A stretch of DNA of 44,475 bases from an uncultured Clostridia bacterium. GTDB taxonomy: Bacteria > Bacillota > Clostridia > Christensenellales > Aristaeellaceae. Below, piece after piece: positions 1-44,475 of this stretch. Position 1 is the first letter of the stretch. Every line of letters begins with the position of its first letter. The position numbers were made by a program, and so were the translations under genes. The stretch spans positions 1 to 44,475 of the forward strand of contig CAMFCQ010000014.1 in NCBI GenBank assembly GCA_945948915.1. The letters run 5' to 3'. The notes under the pieces were generated by a model. That model saw only the letters and a program-made list of their open reading frames with translations. It was not told the DNA's origin and searched no databases.

Positions 1-636
1 CTGCTCCTTGCGGCGGATGAGGTCCGCGCCGCCGAGCATGTTGCTCCACTGGTCGTTGCCGCCCATCTGCAGTCGGCAGCCGTAGCGATGATAGAGCTCC
101 AGGAAGTCGTAGCTCTGCATGAGCATGTAGGTGAACTCCAGGAAGGACAAGCCGTTCTCCGTCGCCATGCGGGCCTTGTAGCACTCGGCGGTGAGCATCT
201 TGTTGACGGAGAAGGTGGAGCCGATGTCGCGCATGAAGTCGATGAAGTTGAGATGACGGAGCCAATCGCCGTTGTTGGCGATGATGGCCTTGCCCTCGCT
301 AAAGTCAAGGAAGCGGCTCATCTGCTGCTTGATGTGGGCGACGTTGCTGTCGATGGTCTCGACGGTCATCATCTTGCGCATGTCGGTCTTGCCGGACGGA
401 TCGCCGATCATCGCGGTGCCGCCGCCCATCAGGGCGATCGGCTTATGGCCGGCGCGCTGCATATGGGCCATCGCCATGATCGGGATGTAATGGCCGATGT
501 GCAGGGAATCTGCGGTCGGGTCGAAGCCGACGTAGAAGGTGGTCGGCTGTTCGAGCTGCTTGTAGAGGTCCTCCTCGTAGGTGACCTGCGCGATGAAGCC
601 GCGCTCCTTGAGGATGTCGAGAATGTGCTCTGCCAT
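1..636 (-). CDS. tyrS: Tyrosyl-tRNA synthetase, N-terminal part (cut by window start)
   Basis: TyrS charges tRNA-Tyr with tyrosine in the cytoplasm. The 212 residues present start at an ATG (636-634) after an AGGAGG-type site and run off the window edge in frame, so about half of a usual ~400-residue TyrS is visible. The class I signature is seen as [14 protein letters not shown] near residues 40-53, followed by the [16 protein letters not shown] segment and, near the edge, [10 protein letters not shown], the tyrosine and ATP-binding loop of bacterial TyrS. The leader upstream is a T-box with a tyrosine specifier codon, which independently supports the identity. The KMSKS motif and the S4 domain lie outside the window. 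Confidence 0.97.
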
Positions 637-639
637 AGG

Positions 640-936
640 GATTCCTCCTGTTTTCTGCGGGAAGACAGAAAAACGCCTTCCCAAAATAAGTAGGGAAGGC
701 GTGAAATACGCGGTACCACTTCCGTTTAAGGCTGCCTTGCGGCAGACCTCCTCACTGCCCGCTGACACGGGCGCTGCGCTGTATCCGGCGCGCCGGCGGC
801 TGTCTACTTGAGCGGATCGCTGGTTCGGAGCCGAGCTCAGGGATGTATTCCGCATGCCTGCTGATACCGCCTCGCACCATCCGGCGGCTCTCTTGATCAG
901 GGGAAGGCAGCGTACTTGTTCCCATCAACGCTACTG
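640..936 (-). promoter_or_regulatory. T-box riboswitch leader of tyrS (Tyr specifier)
   Basis: This ~300-base leader lies between a strong promoter and tyrS. Read on the minus strand it holds the conserved T-box TGGTACCGCG (718-709), then the terminator helix (702-673) and a T run. Upstream is a Stem I-like region with AGAGAG and GGTGCGAGG elements and a specifier-loop segment GAATACATCC (850-841), whose TAC at 847-845 is a tyrosine codon. In this family, uncharged tRNA pairs with the specifier and the T-box bulge and favours the antiterminator, so tyrS should be induced when charged tRNA-Tyr is scarce. Helix boundaries were read by eye. Confidence 0.93.
665..702 (-). terminator. T-box regulated intrinsic terminator
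   Basis: On the minus strand ACGCCTTCCC-like arms (693-702 and 673-682) form a 10-bp helix followed by a T-rich tract just before tyrS. The 5' arm lies directly downstream of the T-box sequence, as expected for the terminator that competes with the antiterminator. Confidence 0.9.
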
Positions 937-941
937 GCGTA

Positions 942-970
942 ATTATATGATGGGAATGCGCAAAAGTCAA
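942..970 (-). promoter_or_regulatory. tyrS leader promoter
   Basis: On the minus strand TTGACT (970-965) and TATAAT (947-942) are separated by 17 bases. The -35 box overlaps the TGA stop codon of the upstream transporter gene (967-969), so the tyrS promoter is embedded in the end of that gene. Confidence 0.88.
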
Positions 971-1860
971 GGCTTTTTCGCGTCGCGGGTCGCGAAGGTA
1001 TCCACGATCATGGACAGCACGATGATGATGCCGCCCGCAAGCTGCATGCCCGTGAGCTTTTCTCCGAGCAGCAGCGCGCCCGCTACACAGGCGGTGATGG
1101 GGTTGATGTTGATCGCCAGGGAGACGGTGAGGGAGTCAACCGCGCGCATGGCGAGGTTGTAGAGCACATAGCACAGCGCAGAACAGACGGCGGCCAACAG
1201 AAAGATGCACAGCCAGGAGGCGGGCGAAACGCTGACCCACTGGCTGCGCTCCGCCAGCGCGAACGGCGCGAGCGTGACGACGGCGGCGAGTGCCTGCCAG
1301 GTCGTCACGCGCAGGGAGCTGCACGATTCAAGGAGCCTGGGCGTCGTCAGGATATAGCCCGTCCAGCACAGGCTTGCGCCGACCATGAGCAGATTGCCGG
1401 TCAGCGAACCGCCGCCCGCATCGCTTCCTGTGACGATGACCAGATACGCGCCGACAAGCGACAGCGCGACGGCCAGCCAGCGCGTGCCGGAGATGTGCTC
1501 GCGGCAGAAAAGGACGCGGAAAAGCAGCGTCATCATCGGTACGAGCGAGACGATCAGCGAGGCGGCGGAGGCTGTAGTGCGCTGCAGGCCGGAGTGCTCA
1601 AAGAAGAAGTACACCGTGATGCCCAGCAGCGAGGTGACAAACGCGCGAGGCGCCCATTTGTACAGGCGTACGCCGCCCTGAAGCTTCAGACACAGGGGCA
1701 GCATAATGGCGGCGGTGAGCAGATAGCGCAGGAAGGCGAGCGTCATCGGCGGCATGCCTTCGGAGAGGGTGGTCTTGGAAAAGATAAAGGACAGGCCCCA
1801 CATCACGTTGACGAAGATGAGCATGGCCATGCCCTGGGCTTTTTGCGTGCTTTTGTGCAA
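967..1860 (-). CDS. DMT-superfamily (EamA) transporter
   Basis: An integral membrane protein of 297 residues with about ten hydrophobic segments and two EamA repeats, the usual size for drug/metabolite transporters. Typical family features are MWGLSFIFSK in the first helix and the repeat-2 end, where AININPITACVAGALLLGEK matches the conserved 'P..a...g...lgE' pattern. I chose a TTG start at 1860 because AAAGGAGG sits 7 bases upstream; an upstream in-frame ATG at 1986 would start before the promoter. The substrate cannot be predicted. The gene is monocistronic, with tyrS behind its own promoter. Confidence 0.9.
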   Translation of the reverse strand: MHKSTQKAQGMAMLIFVNVMWGLSFIFSKTTLSEGMPPMTLAFLRYLLTAAIMLPLCLKLQGGVRLYKWAPRAFVTSLLGITVYFFFEHSGLQRTTASAASLIVSLVPMMTLLFRVLFCREHISGTRWLAVALSLVGAYLVIVTGSDAGGGSLTGNLLMVGASLCWTGYILTTPRLLESCSSLRVTTWQALAAVVTLAPFALAERSQWVSVSPASWLCIFLLAAVCSALCYVLYNLAMRAVDSLTVSLAININPITACVAGALLLGEKLTGMQLAGGIIIVLSMIVDTFATRDAKKP

Positions 1861-1887
1861 GAGAATTCCTCCTTTGCGAATATCGCT

Positions 1888-1916
1888 ATGATAAATCAGC
1901 CGGAGCGCAATGTCAA
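1888..1916 (-). promoter_or_regulatory. Promoter of DMT transporter gene
   Basis: On the minus strand TTGACA (1916-1911), a 17-base spacer and TATCAT (1893-1888) lie 28 bases before the TTG start. This placement also argues against the upstream ATG as the start. Confidence 0.8.
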
Positions 1917-1923
1917 GCGCACC

Positions 1924-1952
1924 TTGCAGACGGCGTCGATTTGCGCTACAAT
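1924..1952 (+). promoter_or_regulatory. Promoter of trmL
   Basis: TTGCAG and TACAAT with a 17-base spacer, 32 bases upstream of the trmL start and back to back with the DMT gene promoter. Confidence 0.75.
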
Positions 1953-1984
1953 AAAGATTAGCAACCAGAGAAGGAAGAACGTCC

Positions 1985-2503
1985 ATGATTCACATCGTTT
2001 TGATCGAGCCGGAGATCCCGCAGAACACGGGAAACATCGCGCGCACCTGCGCGGCTACGGGGAGCGAGCTGCACCTGGTGGAGCCGCTGGGTTTCAAGCT
2101 CGAGGACAAGTATCTCAAGCGCGCAGGGCTTGACTACTGGCCGCTGGTGAAGGTGCATGTGCACAAGGACTTTGCCGATGTGCTCTCGCGCTATCCGGGC
2201 GCGGCGTTTTATTATGCCAGCACGAAGGCCCCGCGCAGCTATGCACAGGTGCAGTATCCCAAAGACGTATTTCTGGTCTTTGGCCGGGAATCGCGCGGCC
2301 TGCCGGAGAACCTGCTTGAGCGTGTCTATGACCGCTGTATCCGCATCCCGATGGTGGAAAACGCGCGCAGCCTGAACCTGTCCAATTCCGTGGCGATTGT
2401 GACCTATGAAGCGCTCAGGCAGCGTGGCTTTGAGCACCTGCTCGACCACGGTGCGCTCACCGGACGCGAGGAGACGCCCGGCGCATGGATGGATTACCTG
2501 TAA
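1985..2503 (+). CDS. trmL: tRNA (cytidine/uridine-34 2'-O)-methyltransferase TrmL
   Basis: A 172-residue SPOUT-class methyltransferase that methylates the ribose of the wobble base of tRNA-Leu isoacceptors using SAM. Family motifs are clear: PEIPQNTGNIART at residues 9-21 (motif 1), FGRESRGLP near residue 99 (motif 2), and IPMVENARSLNLSNSVAIV near residue 120 (motif 3, which forms the knotted SAM site). Length is typical of the minimal SPOUT TrmL. The ATG follows AGAAGGAAG. The gene has its own promoter and is followed directly by a second promoter for the next gene. Confidence 0.96.
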   Translation: MIHIVLIEPEIPQNTGNIARTCAATGSELHLVEPLGFKLEDKYLKRAGLDYWPLVKVHVHKDFADVLSRYPGAAFYYASTKAPRSYAQVQYPKDVFLVFGRESRGLPENLLERVYDRCIRIPMVENARSLNLSNSVAIVTYEALRQRGFEHLLDHGALTGREETPGAWMDYL

Positions 2504-2506
2504 GGG

Positions 2507-2536
2507 TTGACAGCGCCTTGGCTGTTGGGGTACAAT
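2507..2536 (+). promoter_or_regulatory. Promoter of small membrane protein gene
   Basis: A perfect TTGACA (2507-2512), 18-base spacer and TACAAT (2531-2536), starting only three bases after the trmL stop codon. Confidence 0.82.
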
Positions 2537-2564
2537 AAACCGGAACAGGAAAGGACGTGGCTGC

Positions 2565-2780
2565 ATGAAAAAGAAGAAAAAGAGCCGAATTGGCTATCAT
2601 GTGGCTGCGGGCGTTATGGACGTCTTCGGCGCAGCGGCGGCCTCACTGGCGATCGTCGTGCTGATGCTGATGCTGGGCAGCCTGTATAACTGGCTGCGGC
2701 AGGATCTGGCCGTAACCTTCGCCGATCTGACCGACAACATCACGGATGCTGTGATCATCTCAGACGGCACGAAAAAATGA
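2565..2780 (+). CDS. Small single-pass membrane protein, unknown function
   Basis: A 71-residue protein I do not recognise. It begins with a very basic stretch (MKKKKKSR) and has one strong hydrophobic segment at about residues 15-42, then a short polar tail with acidic residues; the positive-inside rule suggests a cytoplasmic N-terminus. It has its own consensus promoter, a GGAAAGGA-type ribosome binding site and an intrinsic terminator right after the stop codon, so it appears to be a real monocistronic gene. Confidence 0.7.
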   Translation: MKKKKKSRIGYHVAAGVMDVFGAAAASLAIVVLMLMLGSLYNWLRQDLAVTFADLTDNITDAVIISDGTKK

Positions 2781-2783
2781 TGC

Positions 2784-2813
2784 AGCTTCGCTTGAACCGG
2801 CGAAGCTCTTTTG
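2784..2813 (+). terminator. Intrinsic terminator after small membrane protein
   Basis: AGCTTCGC (2784-2791) and GCGAAGCT (2800-2807) form an 8-bp stem with an 8-base loop followed by CTTTT. Confidence 0.8.
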
Positions 2814-2932
2814 CCTTATGGAGAACTGTACGCAAGCCTGCGCCCCGGGCGGCGGGATGCAAAGCAGGGGGAAGCGATTTGCAAGGGAGCGGGCACGACC
2901 CGCTTGCTTCTCAGGAGAGGGGGGAAGACGGC

Positions 2933-3508
2933 ATGAACACATCCTGGCCCACGCTGGCACAGGAGGTCTTTTCCTGCGATAAGTGCAGGCTCTGCCAGAC
3001 GCGGCAGAACGTTGTCCTGGGCGAGGGCAATCTGCACGCGGCGCTCATGTTCATCGGCGAGGGACCGGGTGCGCAGGAGGACGCGTCGGGCCGCCCGTTT
3101 GTGGGCGCGGCGGGACAGCTGCTGGACAAGATGCTTGCCGCCATCGGCATGACGCGCGAGCAGGTATACATCTGCAACATCGTCAAGTGCCGTCCGCCGC
3201 AGAACCGCGTGCCGGAGCCGGACGAACGCACCGCCTGCATGCCCTATCTGCGGCAGCAGGTGGCGCTGGTGCGCCCGAAGGTGATCGTGTGCCTGGGCTC
3301 GACGCCCACGCGCGCGCTGCTGGGCGATCATATGCGCATCACACGGGATCGCGGCACATGGCAGCTGAAAAAGGGCGTCTGGTTCATGCCGACGTATCAT
3401 CCGGCGGCGCTGCTGCGGGATCTGGATAAAAAGCGCCCGGCCTGGGAGGATTTCAAGGCCATTCGGGATAAACTGATCGAGCTGGGCGCGTACGAGCGCA
3501 CGGTTTAG
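2933..3508 (+). CDS. Family 4 uracil-DNA glycosylase with 4Fe-4S cluster
   Basis: It excises uracil from DNA arising from cytosine deamination or dUTP misincorporation. The 191-residue protein has the family 4 layout: an N-terminal cysteine pair (FSCDKCRLCQ), motif GEGPGAQED near residue 41 that contains the water-activating site, the FVGAAGQLLD segment, the second cysteine group CNIVKCRPPQNR, and the C-terminal TYHPAALLR loop that inserts into DNA. The start at 2933 is chosen because GGAGAGGGGGG lies just upstream; the frame is open for another 52 codons of poor quality. It is followed 32 bases later by a second family member. Confidence 0.93.
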   Translation: MNTSWPTLAQEVFSCDKCRLCQTRQNVVLGEGNLHAALMFIGEGPGAQEDASGRPFVGAAGQLLDKMLAAIGMTREQVYICNIVKCRPPQNRVPEPDERTACMPYLRQQVALVRPKVIVCLGSTPTRALLGDHMRITRDRGTWQLKKGVWFMPTYHPAALLRDLDKKRPAWEDFKAIRDKLIELGAYERTV

Positions 3509-3540
3509 TAACCAATTGTCGTAGCAAAGGCGGCTGAAGC

Positions 3541-4113
3541 ATGGAGAAGTATAGGCAGGCGCTGCGGGATTTTCTGGCGGGTGTGATGCCTGGGCGCGAA
3601 AACGCGCTGGTCTTCGGTGAAGGTCCGGAAAAGCCGAAGCTGATGCTCATCGGCGAGGCGCCGGGCGAGCAGGAAACGCTGATGGGCCGTCCGTTCGTGG
3701 GCAAGGCGGGCAGGAATCTCGACCATTTCCTTGAGCTGGCCGGGATGCGGCGCGAGGACATCTACATCTCCAACGCCGTCAAAATCCGCCCGACGAAGAC
3801 CGGAAAGTCAGGACGCATCTCCAACAGGCCGCCGACGAAAGAGGAGATCGCGCTGTTTCGCCCGTGGCTGCTCCGCGAGATCGACCTCGTTGCGCCGCAG
3901 GTGATCGCGACGCTGGGCAACACGCCGCTGTTCGCGGTCACGGGCGACAGGAAGCTCACCATCGGCGAGGTGCACGGCAGGGTGATGGAGGCGGGTGAGA
4001 CGGGATGCAGGCTCTTTGCACTGTATCATCCGGCGAGCCTGATTTACAACCGCGCGCTGGAACCGGTCTATGAACAGGATGTGCGTGGGCTGGCGGCGTT
4101 TCTTGAGCGATAG
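3541..4113 (+). CDS. Uracil-DNA glycosylase superfamily protein lacking Fe-S cysteines
   Basis: A 190-residue paralogue of the preceding gene with the superfamily motifs GEAPGEQET (about residues 38-46), GRPFVGKAGRNLD, and LYHPASLIYN near residue 160. The cysteines that hold the 4Fe-4S cluster in family 4 enzymes are missing: only one cysteine is visible in the whole chain, and the positions equivalent to CNIVKC read SNAVKI. It may be an active enzyme that does not need a cluster, or one of different base specificity; the sequence does not decide. The ATG follows AAAGGCGG, and the gene is probably co-transcribed with the upstream glycosylase. Confidence 0.82.
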   Translation: MEKYRQALRDFLAGVMPGRENALVFGEGPEKPKLMLIGEAPGEQETLMGRPFVGKAGRNLDHFLELAGMRREDIYISNAVKIRPTKTGKSGRISNRPPTKEEIALFRPWLLREIDLVAPQVIATLGNTPLFAVTGDRKLTIGEVHGRVMEAGETGCRLFALYHPASLIYNRALEPVYEQDVRGLAAFLER

Positions 4114-4168
4114 GGAGCTGCGCAGCGCATCAGGCAGCGGACAACGGGAAACAGCGCTTTGTGAAGCG

Positions 4169-4203
4169 GTTCGAAAGAGTGCGCGCACGGTGCGCTTTCG
4201 AAC
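4169..4203. repeat. Inverted repeat / hairpin in intergenic gap
   Basis: GTTCGAAAG (4169-4177) and CTTTCGAAC (4195-4203) form a perfect 9-bp stem, with further GCGC pairing inside. No T run follows on the plus strand, so it is not a simple terminator for the glycosylase genes. It could be an operator or an RNA structure before nfeD. Confidence 0.5.
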
Positions 4204-4291
4204 GCCAAAACAGACATTTGAGACGGGAAGCCTTTTTTTCATACCGCGGACGTGATATGCTGAATATACAGAAGAATGGGGGGAGAATGAA

Positions 4292-4783
4292 ATGCTGACA
4301 ACTCTGATGGGGAATCTGCCTGTCCTGCTGTGCCTGCTGCTGGGCGCGGCGCTGATGATGGTGGAGGTATTCCTGCCGGGCTTTGGTCTGCCTGGCGTGT
4401 CCGGCATTGTCCTGATCGGTGCGGGCGTGGCCATGATCTGGAGCAAAGCCGGCATGCTGGCGGCGCTGGCGGCGTTGCTGGTGGTCATCGCCGTGCTGGC
4501 TGTGTTCGTTTCCTATATGATGCGCCGTGCGTCAAGCGGCGATGCGTATCTGAGGATTTTCCTGCGCGAGAAGGAAGAGCTTCGCAGCCGCGAGGATATG
4601 CAGGTGCTGCTGGGCAAGCAGGGCCGCACGACCAGCGTGCTGCGTCCGGCCGGCATCGGCGACTTTGACGGTGTGAGGCTGAACGTGGTGACGGAGGGCA
4701 GCTTCATCGAGCGGGATCGACCGATTGAGATCGTGAACGTGGAGGGCACACGGATTGTTGTGCGCGAAAAACAAAGCGCCTGA
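4292..4783 (+). CDS. NfeD-family membrane protein
   Basis: A 163-residue protein with three hydrophobic helices (about residues 8-27, 32-50 and 54-76) and a C-terminal soluble domain of about 60 residues predicted to be the NfeD OB-fold ([26 protein letters not shown], followed by a beta-rich tail). This is the short NfeD type lacking the protease domain. NfeD proteins are nearly always encoded beside flotillin or stomatin-like proteins and help organise membrane microdomains. Here floA follows 41 bases downstream. Confidence 0.9.
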
Positions 4784-4824
4784 ATGAACAGGAAAACACA
4801 GCAAGCAAGAGAAGGGGGATTCCT

Positions 4825-5811
4825 ATGTTTTTTATGACTGAAAGCATCATTATGTTGGTTGCCATAGTCGTCATCATCGCTGTCTTTTTGAGCTTTGTGC
4901 CGCTGAGCCTGTGGGTTTCCGCGCTGGCCTCCGGCGTGCATGTCTCGATCTTCACGCTGATCGGCATGAAGATCCGCCGCGTGTCCCCGGCTAAAATCGT
5001 CGCGCCGCTGATCAAGGCAGAGAAGGCGGGTCTGGCGATGGAGATCAGCAAGATGGAGGCACATTTCCTGGCGGGCGGCAACCTTGACCGCGTGATCACC
5101 GCGCTCATCACGGCGCGCGGCGCAAACATCAAGCTCGACTTTCCGGAGGCCTGCGCCATCGACCTGGCGGGCCGCGACGTCCTGCAGGCGGTGCAGATGA
5201 GCGTCAATCCGCGCGTCATCGAGACGCCAGTGGTCGCTGCGATTGCCAAGGATGGCATCGAGCTGCGCGCCAAGGCGCGCGTTACCGTCCGCGCGAACAT
5301 CGAGCGCCTGGTCGGCGGCGCGGGCGAAGAGACGATCGTCGCGCGCGTAGGCGAGGGCATCGTTACGACCGTCGGTTCTGCCAGAACGCACAAGGAGGTT
5401 CTGGAGAATCCGGACCTCATTTCACGCACGGTGCTGGACAAGGGCCTGGATGCAGGCACGGCGTTTGAGATTCTTTCCATCGATATTGCGGACGTGGATG
5501 TGGGCCGAAACGTCGGCGCGCAGCTGCAGATGGATCAGGCAGAGGCGGATCGCCGCATTGCGCAGGCGAAGGCGGAAGAGCGCCGCGCCATGGCTGTCGC
5601 ACGCGAGCAGGAGATGAAGGCTGCTGCGCAGGAGCAGCGCGCCAAGGTCATCGAGGCCGAGGCGGAGGTGCCCAAGGCGATGGCCGCCGCTCTGCGCGAG
5701 GGAAAGCTGGGCGTGATGGATTACTATCAGATGCAGAACACCATCGCGGACACCTCCATGCGCGACGCGATTGCCGGCATGGGCGGTACGCAGAACACGC
5801 CGAAAAAGTAA
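4825..5811 (+). CDS. floA: Flotillin-like protein FloA
   Basis: A 328-residue membrane scaffold of the bacterial flotillin-like (YqfA) type, thought to organise functional membrane microdomains. The N-terminus has hydrophobic segments at about residues 7-30 and 33-48, the middle is an SPFH/PHB-like domain (KIDFPEA-like start, then [18 protein letters not shown] and [27 protein letters not shown]), and the C-terminal third is a charged alanine- and glutamate-rich coiled coil (residues 235-295). Length matches FloA (about 330). Start ATG after AGAAGGGGG. It forms an operon with nfeD and the next small gene. Confidence 0.96.
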
Positions 5812-5838
5812 GATGCACAGGCGGAAGGAGGGACGCGC

Positions 5839-6261
5839 GTGAAGGACTTTCCGATTCTGCTCATCCTGCTGATTCTGTACGTCATCGCAGCATCGGGCAG
5901 CAAAAAGAAAAAGAACAAGCAGCAGAAAAGGCCTGCGCGCGCAGTCTCCCGGGCCGAAGCGCGCAGGGAGCGCACCATGCAGGCGGAGCGGGGGTTTGAC
6001 ACTGCGTTTGCTCGTACGCAGCGCACGCCGGCGTTTGACAGCGTGCGGCAGGCACCGGTGCCCGAAGGCGAGGATACCTGCCATCCCGCGCCGGAACGCG
6101 CAGACGACCGGATGAAGACGCCGGAATCCGATGACGAGCAGATGAACGAACCGCAGACCAGCCCGCTGGCACAGGATCTGCTGCGCGGTGTCATCATGAG
6201 CGAGATCCTGACAAGACCCAGCGAACGCAGAGCAAGAAACAGGCAGGGATATCATGGATAA
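5839..6261 (+). CDS. Small membrane-anchored protein after floA, unknown function
   Basis: A 140-residue protein starting at GTG after GGAAGGAGGG. It has one N-terminal hydrophobic helix (residues 4-20), a lysine-rich cytoplasmic stretch (KKKKNKQQKR) and a long low-complexity charged tail. A short conserved-looking end (AQDLLRGVIMSEILTRPSERR) is the only part that looks folded. It overlaps the next gene by 8 bases, so translation is probably coupled. Its position after nfeD-floA suggests a link with membrane microdomains; no function can be read from the sequence. Confidence 0.75.
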   Translation: MKDFPILLILLILYVIAASGSKKKKNKQQKRPARAVSRAEARRERTMQAERGFDTAFARTQRTPAFDSVRQAPVPEGEDTCHPAPERADDRMKTPESDDEQMNEPQTSPLAQDLLRGVIMSEILTRPSERRARNRQGYHG

Positions 6262-7027
6262 CGAGATTCGTGTGGTGATTGCGGACGATCAGGAGGGCAT
6301 GCGCCTGATCCTGCGCAAGATGATCGACAAGGCCGAGGGCTTTACCATCTGCGCCGAAGCCGACAGCGGCGACAAGGTGCCCGCGCTGGTGGAGCAGTAT
6401 AAGCCGCACGTCTGCTTCCTGGACGTGGAGATGCCGGGCATGACGGGCATCGAGTGTGCGAAGGCCATTGCGGACATGGATCCCCATACGATCATCGTCT
6501 TCGCCACGGCGCACGAGGGCTACATGGCGCAGGCGTTTGAGATGTACGCGTTTGACTACATGGTCAAGCCCTTCAAGATGGAGCGCGTGATGAAGACGCT
6601 CGAGCGCATCCGGGTGGTCATGATGGGCCGGCAGGCTGCCGCGCAGCAGATCGTGCGGGATACGATTGCGACTGCCGCCAAGGCACGCGTTGCGCCGAGC
6701 GGCCGCATTATGCTCCACCACAAGGAGGGCGTGAACTTCGTCAGCCAGTCCGACATCCTGCTGGTGCAGCGCGAAAACCGCTCCACGGTGCTCTATGCCA
6801 CCGGCGGACGCCGCTTTGAAACCAGCGAAGCGCTGGGCGACGTGGAGGAGCGCCTTGATCCCAAGATCTTCTTCCGCTGCCACAAGTCCTACATCATCAA
6901 CCTCAACGTGATTGACAGCATCTCGCCGTACGGCCGCTGGACCTATGTCGTCCATCTGCTCGGAACGGACCAGGATGCGCTGATTACGCATGACAAATAT
7001 GAGGAACTGGAGCGGATGTTTTCCTGA
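6254..7027 (+). CDS. LytTR-family response regulator
   Basis: A 257-residue two-component regulator. The receiver domain (residues 5-120) has the acidic pocket D11-D12, the phosphoacceptor D57 in CFLDVEMPGMTG, T86 in FATAHE and K105 in MVKPF. The C-terminal part (about 150-255) is a LytTR DNA-binding domain, recognised by FVSQSDILLVQRENRSTVLY, FFRCHKSYIINLNVI and the ending box. No histidine kinase gene is in the neighbourhood, so it is an orphan here. It overlaps the previous gene by 8 bases and belongs to the nfeD-floA operon, an unusual partnership. Confidence 0.93.
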   Translation: MDNEIRVVIADDQEGMRLILRKMIDKAEGFTICAEADSGDKVPALVEQYKPHVCFLDVEMPGMTGIECAKAIADMDPHTIIVFATAHEGYMAQAFEMYAFDYMVKPFKMERVMKTLERIRVVMMGRQAAAQQIVRDTIATAAKARVAPSGRIMLHHKEGVNFVSQSDILLVQRENRSTVLYATGGRRFETSEALGDVEERLDPKIFFRCHKSYIINLNVIDSISPYGRWTYVVHLLGTDQDALITHDKYEELERMFS

Positions 7028-7074
7028 GGCAGGAGCGATGTTCCTAAAAAGTTGCAAAAAGTTGAGAATTCCGC

Positions 7075-7103
7075 TTGCAATTCAAGGAACGATGTGTTAC
7101 AAT
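7075..7103 (+). promoter_or_regulatory. rpsT promoter
   Basis: TTGCAA (7075-7080), 17-base spacer and TACAAT (7098-7103), 46 bases before the rpsT start. Confidence 0.82.
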
Positions 7104-7148
7104 AGTCCATGCTGATTATCTGAATACACCCGAGGAGGTGAATTCCCC

Positions 7149-7391
7149 ATGCCGAACATTAAGTCTGCTATCAAGCGCGTCAGCGTGACCGAGCACAAGA
7201 CCATGCGCAACAAGATGGTCAAGTCTGCGACCAAGACCGCGCTCAAGAAGTTCAATACCAATGCGACTGCTGAAATGCTGAGCTCCGCCTCCGCCGCTGT
7301 TGACAAGGCCGCTGCGAAGGGCGTTATCTCTAAGAATGCCGCGAATCGTCAGAAGGCGCGTATGGCGCGCGTGCTGGCCAAGGCTGAGTAA
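7149..7391 (+). CDS. rpsT: 30S ribosomal protein S20
   Basis: An 80-residue, lysine- and alanine-rich protein of the small ribosomal subunit that binds 16S rRNA. The N-terminus MPNIKSAIKRV and the pattern of three helices, with KNAANRQKARMARVLAKAE at the C-terminus, are diagnostic. Start ATG after GAGGAGGTG. It has its own promoter and terminator. Confidence 0.97.
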   Translation: MPNIKSAIKRVSVTEHKTMRNKMVKSATKTALKKFNTNATAEMLSSASAAVDKAAAKGVISKNAANRQKARMARVLAKAE

Positions 7392-7407
7392 TTCTCACGC
7401 TTGATCC

Positions 7408-7430
7408 CCCTCCCTTTGGGAGGGTTTTTT
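7408..7430 (+). terminator. rpsT terminator
   Basis: CCCTCCC and GGGAGGG (7408-7414, 7418-7424) with a three-base loop, followed by six T residues. Confidence 0.92.
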
Positions 7431-7562
7431 ATTACGTTGATTTTCTGCTCTCATTCGACAAGCCGAATGGAACCTATACGTTCGAACTTATACCTTTTGT
7501 TTAAAAAATATCGGGCGGGATTGCGTACTCATGACAGAATTGTGAATTTCTTGCAGAAAAAC

Positions 7563-7591
7563 TTGATTTTGCCAGGGCAGTGGTGTATCAT
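7563..7591 (+). promoter_or_regulatory. pckA promoter; gap 7431-7704
   Basis: TTGATT (7563-7568), 17-base spacer and TATCAT (7586-7591). The predicted untranslated leader of about 105 bases before pckA has no structure I recognise. In the AT-rich stretch 7431-7562 between the rpsT terminator and this promoter I see only a small CATTCG/CGAATG hairpin and no convincing gene. Confidence 0.68.
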
Positions 7592-7704
7592 ATGAACTGT
7601 ATCATGAGGGTACAGGGGCTTGATGTATAGCCGTCTGTATTCCGAAAATGTGGGATCGCCGGACACGGCGCCCATTGTATTGAAGGAAAGAGGTAGCGTG
7701 CAAC

Positions 7705-9309
7705 ATGGCTAAGATTGATCTGACCAAGTACGGCATCACCGACGCGACTGAAATCGTCTACAATCCGTCCTATGAGATGCTCTTCGAAGAGGAGACCAAG
7801 CCGGAGCTGGAAGGCTACGATAAGGGCCAGAAGACCGAGCTGGACACCGTGAACGTCATGACCGGCATCTACACCGGCCGTTCCCCCAAGGACAAGTTCA
7901 TCGTGATGGACGAGAACTCCAAGGACACCGTTTGGTGGACCTCCGATGCGTTCAAGAACGACAACCATCCGATGAGCCAGGAGACCTGGGCGGCTGTGAA
8001 GGAACTGGCCATCAAGCAGCTGACCGGCAAGCGCCTGTTCGTCGTGGATGCCTTCTGCGGCGCGAACAAGGACACCCGCATGGCCATCCGCTTCATCGTG
8101 GAGGTCGCCTGGCAGGCGCACTTCGTGAAGAACATGTTCATCGTTCCGACCGAGGAAGAGCTGGCGAACTTTGAGCCGGACTTCGTTGTCTACAACGCGT
8201 CCAAGGCGAAGGTGGAGAACTACAAGGAGCTGGGCCTCAATTCCGAGACCTGCGTGGCCTTCAACATCACCTCCCGCGAACAGGTCATCCTGAATACCTG
8301 GTACGGCGGCGAGATGAAGAAGGGCATGTTCTCCATGATGAACTACTACCTGCCGCTCAAGGGCATTGCCTCCATGCACTGCTCCGCCAACACCGACATG
8401 AACGGCGAGAACACCGCGCTGTTCTTCGGCCTGTCCGGCACCGGCAAGACCACCCTCTCCACCGATCCGAAGCGCCTGCTGATTGGCGATGACGAGCACG
8501 GCTGGGACGACAACGGCGTCTTCAACTTCGAGGGCGGCTGCTATGCGAAGGTCATCGGCCTTGACAAGGAGTCTGAGCCGGACATCTACAACGCCATCAA
8601 GCGCAACGCGCTGCTGGAGAACGTGACCGTGGACGCCGAGGGCAAGATTGACTTCGACGACAAGTCCGTCACCGAGAACACCCGCGTGTCCTACCCGATC
8701 AGCCACATCAACAACATCGTTCGCCCGATCTCTGCGGCCCCCGCTGCGAAGAACGTCATCTTCCTGTCCGCGGATGCCTTCGGCGTGCTGCCGCCGGTCT
8801 CCATCCTGACCCCGGAGCAGGCGAAGTACTACTTCCTGTCCGGCTTCACCGCGAAGCTGGCCGGCACCGAGCGCGGCATCACCGAGCCGACCCCGACCTT
8901 CTCCGCCTGCTTCGGCCAGGCCTTCCTGGAGCTGCATCCGACCAAGTACGGCGAGGAGCTCGTCAAGAAGATGGAAGCCAACGGCGCGAAGGCCTACCTG
9001 GTCAACACCGGCTGGAACGGCACCGGCAAGCGCATCACCATCAAGGATACCCGCGGCATCATCGACGCGATCCTGAGCGGCGATATCCTCAAGGCCGAGA
9101 CCAAGACCATCCCGATGTTCAACCTCGAGGTTCCGACCTCTCTGCCGTGCGTCAATCCGGCGATCCTCGACCCGCGCGACACCTACGCCGATGCCTCCGA
9201 GTGGGAGACCAAGGCGAAGGATCTGGCTGGCCGCTTCATAAAGAACTTCGTGAAGTATACCGGCAATGACGAGGGCAAGTCCCTGGTCGCAGCCGGCCCG
9301 CAGCTGTAA
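7705..9309 (+). CDS. pckA: Phosphoenolpyruvate carboxykinase (ATP)
   Basis: It interconverts oxaloacetate + ATP and PEP + CO2 + ADP, acting in gluconeogenesis or, in many gut anaerobes, in CO2 fixation towards succinate. The 534-residue length fits the ATP-dependent family. Motifs include [10 protein letters not shown] near residue 57, the P-loop [11 protein letters not shown] near 244-254, and [24 protein letters not shown] near 262-286, which carries the metal and substrate site. The start follows AAAGAGGT. Codons are strongly biased to C-ending forms compared with neighbouring genes, suggesting very high expression. Confidence 0.98.
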
Positions 9310-9326
9310 TTGTAAATCCTCAAGGA

Positions 9327-9357
9327 GACCCGGCAGAGCGATCTGCCGGGTCTTTTT
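9327..9357 (+). terminator. pckA terminator
   Basis: GACCCGGCAGA (9327-9337) pairs with TCTGCCGGGTC (9342-9352) as an 11-bp stem with a four-base loop, then five T residues. Confidence 0.95.
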
Positions 9358-9409
9358 GTGCAGTCCGGATCGGCGATGCGGCTTTCTTCTGTTTCTTTGC
9401 CTCAGCGCA

Positions 9410-9439
9410 TTGCCAGCGGGGGAAGAAATGTGCTATAAT
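9410..9439 (+). promoter_or_regulatory. uxuA promoter
   Basis: TTGCCA (9410-9415), 18-base spacer and a perfect TATAAT (9434-9439), 67 bases before the uxuA start. Confidence 0.8.
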
Positions 9440-9506
9440 GCTTTCAGTTACGATTATCCGCTCAGGTTTCGTGCGGATGGAGTACATTTTGATTGGAGGA
9501 ATTCTT

Positions 9507-10595
9507 ATGCCGATGCAGATGGGTTTCCGTTGGTACGGCGAGGGCAATGACAAGATCAGCCTTTCCGATATCAAGCAGATTCCCGGCGTGACCAGCATCG
9601 TGTGGGCGCTTCACAACAAGATGCCCGGCGAAATCTGGACCGTCGAAGAAATCGCCGAGGTGCAGAAGCAGCTGGAGCCGTACGGCTTCAACATGGATGT
9701 TGTCGAGTCGGTCAACGTGCATGATGACATCAAGATTGGTCTGCCGACCCGCGATATGTACATCGAGAACTATAAGCAGTGCATCCGCAACCTGTCCAAG
9801 TTTGGCGTCAAGGTGATCTGCTACAACTTCATGCCGGTCTTCGACTGGACCCGCTCCAACCTCTTCCACGAGGTCGGCGACGGATCCACTGCGCTCTTCT
9901 ACGAGAAGAACATGATCCAGGATGACTACAACGCCATGGCGAAGTACATCATGGATTTCACCGAGAAGTACAACATGACCTTCCCGGGCTGGGAGCCTGA
10001 GCGCATGGCAAAGCTGGATGAGCTGTTCAAGGCCTATGCCGATGTCGATCATGAGAAGCTCTGGGCGAACCTGAAGTACTTCCTTGAGGCGATCATGCCG
10101 ACCTGTGAGGAGTGCGACATCAAAATGGCCATCCATATGGATGATCCGCCGTGGGACATCTTCGGTCTGCCGCGTCTGCTGATCAACGAGGCGAACATCG
10201 ACCGCTTCCTCAAGATGGTTGACAACCCGTACAACTGCCTGACGCTGTGCTCCGGTTCTCTGAACGCGAATCCGGAGAACAATGTGGCTGACATCGTCCG
10301 AAAGCACTGCGACCGCATCGCGTTTGCACACATCCGCAACGTCAAGCACTTCGAGAACGGTGACTTCTCCGAGGCCAGCCACCGCGACTGCGACGGCGAT
10401 ACCGGCATTCTGGATATCCTCAAGGCTTATCACGACTGCGGCTACGAGGGCTACATCCGTCCGGACCACGGCCGCCAGCTGTGGGGCGAGGGCCCGGGCA
10501 ACTGCCGTCCGGGCTACGGCCTGTATGACCGCGCGCTGGGCATTATGTATATGTGGGGCGTGTGGGACATGCTCGACAAGCTCGAGGGCAAGTAA
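9507..10595 (+). CDS. uxuA: Mannonate dehydratase
   Basis: It dehydrates D-mannonate to 2-keto-3-deoxy-D-gluconate in hexuronate breakdown. A TIM-barrel protein of 362 residues from the ATG at 9507 (GGAGGA six bases upstream; the in-frame ATG at 9438 overlaps the promoter -10 box). Family motifs: MGFRWYG at the N-terminus, NFMPVFDWTRSNL, HMDDPPWDIFGLPR, CSGSL, AHIRN, HRDCDGDTG and RPDHGRQLWGE, which together supply the Fe2+/Mn2+ ligands and the substrate pocket. The rest of the hexuronate pathway (uxaC, uxuB, kdgK/kdgA) is not in this window. The nearby LacI regulator and sugar genes may act together with it. Confidence 0.96.
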   Translation: MPMQMGFRWYGEGNDKISLSDIKQIPGVTSIVWALHNKMPGEIWTVEEIAEVQKQLEPYGFNMDVVESVNVHDDIKIGLPTRDMYIENYKQCIRNLSKFGVKVICYNFMPVFDWTRSNLFHEVGDGSTALFYEKNMIQDDYNAMAKYIMDFTEKYNMTFPGWEPERMAKLDELFKAYADVDHEKLWANLKYFLEAIMPTCEECDIKMAIHMDDPPWDIFGLPRLLINEANIDRFLKMVDNPYNCLTLCSGSLNANPENNVADIVRKHCDRIAFAHIRNVKHFENGDFSEASHRDCDGDTGILDILKAYHDCGYEGYIRPDHGRQLWGEGPGNCRPGYGLYDRALGIMYMWGVWDMLDKLEGK

Positions 10596-10623
10596 GCGGC
10601 TTTCGAAACAATCCTGATATGAG

Positions 10624-10655
10624 AAAGACCATCGGTGTAAAACCGATGGTCTTTT
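10624..10655. terminator. Bidirectional terminator between uxuA and sugar isomerase
   Basis: AAAGACCATCGGT (10624-10636) and ACCGATGGTCTTT (10642-10654) form a 13-bp helix with a five-base loop; T-rich tracts follow on both strands, which suits the two convergent genes. Confidence 0.9.
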
Positions 10656-10671
10656 GCTGCATTGCTTCGTG

Positions 10672-11586
10672 TCAGATGACGAACTGCTCCATGTAGCGCT
10701 TGGAGAGACGCAGGGAATCGAGCACCTTCTCGCGGCTGCCCTCGAACGCGCGGTCTTCGACCTCGATGCAGGTATAGCCGTCGTAGCCGATGTCGGTGAG
10801 GGCGGAGACGTACTTGCCCCAGTCAACGTCGCCCAGACCCGGCAGCTTCGGGCTCATGAAGTCGAGCGGATAGGCCATGATGCCGACCTCGCGCAGCTTG
10901 TCCGGGTAGAGCTTGATGTCCTTGTAGTGGACATGGAAGATCTTGTCCTTGAACTCGTATAGCGGGCGGATGTAATCGATCATCTGCCAGACGAAGTGGG
11001 ACGGATCGTAGTTGATGCCCAGGTTCGGGGAGGGGAGAATCTCAAACACTCTGCGCCAGATGGCGGGGGTGGTCATGAGGTTCTGCCCGCCGGGCCACTG
11101 GTCGCGGCCAAAGAGCATCGGACAGTTTTCGATGGCGATTCTGACGCCCTTCTCCTCGGCGAGTGCGAGGATCGGCGGCCAGATTTCCTTCACCAGCTCG
11201 AGGTTCTCCTCGACGGACTTGGTCTGGTCGCGGCCGATGAACGTAGTGACCATGTTCACGCCGAGCTTCGCGCTGGCGCAGATGACCTTCCTGAGATGCG
11301 CCACGGCGGCATCGCGCTTTTCCAGGTTGCCGTCCATCGTGTTGGGATAGAAGGCCAGAGAGGAGATCTCCACATTCTTCTTCGCGCAATAATCATTGAT
11401 GTAGGCGGCTTTCTCGTCGGTGAGCTCGTCGACGTTGATGTGGCTCACGCCCGCATAGCGACGCTCCGCCTTGCCGCAGGGCCAACAGGCCACCTCCACG
11501 CAGGCGTAGCCCATTTCGCTGGCGGTGTCGATCATCTCCTCGAACGTCCAGCCATCCAGAATTGCGCTGACAAAACCGAGTTTCAT
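10672..11586 (-). CDS. Sugar isomerase/epimerase, xylose isomerase-like TIM barrel
   Basis: A 304-residue protein of the AP-endonuclease-2 / xylose-isomerase-like fold, in which keto-sugars are isomerised or epimerised with a divalent metal. The likely metal ligands are the Glu of IAIENCP, Asp of INYDPSH, His of FHVHYKD and Glu of CIEVEDR. I place the start at 11586 because AGGAGG lies 7 bases upstream; the ATG at 11592 is only 1 base from that site. It lies 51 bases downstream of the LacI gene on the same strand, so the two are probably co-transcribed. The exact substrate is unknown. Confidence 0.87.
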   Translation of the reverse strand: MKLGFVSAILDGWTFEEMIDTASEMGYACVEVACWPCGKAERRYAGVSHINVDELTDEKAAYINDYCAKKNVEISSLAFYPNTMDGNLEKRDAAVAHLRKVICASAKLGVNMVTTFIGRDQTKSVEENLELVKEIWPPILALAEEKGVRIAIENCPMLFGRDQWPGGQNLMTTPAIWRRVFEILPSPNLGINYDPSHFVWQMIDYIRPLYEFKDKIFHVHYKDIKLYPDKLREVGIMAYPLDFMSPKLPGLGDVDWGKYVSALTDIGYDGYTCIEVEDRAFEGSREKVLDSLRLSKRYMEQFVI

Positions 11587-11637
11587 GTTCATTCCTCCTT
11601 GTGGATACGATCATCAGCAGGCACACTGCCTGCAAAA

Positions 11638-12639
11638 TTACACAGATTCGCGCAGCACCAGCTCGGTCTTGAGCAGGAACTGCTTGGGTTCGCCGGACGC
11701 AGCGCTGACCATGCGCTCGGCGAGCACCTCCATGGCCATATAGCCAAGCTGGAAGCGGGGAAGATTGACGCTCGTGACGCTGGGGTGGTGCATCTGCGAG
11801 ATATAGGTGTTATCAAAGCTGATCAGCGCCAGATCCTGCGGGATGGAAAGCCCGGCCATCACGGCGGCCTTGACCACGGCGGCGGCGTACATGTCGCTGG
11901 CGGCGAGGATTGCGTCTGGGCGCTCCTTGGCCAGCAGCATCTGCTGCGCAACGGCCATGGAGCTGTCAAAGCCCATCTCCGTGACATTGGCTTCCAGCAG
12001 CGGATCGACGGAATGGCCGGCCTGACGCAGCGCTTCTTCATAGCCCTGGCGGCGATGGCGTGCGTATTTGTACTTTTCCGGGCCATTGATGAGCGCGATG
12101 CGCCTTCGCCCGGCGCGCAGCAGCGTCTCGGTTGCGCTGCGCGCGGCGGAGATATCGTCAACGCCCACGTACGGCAGCGGGCTGTCCTCGTTGTATTCTG
12201 CGCACTGCACCAGCGGAGCGAGCTGGTTGAGCTCATCGAGCACGGCACACTGCGAAACGGGGGAAAGCAGAACGAGGCCGCATGCATTGGTCGTGCGCAG
12301 CAGCGATGCCAGCCGGGCGGCATGGCGCTCGACATTGCCCTCCGGATAGAGCAGCACGTCGAGACTGTGCGATTTGGCCGAGGTCTGCAGGCCGAGAATG
12401 ATCTCGGCATAAAAGGGGTTGGACAGATTGGGCAGCACGGCGATGACCAGCTGATTGACGCGCCCGGCGGCGGGCAGGTCCCGCGGATAGCCCAGCGCAT
12501 CCATGGCCTCGTTGACCTTCTGCGCAGTGGAGAGGCGCACGGCGGCGCTGTCATTGATCACGCGGGAGACGGTAGCGATGGATACGCCCGCCTCGCGCGC
12601 GACGTCCTTGATGGTCGGTTCGGAGCCCTTTTTCTTCAT
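11638..12639 (-). CDS. LacI-family transcriptional regulator
   Basis: A 333-residue sugar-responsive repressor. The N-terminal helix-turn-helix is TIKDVAREAGVSIATVSRVIND (residues 9-30) with the hinge region at about 48-60, followed by a periplasmic-binding-protein-like effector domain (residues 62-330). It is divergent from the sugar ABC operon starting at 13052 and presumably controls it. A palindrome overlapping its own -10 box suggests autoregulation. The ATG follows GGAAAGGCGGGGG. The effector cannot be deduced from the sequence. Confidence 0.95.
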   Translation of the reverse strand: MKKKGSEPTIKDVAREAGVSIATVSRVINDSAAVRLSTAQKVNEAMDALGYPRDLPAAGRVNQLVIAVLPNLSNPFYAEIILGLQTSAKSHSLDVLLYPEGNVERHAARLASLLRTTNACGLVLLSPVSQCAVLDELNQLAPLVQCAEYNEDSPLPYVGVDDISAARSATETLLRAGRRRIALINGPEKYKYARHRRQGYEEALRQAGHSVDPLLEANVTEMGFDSSMAVAQQMLLAKERPDAILAASDMYAAAVVKAAVMAGLSIPQDLALISFDNTYISQMHHPSVTSVNLPRFQLGYMAMEVLAERMVSAASGEPKQFLLKTELVLRESV

Positions 12640-12667
12640 CGCCGCCCCCGCCTTTCCGTTACGATGA

Positions 12668-12689
12668 ATCCATTATAGCATCAATGGAT
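12668..12689. promoter_or_regulatory. Candidate LacI-type operator over lacI-family promoter
   Basis: ATCCATT (12668-12674) and AATGGAT (12683-12689) form a 7-bp inverted repeat with an 8-base centre, overlapping the -10 box of the regulator gene. The geometry suits binding of a dimeric repressor; the assignment is inferred. Confidence 0.5.
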
Positions 12690-12700
12690 CGGACATGTAA
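12672..12700 (-). promoter_or_regulatory. Promoter of LacI-family regulator gene
   Basis: On the minus strand TTACAT (12700-12695), a 17-base spacer and TATAAT (12677-12672). A TTGACA further upstream is 27 bases from this -10 box and is not a usable -35. Confidence 0.7.
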
Positions 12701-12826
12701 ATCATGTCAAGCATATAATGACAAATTTTCATGCCGACAGCTGCAAAACAGAGGATTCAGAGCAAATCAAACGGGAAAAAGCAGGCGAGGCAAGCAATGT
12801 AAACTTATGAAAACGAATCATACGAA

Positions 12827-12855
12827 TTGACAAAGCGAAGGCGGCATGCTATCAT
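12827..12855 (+). promoter_or_regulatory. Promoter of sugar ABC operon with flanking direct repeats
   Basis: TTGACA (12827-12832), 17-base spacer and TATCAT (12850-12855). The nonamer ATCATACGA occurs twice, at 12817-12825 just upstream of the -35 box and at 12851-12859 over the -10 box, 34 bases apart, which could be regulator half-sites. The 200-base leader from here to 13051 holds no gene that I can support. The region 12700-12826 is AT-rich with no other recognisable feature. Confidence 0.72.
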
Positions 12856-13051
12856 ACGATTAGCGTAAGTGAACAAACATCGTACAGTTCCTCTGTGAAT
12901 TTATTCTGTAATCCGTTGGCGGCGTTTCGGTTTTCGGTCGGATCGTTTTCATGGGATGCAGAACACTTCAAGGGGCGGCGGTTTGTTTGCTGCAGGGCCG
13001 TTCCGGGGCGGATACCGGAAGATCAACAACTTTTTTAAGGAGGAAACTGTT

Positions 13052-13993
13052 GTGAAGAAGATTCTGGCTATCGTTGTGGCGCTCGTGCTTTGCCTGGGCA
13101 TGATCCCGTTTGCGCAGGCTGAGGCTGTGAAGGTCGGCGTGCTCGTGCCTGCTGTGACGCACGGCTGGGTCGGCGGCATCACCTACAACGCTGAGCAGTA
13201 CTGCAAGGAGCTTGAGGCTGCGGGCACCATCGAGTACAAGCTCTACACCAGCTCCAATGCCGAAGAGATGACCACGCAGATCGACGAAGCGGTGCTCTGG
13301 GGTGCGCAGGCGCTGGTCATCGCGCCGCAGTGGACCGGCATGGAAGTCGCCGCGCAGGCCGCGATTGACGCGGGCATCACCGTCGTGGCGTTCGACATGG
13401 ACATCCCGGCCGAGGGCATCTACAAGGTCACCGGCGACAACGAGTCCATGGGCGTTGCCGGCGCGAAGTACATCGTTGAGAAGATCGGCACCGAAGGCAC
13501 CGTCGTGGCGCTGCCGGTTCCGACCTCCGGTTCCGTCTCTGAGCTGCGCATGAAGGGCTTCACCGAGACCATGGCCCAGATCGCCCCGAACGTTCAGATC
13601 ATCGAGTACGCCACCAAGTTCACCCGTGAGGATGGCCTGAAGGATATGGCGGACATCCTGACTGCCAACGCGAAGATCGATGCCGTCTTCTCTCTGGACG
13701 ACGAGACCTCCATCGGCGCGCTGCAGGCGATCGACGACGCTGGCCGTACCGAGATCAAGGCGATCACCGGCGGCGGCGGATGCCAGGAGTACTTCGGCAT
13801 CATCAAGGAGAAGGCTGACCAGATCGGCGCCTGCTCCGCGCTGTACAGCCCGCTGATGATCAAGGACTGCATGGACGTGGCCATCGCTGTTGTCGGCGGC
13901 GAGACCGTGGAAGCCGTCAAGGTCATCCCGTCCCAGATCGTGTCTGCGGAGAATGTTGACGAGTACCTCGACCCGGCCAACACCATCTACTAA
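13052..13993 (+). CDS. Sugar ABC transporter substrate-binding protein (ribose-type)
   Basis: A secreted binding protein of 313 residues with a Sec signal peptide (VKKILAIVVALVLCLGMIPFAQA, cleavage after about residue 23; no lipobox cysteine). The mature part is a type I periplasmic-binding fold of the RbsB class, with VGVLVPAVTHGW at strand 1, QIDEAVLWGAQALVIAP, VVAFDMDIP, and TGDNESMGVAGAKYIVEKIG. The GTG start at 13052 is 8 bases after AAGGAGG. A terminator follows, so the gene is likely made in excess over the ATPase and permease. The ligand is probably a monosaccharide or polyol. Confidence 0.93.
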   Translation: MKKILAIVVALVLCLGMIPFAQAEAVKVGVLVPAVTHGWVGGITYNAEQYCKELEAAGTIEYKLYTSSNAEEMTTQIDEAVLWGAQALVIAPQWTGMEVAAQAAIDAGITVVAFDMDIPAEGIYKVTGDNESMGVAGAKYIVEKIGTEGTVVALPVPTSGSVSELRMKGFTETMAQIAPNVQIIEYATKFTREDGLKDMADILTANAKIDAVFSLDDETSIGALQAIDDAGRTEIKAITGGGGCQEYFGIIKEKADQIGACSALYSPLMIKDCMDVAIAVVGGETVEAVKVIPSQIVSAENVDEYLDPANTIY

Positions 13994-14006
13994 TTCCTAA
14001 ATGCCA

Positions 14007-14040
14007 AAAGGGCCGTGGCTTTGCCATGGCCCTTTCTTTC
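14007..14040 (+). terminator. Terminator after sugar-binding protein gene
   Basis: AAAGGGCCGTGGC (14007-14019) pairs with GCCATGGCCCTTT (14023-14034 region) with one G-T wobble, followed by CTTTC. It probably reduces transcription into the ATPase gene. Confidence 0.82.
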
Positions 14041-14052
14041 TAGGGGAATATG

Positions 14053-14215
14053 ATACTAATTCTTGTTAAAATGGCCTAATCCGCGCACTGTCTTTTCCGC
14101 TCTGACTTTGCCTTGTTCCGTTCAACGTACCGTGAGTAACGCCTCACTTCACTCGGCTTCTTCAGAGCGAAAAAACTGATACACTCTATTAGGCATTTTA
14201 ACTGCGGATTAGTAT
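14053..14215. repeat. Intergenic repeat copy 1 with terminal inverted repeats (MITE-like)
   Basis: This 163-bp stretch between the binding-protein terminator and the ATPase gene has ends that are inverted copies of each other: ATACTAAT then GTTAAAATGGCCTAAT on the left (14053-14060, 14065-14080), and the complement ATTAGGCATTTTAAC then ATTAGTAT on the right (14188-14202, 14208-14215). The interior from about 14083 aligns with a second copy at about 24888-25017 (shared blocks CTTTTCCG, CGTAC, GGCTTC, CAGAGC, CTGAT, CTGCG and AGTATGA). No reading frame is present. Either a miniature transposable element or a structured dispersed element. Confidence 0.65.
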
Positions 14216-14256
14216 GAAACCAACCGTGAATCACTTCACAGAACGGATGTGAACGC

Positions 14257-15735
14257 ATGAATCTGACCATGAAAGGGATCGTCAAGTCCTTTGGCGCGAA
14301 CGATGTACTCAAGAGCGTAGACTTCCACCTGAACGAGGGAGAAATCTGCGCACTGCTGGGCGAGAACGGCGCGGGCAAATCGACACTGATGAATATCCTG
14401 GGCGGCGTGCTGCCCGCGGACAAGGGCACCATTGCGCTGGACGGCAAGCCGGTCGTCTTTGCCAATCCCGCCCAATCGCTGAACGCGGGCATCGCGTTCA
14501 TCCACCAGGAGCTGAACCTGATCAACGACCTCCCCGTGTATGAAAACATGTTCATCGGACGCGAGCTGAAAAAGAAGAGCGGGTTCCTTGATCACGCGGC
14601 GATGTACCAGAAGACGAAGGCGCTCTTTGAAAAGATGGAGATCGATATCGACCCCGGCGCGATGGTCTCCACGCTGGATGCCTCCTTCAAACAGATTGTC
14701 GAAATTGCACGCGCGCTGATGATGAAGGCCTCAATCATCATCATGGATGAGCCGACGACGTCGCTCACCGATCCGGAGATCGAGCGCGTTTTTGATATGC
14801 TGCGCACGCTCAGAGAACAGAAGGTCGGCGTGGTCTTTATCTCGCACAAGCTGCGTGAGGTGATGGAGATCTGCGATCGCTACACCGTGCTGCGCGACGG
14901 CGTGATGGTGGCCGACGGCTATGTGAAGGATACGAGCATTGCGGCCATTGCACGCGACATGGTAGGCCATGAGGTGCGCACCGGCGCGAAGCAGAGCAGT
15001 GCGGCGCTGGGCGACGAAGTGCTGCGCCTCGAGAAGCTGACGCAGGAGCCGTATTTCCGCGATGTGAGCCTGACCGTCCGGGCGGGCGAGGTGCTCGGTG
15101 TGACGGGTCTGTTGGGCGATGGGCGCAGTGAGCTGTTCCGCACGGTGTTCGGCGCGCAGGGAAAGTATCAGGGCCGGATATTCATGCACGGCAAGAGCGT
15201 GACGATCACCTCCACGCAGCAGGCGCTCGGCCTGGGCATTGGCTATCTGCCGCGCAACCGCAAGGAAAACGGCATCATCAAGGACATGGACATTCTGGAA
15301 AACGGTTCCATCGTCACGCTGCCCAGGCTGACGCGGCACGGCATCATCCAAACCAAAGCGCAGCGCGAACAGTTTGACAAGCAGCGCCGTGAGCTGCGCA
15401 TCAAGATGGGCAAGGAGACGGACAGCATCACGAGCCTTTCCGGCGGCAACCAGCAGAAGGTGGTGCTGGCCAAGTGGCTCAGCGCTAACCCCAGCCTGCT
15501 GATTCTCGATAACCCAACACAGGGCGTGGACGTCGGCGCGAAGGAGGAGATCTACGAGATCATCCTCAGGCTTGCGGCCCAGGGCGTGGCGGTCGTTGTG
15601 CTATGCAGCGAGGCGCAGGAGATCATCCGGCTCTGTGACCGCGCGCTGGTGATGTACCATGGCACGGTTCGCGCACAGGTTGCGGGCGAGACCATGAACG
15701 AGCATGAGATGATGCGCTTGGCAACCGGCGGCTAA
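14257..15735 (+). CDS. Sugar ABC transporter ATP-binding protein (RbsA-type, two ABC domains)
   Basis: A 492-residue ATPase with two tandem ABC domains typical of ribose/galactose importers. Domain 1 (1-235): Walker A GENGAGKSTL near residue 35, Walker B IIIMDEPTTSLT near 160; its signature region is degenerate (DASFKQIVEIAR). Domain 2 (250-490): a divergent Walker A (GLLGDGRSEL), signature LSGGNQQKV and Walker B LLILDNPTQGVDVG. This asymmetry is normal in RbsA/MglA. The ribosome binding site is weak. It powers the permease 24 bases downstream. Confidence 0.95.
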   Translation: MNLTMKGIVKSFGANDVLKSVDFHLNEGEICALLGENGAGKSTLMNILGGVLPADKGTIALDGKPVVFANPAQSLNAGIAFIHQELNLINDLPVYENMFIGRELKKKSGFLDHAAMYQKTKALFEKMEIDIDPGAMVSTLDASFKQIVEIARALMMKASIIIMDEPTTSLTDPEIERVFDMLRTLREQKVGVVFISHKLREVMEICDRYTVLRDGVMVADGYVKDTSIAAIARDMVGHEVRTGAKQSSAALGDEVLRLEKLTQEPYFRDVSLTVRAGEVLGVTGLLGDGRSELFRTVFGAQGKYQGRIFMHGKSVTITSTQQALGLGIGYLPRNRKENGIIKDMDILENGSIVTLPRLTRHGIIQTKAQREQFDKQRRELRIKMGKETDSITSLSGGNQQKVVLAKWLSANPSLLILDNPTQGVDVGAKEEIYEIILRLAAQGVAVVVLCSEAQEIIRLCDRALVMYHGTVRAQVAGETMNEHEMMRLATGG

Positions 15736-15759
15736 GAAAGTGGAGAGGAGCAAATCACC

Positions 15760-16806
15760 ATGACACAGCGAACAAACGAGAAAAAGCAAACGATTCTGCA
15801 TAAAGCGGTTGTGCAGTGGAAGACCAATCCGATCTTCTCCACCGCGTGCGTGCTGGTGCTGATGATCATCCTTCAGACGATTGCGCTGGGCTTCGATTTT
15901 GAGAGCATTGGCGCGTGGTTCTCCCACTGGTCCCGCAACTGGATCAACATCCTGCGCAACAACGCCAGCGTCGGTATCGTCGCGCTGGGCATGACGTTTG
16001 TCATCATTTCCGGCGGCATTGATCTGGCGGTCGGTTCCACGCTGGTCGCCGTCGGTGCAGTGCTGATGGTCTGCGTGAACAGCTATCCGACAGGCCTGCT
16101 GACGGGCGTGGGGATCACTGGCGTGCCGGCGTTCATCATCGGCATCGCCGCCTGCATCCTGATGGGCTGCCTGCTGGGCGGCGTGTCCGGCTTTCTGATC
16201 GCCCGGCAGAAGCTGCCGGCGTTCATCGCGACGCTGGGCATGATGAAGATCTGCCGCAGCGTGACGCAGCAGGTCATGCAGACCGCGAGCGTCAAGGTGC
16301 CTACGCAGTTCCTGGCGATTGCCAATACGAAGATCGGCGGTCAGGTCATCCTGCCGATCATCTACTGGCTGGTGCTGGCGGTGCTGCTGCACATCATCTC
16401 CAGGAAGACGACCTTTGGCCGTCATGTGTACGCCATCGGCTCCAACGAGCGCACGGCGCGCCTCTCCGGCATCAACGTGGAGAAGGTGACGGCGCTGGTA
16501 TACGTCCTCTCCGGCATCATGGTCTCCATCGCTGCGATCATCCAGGTGGCGCGCATCGGCTCCATGGACTATGCCAATGCGGGCAGCGGCTATGAGATGG
16601 ACGCCATCGCGGCGGTTGTCGTCGGCGGCACGAGCATGGCAGGCGGCAAGGGCTCGATCCTGGGCACCGTGCTGGGCATGCTGATCATCGCCGTGATGAA
16701 CAACCTGCTCAACCTGATGGGCGTTCCGCCGTTCCTGCGCGAGGCATTCAAGGGCTTCATCGTCATCGCGGCTGTGCTGCTGCAGAAGAAGGAAAAGAAC
16801 AGCTAA
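15760..16806 (+). CDS. Sugar ABC transporter permease (RbsC-type)
   Basis: A 348-residue integral membrane protein of the branched-chain amino acid/ribose permease family, with about 9-10 hydrophobic helices. Conserved segments are LALGMTFVIISGGIDLAVGS-like (near residue 70-90) and the cytoplasmic loop that contacts the ATPase, followed by GRHVYAIGSNERTARLSGINVEK (near 215-240), and AVVVGGTSMAGGKGSILGT near 285. Start ATG after AGAGGAG. It partners with the preceding ATPase and the secreted binding protein. Confidence 0.95.
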   Translation: MTQRTNEKKQTILHKAVVQWKTNPIFSTACVLVLMIILQTIALGFDFESIGAWFSHWSRNWINILRNNASVGIVALGMTFVIISGGIDLAVGSTLVAVGAVLMVCVNSYPTGLLTGVGITGVPAFIIGIAACILMGCLLGGVSGFLIARQKLPAFIATLGMMKICRSVTQQVMQTASVKVPTQFLAIANTKIGGQVILPIIYWLVLAVLLHIISRKTTFGRHVYAIGSNERTARLSGINVEKVTALVYVLSGIMVSIAAIIQVARIGSMDYANAGSGYEMDAIAAVVVGGTSMAGGKGSILGTVLGMLIIAVMNNLLNLMGVPPFLREAFKGFIVIAAVLLQKKEKNS

Positions 16807-16927
16807 GGATCAGCTGAAAGCGCAAAGCGAAGAAGAGGTCTGCGGGAGGAATCCCTCAACATACGCAACCGCTTGGGGAGCGCGTGGGCGTCGGCCCGGG
16901 CAACTGTAAGAAAAGGAGATGTTGAAT

Positions 16928-17962
16928 ATGATGAAAGTCGGTTTGATCGGCTGCGGCAAGATCGGTCAGGTTCGCCACCTGCCTGAGTATGCGGCCAACC
17001 CGAATTGTGAAATTTCGGCGCTGTACGACATCAATCTGGAGCGTGCGCAGGCGCTGGCCGAGCAGTACGGCGCGACGGCATATCCGTCCGTCGAGGCGCT
17101 GCTGGCCTCCGATGTGGAGGCGGTGAGCGTCTGCTCCTCCAACACCAGCCACGCGGAGATCGCCATTGCGGCACTCAAGGCGGGCAAGCACGTGCTGTGC
17201 GAAAAGCCGATGGCCACAACGCTGGAGGACTGCGAGGCTATGGTTGCGGCGGCGAAGGCGGCGGGCAAGCGCCTGATGATTGGCCAGAATCAGCGACTGG
17301 CCGGCGCGCACAGGAAGGCGAAGGAGCTGATCGATGCGGGCGCGATCGGCAAGGTGCTCACGTTCAAGACTGCGTTCTGCCACGGCGGTCCCGAGACGTG
17401 GAGTGTCGATCCGGGGCTGGGTACCTGGTTCTTTGACAAGAAGCGCGCCGCGATGGGCGCGATGGCCGATCTGGGCGTGCACAAGACCGACCTCATCCAG
17501 TACCTGACCGGACAGAAGATCGTCGAGGTCAGCGCGAAGCTGAGCGTGCTGGACAAGAAGTTTGCCGACGGCACCCCGATCACCGTGGACGACAACGCCT
17601 TCTGCATCTACAGGATGGACGGCGGTGCGATGGGCACCATGACCGTCTCCTGGACGAACTACGGCGCGGAGGACAACTCCACCGTGATCTGGGGCACCGA
17701 GGGCGTGCTGCACATCTATGATCATCCGGAGCACACGCTCGTGCTGGAGAAGAAGGGCGGCGAGGTCGAGTATTTCGACGTCGATCAGATCCAGACCAAC
17801 GACAACCAGACGGCGTCCGGCGTGATCGACATGTTCATCGAGGCCATCCTTGACGAGAACGCGCCGTACATCACCGGCGAGAGCGCGCTGACGGCGATGC
17901 GCGCTGTGTTTGCCGCTATCGAGTCCTCCGAGAAGGGCTGCGCCGTCAAGGTGGGCAACTGA
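16928..17962 (+). CDS. Gfo/Idh/MocA-family oxidoreductase (first)
   Basis: A 344-residue NAD(P)-dependent sugar or polyol dehydrogenase. The Rossmann motif VGLIGCGKIGQVRH lies at the N-terminus, the conserved CEKPMATT near residue 95, and the C-terminal alpha/beta catalytic domain holds MADLGVHKTDLIQYL, the likely catalytic His region. The start at 16928 is 9 bases from AAGGAG; an ATG at 16919 overlaps that site. The gap from the permease (16807-16927) has no terminator, so it is probably in the same operon. Its product is likely a keto-sugar passed to the isomerase encoded next. Confidence 0.92.
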   Translation: MMKVGLIGCGKIGQVRHLPEYAANPNCEISALYDINLERAQALAEQYGATAYPSVEALLASDVEAVSVCSSNTSHAEIAIAALKAGKHVLCEKPMATTLEDCEAMVAAAKAAGKRLMIGQNQRLAGAHRKAKELIDAGAIGKVLTFKTAFCHGGPETWSVDPGLGTWFFDKKRAAMGAMADLGVHKTDLIQYLTGQKIVEVSAKLSVLDKKFADGTPITVDDNAFCIYRMDGGAMGTMTVSWTNYGAEDNSTVIWGTEGVLHIYDHPEHTLVLEKKGGEVEYFDVDQIQTNDNQTASGVIDMFIEAILDENAPYITGESALTAMRAVFAAIESSEKGCAVKVGN

Positions 17963-18003
17963 GCCTGCTGCTTTGATGCAGAGTAAAGAGAGGAGCCACG
18001 CTC

Positions 18004-18819
18004 ATGAGTAGAATCGTTGCGGTCAATTCCAACTGCTACCACGGCTTTTCCATCGAAGAGGCGATTGAGGGCATCGCGGCGGCTGGCTTTCACTACATCG
18101 AGCTGACGGCGACCAAGGGATGGACGGAGCACGTGTTCCCGGATCAGAGCTTTGAGCGCCTGCTCGCCGTGAAGGACATGCTCGACCGCTATGGGCTCAA
18201 GCCCTTTTCCATGAGCGGCCACTGCAACCTGATGGATACCGAGCGCATCGGCGACTTCATCAAGAACATCCGTCTGGCGGCGTTCTTCGGCTGCGACTAC
18301 ATCGTCAGCTCCATCGGCGAGGCGCACCTCAAGGACAACGCCGTGGCGGACAACGCAACCGTGGCCGGCCACATCGCGGCGCTGGTGCCGTACCTGAAAC
18401 AGTATGGCCTTACGCTCGTGCTGGAGACGCACGGCAGGGAGCACGGCACCGGCAAGGTGCTCGCCGAGATCGTAAAGCTCGTGGGCAGCGAGCGCGTCAG
18501 GATCAACTACGACACGGCAAACGTGATCTTCTATGGCCGCGTTGATCCGTGCGAGGATCTCAAAGTCTGCATCGGCGATGTGGCGTATGTCCATCTCAAG
18601 GACAAGGCAGGCGCGGATGACGTGTGGGACTTCCCGGCGGTCGGCAAGGGCCGCGTGGACTTCCCGAGGTTCTTTGCGGAGCTTGAGGAGGCGGGCAATG
18701 CAAGCCCGCTGAGCATCGAGATTGAGTTCACGGCGAAGGGCCCTGGGAATCTTGACGAAGTCAATCAGGCTGTGAAGGACAGCGCAGCCTATCTGATTGC
18801 GCAGGGCTTTGCGCTGTAA
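18004..18819 (+). CDS. Sugar isomerase/epimerase, xylose isomerase-like TIM barrel (second)
   Basis: A 271-residue TIM-barrel protein of the same superfamily as the product at 10672-11586, but clearly not a close paralogue. Likely metal ligands: Glu in LVLETHG, Asp in INYDTANV, His in YVHLKDK and Glu in SIEIEF near the C-terminus. Sandwiched between two Gfo/Idh/MocA dehydrogenases, it probably isomerises or cleaves an oxidised (keto) sugar intermediate, as in inositol and glycoside catabolic systems. ATG after AGAGAGGAG. The specific reaction is not resolved. Confidence 0.88.
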   Translation: MSRIVAVNSNCYHGFSIEEAIEGIAAAGFHYIELTATKGWTEHVFPDQSFERLLAVKDMLDRYGLKPFSMSGHCNLMDTERIGDFIKNIRLAAFFGCDYIVSSIGEAHLKDNAVADNATVAGHIAALVPYLKQYGLTLVLETHGREHGTGKVLAEIVKLVGSERVRINYDTANVIFYGRVDPCEDLKVCIGDVAYVHLKDKAGADDVWDFPAVGKGRVDFPRFFAELEEAGNASPLSIEIEFTAKGPGNLDEVNQAVKDSAAYLIAQGFAL

Positions 18820-18831
18820 GGAGGGCGAGTT

Positions 18832-19794
18832 ATGAATATCCTGCTCGTTGGCCTGGGCGGCATGGGTACCTGCCACTACATGAACTATCAGCACATGGAG
18901 GACGCGAAGGTTGCCGCGTGTGTGGGCAAATCTGACAGCGACAGGACAGCGGCTGACGCATGGGGTCTGCCGATCTATGCATCCATTGCACAGGCCTGCG
19001 CGGCTGAAGCGATCGACGTGATCGACATCTGCGCGCCGACCTACCTGCACAAGCCGCTCGTGCTGGAGGCGGCGATGCAGAAGAAGCACATCATCTGCGA
19101 AAAGCCCGTCGCCCTGAACCTCGCGGACGCCAAGGCGATGTATGCAGCTGCCGAGGAGAACGGCGTGCAGCTGTATATCGCGCAGGTGCTGCAGTTTACG
19201 CGCGAGGTCGAGACGCTACGCGAGGTGGTCAGGACTGAGCGGTACGGCAAGCCGCTGGACGGCTGCTTTGAGCGCCTGACCGCCTGCCCGAAGTGGTCGC
19301 AGGGCGGCTGGCTGCTGGATAAGGAAAAGAGCGGCCTGCTGCCGTTTGACCTGCACATCCACGACCTCGACGTGATCGTCAGCCTGTTCGGCAAGCCGGA
19401 CCACGTGAGCTTCACCGAATGCGCGGGCCCGGACAGGGCGTATGCCGAGCAATACCGCTTCCTGTACGCCTACAACAGTGGCATGAACGTCTGCGCGGAG
19501 GCTGCCTGGTTCAATGCGGCGATTCCGTTTACCGCGCGCTGGCGCGTGTACTTTGAGCGCGGCATGCTGATCTGCGACGCAAGCGGCGTCACCGGCTATG
19601 CTGCCGACGGCGAGGTGACGAGGTTTGACGTGAGCGATCCGGTTCAGGTGGATTGCGGCATCAACCTGGGAAGAAGCGGATGGTTCCTTCGGGAGCTGAC
19701 GCACCTGCTGGACTGCGCGAAGAGGGGAGAGCCGTCCGCGCTTGTGCCCAAGCAGCGGGTGCTGGATGTGGTGGAAATCCTTGAAAGAATCTGA
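18832..19794 (+). CDS. Gfo/Idh/MocA-family oxidoreductase (second)
   Basis: A 320-residue dehydrogenase with N-terminal ILLVGLGGMGTCHY (nucleotide-binding), ICEKPVALN near residue 88, and a C-terminal domain with LPFDLHIHDLDVIVSLFG, where the histidines sit in the place of the catalytic His. It starts 12 bases after the isomerase stop, with AAGGAGGGCG as binding site. Its paralogue at 16928 differs widely, so the pair probably acts at different positions or steps of the same substrate rather than being a recent duplication. Confidence 0.92.
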   Translation: MNILLVGLGGMGTCHYMNYQHMEDAKVAACVGKSDSDRTAADAWGLPIYASIAQACAAEAIDVIDICAPTYLHKPLVLEAAMQKKHIICEKPVALNLADAKAMYAAAEENGVQLYIAQVLQFTREVETLREVVRTERYGKPLDGCFERLTACPKWSQGGWLLDKEKSGLLPFDLHIHDLDVIVSLFGKPDHVSFTECAGPDRAYAEQYRFLYAYNSGMNVCAEAAWFNAAIPFTARWRVYFERGMLICDASGVTGYAADGEVTRFDVSDPVQVDCGINLGRSGWFLRELTHLLDCAKRGEPSALVPKQRVLDVVEILERI

Positions 19795-19816
19795 TGCGGA
19801 AATCTGACATGAAAAC

Positions 19817-19849
19817 AAGGCGCTGCGGGGAAGACCTGCAGCGCCTTTT
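19817..19849 (+). terminator. Terminator of sugar operon
   Basis: AAGGCGCTGC (19817-19826) and GCAGCGCCTT (19838-19847) form a 10-bp stem with an 11-base loop, followed by a T run. Confidence 0.9.
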
Positions 19850-19867
19850 GCTTCATGGGATGGACGG

Positions 19868-20785
19868 TCATTTTGCGAAATTCCTGTTCAGCCACGGGAA
19901 CGTCAGCGGCCAGATGCAGCCGGCAAATGCGATAACAAGGAAATAGCGCACCGCATGGGCCATCTCGTGGCCGCCAAAGAGCGCCAGCAGAGGCGCCTTG
20001 ATGCCCGCCTTCAGGCCCAACAAGAGCACGAGGCCGGCGATCAGCTTGACGGCCTGAACGGACAGTGGTGCGCGGGTATCAAAGCGGATCACCCGGTGAT
20101 CCAGTTCCCACGTCATGAACACGCCCAGGACGCAGCCGAGTAAAGTGTAGGCGTTTTTCGTGCCGTGCGCGAGGTTGTCTGCGTCGATATCGGCAGGAAA
20201 GGGAAAGAGATACACGAACGCGAGATACGCGAAGGAGAGCAGCACCATGCCGAAGAGCAGCGGACGCATACGCCGGGGATCATCACAGGAGTTTTGCAGA
20301 AGAGGATAAAGCCCAAAGACCAGCGCCAGCGCGAGAAGGGCCGAAACGCCGACGTCCCAAGGCGTGTGCACGCCCAAATACATGCGCGAGAGCGGAACCA
20401 GCACGCACAACGCGATGCAGGGGATGCGGACCGCGCGGCGGTGCGTCCATCGGGCGATGGCACCGTATACGCCGATGCTTGTCTGCGTGTGGCCGCTTGG
20501 GAAGGAATAGCCCGTCGCTTCGGCACGCGCGCTTTCCACGATGGTGAAGTCCGGATTGCGTACCCAGGGACGCGGAACGCGGAACAGCAGCTTGAGCCAT
20601 TGATTGAGCACCGTGCCCAGAAGCCCCACGCAGAGGAGGTAATAGCCTTCCTTTTTGTTCACACACCAGAAAAGCAGCAGGCCGAAGGCAATAAACAGCG
20701 TTTCCTCGCCAAAGTGCGTGATCAGAGAAAAGAAGACATCGAGCGCCGGCATGCGGATGCTCTCGAAAAAAAACAGAAGGGACAT
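19868..20785 (-). CDS. PAP2-family membrane phosphatase
   Basis: A 305-residue polytopic protein of the type 2 phosphatidic acid phosphatase superfamily, which dephosphorylates lipid phosphates such as undecaprenyl pyrophosphate or phosphatidic acid at the outer membrane leaflet. All three motifs are present: KLLFRVPRP near residue 65, PSGH near 97 and SRMYLGVHTPWDV near 133, with the catalytic histidines. Around eight hydrophobic helices; the C-terminal half (residues 160-300) adds membrane segments beyond the usual ~200-residue core. ATG after AAAGGAG. The gene is monocistronic and divergent from the following ABC operon. Confidence 0.93.
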   Translation of the reverse strand: MSLLFFFESIRMPALDVFFSLITHFGEETLFIAFGLLLFWCVNKKEGYYLLCVGLLGTVLNQWLKLLFRVPRPWVRNPDFTIVESARAEATGYSFPSGHTQTSIGVYGAIARWTHRRAVRIPCIALCVLVPLSRMYLGVHTPWDVGVSALLALALVFGLYPLLQNSCDDPRRMRPLLFGMVLLSFAYLAFVYLFPFPADIDADNLAHGTKNAYTLLGCVLGVFMTWELDHRVIRFDTRAPLSVQAVKLIAGLVLLLGLKAGIKAPLLALFGGHEMAHAVRYFLVIAFAGCIWPLTFPWLNRNFAK

Positions 20786-20826
20786 GACATTTCTCCTTTG
20801 CTATGGGGATCAATACTGACCATACT

Positions 20827-20855
20827 ATCATAGCATTTTGTAAAGAAATTGTCAA
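20827..20855 (-). promoter_or_regulatory. Promoter of PAP2 gene
   Basis: On the minus strand TTGACA (20855-20850), 17-base spacer and TATGAT (20832-20827). Confidence 0.8.
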
Positions 20856-20872
20856 TTCTGCGTAAAATCGGC

Positions 20873-20902
20873 TTGACAGCATTGTGGCAATGCGCGTACA
20901 AT
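20873..20902 (+). promoter_or_regulatory. Promoter of Fe3+/phosphonate-type ABC operon
   Basis: TTGACA (20873-20878), 18-base spacer and TACAAT (20897-20902), back to back with the PAP2 promoter; the two -35 boxes are 17 bases apart. No Fur-like palindrome was seen by eye. Confidence 0.8.
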
Positions 20903-20969
20903 AAGCATAACCGAACGGGCTGCTTTGTGATCGACAGGAAAGCACCCAGAAAAAAGGAGGAACCTCATC

Positions 20970-21959
20970 ATGAAAAAGTTCTTTGCGCTGATGCTCGCGC
21001 TGATGTTGCTGGTGACCGCTTCTGCGGCGCTGGCGGACGGAAGCCTCGTCGTCTATTCTCCGCATGACGCGGATCCGCTGAATGCCGGCGTGGCGATGTT
21101 CCAGGCTGCGTATCCGGACATCGATGTGCAGGTCATCGCAGCCGGCACCGGCGAGCTGTGCCAGCGCATCGTGGCTGAGAGCGAGAATCCGCAGGGCGAC
21201 GTCCTCTGGGGCGGCGGCGCGGACACCCTGGCCGGCTATGTGGACTACTTTGACGCGTATGTCTGCGCGAACGACGATGTGATCGGCGAAGCCTACAAGG
21301 ACGCGGATGACATGTGGATCGGCGAGTCCCCGCTGCCCATGGTCATCATCTACAACAAGAACCTCATCGCTGAGGAAGACGTGCCCAAGACCTGGGACGA
21401 CCTGTGCAACGAGTCCCTCAAGGGCAAGATCGCGTACGCTTCCCCGGCGAAGTCCGGCTCCGCGTACACCCAGCTGTGCACCATGCTCTTCTCCAAGGAC
21501 ACCATCGACGAGGGCTGGGAGCTGGTCTTCAACTTCATCAAGAACCTGGACGGCAAGGTGCAGGATTCCTCCGGCAACTGCCACAAGCTCGTCGCCTCCG
21601 GTGAGTACGCCATCGGCGTGACCATCGAGAAGTCCGCGGTGCTCTACAACGACAACCCGGACATCGGCTACATCTACCCGGCGAAGAACTCCGCGGTGCC
21701 GGACGGCGTGGCGCTTGTGAAGAACTGCCCGAATCCGGACAACGCCAAGCTGTTCATCGACTTCGTTACCGGCCTTGAGTGCCAGACCGCGCAGAACGCC
21801 GACTGGGCCCGCCGCCCGGTCCGCAGCGACCTGACCCCGGTTGGCCTGGTTGGCCTGGATACCCTCGACCTGGGCAACTACGACTTTGCGTACGCCGCCA
21901 AGAACAAGGCCGAGATCGTTGAGAAGTGGAACGACCTGACCATCGAAGCCGAGGAGTAA
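20970..21959 (+). CDS. ABC transporter substrate-binding protein (Fe3+/2-aminoethylphosphonate type)
   Basis: A 329-residue secreted binding protein with signal peptide MKKFFALMLALMLLVTASAALA (cleavage after about residue 22, no lipobox). The mature part starts SLVVYSPHDADPLNAGV, typical of the FbpA/AfuA/PhnS group, and includes GDVLWGGGAD, YNKNLIAEEDVPKTWDDL and ARRPVRSDL. The adjacent double tyrosine used by classical FbpA to hold ferric iron is not obvious, so a phosphonate or other anionic ligand is as likely as iron. ATG after AAAGGAGG. A terminator between this gene and the ATPase gene suggests higher expression of the binding protein. Confidence 0.88.
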   Translation: MKKFFALMLALMLLVTASAALADGSLVVYSPHDADPLNAGVAMFQAAYPDIDVQVIAAGTGELCQRIVAESENPQGDVLWGGGADTLAGYVDYFDAYVCANDDVIGEAYKDADDMWIGESPLPMVIIYNKNLIAEEDVPKTWDDLCNESLKGKIAYASPAKSGSAYTQLCTMLFSKDTIDEGWELVFNFIKNLDGKVQDSSGNCHKLVASGEYAIGVTIEKSAVLYNDNPDIGYIYPAKNSAVPDGVALVKNCPNPDNAKLFIDFVTGLECQTAQNADWARRPVRSDLTPVGLVGLDTLDLGNYDFAYAAKNKAEIVEKWNDLTIEAEE

Positions 21960-21977
21960 TCTGTATTGCGAAGGATG

Positions 21978-22005
21978 GGGGGACACTCGGTGTCCCCCTT
22001 CTTTT
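21978..22005 (+). terminator. Terminator between binding protein and ATPase genes
   Basis: GGGGGACAC (21978-21986) and GTGTCCCCC (21990-21998) form a 9-bp stem with a three-base loop, followed by TTCTTTT. With no clear new promoter before 22056, it is probably leaky and sets expression ratios within the operon. Confidence 0.88.
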
Positions 22006-22055
22006 GATGTATGGTCAACCGGCGGCACGACCGCCCTATGGAGAGAGGTACTGAA

Positions 22056-23129
22056 ATGAGCAACGAAGTCATCATCAAAAATGCTGTCAAGCGCTACGGC
22101 GATTTTACCGCGCTGCACGGCGTGTCCCTGAACATCGAGAAGGGCGAGTTCTTCACCCTGCTGGGACCGTCCGGCTGCGGCAAGACCACGCTGCTGCGCA
22201 TGATCGCCGGCTTTAACTCCATCGAGGGCGGCGATTTCTACTTTGGCGAAAACCGGATCAACGACGTGCCTGCGCACAAGCGCGACATCGGTATGGTCTT
22301 CCAGAATTACGCGATTTTCCCGCACCTGACCGTCGAGGAGAATGTGGCCTACGGCCTCAAGGCGCGCAAGGTGGACAAGAAGGAGATCGACCGCCGCGTG
22401 AAGGAGGCGCTGGAGCTGGTGCAGATTGCGCCGCTGGCTTCGCGTAAGCCCAGCGAGCTCTCCGGCGGCCAGCAGCAGCGCGTCGCGCTGGCCCGTGCAT
22501 TCGTCATCGAGCCGAGCGTGCTGCTGATGGATGAGCCGCTGTCCAACCTGGATGCCAAGCTGCGCGTGCAGATGCGCTCCATCATCAAGAAGCTCCAGCG
22601 CCGTCTGGGCATCACCACCATCTATGTCACGCACGATCAGGAGGAGGCGCTGGCGATCTCCGACCGCATCGCCGTCATGAATCAGGGCAAGGTCATGCAG
22701 GTCGGCACGCCGAGTGAAATCTATGCCAAGCCGGAGAACCCGTTCGTCGCGGGCTTCATCGGTGTGAGCAACTTCCTCAATTGCGACGTGGTGAGCTGCG
22801 AAAACGGCGTGGCGAAGGTCTCCATCAAGGGCGAATTGGACATCGATGTGCCGGTCAGAAAGGCATACACCGGCAAGGCGCAGCTTTCCGCGCGGCCGGA
22901 GCAGCTCTTCTTCTCCGAGACGGGCATGCCGGGCAAGGTGATGTTCTCCACGTTCCTGGGCGACTTCATCGAGTACGAGGTGGAGCTCGACGATGGACAG
23001 ATGCTCATCATCAACGAGTACACCAAGGACACCGCCAAGGTGCACGAGGTGGGCGAGAAGGTGTTCATCAGCTTTGACGCCACGCGCATCAGCCTCTATA
23101 ACGAGGCCGAGGAGGTGCTTTCCAAGTGA
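22056..23129 (+). CDS. ABC transporter ATP-binding protein (FbpC/PotA-like)
   Basis: A 357-residue ATPase with one ABC domain and a C-terminal TOBE domain, as in iron, spermidine and phosphonate importers. Walker A is GPSGCGKTTLL near residue 39, the signature LSGGQQQRVALARA near 140, Walker B VLLMDEPLSNLDAKLR near 162, and the switch His in IYVTHDQEEAL near 195. The TOBE region runs from about 285 to 350. ATG at 22056 after GAGAGAGG. It overlaps the permease gene by 4 bases. Confidence 0.95.
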   Translation: MSNEVIIKNAVKRYGDFTALHGVSLNIEKGEFFTLLGPSGCGKTTLLRMIAGFNSIEGGDFYFGENRINDVPAHKRDIGMVFQNYAIFPHLTVEENVAYGLKARKVDKKEIDRRVKEALELVQIAPLASRKPSELSGGQQQRVALARAFVIEPSVLLMDEPLSNLDAKLRVQMRSIIKKLQRRLGITTIYVTHDQEEALAISDRIAVMNQGKVMQVGTPSEIYAKPENPFVAGFIGVSNFLNCDVVSCENGVAKVSIKGELDIDVPVRKAYTGKAQLSARPEQLFFSETGMPGKVMFSTFLGDFIEYEVELDDGQMLIINEYTKDTAKVHEVGEKVFISFDATRISLYNEAEEVLSK

Positions 23130-24787
23130 CGGATCGCCCGCGCCGGAAGATCAAGCTCGACTTCTGGTTTTTCGTCAAGGCCAGCGTGATTCTGGCGCTG
23201 TGTCTGTTCATCGTCTATCCGTTTTACACCATCCTGACCAAGAGCGTTTTTTCCAGCAAGGTGGAGGGCATCACGCTGTACAACTTCCAGCGCTTCTTCA
23301 CCAAGAAGTATTACTACCGCACGCTGCTGCGCTCGCTGGTCATCTGCTCGTTTACGACGCTGTTTGCCTGTATCATCGGCGTGTTCATCGCGTATGTCAT
23401 GACGCGCTACAATGTGCTGGGCAAGAACGTCCTGCATGTGTTCATCATCCTGTCGCTGATGAGCCCGCCGTTCATCGGCGCGTATTCCTGGATCGTGCTG
23501 CTGGGCCGCAACGGCCTGATCACGCAGGCGCTCACGGCCATCGGATTGCCTGCGCCTACAATCTACGGGCGAAACGGCATCATCTTCGTGTTCACGCTGC
23601 ACCTGTTCCCGTATGTGTATCTGTACACCTCCGGCGCGATGAACAGCATTGATTCCTCTCTGGAGGAGGCCGCAGAGAACCTGGGCATGAACAAGCTCAA
23701 GCGCATCATGACCATCACACTGCCGGTCGTGCTGCCGTCGATCCTCGCGGGCTGCATCATGGTGTTTATGACCTGTCTGGCGGACTTTGGCACGCCGATG
23801 CTGCTGGGCGAGGGCTACACCGTGCTGCCCGTGCTCGTGTACAATGAGTACATGTCCGAGAGCGCGACGGACCCGTATATGGCTTCCGCGCTGTCGGTGG
23901 TCATCGTGGCCTGCTCGATGGTCATGCTGGCGCTGCAGAAGCTGGTGGTGGAGAAGAAGAACTACACCATGAGCACGCTGCGCCCACCGCAGGAGACAAA
24001 GCTGCACGGCGTGAAGCGCTTCCTGGCGTCCTTCCCGGTGTATCTGGTCATCTTCTTTGCGCTGCTGCCGCAGATTGTGGTGGTGTGCCAATCGTTCGTG
24101 GAGCGCAGCTTCTCGGGCGTCGTGCAGGGCATCAACCTCAATAACTACCGCGCGATTCTCAAGCGCCTGGGCCAGAACATCTTCAACACCTATGCGTTCT
24201 CGCTGGCGGCGATCGTGTTCATCGTCATCCTGGGCATCCTGATCTCCTACGTCTTGGTACGCAAGAAGGGCAAGGCAGCGACGGTCATCGATACGCTCAT
24301 CATGTTCCCGTACGTGATTCCGGGCTCCGTTTTGGGCATCGGCCTCATCGTGGCGTTCAACCGCAAGCCGCTGATTCTGGTGGGCACGGCTGCGATCATG
24401 ATCATCTCCTACGTCGTACGCAAGCTGCCCTACACGGTGCGCTCCGGCAGCGCGTTCCTGTACCAGATGGATCCGTCGGTGGAGGAGGCGTCCATCAACC
24501 TGGGCGTATCCCCGATGAAGACGTTCTTCACGATGACGGCGCGCATGATGCTGCCTGGCATCATGTCCGGCGCGGTGCTTAGCTGGATCACCTGCATCAA
24601 CGAGCTGTCCAGCTCCATCATGCTCTATTCGGGCAAGACCTCGACCATCGCCGTTGCGATCTATCAGGAGGTCGTCCGCATGAGCGACGGCACCGCTGCG
24701 GCGCTGGCGACAATCCTCTCGGTGACGACGGTCATCTCGATGCTGATCGTGTTCAGGGCGACAAAGGGAAAAGTAAAAATCGTCTAA
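23126..24787 (+). CDS. ABC transporter permease, two fused membrane domains (FbpB-like)
   Basis: A 553-residue permease with about 12 hydrophobic helices forming two tandem binding-protein-dependent transport domains. Each half carries the EAA loop that docks the ATPase: EEAAENLGMNKLKRIMTITLPVVLP near residues 178-200, and EEASINLGVSPMKTFFTMTARMMLP near 450-475. Such fused permeases are typical of the Fe3+ / 2-aminoethylphosphonate family. It starts at GTG within the overlap GTGA with the ATPase gene; GAGGAGGTG lies just upstream, so the two are translationally coupled. Confidence 0.94.
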   Translation: MTDRPRRKIKLDFWFFVKASVILALCLFIVYPFYTILTKSVFSSKVEGITLYNFQRFFTKKYYYRTLLRSLVICSFTTLFACIIGVFIAYVMTRYNVLGKNVLHVFIILSLMSPPFIGAYSWIVLLGRNGLITQALTAIGLPAPTIYGRNGIIFVFTLHLFPYVYLYTSGAMNSIDSSLEEAAENLGMNKLKRIMTITLPVVLPSILAGCIMVFMTCLADFGTPMLLGEGYTVLPVLVYNEYMSESATDPYMASALSVVIVACSMVMLALQKLVVEKKNYTMSTLRPPQETKLHGVKRFLASFPVYLVIFFALLPQIVVVCQSFVERSFSGVVQGINLNNYRAILKRLGQNIFNTYAFSLAAIVFIVILGILISYVLVRKKGKAATVIDTLIMFPYVIPGSVLGIGLIVAFNRKPLILVGTAAIMIISYVVRKLPYTVRSGSAFLYQMDPSVEEASINLGVSPMKTFFTMTARMMLPGIMSGAVLSWITCINELSSSIMLYSGKTSTIAVAIYQEVVRMSDGTAAALATILSVTTVISMLIVFRATKGKVKIV

Positions 24788-24796
24788 GACAGCATA

Positions 24797-24824
24797 GCCT
24801 CTCCGGTCTTTCGGAGAGGCTTTT
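24797..24824 (+). terminator. Terminator of ABC operon
   Basis: GCCTCTCCG (24797-24805) and CGGAGAGGC (24812-24820) form a 9-bp stem with a six-base loop, followed by TTTT. Confidence 0.9.
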
Positions 24825-24841
24825 CTGAATATAACAATCAT

Positions 24842-25017
24842 GCGGTGCGTCTTGTCTGATGCTGGTTCTTGCCAAGAGGATGAATCAACGCACCGCCTTT
24901 TCCGTCCGATTTTTGCCTCGTGCATTCAGCGTACATTCGGTACATTGAACGCAGCGAGGCTTCGTCAGAGCAAAATCTGATGCTCTTTGTGAGCAATCTT
25001 TCTGCGAATGAGTATGA
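24842..25017. repeat. Intergenic repeat copy 2
   Basis: Between the ABC operon terminator and the end of rqcH lies a second copy of the element at 14053-14215. The shared part runs from about 24888 to 25017, with matching blocks in the same order (CTTTTCCG, CGTAC, GGCTTC, CAGAGC, CTGAT, CTGCG, AGTATGA). Instead of the left inverted end it has a hairpin, GCGGTGCGT (24842-24850) against ACGCACCGC (24888-24896). It also contains TTCA..GTAC / GTAC..TGAA and CAGAGC/GCTCT inverted repeats, so it can fold extensively. No gene is visible. Confidence 0.6.
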
Positions 25018-25022
25018 TGCGG

Positions 25023-26765
25023 TTATTCGCGAATGCATTTGATCTTCCTGACCGCTGCCTCATCCGGCGTGACGTACAGCGTGCGCTGGTGTGTGTAGAT
25101 GACGAAGCCTGCGGGCGTACCGCCTGGCTTTTTGATGTAGCGGCGCAGTGTCGCGTCGATGGGCACCTGCGCAGAGCGCACGCCCTTGGAGTAATACGCC
25201 GCCAGCATCGCGGCTTCCTGAATCGTCGTCTCCGGCACATCGGCGGAATGCACCAGCACGTGCGAGCCGGGCATCTTCTGCGCGTGCAGCCAGAGCTCAT
25301 CGCCCTTGGCGCTCATGGTCAGGCGTTCGTTCTGCAGGGCATTTTTGCCGACCTCGATCTCAATGCCGTCGCTGGAGCGGAATTTCATCGGCTGGGACGG
25401 TGCTTCCTTGCGCGGCTTCACTCGGGATACCGTGTGGCGCACATGGCCGGATTTTTCCAGCATGCTTCGCAGCTCGGCAAGGCCCGCAGCGTCCGTGCAC
25501 TTGCGCAGATCGTCCTCCATCTGTTCCAGATACGCAAGCTCCTGCTCGGTCCTGGCCTTCTGCTCGGCGGCCAGTGTGCGCGCGCCGCGTGCCTTCTGGT
25601 AGAGCTTGAAGTAGCGCTGAGCGTTCTGTGCCGGCGAGAGGGAGACATCCATCGGGATGTCGATCATCTCGCATTCCTCAGAGTAGAAATTCTCAACATG
25701 CGCGACAGCTTCGCCCTTTTTGAGCCGGTAGAGGTTCGCCTGGATCAGTTCGCCCTTCTGGCGGTATTCCTCCATGCGCTCTGCGCTCTCGAGCGCCTCG
25801 TTCTGGATGGCGATCTTCTTTTCGCAGCGCTCGATGTGGTTTTTGAGCGTGTGCGCGAGGGAGCTGGCGCGCTGGTTCATGCGGTCGCGACGGTCGCGCT
25901 CGTAGAAGAACGCATCCAGCGCGGCGCTGGGGCCGTCATACGGCGCCGTCTTCGCCAACGGCAGATGCAGCTGGGCGAAGGGGTATACGTCCGCAGGAGA
26001 GCCGTCCTCCGCCAGATTCACCACACAAGGGCCCATCTGCGGCATCGCCTCAAGATAGGCGTGCAGCTGCGCGGCGATGCTCCCGGCGTCCAGCTCGGAG
26101 ATCAGCGCGGAGCCGTCCAGACCGATGCGCGCACAGGCCTCGCGGGCAGCCTGCGGGGAGAAGCCGGCCAGGCAGGCGCCGATGGCCTTGTCAAGCTTGC
26201 CACCGGTTTCGGCAAGGCGCTGGGCAATCTCCTGAACCGTCGCTGTCTCAGGGTTTAGCTTGCCTTGCGAGGGCGGATAGGCGTAGGGCAGGCCGGGCAG
26301 CACCTGACGCACGCGGGAGATGTCGTCCCCGATGTGGCGCGCCGCATCCACGATGCGTCCGTCTCCGCCGCGCAGGATGATGTTGGAATGACGGCCCATG
26401 ATCTCCACGACCAGCGTGCGCGTGACGGGATCGCCCATCTCGCTGAGCGCTTGGATTTCAATTTCAAGAATGCGGTCGCCGGCGACGCGGCGCACGGCCT
26501 GCACGCGGCCGGAGGCGAGATACTTGCGCAGCAGCATGCAGAACATCGGCGGCTCCATCGGGCCGGTCTTGGCGTGCTCGCTCAGGTGGACACGCGCGGC
26601 ATTGGCGGAAGCGCTGAGCACCAGGCGATGGTTTGTGCCCTGCGCGCGGATGAGCAGGTGCACCTCGTCCCGCTCGGGCTGGATGACGCGGTCCACGCGA
26701 CCGTCCTTGAGTTTTAGATCGAGCTCGCGCGCGACAAAGCCGAGCATCACGCCGTCCATGGGCAT
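25023..26765 (-). CDS. rqcH: RqcH / Rqc2 homologue (NFACT-domain protein)
   Basis: RqcH binds stalled 50S subunits carrying peptidyl-tRNA and adds C-terminal alanine tails for degradation; older annotations call it a fibronectin-binding protein. The 580 residues start at ATG 26765, 8 bases after AAGGAGG. Visible parts: NFACT-N (residues 1-~200; MDGVMLGFVARELDLKL, MEPPMFCMLLRKYL, GRHSNIIL), a middle helical part, a coiled-coil region (about 280-430), and the C-terminal NFACT-R domain (about 445-560; KFRSSDGIEIEVGKNALQNERLT, ELWLHAQKMPGSHVLV). Length is typical. It has its own promoter. Confidence 0.95.
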   Translation of the reverse strand: MPMDGVMLGFVARELDLKLKDGRVDRVIQPERDEVHLLIRAQGTNHRLVLSASANAARVHLSEHAKTGPMEPPMFCMLLRKYLASGRVQAVRRVAGDRILEIEIQALSEMGDPVTRTLVVEIMGRHSNIILRGGDGRIVDAARHIGDDISRVRQVLPGLPYAYPPSQGKLNPETATVQEIAQRLAETGGKLDKAIGACLAGFSPQAAREACARIGLDGSALISELDAGSIAAQLHAYLEAMPQMGPCVVNLAEDGSPADVYPFAQLHLPLAKTAPYDGPSAALDAFFYERDRRDRMNQRASSLAHTLKNHIERCEKKIAIQNEALESAERMEEYRQKGELIQANLYRLKKGEAVAHVENFYSEECEMIDIPMDVSLSPAQNAQRYFKLYQKARGARTLAAEQKARTEQELAYLEQMEDDLRKCTDAAGLAELRSMLEKSGHVRHTVSRVKPRKEAPSQPMKFRSSDGIEIEVGKNALQNERLTMSAKGDELWLHAQKMPGSHVLVHSADVPETTIQEAAMLAAYYSKGVRSAQVPIDATLRRYIKKPGGTPAGFVIYTHQRTLYVTPDEAAVRKIKCIRE

Positions 26766-26804
26766 ATGAAAAACCTCCTTGGAAACTGCAGAATCAGCTT
26801 CATC

Positions 26805-26833
26805 ATTATAGCATGCCGCAAGGAGAGAAGCAA
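26805..26833 (-). promoter_or_regulatory. rqcH promoter
   Basis: On the minus strand TTGCTT (26833-26828), 17-base spacer and TATAAT (26810-26805), 39 bases before the start codon. Confidence 0.75.
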
Positions 26834-26917
26834 ACCCAAAAGCGCGGCCGGGAATGTCATGCGCAGGGGTGCACGGGAATACACTCAAGCGGAAGAAAGG
26901 GCAAGGGGTGATGGAGG

Positions 26918-27970
26918 ATGAAGTGGCCGAAAATGCCGGAGTTCCGATTCAGACGGGTGCATGTGGAGCGCACGCTCATTGGATGCAGCGCCGCGCTGGT
27001 GCTGCTGTTGTCTCTTCAAAGCCGGAATGTACAGCGGGAGCCCTATGAGGAGCCGCTTGAAGACATTCCGCAGGCGCAGGCAGCCGTATCCGCCTCGACG
27101 CAGGACATGCAGCAGACGGTCGTCTACTACGAGGACGGGGACGGATACCTTGTGCCCGTGCAGCGCGACGTGCTGCGCCAGGACGGCATCGCCAAGGCGA
27201 CGCTTGAACTGATGGTGCAGAGCGCCAGAAATGACATGGACGCCGCGAGGTTGGGCCTTTCACCCGTGGTGCCGGAGGGAACGACGTTTGACCTGGACAT
27301 TTCGGAAGGGCATGCCCGCGTGGATCTGGGGCGCGAGGTGCTCTCTGCCGCCAGTAAGCAGCAGGAGGAAAATCTGCGCACGGCTATCGTCTGGGCGCTG
27401 ACTGAGTTTGACACGGTCAAGGATGTGAACTTTCTTGTGGACGGCCAGAAGCGCGACACGCTGACGCACGGCACGAACATCTCAGGCTCCTATACACGCG
27501 TCGGGCTCAATCAGGAGGAGCCGGCGGCAGAGACGTTCGCCGGGGCGAGCGAGGTGCAGATGTACTTCCCAGCGCAGGACGGTCGGCTGCTGGTGCCGGT
27601 TTCCCGCACGGTGTATTCAGACGACGATGTGGCAACAGCGGTGTTTGAGTTCCTGCGCGGGCCGAAAGCAGACAGCGGCCTGGAAACACCGCTTGACGAG
27701 GATGTGCAGCTGCTGGGCGTGAGCGTGAGCGGCGGCGTGGTGACGATCAACTTCTCCAAGGAATTCACCCGAATCGCCGAACGGAGCGACGGCGGCGTGC
27801 AGGCGATGCGTGCGCTGATGATGACCTGCACGCGCTATCCGGGCATCAAGAAGGTCAAGATCCTGGTGGACGGCGAGCCGTATCAGATGCCGGTGAGCGA
27901 TGTGCCGACGTTTGCCAACGTGGCTGCGGACGTGGAGAACAGCTTTCCAGAGGTTATGCTCATCGAGTAA
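26918..27970 (+). CDS. GerMN-domain protein
   Basis: A 350-residue exported or membrane-anchored protein with an N-terminal hydrophobic segment (about residues 19-33; a cysteine in LIGCSAALVL does not give a convincing lipobox). Two GerMN repeats follow: one at about 65-190 (VVYYEDGDGYLVPVQRDV ... ALTEFDTVKDVNFLVDG) and one at about 205-335 (VQMYFPAQDGRLLVPVSRTV ... LMMTCTRYPGIKKVKILVDG). GerMN domains occur in spore germination and sporulation proteins such as GerM, and in lipoprotein LpqB. It supports a sporulating lineage, although the domain alone does not prove sporulation. Confidence 0.88.
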   Translation: MKWPKMPEFRFRRVHVERTLIGCSAALVLLLSLQSRNVQREPYEEPLEDIPQAQAAVSASTQDMQQTVVYYEDGDGYLVPVQRDVLRQDGIAKATLELMVQSARNDMDAARLGLSPVVPEGTTFDLDISEGHARVDLGREVLSAASKQQEENLRTAIVWALTEFDTVKDVNFLVDGQKRDTLTHGTNISGSYTRVGLNQEEPAAETFAGASEVQMYFPAQDGRLLVPVSRTVYSDDDVATAVFEFLRGPKADSGLETPLDEDVQLLGVSVSGGVVTINFSKEFTRIAERSDGGVQAMRALMMTCTRYPGIKKVKILVDGEPYQMPVSDVPTFANVAADVENSFPEVMLIE

Positions 27971-27976
27971 ACGACG

Positions 27977-28013
27977 AAAAGGGCTGAATCTATGGATGTT
28001 CAGCCCTTTTTTT
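27977..28013 (+). terminator. Terminator after GerMN gene
   Basis: AAAAGGGCTGAA (27977-27988) pairs with TTCAGCCCTTTT (27999-28010), a 12-bp helix, followed by more T residues. Confidence 0.93.
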
Positions 28014-28142
28014 CGGCGTTTGAATATGGTATACTGGTTTAGCGCACATCCGTTTCCAGACGACGGCGGCTCTGTTTGCCTGCTGCGAAATGCTGAAGCG
28101 GTTTTCTGACGACCAGAAACCCCTGTACGGAGGAATGCTGAT

Positions 28143-28739
28143 ATGACAAATGAATTGCCGCGCCTGATCGTGGCCAGCAACAACAAAAACAAGCTCAGGG
28201 AATTTGACGCGATCCTCGGCCATCTGTACGAGATCGTCTCCATGCGCGACGCGGGCATCGACGCAGACATTGAGGAAGACGGCGTGACGTTTGAGGAGAA
28301 CGCACTGATCAAGGCAAACTATGTGATGAACGCCACCGGCTGTGCTGCGATTGCGGATGACAGCGGCCTGGAGGTCGATGCACTGGGCGGCGCGCCGGGC
28401 GTGTACAGCGCGCGCTACTGCGGCCGTCACGGCGACGACGAGGCGAACAACGATCTGCTGCTGAAGAACCTCAGGGATGTGCCTGCGCCGCGTACTGGCC
28501 GCTATGTGGCGGCGATTGCGCTGGTGCGCCCGGGAAAGCCTCCGATTGTCCGCCGCGGCACCTGCGACGGCGAGATCCTGTTTGAGCGCAGGGGACAGGG
28601 AGGCTTTGGTTATGATCCGCTGTTCCAGTGCGAGACGGGCGAGACGTTTGCCGAGGTCTCCATGGAAACCAAGAACGCCATCAGCCACAGGAAGCGCGGC
28701 ATTTCAGCGGTGCTGGCGGCGCTGGAGGAGGAAGAATGA
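28143..28739 (+). CDS. rdgB: XTP/dITP diphosphatase (RdgB/HAM1)
   Basis: It hydrolyses dITP, ITP and XTP to monophosphates, keeping deaminated purines out of DNA and RNA. The 198-residue length is typical. Motifs: SNNKNKLREF near residue 12 (phosphate-binding), ADDSGLEVDALGGAPGVYSARY near 76-97, GGFGYDPLF near 157 and ISHRKRG near 182. ATG after GGAGGAATGCTGAT. It overlaps the next gene by four bases (ATGA). A possible -10 box TATACT lies at 28030-28035, but I see no good -35 box. Confidence 0.97.
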   Translation: MTNELPRLIVASNNKNKLREFDAILGHLYEIVSMRDAGIDADIEEDGVTFEENALIKANYVMNATGCAAIADDSGLEVDALGGAPGVYSARYCGRHGDDEANNDLLLKNLRDVPAPRTGRYVAAIALVRPGKPPIVRRGTCDGEILFERRGQGGFGYDPLFQCETGETFAEVSMETKNAISHRKRGISAVLAALEEEE

Positions 28740-29224
28740 TGCGCGTGGGCTTGTTTTCGGACAGCCACGGGGATCATGACGCACTGGACGAGCTGCTTGA
28801 AAAGATGGGCTATGTGGACGCGGTCTGCTTTCTGGGGGATGTTGCGCGCGATGCGGAACACCTTCGGGTGCGTCTGGCTGTTATGCCGAATCAGCCGCCG
28901 CTGTACGCCGTGCGCGGCAACAACGATTACAACGAGACGTGCATGCTGCCCTGGGAGCTGCTGATCGAGCTGAATGGTCTGCGCGTGTACATGACGCACG
29001 GCCATCGGCTTTCAAGTCTGTTGGGCCTTGCCTACAAGGCACAGGAATGCGGGGCGCAGATTGCGCTCTTTGGCCATACGCACGCGGCGCTGTGCGAGAC
29101 AGTGCAGGGCGTGACGCTGATCAATCCCGGCTCGGCGGGCAATTTCTGCCGCGGCGGAAGGGCGAGAGCAAGCGTGCTGGAGATTCGCAGGGGGCGCTTT
29201 CACGTGTCGAATATCCTGCTGTGA
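28736..29224 (+). CDS. YfcE/MJ0936-type metallophosphodiesterase
   Basis: A 162-residue calcineurin-like phosphoesterase. Metal-binding motifs: FSDSHGDHD (D and H ligands, residues 7-15), FLGDVARD near 37, VRGNNDYNE near 57-65 (GNxD), MTHGHR near 87 and FGHTHAAL near 111, ending with the NPGS segment. The small length fits the YfcE/YsnB group, whose physiological substrate is unknown. It starts at ATG 28736 overlapping the rdgB stop codon, a gene pairing often seen in Firmicutes, so the two are translationally coupled. Confidence 0.94.
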   Translation: MMRVGLFSDSHGDHDALDELLEKMGYVDAVCFLGDVARDAEHLRVRLAVMPNQPPLYAVRGNNDYNETCMLPWELLIELNGLRVYMTHGHRLSSLLGLAYKAQECGAQIALFGHTHAALCETVQGVTLINPGSAGNFCRGGRARASVLEIRRGRFHVSNILL

Positions 29225-29276
29225 AACAGAAAACCGGGAAGAAGAGAAAAAAGTACAAAAAAGTGGGAAAAAGCGC

Positions 29277-29305
29277 TTGACAGAATGCGTGCATTCCTGT
29301 ATAAT
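29277..29305 (+). promoter_or_regulatory. Promoter of tRNA cluster
   Basis: Perfect TTGACA (29277-29282), 17-base spacer and perfect TATAAT (29300-29305), 48 bases before the first tRNA: a strong stable-RNA promoter. Confidence 0.92.
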
Positions 29306-29352
29306 CAATATCCGTCAGCGGGAACGCCGCAGCGCTAGAGAAGTAGAACCAA

Positions 29353-29429
29353 GCGCCTTTAGCTCAGTCGGATAGAGCAACGGCCTTCTAAGCCGTGGGC
29401 CAGGGGTTCGAATCCCTTAAGGCGCGCCA
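29353..29429 (+). tRNA. tRNA-Arg (TCT)
   Basis: Acceptor GCGCCTT pairs with AAGGCGC; the anticodon loop CTTCTAA gives TCT; the T-loop GGTTCGAATCC is standard; CCA is encoded. Confidence 0.96.
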
Positions 29430-29432
29430 TGT

Positions 29433-29510
29433 GGTGGGTATAGCTCAGTTGGTTAGAGCGCCAGATTGTGGCTCTGGAGGTCCTGGGTTCGACTCCCAGT
29501 ACTCACCCCA
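29433..29510 (+). tRNA. tRNA-His (GTG)
   Basis: Anticodon loop TTGTGGC gives GTG. An extra G before the acceptor (29433) faces the discriminator C (29507), the known identity element for histidine; CCA is encoded. Confidence 0.96.
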
Positions 29511-29538
29511 CTTTTTCGCTGCAGGATGCAGGTTCCGT

Positions 29539-29614
29539 TGGGGTGTCGCCAAGCGGCAAGGCACGGGACTTTGACTCCCGCATTCGCAAGGTTCGAATCC
29601 TGCCACCCCAGCCA
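29539..29614 (+). tRNA. tRNA-Gln (TTG)
   Basis: Acceptor TGGGGTG pairs with CACCCCA; anticodon loop CTTTGAC gives TTG; CCA is encoded. Confidence 0.95.
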
Positions 29615-29617
29615 TTT

Positions 29618-29693
29618 GATCCATTAGCTCAGCTGGTAGAGCACCTGACTTTTAATCAGGGTGCCTGGGGTTCGAATCCCCAATGGGTCACCA
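29618..29693 (+). tRNA. tRNA-Lys (TTT)
   Basis: Acceptor GATCCAT pairs with ATGGGTC; anticodon loop CTTTTAA gives TTT; CCA is encoded. Confidence 0.95.
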
Positions 29694-29706
29694 TTTTAGT
29701 GACTTT

Positions 29707-29789
29707 GCGGGTGTGGCGGAATGGCAGACGCGGCAGATTTAGGATCTGTTGCCAGAGGCGTATGAGTTCGAGTCTCTTCACCCGCACCA
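29707..29789 (+). tRNA. tRNA-Leu (TAG)
   Basis: Acceptor GCGGGTG pairs with CACCCGC; anticodon loop TTTAGGA gives TAG; the long variable arm expected for leucine is present (83 bases in total); CCA is encoded. Confidence 0.95.
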
Positions 29790-29794
29790 TTTAT

Positions 29795-29869
29795 GCGGTA
29801 GTAGCTCAGTGGTAGAGTGCCACCTTGCCAAGGTGGATGTCGCGAGTCCGAATCTCGTCTACCGCTCCA
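29795..29869 (+). tRNA. tRNA-Gly (GCC)
   Basis: Acceptor GCGGTAG pairs with CTACCGC; anticodon loop TTGCCAA gives GCC; CCA is encoded. Confidence 0.95.
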
Positions 29870-29873
29870 CTGT

Positions 29874-29947
<74 letters not shown>

Positions 29948-29953
29948 TTACAT

Positions 29954-30029
29954 GCACCATTAGCTCAGTTGGTAGAGCACCTGACTCTTAATCAGGGTGT
30001 CCCGGGTTCGAGCCCCTGATGGTGCACCA
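29954..30029 (+). tRNA. tRNA-Lys (CTT)
   Basis: Acceptor GCACCAT pairs with ATGGTGC; anticodon loop CTCTTAA gives CTT; CCA is encoded. Its body is nearly identical to the tRNA-Lys (TTT) at 29618, suggesting local duplication followed by an anticodon change. Confidence 0.95.
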
Positions 30030-30030
30030 G

Positions 30031-30067
30031 AAACGTCTGATTTGCTTATCAAGTCAGACGTTTTTTC
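30031..30067 (+). terminator. Terminator of tRNA cluster
   Basis: AACGTCTGA and TCAGACGTT flank a 13-base loop and are followed by a T run at 30061-30066. Confidence 0.9.
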
Positions 30068-30127
30068 TTATATGGAAGAATCCTGAGCCCTCAAGCATGG
30101 GCACAGCTTGAGGACGGCTTCATATAA
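30068..30127. repeat. Long imperfect hairpin after tRNA cluster
   Basis: TTATATG..AAG..TCC..CTCAAGC pairs with GCTTGAGGAC..CTTCATATAA across 60 bases. It lies outside the tRNA terminator and has no T run. The rest of the gap to 30221 holds no gene that I can support. Confidence 0.45.
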
Positions 30128-30221
30128 AGGCTGAGAGACAAATCAGCATGATACCGGCTGCATTGCTGCAAATATGTGTTAGCATGCTTGGATTCATGGC
30201 CGGCCATGCGGAAAGAACTAC

Positions 30222-30257
30222 AAAAAAAGGCCTGCTCCTCACGAAAGGGGAGCAGGC
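30222..30257 (-). terminator. Terminator of tat operon
   Basis: On the minus strand GCCTGCTCC-type arms (30257-30249 and 30238-30230) form a 9-10 bp stem, followed by seven T residues. Confidence 0.92.
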
Positions 30258-30268
30258 AATCGAACCGA

Positions 30269-31051
30269 TCAGGTATTCTCTGAAGAGTTCACCGCGTCGC
30301 GCGGCTTGGTCAGCCGCGCAACCAGCACGCTGACCTCGTAGAGCAGATACATCGGCAGGCCAAGCATGAGCTGGGAGACGATGTCCGGCGGCGTGAGAAT
30401 TGCGGCGAGCACGAAGATGCCGAAGAACACGAATTTCCTGGAAGAGGTGAGCTGAGCAACGGTTACCCAGCCCATGCGGGCTGCCATAAAGATGGCAACA
30501 GGCATCTCGAATACAACGCCGAAGGGCAGAAGGAACGAGAACAGGAAGTTCACATACTTGTCGATGGAAAGCATCGGCGTTGCCAGATCCTCGCCTGCGA
30601 CGAGGAAAAGATTCAGCGCAAGCTCATAGACGTAGCCATAGCAAAACACGATGCCGCCCAGGAACAGAAACAGGGCGACGAAGAACAGTGCACGGAACAG
30701 CCTGATTTCGCTCTCGTACAGCGCGGGCTTAACAAAGGACCAGACCTGATAGAAGATAAAGGGGCTGGTCGCCACGACACCGGCAATCAGCGAGATTTTG
30801 AGCTTTGTTGTGAATGCCTCGCTGACGGCGGTATAGATGATCTGCACGCCCCGGGCTTCGATCGGACTTGTGATGAACTTCATCAGCGAATCGCAGAAGA
30901 AGTAAAACACAATGACGAAGCCGACGAGAATCGCGATCAGGACCGCCATGACCAGCTTGCGAAAGGCCATCAGATGTGAAAGCAGAGGCTGCGTGTTGCC
31001 CGTAACGCCTGCGTCATGCTCGCTGATGACGTCAGACTTCTTTTTATTCAT
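30269..31051 (-). CDS. tatC: Twin-arginine translocase subunit TatC
   Basis: TatC is the receptor for twin-arginine signal peptides in the export of folded proteins. The 260-residue protein has six hydrophobic helices. Typical family segments are LSHLMAFRKLVMAVL at residues 24-38 (from the conserved 'HL.ELR' region), YQVWSFVKPALYESEIR near 107 (the signal-peptide-binding loop), FGVVFEMPV near 176 and LTPPDIVSQLMLGLPMYLLYE near 222. The start at 31051 lies 8 bases inside the tatA gene, so translation is coupled. The stretch upstream in this frame is tatA read out of phase. Confidence 0.97.
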   Translation of the reverse strand: MNKKKSDVISEHDAGVTGNTQPLLSHLMAFRKLVMAVLIAILVGFVIVFYFFCDSLMKFITSPIEARGVQIIYTAVSEAFTTKLKISLIAGVVATSPFIFYQVWSFVKPALYESEIRLFRALFFVALFLFLGGIVFCYGYVYELALNLFLVAGEDLATPMLSIDKYVNFLFSFLLPFGVVFEMPVAIFMAARMGWVTVAQLTSSRKFVFFGIFVLAAILTPPDIVSQLMLGLPMYLLYEVSVLVARLTKPRDAVNSSENT

Positions 31052-31223
31052 CCTTCTTCTCTGCCGGCTGAGCCTCGGCAGCAGGGGCGTCTTCCTTGAC
31101 TTCCTTCTTGAACTCCTTGATGCTCTGGCCCAGCGCCTTGCCCACGCCAGCCAGCTTGTTGCCGCCAAAGAGAACAAGCGCCAGCACAACGATCAGAAGA
31201 ATTTCCATAGTTCCCAGTCTCAT
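31044..31223 (-). CDS. tatA: Twin-arginine translocase subunit TatA (59 residues)
   Basis: TatA oligomers form the transport pore of the Tat system. The 59 residues start with MRLGTMEILLIVVLALVLFG, one membrane helix, followed by the hinge GGNKLAGVGKALGQSIKEFKK-like amphipathic helix and an acidic tail ending EKKDE. It starts at 31223 after GGGAGGT and ends inside tatC by 8 bases; the start is only one base past the tatB stop. It is short enough to be missed by a 60-residue cut-off. The glycine-rich hinge and amphipathic helix distinguish it from TatB. Confidence 0.95.
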   Translation of the reverse strand: MRLGTMEILLIVVLALVLFGGNKLAGVGKALGQSIKEFKKEVKEDAPAAEAQPAEKKDE

Positions 31224-31224
31224 G

Positions 31225-31554
31225 TTATTTACCTCCCATATTTGACTTAAAGTCCTTGAAGCTGACGTCCTTCTTGACCTCGTTCAGCTCCTTGTTGATG
31301 GTCAGCTGCGTTTTCTGCAGCTCCGGACGGATGTCCGCAGCGCGGACACTTTCATCGATTGTGCGCTCCATGCTTTTGAGCTCGCTCTCGACTTCATCAA
31401 GCCCGGATTCACGCTTGACTTCCTCAATCATATTGCGAATGTACCGGACAAAACGGCCCAGCGCTCTGGCAATCTTGGGCAGATCCTTTGGGCCGACGAC
31501 CACAAACGCAATCAAGAGGATCAAAATAAGTTCGGCGAAGCCGATATTGAACAT
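31225..31554 (-). CDS. tatB: Twin-arginine translocase subunit TatB-like
   Basis: A 109-residue protein with an N-terminal membrane helix carrying the TatB-type start FNIGFAELILILLIAFVVVGPKDLP (Glu at position 8 and the GP hinge), an amphipathic helix (KIARALGRFVRYIRNMIEEV) and a long charged helical tail. In TatABC systems TatB works with TatC in recognising signal peptides. In many Firmicutes the Tat systems are only TatAC, so a separate TatB-like protein is notable. ATG after AGGAGGAGGA. Operon order is tatB-tatA-tatC. Confidence 0.88.
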   Translation of the reverse strand: MFNIGFAELILILLIAFVVVGPKDLPKIARALGRFVRYIRNMIEEVKRESGLDEVESELKSMERTIDESVRAADIRPELQKTQLTINKELNEVKKDVSFKDFKSNMGGK

Positions 31555-31589
31555 GTCCTCCTCCTCCTGGCTAGATGCTTACATCGAAC

Positions 31590-31618
31590 ATTATAAACCA
31601 GTTTGCATACGCTTGTAA
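31590..31618 (-). promoter_or_regulatory. tat operon promoter
   Basis: On the minus strand TTACAA (31618-31613), 17-base spacer and TATAAT (31595-31590), 36 bases before tatB. A TTGACT box just upstream is too far from the -10. Confidence 0.72.
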
Positions 31619-31765
31619 AGTCAAAAGGAGAAGAATTCGCAGCAAATAGTCAAAGTGGAATCCTAACGGTCAGTTTATGAAACGAAGTATTGATTTCAAA
31701 TCATGCAATATTGTGAAGATGACCGCCCTGTTCTAAAATATTCTGCAAGACACTATGAAAAAAGC

Positions 31766-31794
31766 TTGACGAACGGTTAAGGATCAGCTACAAT
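31766..31794 (+). promoter_or_regulatory. Promoter of ydhYV operon
   Basis: TTGACG (31766-31771), 17-base spacer and TACAAT (31789-31794). Transcription should start near 31801, giving a leader of about 238 bases. The AT-rich stretch 31619-31765 between the two divergent promoters shows no gene; an FNR-like site was not obvious. Confidence 0.82.
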
Positions 31795-31800
31795 AATTCT

Positions 31801-31962
31801 AGATGTAGGCCCGTTGACCGGGCAGACAGACACAAACTCCAAGCCGCTGTTGCCCTCCGGGTATATGCGGCCAATGGGTGGCGGGGGCAACTGCGCCGCC
31901 TGCCTGATGCGAAGGAGTGCAAAACGAAGGACAGACACAAGAGGTGTCCAGGCTTTGTTTGG
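31801..31962 (+). promoter_or_regulatory. Probable molybdenum/tungsten cofactor (Moco/Tuco) riboswitch
   Basis: The leader of the YdhY/YdhV operon holds a compact, GC-rich structured region. An outer helix is formed by ACTCC (31836-31840) and GGAGT (31914-31918). Inside are the segments AGCCG, GCCCTCCGGGTA, GCGGCCAATGGGTGGC and GCCGCCTGCC, whose pattern matches my memory of the Moco RNA motif. A separate hairpin GCCCG/CGGGC (31809-31823) lies at the 5' end and another, long hairpin (31920-31961) follows and may be the expression platform. The location before a pterin-cofactor enzyme agrees. Identified from memory and context, not by a model search. Confidence 0.7.
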
Positions 31963-32038
31963 CATTCCCGTTTTTGTTGCTTGCGTTTTTATCCCTGATG
32001 CGTTAAGGAATCTGAGTAAACAAGGAGGAGAGAATACC

Positions 32039-32668
32039 ATGTCTGACAAGAAACGTTTCCTCGACAAGGACTACACGCGCCGTCAGTTCCTCAAGCTTTC
32101 CGGCAAGAGCCTGGTTGGCGTGACGATGTCCTCCGCGATGCTCTCTACCCTCGGTGTGACGGCTGCTGCCTTGGCTGAGGATAAGGTCAAGGTCTGGGCG
32201 TTCCCGCAGGGCCTGCTCGTGGTCAATCCGGATCGCTGCGTCGGCTGCCAGCGCTGCGAAATCAACTGCACGCTGACCAACGACGGCTGCTGCTCCAGCT
32301 ACATCTCCCGCGTGAAGGTCACCCGCAACCTGTACTCCAGCCGCAACGGAGAGGGCCTGTATACTGAGAACAACTGGACCTACTTCCCGGATACCTGCCG
32401 TCAGTGCGAGGATCCGGCATGCGGCAATGCCTGCCCGATGGGCGCGATCTATGCTGACGAGAGCGGCATCCGCAAGGTGGACACAGAGAAGTGCGTCGGC
32501 TGCGGCGCCTGCACCGCCGCCTGCCCGTGGCATATGCCGACGGTCAACCCGGTGACCAAGAAGTCCTCCAAGTGCGTGATGTGCGGCGCCTGCGTCGAAG
32601 GCTGCCCGTCCGGCGCGCTCTCCATCATCCCGTGGGACAAGGTTTCCGCTGCTGCTCAGGCGATCTGA
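32039..32668 (+). CDS. ydhY: YdhY-type Tat-exported ferredoxin subunit (four 4Fe-4S clusters)
   Basis: A 209-residue electron-transfer protein. The N-terminus has a twin-arginine signal, YTRRQFLKLSGKSLVG (R14-R15), then a hydrophobic stretch and AALA, with cleavage expected near residue 46. The mature part contains sixteen cysteines in four groups: C67/70/73/77, C120/123/128/132, C152/155/158/162 and C179/182/185/189, enough for four 4Fe-4S clusters. The sequence (DTCRQCEDPAC, KKSSKCVMCG) and the following gene closely resemble E. coli YdhY-YdhV as I remember them. ATG after AAGGAGGAG. It probably passes electrons from the aldehyde oxidoreductase to an unknown acceptor. Confidence 0.9.
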   Translation: MSDKKRFLDKDYTRRQFLKLSGKSLVGVTMSSAMLSTLGVTAAALAEDKVKVWAFPQGLLVVNPDRCVGCQRCEINCTLTNDGCCSSYISRVKVTRNLYSSRNGEGLYTENNWTYFPDTCRQCEDPACGNACPMGAIYADESGIRKVDTEKCVGCGACTAACPWHMPTVNPVTKKSSKCVMCGACVEGCPSGALSIIPWDKVSAAAQAI

Positions 32669-32704
32669 GAACGGCGACAAGAATAATCAGAGGAGGAATT
32701 CACA

Positions 32705-34867
32705 ATGTCTGTTAAGAATGGCATCAACGGCTGGGCCGGTTCGATCGTGCGCATCAACCTGACCACCGGCACGATCACCACTGAAGATACGCTCCCGAAG
32801 TACAAGCCATATATCGGCGGCATGGGCCTTGGCTACAAGGTCATTTGGGACGAGGTTCCGCTCGATTCCGACCCGCTTGGCCCGCAGGCGAAGGCCGTGT
32901 TCGCCGTCGGCCCGCTGACCGCCTCCGGCGTGCCGTGCTCCGGCCGTATGAACATCTCCTGCCTCTCCTGCTGGAGCAAGGGCAATTCCATCGTGGACGC
33001 GCACATGGGCGGCCATATCGCGCATGCCTTCAAGTACGCTGGCTTTGACGCGATGATTCTGGAGGGCCAGAGCGACAAGCCGGTCTATATCAAGATCGAC
33101 GATGAGAAGGTCAGCATTGAGGATGCCTCCCATGTCTGGGGCAAGGGCACCTTTGAGACCAACGCCACGCTCTCCAAGGAGAACGGCGACACGTTCGACG
33201 TGGCGTCCATTGGCCAGGCGGGCGAGAACCTGGTGCCGATGTCCACCATCATCACCTCCTTCGGCAACTCCGGCGGCGCCGGTATCGGCGCGGTGCTGGG
33301 CTCCAAGAAGGTCAAGGCCCTCGTTGTCCGCGGCACCGGCGCGGTGAAGATCGCGCGCCCGATGGAGGTTCGCCTGCTGTCCAACTACATGATCAAGGAC
33401 CTGGTCGGCGGCAACAACAACCATAACGTTCCGACGGTTCCGCAGAGCTGGGCGGAGTACTCCGCAACCTCCAAGAACCGCTGGCAGGGCGGCCCTGGCG
33501 TCACCTGGGACAAGGCGCCCAATGGCCCCATCGACACCGGCGAGCAGCCCAGCGGCGTCATCAACGTTGCCGCGATGCGCTGCAACAAGGGTGTGTTTGA
33601 CTTCGGCGCAGTGGCCGAGAAGTACACCGTGAAGCAGGGCGGCTGCTCCTCCTGCCCGGTGCGCTGCTACACCGAGTATGAGCTGGATCCGCTGGCCGAT
33701 TACGACCTGCCGACCCATGTTTCCAACACCTGCATCCCGATCACCGGCCAGACCGGCATTTACTGCGGCTTCGCCCACGACTTTGTGGACGAGGGCGACG
33801 CGAAGATCGTTCTGGGCGGCGCGGGCTCCCGTGCGCAGGACGACTACGGCGTATGGTGCAACTATGGCAACCTGAAGACTGACTTCGCCCGTGCTTACAA
33901 GGACGGCATCCTCAAGGAGCACATGACCGAGGAAGAGTGGAACGAGGTGCCGTGGGACCTGATGGAGAGCGGCGATCCGCGTTGGGCTGTTGAGTTCTAT
34001 AAGCGCATTGCCTCCGGCAAGGGCGCGTGGGGCGTCATCGGCAAGGGCTCCTATGCCATGTACAAGGAGTGGGGCCTTGACGATGCCAGCAAGAACTCCG
34101 CCGGCAAGAATTACTATGACGAGGTTTCCAGCTCCAACACGAATGTCACCTACAACGGCTATCCGAAGCACCATTCCTCTGAGGAGTGCTGGCAGACCGG
34201 CCTGCTCTACAATACGGCGTACAACCGTGACTGCATGATCCACGTGATCACGAACGTGGTGCGCTCCGGCTCCCCGTTTGAAGCGGTGATCAAGCCCGTT
34301 GCCGAGAGCTTCTTTGGCGAGGGCTGCGTGGATGCGCCGAAGGCGTACACCCCGATCAACGAGAACAAGGTCAAGCTGGCCAAGTGGGCGCTCAATGAGA
34401 AGCAGTGGCACGATTCCGCGACGCTGTGCAACTGGATGTACCCGATGATGCTCTCCACGAGCAAGAAGCGCGGCTACAAGGGCGACCTCGAGCTGGACGC
34501 GAAGTACATGAGCGCCGTCGTCGGCGAGGATTACCAGCGTGCCGATATCGAGTGCGATTCCGAGCGCATCACGCAGATGCTTCGTGCGATGACCGCGATC
34601 TCCTTCAAGGTCAATCTGGGCAGCACCAACCTGCGCAAGGATCACGATGCGATCCCGGCCTGGGTCTTTGACAAGGAGCCGGACTTCAAGGCGTTTGAGG
34701 AGGGCACCGTCAAGATGGATCGTGAGGACTGGGAGAAGTCCCTCGACCTGTGGTATGACGCGCTGGGCTGGGACAAGGAAACCGGTATCCCGACCCGCGA
34801 GACCCTTGAGAAGTTTGATCTGGGCGACTGCGCCGACAAGCTTGCAGAACTGGGCCTCATCAAGTAA
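32705..34867 (+). CDS. ydhV: Aldehyde ferredoxin oxidoreductase family enzyme, YdhV-type
   Basis: A 720-residue tungsten or molybdenum bis-pterin enzyme of the AOR family, which oxidises aldehydes or reduces carboxylates with ferredoxin. The 4Fe-4S ligands are C314, C317 and C321 (GCSSCPVRC) with C575 in LCNWMYP as the probable fourth. N-terminal GWAGSIVRINLTTG and NNNHNVPTVPQSWAEYS are characteristic of the YdhV branch. There is no signal peptide, so if it is exported it must ride with the twin-arginine ferredoxin encoded just before it (36 bases upstream). ATG after AGAGGAGG. C-ending codon bias suggests strong expression. Confidence 0.93.
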   Translation: MSVKNGINGWAGSIVRINLTTGTITTEDTLPKYKPYIGGMGLGYKVIWDEVPLDSDPLGPQAKAVFAVGPLTASGVPCSGRMNISCLSCWSKGNSIVDAHMGGHIAHAFKYAGFDAMILEGQSDKPVYIKIDDEKVSIEDASHVWGKGTFETNATLSKENGDTFDVASIGQAGENLVPMSTIITSFGNSGGAGIGAVLGSKKVKALVVRGTGAVKIARPMEVRLLSNYMIKDLVGGNNNHNVPTVPQSWAEYSATSKNRWQGGPGVTWDKAPNGPIDTGEQPSGVINVAAMRCNKGVFDFGAVAEKYTVKQGGCSSCPVRCYTEYELDPLADYDLPTHVSNTCIPITGQTGIYCGFAHDFVDEGDAKIVLGGAGSRAQDDYGVWCNYGNLKTDFARAYKDGILKEHMTEEEWNEVPWDLMESGDPRWAVEFYKRIASGKGAWGVIGKGSYAMYKEWGLDDASKNSAGKNYYDEVSSSNTNVTYNGYPKHHSSEECWQTGLLYNTAYNRDCMIHVITNVVRSGSPFEAVIKPVAESFFGEGCVDAPKAYTPINENKVKLAKWALNEKQWHDSATLCNWMYPMMLSTSKKRGYKGDLELDAKYMSAVVGEDYQRADIECDSERITQMLRAMTAISFKVNLGSTNLRKDHDAIPAWVFDKEPDFKAFEEGTVKMDREDWEKSLDLWYDALGWDKETGIPTRETLEKFDLGDCADKLAELGLIK

Positions 34868-34879
34868 GGCTTTCGGCAC

Positions 34880-34908
34880 TTGATTTGCCAGCCTGAACGT
34901 GATATGCT
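34880..34908 (+). promoter_or_regulatory. Possible promoter of ydhW-like gene
   Basis: TTGATT (34880-34885), 17-base spacer and TATGCT (34903-34908). The predicted start falls in the terminator hairpin that follows, so this promoter could bypass it. The match is moderate. Confidence 0.5.
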
Positions 34909-34909
34909 T

Positions 34910-34940
34910 GTGGGAGGAATTCACGTTCCTCCCACTTTTT
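34910..34940 (+). terminator. Terminator after ydhV with overlapping alternative stem
   Basis: GTGGGAGGAA (34910-34919) and TTCCTCCCAC (34926-34935) form a perfect 10-bp stem followed by TTTTT. A second helix, GAACGTGA (34895-34902) with TCACGTTC (34921-34928), shares bases with the terminator 3' arm and cannot form with it at once. Confidence 0.88.
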
Positions 34941-34970
34941 GCGTATTTGCATCAGAAAGGAAGATGCTCA

Positions 34971-35816
34971 ATGTCTTTGTTTGGACGGCGCAAGCCAGGG
35001 TTTTCCAAGGAGGTAGAGCTGCGGCCCGAGGATATCTCCGACGAGTTTTCGGATCGCAACGACCCAGCCATACAGCGAGATGACAACCCAAAGCAGGAAA
35101 AGGCGGAGTACGCCGCACGCGCGCAGGCCGTGATGGACGGAATGGCGGTTGGCGCCACGGCGAGCGCGCCCGAAGCAGCGCAGCAGGATGATCACGAGGG
35201 AAAAACCGTCGATCTGTTCGATTATATGGATTCCCTGCCCGATGTTGAGGACCCGTTCCCGCCCAGCGAGCCGGAACCTGAACCGGAGCCCCAGCCTGAG
35301 CGCAAGCCCGGCGAGCTGCTCGCCGATTACATCCGCAGCCGCTCCGCTGTTGCCCAGCTGACACCGCGCAAAGCGCTGGAGGAAGAGGAGCCGCAGCTGG
35401 AGGAGATGCTTGCGGAGATTCACAGCCTTGAATCGTGCGCGGACATCAGGAGCGTGCAGGGGAGCAAGGACGAGTATTTCTATTCCGAAGAGATCATGGC
35501 GAACAACTATGCGATGATCGTGATGCTCGTATTGGAAAAGAACCTTGCCCGCACCGTTGCGCACATGGTCCGCTTCAATTGCAAGACATATCCTTCGCCC
35601 ACGCCGCTGTATCACTTCATGCGTTCTCCGTACAACTACACCAAAACGCAGCTGGAGCAAGCGCTGCGCGTGCTGAAGGCGGACAAGGATACACAGGATA
35701 TCAAGACCGTTGAATCGTTCAACGGCGTGCTGTACATGTATTCCACGGATATCATGTCCGAGCGCTATGCCAAGGCGCTGGCTGATGGCAATGAGACGGA
35801 GGAAGGGGATTCCTGA
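34971..35816 (+). CDS. YdhW-like protein of the oxidoreductase module
   Basis: A 281-residue soluble protein with no clear catalytic motif. The N-terminal half is disordered and acidic, with a proline/glutamate repeat (EPEPEPEPQPERKP near residue 101) before the folded C-terminal part (about 145-265), which contains AEIHSLESCADIRSVQGSK-like and HMVRFNCKTYPSPTPLYHF segments. In E. coli the gene after ydhV is ydhW, an uncharacterised member of the same operon; the position and overall character suggest this is its counterpart. The start ATG at 34971 follows AAAGGAAG. Role unknown, perhaps maturation or regulation of the enzyme. Confidence 0.68.
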   Translation: MSLFGRRKPGFSKEVELRPEDISDEFSDRNDPAIQRDDNPKQEKAEYAARAQAVMDGMAVGATASAPEAAQQDDHEGKTVDLFDYMDSLPDVEDPFPPSEPEPEPEPQPERKPGELLADYIRSRSAVAQLTPRKALEEEEPQLEEMLAEIHSLESCADIRSVQGSKDEYFYSEEIMANNYAMIVMLVLEKNLARTVAHMVRFNCKTYPSPTPLYHFMRSPYNYTKTQLEQALRVLKADKDTQDIKTVESFNGVLYMYSTDIMSERYAKALADGNETEEGDS

Positions 35817-35898
35817 CGGATCTGAGCCGATCGCATAGCGGCAAATGAATCGCTGCAAAGGTACAGAAGCCGCCATTGCGGCCTATTCGGGGTATAAC

Positions 35899-35934
35899 AA
35901 AAGCTCCACTTTCCATTGGGAAGGTGGAGCTTTT
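35899..35934. terminator. Bidirectional terminator
   Basis: AAAAGCTCCACTTTCC (35899-35914) and GGAAGGTGGAGCTTTT (35919-35934) form a ~16-bp helix with one mismatch and T/A tracts on both sides, between convergent genes. Confidence 0.93.
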
Positions 35935-35949
35935 GTGATTGCGCCATGC

Positions 35950-36483
35950 TTACAGCCTTTGGCAGAGCAGTTTAAAAAGCGCCTGACGGTTCTCCTGCGT
36001 GACCGTCAGCACGGTGACATCGTCCCGCTTCGCAATGCGGGCGACGTGCTCTGATCCGCACTTCTGTAGCACGCCGAGCACGCGCTTCTTCGAATCAAGG
36101 CACGCCTCGATCTGCGCGATGAAGCCTTCTGCCTGGCGTTCGAGCCGGCCCAGCTCGTCCATCAGGATGTACGGCGCAGGGGAGGCAAGGCTCCTTTTCA
36201 GGATGAGCACGCCATTTTCCTCAAACACAGGAAGCACCGGCACAGCGCGCTTTTCTTCTATGCGCGCGCAGCAGATGCAGTCGTTTTGATACGGCGGCAT
36301 ATCGACGCGCCCGTGCAGCGTAAAGCCCCGGCGTTCACCGTTTAAGCAAAACGCCTGTGTCTCAAATCCGGCGCAGTCAAGACCTCTGGCTTCAATCAGT
36401 CTGCGCAGCAGCGTGGATTTGCCCACCTGCTTGTCGCCGGTCAGAAACAGATGCCTGCGCAGCTCGGGCAGATCACTCGGCAT
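35950..36483 (-). CDS. THEP1-type nucleoside-triphosphatase
   Basis: A 177-residue P-loop NTPase. Walker A is LTGDKQVGKSTLLRRLI at residues 14-30; Walker B is YILMDELGRLE near 105. Length and the ending CQRL fit the THEP1 family (archaeal/bacterial nucleotide phosphatase-kinase). The sequence has cysteines NDCICCAR near residue 68. Its start overlaps the end of mobB by 11 bases, indicating a coupled pair. THEP1-type NTPases recur beside MobB genes in anaerobes and their role there is not established; a function in cofactor insertion or regulation is inference. Confidence 0.82.
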   Translation of the reverse strand: MPSDLPELRRHLFLTGDKQVGKSTLLRRLIEARGLDCAGFETQAFCLNGERRGFTLHGRVDMPPYQNDCICCARIEEKRAVPVLPVFEENGVLILKRSLASPAPYILMDELGRLERQAEGFIAQIEACLDSKKRVLGVLQKCGSEHVARIAKRDDVTVLTVTQENRQALFKLLCQRL

Positions 36484-37171
36484 GCTCGGCCTCCTTTGCC
36501 CAGGAAAGGATGAGGGCGCGCTGCTCCGCAGTCAGTTTGAGTTCTTCACCGTCAAGAATCACCTGAAGCGCATCCTTTTCCTGCTTCTTCTCGTGATGAT
36601 GGCATCCGCACTGGCAGAAGCCGTCGTCCGTTACGCCGGCGACCGGCGGCAGCGGCTCATCCAGCAGCGCGCAGGGCTGAATGTCCGGTATCCTTTGGTC
36701 GATGTAGTCAAGCAGCGCGTCGGCATGGTCAAGCGCGTTAAAGCGCGGCAGCGGAAGCTCGATCTCCGGCTTCTGGCTGATGCGACCGGAGAAGGCAAGC
36801 GTACGGCTGTTCATGCGCGGCAGTGCGTCATCTTCCTTGTGCGCGCAGACGATGCGCGGCACCGGCGCGGCGTAATCGCCCTCCAGCAGCACATAGTCAA
36901 ATCCCTTGTAGGCATCGAGAACCTTGGAGAGCGGTAGCGCTTCCGGGTAGAGGAACGTCGTTTCAAACCGGGCGCGCGCGCAGACCAGTTCGCTGCCGGC
37001 ACGGCGGTGTCTGGCGGTGTTGCTGGTGGATGTGTCCATGGAAAACGTGGGGCAGAACACCGTTTTGCAGGTGCCCACCTTCTTGCCGCGGCGGCGAATG
37101 GCTTCCACCAGAGCGGTGACGGTGCTGGTCTTGCCGGACTTGCGGATGCCGACGATGGTGATGATTTTCAT
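36473..37171 (-). CDS. mobB: MobB-like molybdopterin cofactor adaptor with Cys/His cluster
   Basis: A 232-residue GTP-binding protein related to MobB, the adaptor in molybdopterin guanine dinucleotide synthesis. Walker A GIRKSGKTS lies at residues 8-16; the ARHRRAGSELV segment near 53-63 and the LLEGDYAAPVPRIV segment near 95-108 (Walker B region) are family-like. A C-terminal extension adds C186, C188, C190 and H191-H193 (CQCGCHHH), a likely metal-binding patch, plus a helical tail. I placed the start at 37171, six bases after AGAGGT; ATG 37177 directly abuts that site. AOR enzymes use a plain bis-pterin without GMP, so its client may be another enzyme. Confidence 0.85.
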   Translation of the reverse strand: MKIITIVGIRKSGKTSTVTALVEAIRRRGKKVGTCKTVFCPTFSMDTSTSNTARHRRAGSELVCARARFETTFLYPEALPLSKVLDAYKGFDYVLLEGDYAAPVPRIVCAHKEDDALPRMNSRTLAFSGRISQKPEIELPLPRFNALDHADALLDYIDQRIPDIQPCALLDEPLPPVAGVTDDGFCQCGCHHHEKKQEKDALQVILDGEELKLTAEQRALILSWAKEAEHAE

Positions 37172-37211
37172 AGTCATACCTCTGTCTGTTGTTCATGCGT
37201 TTACAGACGCC

Positions 37212-37240
37212 ATTATACATTATTGTCAGCGGAAATGCAA
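37212..37240 (-). promoter_or_regulatory. mobB promoter with flanking inverted repeat
   Basis: On the minus strand TTGCAT (37240-37235), 17-base spacer and TATAAT (37217-37212). The 8-base inverted repeat ACAGACGC (37203-37210) / GCGTCTGT (37245-37252) brackets the promoter and might bind a regulator. Confidence 0.65.
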
Positions 37241-37252
37241 ACCTGCGTCTGT

Positions 37253-38851
37253 TCAGACGGCCTTTCCGCCCAAGACGGTTTGCCTGACGGGAATCCTGTG
37301 AATCACCGAGGGATCGGTTTCAAACGGATCGATGGCCAGCACGGTGAAGTCGGCCAGCATGCCGGGCGCAATGCGGCCCTTGATATTCTCTTCAAAGCTG
37401 GCGTATGCGCCGAAGGCAGTGTAGCTGAGGAGCGCATCGCGCAGGGAAAGCGCTTCTCGGGGCAGATACGGCGCGCGGGACGGGCGGGTGACCGACTCGC
37501 GGGTGACAGCGCACTGGATGCCGGTAAGGACATCCGGCGGCTCCACCGGGCTGTCCGATCCTCCGGAGATCGTCACGCCGCGCCGCAGCAGCGAGGCAGC
37601 GGGATAGGCTTCGTCCGCGCGGCTGCCCAGGTGGGGATAGACGATCATGGTGTCGTAGTCAAGGAAGATGGGCTGGAGATACGCGTGCATGTTCAGCTGC
37701 TTCATGCGCTCCGCCTGCGCCTGAGTGAGAACCTGCGCATGCACAATGCCGTGGCGCGCGTCGCTGCGCGGGCAAATCGTCTGCGCGCGCTCGATCGCAT
37801 GGAGCACGCGGTCCGCCGCTCCGTCGCCGATGGCGTGGACGGCGATCTGCATGCCGGCCTGATGCGCCGTGAGCACGAGCTCGTCAAGCGCCTCCTGCGT
37901 GTACACGGCGATGCCGCACGTGTCCGGTGCATCGGCGTACGGCGCGTTCAGCAAGGCGGTGCGCGTGCCGAGCGATCCGTCGGCAATCAGCTTGAGCGGG
38001 CCGAGCCTGAACCACTCGTCGCCCCAGCCGGTATTGTAGCCGAGCGAAAGAAAACGGCGAAGCGTTTCAAGGTTGGGCAGCTGGCACTGCTGCGTGACGC
38101 GCACGGTCATGCGGCCCTCGGCCCTGAGCTCCAGATAGGCGGCGATGACCTCTTCAAACGGCGCTTTGGTGGTCACAAAGTCGTCCGTCTGCACGGAGGT
38201 AACGCCGTAGCGGTTGACGTGAGCCATAGCCAGCAACAGCATGTCCTTGATCTGTCGCCTGTCCGGCGCTGGGATCTGCGTGGTGACCAGGCTGATCGCG
38301 TTTTCCTCCAGCACGCCGTTGGGGCGGCCGGTTTCGTCCGTGACGATGCGGCCGCCGTCCACGGGGATAGCATGCGTATCGATGCCGCAGCGCTCAAGCG
38401 CGCGGCTGTTGGCGACGGCGACATGGCCGCAGACGCGCGAGATGAGGCAGGGCTTGTCCGGACAGACGCGGTCGAGATCATCGCGCGTGGGATAGCGCTT
38501 CTCGTCGGTGAAATCATCCTGATTCCAGCAGTGGCCGAGAATCCATTCCTCCTGCGGATGCGTATTCACATATTCAGCCAGTGCAGACAGCATGTGCGAA
38601 AGTGAATCGCTTGCCGGGCCAAGCTGCGCCTGGGTGAGCATACAGCCGATATTGAGCAGATGCATATGCGAATCGTTAAAGCCCGGGCAGACGAACTGGC
38701 CGCGCAGATCGATCCGCTCCGCTTCAGGATATGCCCGATGTGCGGCGTCTGCCTTGCCGACGAACGCAAATACGCCATCCTTGACGACAAAGCACTCCGC
38801 TGAATGGGCGTCCGCTGTGAATACGCGGGCATTTTCATAACAGGTGGTCAT
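37253..38851 (-). CDS. YtcJ-type amidohydrolase
   Basis: A 532-residue metal-dependent hydrolase of the amidohydrolase superfamily (YtcJ / N-substituted formamide deformylase group). Features: N-terminal beta sandwich, NDSHMHLL near residue 66 (HxH metal ligands), HAIGDGAADRVLHAIE near 350, IVHAQVLTQ near 380, SDSPVEPPD near 455 (Asp ligand), and a C-terminal strand completing the sandwich (ADFTVLAIDPFE). No signal peptide. Start ATG 38851 lies 5 bases after GGAGG; the ATG at 38863 overlaps that site. Substrate unknown. It lies 42 bases downstream of the glycosyltransferase gene. Confidence 0.9.
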   Translation of the reverse strand: MTTCYENARVFTADAHSAECFVVKDGVFAFVGKADAAHRAYPEAERIDLRGQFVCPGFNDSHMHLLNIGCMLTQAQLGPASDSLSHMLSALAEYVNTHPQEEWILGHCWNQDDFTDEKRYPTRDDLDRVCPDKPCLISRVCGHVAVANSRALERCGIDTHAIPVDGGRIVTDETGRPNGVLEENAISLVTTQIPAPDRRQIKDMLLLAMAHVNRYGVTSVQTDDFVTTKAPFEEVIAAYLELRAEGRMTVRVTQQCQLPNLETLRRFLSLGYNTGWGDEWFRLGPLKLIADGSLGTRTALLNAPYADAPDTCGIAVYTQEALDELVLTAHQAGMQIAVHAIGDGAADRVLHAIERAQTICPRSDARHGIVHAQVLTQAQAERMKQLNMHAYLQPIFLDYDTMIVYPHLGSRADEAYPAASLLRRGVTISGGSDSPVEPPDVLTGIQCAVTRESVTRPSRAPYLPREALSLRDALLSYTAFGAYASFEENIKGRIAPGMLADFTVLAIDPFETDPSVIHRIPVRQTVLGGKAV

Positions 38852-38893
38852 CGTATCCTCCATATATCTTCTACATTTCTGTCCTTGTCATTC

Positions 38894-40342
38894 TCATTTC
38901 AGGTTTGCAGAATAAGCATCAAATGAATAAGGCCCTATAACTAATGATTCGATTTTTTCGACATTGTATTCGGTCAACTCTGTGACTAGAGTTCCATCGG
39001 AATCAAGAACAATCATACTGTCTGAGATGTCTTTAATCTCTGAAATGCTGTTGATTGCTCCTAAGCGAACATCCTTATATACCGCTGCAGTTAGGTCGGA
39101 TAGTTCAGCACCCAACACGATATTGTGGCAATTCGGAAAAAAGTACCCAACAACACGTTGAATCTGATTATCGTTGCTAAGAATGATTGTCGCATCATCT
39201 ACAGAGTCACGAATCGTATCAATCGAATAGTCAGTCTGAATTCTGTAATAGTTTTCATCGTAATAATATCTTCGGTTAGAAATTACACCAACAAAGAGAA
39301 CACATAACAATACAACGATCTTTATAAGTTTCCGATCGATTCTAGAGTACGATATAGAAATACCCAGCCACATACATGCTGCTGCAGGGATCATGTATCT
39401 TGAAACAAAAACAGGTCGTATGATCAAGGATAGTATGATTCCCAAAAGAATAGTACCCACCCAAACAAGAATTCCGAACAATCCATCATAACACTTTTTC
39501 TTCAAGCAAAGTACCAATGACAAAACAACGCCAATAATAAAGATTGCATATAGTATTGCGTCAGCTGCAGGCTGACCTACCGTAATCAAGAACTTGGAAT
39601 ACTCAAGTACTGAATCCATAGTGATCGGAGGAATCCAGTAGTTTTCACTGACTGTAGCGACTTGTTTGAAGAATATGAGCAACCACGGAATATATAGGAT
39701 TACAACGCCAATACCAGACAATAACAGCATGGGCAGCAGCTTAAAGCGCCTTCGAACGAATTCCAAAATAATGATTTCGGCATATATGACAATAGCGGCT
39801 GCGCAGGCAAAATAGTGCGTATAAGCGGCAAGCGCAGAAAAGACAGTCAATAGCATATATGCGTATACTTTTGGTTTTTCGTTATTCATGATCTGTGTCA
39901 TAGACAAAAATGCACAGAAAACGAATAACATGCCCCATCCAAACATCCGTATTTCAGTTGAATATATCAGCATTTGAGGCATAGACACAATGAATATGCT
40001 GAAGAGAAGGCCTGCAAAGGCACCATAGTTTCTTCTAACGATAGTGAGTCCAATGAATACGAGAATAATATATGGGAAGACTGAAACAAACTTACCTGTC
40101 CAAACAAGGTTGGACTGGAAGAATGGTGCTCCAATGAGATATCCCGCTTTAAGTATGATATAGTAGAGCGGAGGATGAACATCCATTGCATCAGTAATAA
40201 TTAAATCCCGTATTGAATGCTTCGCAAGTTCCACGCTATATGCTTCATCGACCCATATTGTGTTGCTGAAGATTGATGGAATAACACATGCCAGCAGAAG
40301 AATGGGAATGATAAATCCTCCGATTCGCGATACTTTGTTCAT
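38894..40342 (-). CDS. GT39-like membrane glycosyltransferase (AT-rich, likely acquired)
   Basis: A 482-residue integral membrane protein with about ten hydrophobic helices. The first periplasmic loop has VDEAYSVELAKHSI (D32-E33, the catalytic acid pair of the GT-C fold) and DVHPPLYY near residue 54-61, as in PMT/ArnT-like lipid-linked sugar transferases; a soluble C-terminal domain follows (about 390-482). Base use is strikingly different from all neighbours: long AT-rich stretches and A/T-ending codons such as ATA and AGA, in GC-rich DNA. This suggests recent horizontal transfer. The sugar and acceptor are unknown. Start chosen at ATG 40342, downstream of AAAGGAG. Confidence 0.82.
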   Translation of the reverse strand: MNKVSRIGGFIIPILLLACVIPSIFSNTIWVDEAYSVELAKHSIRDLIITDAMDVHPPLYYIILKAGYLIGAPFFQSNLVWTGKFVSVFPYIILVFIGLTIVRRNYGAFAGLLFSIFIVSMPQMLIYSTEIRMFGWGMLFVFCAFLSMTQIMNNEKPKVYAYMLLTVFSALAAYTHYFACAAAIVIYAEIIILEFVRRRFKLLPMLLLSGIGVVILYIPWLLIFFKQVATVSENYWIPPITMDSVLEYSKFLITVGQPAADAILYAIFIIGVVLSLVLCLKKKCYDGLFGILVWVGTILLGIILSLIIRPVFVSRYMIPAAACMWLGISISYSRIDRKLIKIVVLLCVLFVGVISNRRYYYDENYYRIQTDYSIDTIRDSVDDATIILSNDNQIQRVVGYFFPNCHNIVLGAELSDLTAAVYKDVRLGAINSISEIKDISDSMIVLDSDGTLVTELTEYNVEKIESLVIGPYSFDAYSANLK

Positions 40343-40378
40343 CTTAATAACGCTCTCCTTTGCAGTTCCGTGGACAAC

Positions 40379-40407
40379 AGTATACGCCATTTGCGCCCGC
40401 AATTCAA
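40379..40407 (-). promoter_or_regulatory. Promoter of GT39-like gene
   Basis: On the minus strand TTGAAT (40407-40402), 17-base spacer and TATACT (40384-40379). Confidence 0.65.
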
Positions 40408-40414
40408 TCCTTCC

Positions 40415-40443
40415 TTGCCACGCGGCATCCTTTGCGATATAAT
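40415..40443 (+). promoter_or_regulatory. Promoter of dprA-metH operon
   Basis: TTGCCA (40415-40420), 17-base spacer and perfect TATAAT (40438-40443), divergent from the glycosyltransferase promoter. Its position rules out the ATG at 40442 as a start. Confidence 0.78.
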
Positions 40444-40477
40444 GAAACACAATCAGGCTTGGAAGGAGGCGGAGGCA

Positions 40478-41386
40478 GTGGCGGGAATGGAAGCGATCTG
40501 CGCGCGGCTTTGCCTGCTCACGCGTGCCGCATGGCGCGAAGACCTGCCTGCGCCGCTGACCAGGCCGATGGTGCGCCGGATGCTCCGCGTGGGCGCGCTC
40601 AGCGATCTGACGCTCCGGCGGACAGAAGAGGTGCGCGTTGAACACTATGCGCGTGCGGAGGCGCTGCTCTCACGCGCGACGGAGATCTATCATCAGGTAG
40701 AGGCGGCGAGAGCGCAGGGCTACGATGTGCTGCTGCCGGAGGACGAGGCATGGCCGGTGAATCTGCATGCGCTTGGCGCGCAGATGCCGCAGTTCCTCTT
40801 TGTGCGCGGCAGCCGTGCGCTGCTCACGCGTCGCGCTGTCGCGGTGGCCGGCAGCCGGGCGATCGGGGATCATGCAGCAAAGCTTGCCAGAACATGCGGC
40901 GAATCGCTGGCGCGCGAAGGGCTTGTGATGGTCTGCGGCGGCGCATGGGGCGTCGATGCGGCGGCGCAGCGCAGATTCCTTGATGAAGACGGATCGCTGA
41001 TTCTCGTGCCAGCCTTTCCCGTGGGAGAGCTGCTGCGGCAGACGGTTCTGCGAGACGCTCTGGCGCAGGGGAGATTGCTCCTCGTCTGCGATACCTGGCC
41101 GGAGGAGCCGTTTTCCGCGCCCAAGGCGCTTTCACGCAATCACACGATTTATGCGCTGGGCGATGCGGCTGTGGTTGTCGCGTCGCGCGCGGAGAAGGGC
41201 GGCACATGGAGCGGCGCCTCGGCCTGTTTGCGCGGCGGGTACACGCCGCTGTTCGCCCTTTGCGAAGACGGTGCGGATTTTGAAGGCAACAGGCTGCTGC
41301 TCGCACGCGGCGCAAGGCCGCTTGACCTGCGCGAGCCGGTGAGCCCACAGATGTTTGGAAACGGAGAGGATAGGGCGTGCAGGTGA
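40478..41386 (+). CDS. DprA/Smf-like DNA-processing protein
   Basis: A 302-residue protein with a Rossmann-like fold of the DprA/Smf group, which in competent bacteria loads RecA on incoming single-stranded DNA. Recognised by VAVAGSRAIGDHAAKLARTCG near residue 122, VMVCGGAWGVDAAAQRRFLD near 150, and NHTIYALGDAAVVVASRAEKGGTWSGA near 227-253. The helix-turn-helix tail found in longer DprA is absent, and the second motif departs from the usual GGA.GID..AH. I chose GTG 40478, 8 bases after AAGGAGG. It shares an operon with two cobalamin methionine synthase genes, which is unusual. Confidence 0.78.
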   Translation: MAGMEAICARLCLLTRAAWREDLPAPLTRPMVRRMLRVGALSDLTLRRTEEVRVEHYARAEALLSRATEIYHQVEAARAQGYDVLLPEDEAWPVNLHALGAQMPQFLFVRGSRALLTRRAVAVAGSRAIGDHAAKLARTCGESLAREGLVMVCGGAWGVDAAAQRRFLDEDGSLILVPAFPVGELLRQTVLRDALAQGRLLLVCDTWPEEPFSAPKALSRNHTIYALGDAAVVVASRAEKGGTWSGASACLRGGYTPLFALCEDGADFEGNRLLLARGARPLDLREPVSPQMFGNGEDRACR

Positions 41387-42039
41387 GGATGCCTTCGATT
41401 CCCATGCGCGAGGCGCTGCATTTCATGGGCTGGCGCGGGACGCCGGTGGAGCCGCAGCTGCTTGAGCAGATCGGGGAACTGATTGAACAGGCAAAGCACG
41501 AAATCCAGCCATATGCGGCGCTGCAGCGCTTTGCCATGGAAGAAAACGGCAGGCTGGAGGGCACTTCTCTGATTCCACAGGGGCATGATGTGCAAAAGAT
41601 GCTCTCCGGCTGCCATGAGGCAGTGCTGCTGGCGGCTACGCTGGGTGCAGGCAGCGAACGGATGCTGCTCAAGGCGCAGGCGAGGAGCAGCGCACAGGCG
41701 GTGCTGCTGGACGCGGTGCTCAGCGCGGCGATTGAAGCGGTATGCGATGCGCAGGAGGCGGCGCTGCGGAAGGAACTGGCGGCGCAGGAATTGTATCTGA
41801 CGGACCGATTCAGCCCGGGCTACGGGGACATGCCCCTGGCGCAGACGAAGGACATCTGCGCGGTGCTCTCTGCGGACAAGACCATCGGGCTCACAGTGTC
41901 CCAAAGCGGCATCATGATTCCGCGCAAGTCGGTCACTGCGATCATGGGCGTGAGCCGCCATCCGGTCAGCCGCAGGCCCTCGGGCTGCGCGGCATGCAGC
42001 ATGCGTGAGCGGTGCGCGCTGCGCAGAAAGGGAGATTAA
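41377..42039 (+). CDS. Methionine synthase reactivation domain protein (stand-alone)
   Basis: A 220-residue protein corresponding to the AdoMet-binding activation domain of cobalamin-dependent methionine synthase. Signature regions are TDRFSPGYGDMPLAQTKDIC near residue 142, KTIGLTVSQSGIMIPRKSV near 168 and the cysteine-bearing tail SGCAACSMRERCALR near 202. In E. coli this domain is the C-terminus of MetH; here it is a separate gene just upstream of metH, as in many Clostridia. It should reductively methylate inactive cob(II)alamin on MetH with SAM. It starts at GTG and overlaps dprA by 10 bases. Confidence 0.92.
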   Translation: MQVRMPSIPMREALHFMGWRGTPVEPQLLEQIGELIEQAKHEIQPYAALQRFAMEENGRLEGTSLIPQGHDVQKMLSGCHEAVLLAATLGAGSERMLLKAQARSSAQAVLLDAVLSAAIEAVCDAQEAALRKELAAQELYLTDRFSPGYGDMPLAQTKDICAVLSADKTIGLTVSQSGIMIPRKSVTAIMGVSRHPVSRRPSGCAACSMRERCALRRKGD

Positions 42040-42087
42040 CATCGGACGCAGCTGCGGGCAAATCCGCAGCGGAGAGGACGGATTGAT

Positions 42088-44426
42088 ATGCATACACAGG
42101 CCATCACCCTTCTGGACGGCGCGATGGGCACCATGCTCCAGCGAGCGGGGCTCAAGCTCGGCGACAGGCCGGAGACGCTTTCCATCACCGCGCCCGACGT
42201 GGTGGAGGGCATTCAGCGGCAATATGTGCAGGCGGGCACGCAGATGCTGCTGGCCAACACATTCTGTGCCAACGCGCATAAGCTTGCCGGCACTGGCTTT
42301 GCGGTGGAGGACGTGGTGCGTGCGTCTATCGGCGTGGCCAGGCGTGCCTGTGCCGGAACACAGACGAAGGTGGCGCTTGACATCGGCCCGATCGGCGAAC
42401 TGCTGGAGCCGCTGGGCACGTTGCGCTTTGACGAGGCGTATGATCTCTTTGCGCAGATGATCCGCGCGGGCGCGCAAGCCGGTGCGGACGCGGTGTTCTT
42501 TGAGACGTTTTCCGACCTGAATGAGCTGCGCGCCGGCGTGCTGGCGGCGAAGGAATGCTGCGCTCTGCCAGTGTTTGCGTCGATGACGTTTGAGCAGTCC
42601 GGACGGACGTTCCTGGGTGTGGACGCGCAGTGCGCGGCGATGTCGCTGTCCGCGCTGGGTGTGCAGGCGGTGGGCGTGAACTGCTCGCTGGGCCCGAAGG
42701 AGGTTGCGCCGATCCTGCGCGCGATGCGCGAGGCGACGGACCTGCCGCTGATCCTCAAGCCGAACGCGGGCCTGCCCGATCCTGCAACCGGCGCATACGA
42801 CACCACGCCGGAGGAATTCGCCGTGGCATGCGCGGCGCTGACGGATGCGGGCGCGGCATACATCGGCGGATGCTGCGGCACGTCGCCGGACTATATCGCC
42901 GCGCTGCGCAGCGCGCTTACGGGCAAACAGGCCGAATGGACGGGCAAGAGCGTGCACGGCATCTGCTCTTCCAGCCAGCTGTGCGCCTTTGGCAAGGGTG
43001 TGCGCGTGATTGGCGAACGCATCAATCCGACCGGAAAAAAGCGTTTTCAGCAGGCGCTGCGGGAAGGTGATCTCAACTATATCGTCTCGCAGGCGATTGA
43101 GCAGGAGGAGGCCGGCGCGCAGATTCTCGACGTGAATGTCGGCTTACCGGGCGTTGATGAGCCGGAGATGATGCGCCGTGTGGTGACGGCGATCTCCGGC
43201 GCGGTGTCCCTGCCGCTTCAGATTGATTCGTCCAATCCCGCAGCGATTGAGGCAGGCCTTCGGGCTGCGCCGGGCAAATGCCTGATCAACAGCGTCAACG
43301 CTTCGCGCGCGTCACTTGACAGCGTGCTGCCGCTCGCGAAGAAGTACGGCGCGGCCATCGTCGCGCTGACGCTGGGCGAAAGCGGTCTGCCGGCCACGAC
43401 GCAGGAGCGCGTGGACTTTGCCAGAAAGATCGTCGGTGAAGCACAGCAGGCGGGCATTCCCCGTGAGGATATCGCGGTAGACTGCCTGACATTGACGGTT
43501 TCTGCCCAGCAGGAGCAGGCGAACCAGACGCTGGAGGCCGTGCGCATCGTGTATCAGGAGCTGGGCCTGGAGACGGTGCTGGGTGTATCCAACATCTCCT
43601 TCGGCCTGCCGCAGCGCCAGCTGGTCACTCGGGCATTCCTGACGCAGGCCATCTGCGCAGGACTGACACTGCCCATCATCAACCCGAACCAGCAGGACAT
43701 GATGGACACGATTGACGCGTGCCGCGTGCTCAGCGGCGAGGATGTCTCCTGCACGAGGTACATCGAGCGTCATGCGTCTGCGCAGCAGGAGACGAAGCAG
43801 GCTGCTCCTTCGGCATCCGGCAAACTCACAATCGGCGAGGCGATTGCCAAGGGCATGAAGGCTGAGGCACAGGCGATTGCTGCCGAGATGCTGAAAACCG
43901 CCGCGCCGCTTGAACTGGTGGAGCGGCACCTGATTCCGGCGCTCGACCTCGTCGGAGAGCGCTATGAGCGCCAGGAAATCTTCCTCCCGCAGCTGATGAA
44001 CGCAGCCAGCGCGTCCGGCGCGGCATTTGACGAGGTGCGCAAGGCCATCGAGCGGACCGGCGCGCAGGGCGAGGGCAAGGGCCCGATCGTGCTGGCGACG
44101 GTGGAGGGCGACATCCACGACATCGGCAAGAACATCGTGCGCACGGTGCTGGAAAACTATGGCTTCCATGTGATCGATCTGGGCCGCGACGTGCCGCCCG
44201 AGCGCGTGGTGGAGGCGGTGAAAGCCCACAGCGCAAAGATCGTCGGACTGTCCGCGCTCATGACCACAACGGTGCCGAGCATGCAGCGCACCATCGAGCA
44301 TCTGCGCGGTGCGGGGCTGCATGTGCCGGTCATCGTGGGCGGCGCGGTGCTCACGCCCGATTATGCGAAGGAGATCGGCGCGGACTACTATGCGAAGGAC
44401 GCCAAGCAGTCGGCGGACATCGCCAA
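42088..44426 (+). CDS. metH: Cobalamin-dependent methionine synthase (3' end missing)
   Basis: It transfers the methyl group from 5-methyltetrahydrofolate to homocysteine via cobalamin. Visible domains: homocysteine methyltransferase (1-~285) with zinc ligands C199 (GVNCS), C262 and C263 (GGCCGTS); pterin-binding barrel (about 300-560; RVIGERINPTGKK); B12-binding cap (about 590-660); and the start of the B12 domain, with DIHDIGK near 675-681 (H677 binds cobalt). Genuine sequence stops at 44426 (779 codons), where adapter sequence begins, so the stop codon at 44446-44448 is artificial. The activation domain is a separate gene upstream. Confidence 0.95.
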
Positions 44427-44475
44427 AGATCGGAAGAGCGTCGTGTAGGGAAAGAGTGTAGATCTCGGTGGTCGC
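44427..44475. other. Sequencing adapter contamination
   Basis: The final 49 bases begin AGATCGGAAGAGCGTCGTGT and continue with the rest of the reverse complement of the Illumina TruSeq universal adapter, as I remember it. It interrupts the B12 domain of metH in mid-codon. It is not genomic DNA. Confidence 0.97.

Follow-up and report, generated by a model that had tools for sequence, protein, structure and literature searches.

A Class V ydhYVW locus divergent from tatBAC in an uncultured Clostridia bacterium, with predicted co-export and a P3-lacking Moco-type aptamer

Introduction

If an oxidoreductase that has no export signal is encoded back to back with a Tat translocase, does it work outside the cell, and is the translocase reserved for it? 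The question is raised by a contig of an uncultured Clostridia bacterium, the 44,475 nucleotides of which we call the window. Here tatBAC on the minus strand diverges from ydhY–ydhV–ydhW on the plus strand (table 1).

Class V WORs are defined by a small subunit the Tat signal of which is predicted to place a YdhV-type enzyme outside (PMC13328260, June 2026). The window's locus is a member of this known class, and the core of the export idea is already in print (PMC13328260). The additions made here concern mostly how the genes may be switched and how the protein may be anchored.

The explanation that we favour, and hold as a whole to be fairly probable, is as follows. The locus would encode a pyranopterin oxidoreductase of Class V (clade 41) and of the YdhV type. 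YdhV, probably containing W-bis-MPT and a 4Fe–4S cluster, would be folded and loaded in the cytoplasm and would then bind the polyferredoxin YdhY. Because the Tat signal is on YdhY only, the YdhYV complex would cross the membrane folded and act on the outer face, where electrons would pass through the YdhY clusters. The adjoining TatABC would be the cell's general Tat, with the second YdhYV and further exported redox proteins among its clients. The ydhYVW genes would have a promoter to themselves and a Moco-type riboswitch without P3 that probably senses the tungsten cofactor, while YdhW would stay inside, probably as an assembly or proofreading factor acting by protein contacts.

Table 1. Features of the tat–ydh region, in window coordinates. 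Scores are in bits.
Feature	Position	Strand	Evidence
tatC	30269..31051	-	PF00902 206; TIGR00945 195.5 (cut-off 132.7)
tatA	31044..31223	-	PF02416; TIGR01411 54.6 (cut-off 53.9)
tatB	31225..31554	-	TIGR01410 66.1 (cut-off 56.5)
promoter-like site for tatBAC, TTTACA-18-TATAAT, 11/12	31590..31619	-	consensus scan
promoter-like site for ydhYVW, TTGACG-17-TACAAT, 10/12	31766..31794	+	consensus scan
RF01055 aptamer of the Moco/Tuco riboswitch, lacking the P3 hairpin	31825..31932	+	34.4 (gathering 36), E 1.8e-6
ydhY (worS), Tat-type signal (about residues 1–46) and polyferredoxin	32039..32668	+	NF007382 241.3 (cut-off 213)
ydhV (worL), AOR-family large subunit, signal-less	32705..34867	+	NF007354 875.9 (cut-off 868); AFOR_N and AFOR_C (Pfam)
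ydhW-like	34971..35816	+	NF007411 155.2 (below cut-off 203), E 2e-45
NTPase_1 family gene, convergent neighbour	35950..36483	-	PF03266
mobB-like gene, convergent neighbour	36473..37177	-	PF03205 55.2 (cut-off 26.6)

Gene content and class

The initial annotation had described divergent tat genes facing a ferredoxin with a twin-arginine motif, an AOR-family enzyme and a YdhW-like protein; coordinates and family models confirm this arrangement. The TatC, TatA and TatB genes all exceed their TIGR cut-offs and make up a TatABC translocase. The large subunit, above the NF007354 cut-off, belongs to the YdhV clade. For the small subunit Class V asks a Tat signal and/or TM domain, and YdhY carries a conserved TRRQFLK signal; it also asks at least one further subunit, for which the ydhW gene is a candidate, and an association with the outer side of the membrane, which is predicted for the window's enzyme. 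The window's ydh operon contains neither a flavin or membrane subunit nor a gene for a membrane anchor or quinone partner.

How does the locus compare with its known relatives? CsWOR41LSW of Cetobacterium somerae (PMC13328260) likewise has L, S and W genes, a Tat signal on S and adjoining tat genes, and its S is predicted to carry L outside, as proposed for the window. There, however, TatAE and TatC lie downstream and TupABC upstream, whereas the window's tat genes are divergent and include TatB, an aptamer precedes ydhY, and no TupA was recognised. The E. coli ydhYVWXUT operon shares homologous Y, V and W and the cysteine ligand C336. Its YdhY differs from the window's in having TRLEFL for TRR and a lipobox-like LLGC, and it adds YdhX (TRRKF), the cytochrome YdhU and YdhT, none of which is found beside the window's operon or in the compared Clostridia loci.

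Predicted export of YdhV with YdhY

Does the signal-less subunit travel with its partner? In PaoABC (YagTSR) of E. coli the signal of the Fe–S subunit takes signal-less partners through Tat; that enzyme belongs to the xanthine oxidase family, and its catalytic subunit is unrelated to YdhV. In the window's YdhV the AFOR domain starts right at the N-terminus, and an export signal is absent. YdhY, a protein with 18 cysteines, has the N-terminus MSDKKRFLDKDYTRRQFLKLSGKSLVGV...TAAALAED, in which a Tat-type signal shows the motif TRRQFLK and an AxA site, ALA-ED. Under TIGR01409, the general model for Tat signals, it scores only 9.5 bits where 16.7 are required, so that the call rests on motif and conservation; we count this score against co-export. 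Across 31 further loci of the bacterium's family, all 29 intact YdhY retain the twin arginine (two are truncated). A named set of 80 loci yields 68 readable YdhY, 59 with RR; the remaining nine, from Enterobacterales loci, have RL, and this lack of the second arginine also counts against.

Three W-type enzymes of known structure, 9mqx, WOR5 of Pyrococcus (6x6u) and AorAB of Aromatoleum (8c0z), each have one subunit that is matched by YdhV and one that is matched by YdhY. The architecture of a large and an Fe–S subunit is alike by sequence, the Fe–S chains matching YdhY from residue 59/60 only, past the signal. Homology thus suggests that YdhY and YdhV form a complex. With the signal on the ferredoxin alone, the conserved RR and the homologous complexes, the proposal that the AOR hitchhikes on the ferredoxin finds support as a prediction.

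Might YdhY be exported alone, with YdhV remaining cytoplasmic and drawing on a different ferredoxin or on a transient YdhY pool? YdhV has no signal, and in the one purification published for a Class V L plus S pair, that of C. somerae, tagged L came without S, which counts against a stable L–S complex in Class V (PMC13328260). Yet ydhY lies directly 5' of ydhV in every locus whose contig extends far enough, homologous L–S complexes have been solved, and YdhY clusters outside would presumably be idle with no donor. We regard export of YdhY alone as unlikely.

By their motifs, YdhY signals are of three kinds: RR with AxA, RR with a lipobox, and RL with a lipobox (Enterobacterales). They would predict where each Class V member sits: mature YdhY would begin after AxA in the window's lineage and with a lipidated cysteine in Faecalibacterium or Dielma. 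Could the signal instead be an uncleaved anchor, the complex being held in the membrane, possibly at the inner face, and not fully translocated? The window's operon has no other anchor, and a lipobox is missing from YdhY of its lineage (locus L091 excepted); the lack of a lipobox, like that of an anchor or quinone partner gene, also counts against the favoured explanation, as neither can then account for how an exported enzyme is kept at the cell. On the other hand, 37 of the 68 named YdhY have E or D after AxA, as is usual for SPase I sites, and the RR strictly kept in Clostridia would be needless for a plain anchor. Such an anchor seems quite improbable to us, and co-export with YdhY is the reading that we retain.

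Linkage of tat and ydh

If the complex uses Tat, how closely are the two gene sets associated? Among 150 relatives, tat is linked to ydh in 13 of the 23 ydhV genomes; in the named set it lies less than 4 kb from ydh in 25 of 47 evaluable RR loci. Linkage was scored from BLAST searches in which the window's Tat proteins served as queries, and the counts are lower bounds because distant tat genes may escape such searches. By chance a single tat locus would fall within 5 kb in about 0.4% of genomes of 2.5 Mb, phylogeny being ignored, against the 13 of 23 observed. Linkage is beyond chance, and the co-occurrence of tatABC with ydhYV, put forward as a check in the initial annotation, proves conserved. 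An accidental neighbourhood, which the 22 of 47 named RR loci lacking tat within 4 kb might suggest, is barely credible given this excess and the recurrence of the same divergent order with TatC of two deeply separated clades. Dielma fastidiosa and Anaerocolumna aminovalerica are cultured relatives that carry this divergent module.

Of the 23 relatives that have a full-length YdhV, 22 also have a TatC above its cut-off; of the 127 that lack such a YdhV, 22 do (Fisher p 3e-13, kinship not corrected). Within the genus the figures are 12 of 13 versus 7 of 16 (p 0.008). TatC is present in 18 of 19 named genomes picked from the 80 loci (17 RR and 2 RL), the missing case being RR. TatC was not found in two YdhV-bearing genomes (G013 and G155), both drafts, which we count against the favoured explanation.

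Is the translocase then dedicated to YdhYV? Conserved linkage and the near-constant presence of TatC where YdhV occurs speak for it. But only one TatC was found in the window's genome, which also holds, on C7, another ydhY whose product bears a Tat signal, and at least four further RR-signal proteins; TatC occurs in relatives that lack full-length YdhV, and unlinked ydh loci exist. The claim that the module is self-contained and serves one client therefore fails, and dedication is very improbable. Many other Tat substrates had been named as what would speak against dedication, and this is partly borne out. By itself the Tat motif pattern discriminates poorly, with 11 matches versus 7 in a reversed control, so matches were kept only near an ORF start. 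Matches to TIGR01409 on C127 (17.0 bits, above cut-off) and C17 (11.1, below) were dropped, the Tat motif being absent near the start. Flavodiiron-like, FMN_bind and C_GCAxxG_C_C proteins are candidate further clients of this general Tat.

Riboswitch and metal

What controls the two operons? A consensus promoter scan gave four sites versus 0.6 in shuffles, with separate putative sites on both strands. Between the operons lies an RF01055 element that had been overlooked. It has the RF01055 core without P3 and scores just under the gathering threshold, which counts against it. In the fold drawn from 18 sequences, 12 of 23 pairs are changed on both sides, and P3 is again absent. Among the 32 ydh loci of the bacterium's family, 31, with the window's among them, have a Moco/Tuco-type riboswitch without P3 ahead of ydhY. 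An expression platform was not recognised downstream of the window's aptamer, where the RNA forms no stable fold (z 0.92) and the plus strand has no site like a terminator.

Moco RNAs without P3, the layout of which is like the window's, are candidate Tuco riboswitches with the ligand unproven (PMC2408646); the accessible part of that paper does not mention their association with ydhYVW. By its type, the P3-less aptamer before ydhY favours tungsten. In the same genome an aptamer before a FecCD gene retains P3, and that before modA is full-length. Counting against tungsten are the ModA gene with its own aptamer and the failure to recognise TupA in this genome with PF12849, a weak test; that model matched two contigs in three stretches, of which, by eye, one is an ORF adjoining a permease-like ORF and another resembles a LysR regulator. 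Aptamer type would offer a sequence clue to W versus Mo use that is free of transporter genes.

In the named set (n = 68), 41 loci have the aptamer and no lipobox, and 27 have a lipobox and no aptamer. The split holds perfectly there, but L091 has both; kinship explains most of it.

Metal ligand and reaction of YdhV

For none of the Class V WORs is the reaction known (PMC13328260). What, then, might YdhV do? Its whole length can be aligned with E. coli YdhV, and its C343 corresponds to C336, invariant in 10 of 10 aligned sequences. In the part of PMC12096430 available to us, an extra cysteine is a protein ligand to the metal in E. coli YdhV and in BamB, a class II benzoyl-CoA reductase, whereas aldehyde enzymes have no protein ligand. 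YdhV matches the N-terminal domain of BamB (4z3w). BamB is part of a different, cytoplasmic complex. Since the extra ligand is conserved, ordinary aldehyde oxidation is doubtful and probably not the reaction of YdhV. The cysteine would point away from aldehyde screens (46 aldehydes, nothing) and towards reductive chemistry.

Enzymes of the DMSO-reductase type were not found in the window's draft genome with PF00384. One MoCoBD_1 (xanthine dehydrogenase family) gene lies on C90.

YdhW and neighbouring genes

What role might be played by YdhW? After an acidic N-terminal tail, a domain of two winged-helix-like units is predicted at about residues 111–275. In the AlphaFold2 model, 10-residue blocks have pLDDT of 97–98 across residues 111–270, each unit having the order helix–helix–helix–hairpin–helix. 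The model makes YdhW an acidic protein, probably of tandem winged-helix type. Its pI is 4.5, and because it is acidic a role in DNA binding is less likely, even though the predicted third helix of the second half is basic. A Pfam search with 42 YdhW rows gave nothing useful, a PDB profile search gave RPC3 alone (E 0.33), and TorD, an all-helical chaperone considered as a possible counterpart of YdhW, was not among the best 50 fold matches listed in a comparison used as a second look only.

A bolder version, which we think unlikely, would make this an exported, non-aldehyde tungsten reductase of gut Clostridia, controlled by a riboswitch for the tungsten cofactor. In the window's lineage an SPase I site would have replaced the lipid anchor of the small subunit, leaving the enzyme released or loosely held, and the tandem winged-helix YdhW would delay export until the metal is in.

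The NTPase_1 gene adjoins ydhW in several relatives too; between ydhV and ydhW, L141 has ORFs of ambiguous strand and L138 a single ORF of 345 aa.

Membership of a published class

Family models bear out the tatBAC and ydhYVW gene calls of the initial annotation (table). YdhY, the polyferredoxin small subunit, and YdhV, the AOR-family large subunit, exceed the cut-offs of the NCBIfam YdhY model and the YdhV equivalog model, respectively; YdhW, the third product, matches its model at E 2e-45, under the curated cut-off. YdhY begins with a Tat-type signal (TRRQFLK, a hydrophobic stretch, then ALA-ED), which scores 9.5 bits, below cut-off, against TIGR01409, the general Tat-signal model, and the catalytic domain of YdhV lies at its very start. 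The source genome is a 2.9 Mb draft, 88.7% complete, of which the window is contig C14; the named relatives closest in YdhV are Clostridia MAGs (Bacillota, Clostridia), including Candidatus Ventricola.

Is an exported YdhV-type enzyme new? The initial annotation reasoned that a Tat signal on the small subunit places the enzyme outside the membrane. As a prediction this stands, but not as a novelty, because periplasmic Class V WORs were already inferred by the authors of PMC13328260 (June 2026). That paper gives the class a large subunit of the YdhV clade and a small subunit bearing a Tat signal, a TM domain or both; its example is a C. somerae L-S-W operon (large, small and W genes) with TatAE and TatC genes downstream. 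The window locus is a new member of this class. Its regulatory and targeting details were not found in print: the main text of PMC13328260 contains none of the terms lipoprotein, lipobox, riboswitch, cysteine ligand, Ventricola or Christensenell-, and searches of open-licence PMC papers showed none whose title or abstract deals with an aptamer upstream of ydhYVW.

Features of the locus and of related loci (C, contigs of the source genome; L, locus handles)
Feature	Location	Strand	Remark
Eight-tRNA cluster	window 29353-30026		directly beyond tatC
tatB, tatA, tatC	window 31554 to 30269	minus
RF01055 Mo/W riboswitch	window 31825-31932	ydh strand	34.4 bits, slightly under gathering
ydhY, ydhV, ydhW	window 32039 to 35816	plus
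Motif opening YdhW	window 34971-35003		MxLFGRRKPGF-like
mobB and NTPase gene	window 35950-37177		adjoin ydh operon
Second ydhYVW operon	C7 16285-18387 and flanks (L072 7570-11056)
Second YdhY	C7		RR signal near ORF start
Flavodiiron-rubredoxin-like protein	C61 (L063 103-1599)	minus	RR signal near ORF start
C_GCAxxG_C_C protein	C84		RR signal near ORF start
C_GCAxxG_C_C + FMN_bind protein	C42		RR signal near ORF start
FMN_bind protein	C119, contig end		RR signal near ORF start
345-aa ORF between ydhV and ydhW	L138 12406-13440

A short aptamer ahead of ydhY

The RF01055 RNA is absent from the initial annotation. Aligned to RF01055, it lacks the P3 hairpin; elsewhere in the same genome the aptamer before a FecCD permease gene has P3, and the modA copy is, by its length of 134 nt, full-length. 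Eighteen short copies align well, and 12 of the 23 pairs of their predicted fold carry changes on both sides. A search of 90 further loci with a model built from these 18 returned 54 strong matches (E at most 2e-13). Within the window's family the short aptamer precedes 31 of 32 ydh loci (the window and 31 others), these being the 18 training sequences, selected via RF01055 matches, and 13 found by the model; the training copy of relative G020 sits at the end of a different contig. The sole locus without one (G013, C102) is cut by a contig end. A named set comprised 80 loci with named source organisms, their genomes partly overlapping our set of relatives; 12 lack a readable YdhY start, leaving 68. 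Forty-one of the strong matches belong to this set (41/68 loci), ending 46 to 193 nt (median 102) ahead of the start codon.

What might the RNA sense? Excerpts of PMC2408646 propose P3-lacking forms as tungsten-cofactor sensors, the ligand being unproven, from a near perfect correspondence with tungsten use. Because the window aptamer lacks P3, this proposal leads us to favour tungsten over molybdenum as the probable metal here. A longer copy (130-141 nt) lies instead just 3' of ydhW in four of the five extra-family loci searched (L157, L160, L161 and L162); the fifth, L155, has none after ydhW. Downstream genes in L159 and L160 resemble, by eye, moeA, moaC and moaA.

Three kinds of YdhY signal

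The signals fall into three kinds. In the window's lineage the RR pair occurs without a lipobox, mostly with AxA. In other Clostridia a lipobox-like LFGC or LMGC comes after it, as in all 18 named RR loci that lack the short aptamer; L091 is an exception, combining aptamer and lipobox. The third kind, RL with a lipobox, is found in E. coli and in 9/9 named Enterobacterales loci. A lipobox marks lipid-anchored proteins, and RL in place of RR blocks Tat; in E. coli the complete RR sits instead on YdhX. A lipid anchor would account for retention of the complex by a cell that has no periplasm. Without one, the window's lineage must hold the complex otherwise or release it.

Predicted clients and linkage of the translocase

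Does the translocase serve this one client, as the initial annotation suggested? Very probably not. We found one TatC in the genome, and the genome-wide search for other Tat signals that the annotation had proposed yielded five other proteins with RR signals near their ORF starts, a second YdhY and four more (table). The second ydhYVW operon does not adjoin tat; it encodes an RR signal of its own, a short aptamer precedes it, and its YdhV is about 46% identical to that of the window. The flavodiiron-rubredoxin family is known as cytoplasmic; judged by its signal, the C61 protein would be exported and reduce oxygen or NO outside.

The tat and ydh genes tend to occur together. Among 150 relatives (own genome included), TatC occurs in 22 of the 23 with a full-length YdhV, versus 22 of 127 (over cut-off) without; within the genus (own genome and 28 others) the figures are 12/13 and 7/16. 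Thirteen of the 23 have tat no more than 5 kb from ydhYVW (G000, the source genome, and G001, G008, G009, G010, G011, G026, G027, G030, G057, G060, G082, G083), counting G026, whose tatB sits at a contig end. Contig ends break the loci of G013 and G020, the latter having tat genes and aptamer together at one such end. Eight are unlinked on available contigs (G014, G024, G028, G037, G039, G053, G071, G075); one of the three copies in G014 (C172) is preceded by only ~1.2 kb.

In the named set 59 of the 68 readable YdhY carry RR. Among the 47 of these with at least 2.5 kb upstream, where linkage was scored, tat lies within 4 kb in 25 and is divergent and within 2.5 kb in 19; no linkage is seen in five Faecalibacterium loci, Oribacterium and others. 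Records of Hungatella, Tissierellia, Anaerocolumna, Dielma, Pseudoflavonifractor and Ruminococcaceae show the divergent order as well. Nine such loci (L153, L155, L159-L162, L170, L171, L176) had a TatC long enough for a tree, which places it in a clade separated from that of the window's TatC by a deep split (support 1.0). Another TatC type, also deeply different (~33% to the window's), occurs in the ydhV-less genus members G003, G018 and G025 (L103, L106, L110); G018 carries both types.

The enzyme and its subunits

Window YdhV C343 aligns with E. coli YdhV C336 and is invariant in 10/10 aligned sequences. Excerpts of PMC12096430 describe an extra Cys ligand common to YdhV and BamB, both without the second-shell residues of aldehyde enzymes. 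A published test of 46 aldehydes ended in failure. The conserved cysteine and this failure argue against simple aldehyde oxidation by YdhV. YdhV matches the large subunits of 9mqx, 6x6u and 8c0z, and YdhY their Fe-S partners; the 8c0z enzyme forms filaments (excerpts of PMC10413684). Such matches suggest a YdhY-YdhV pairing and do not prove it.

MobB normally serves the guanylated cofactor; despite mobB and the NTPase gene beside the operon, the draft genome yielded no enzyme of the DMSO-reductase type. The motif that opens YdhW is conserved in 30 of 42 aligned rows and has no hydrophobic stretch, and in L153, L154 and L176 two ydhW-like genes follow ydhV in tandem.
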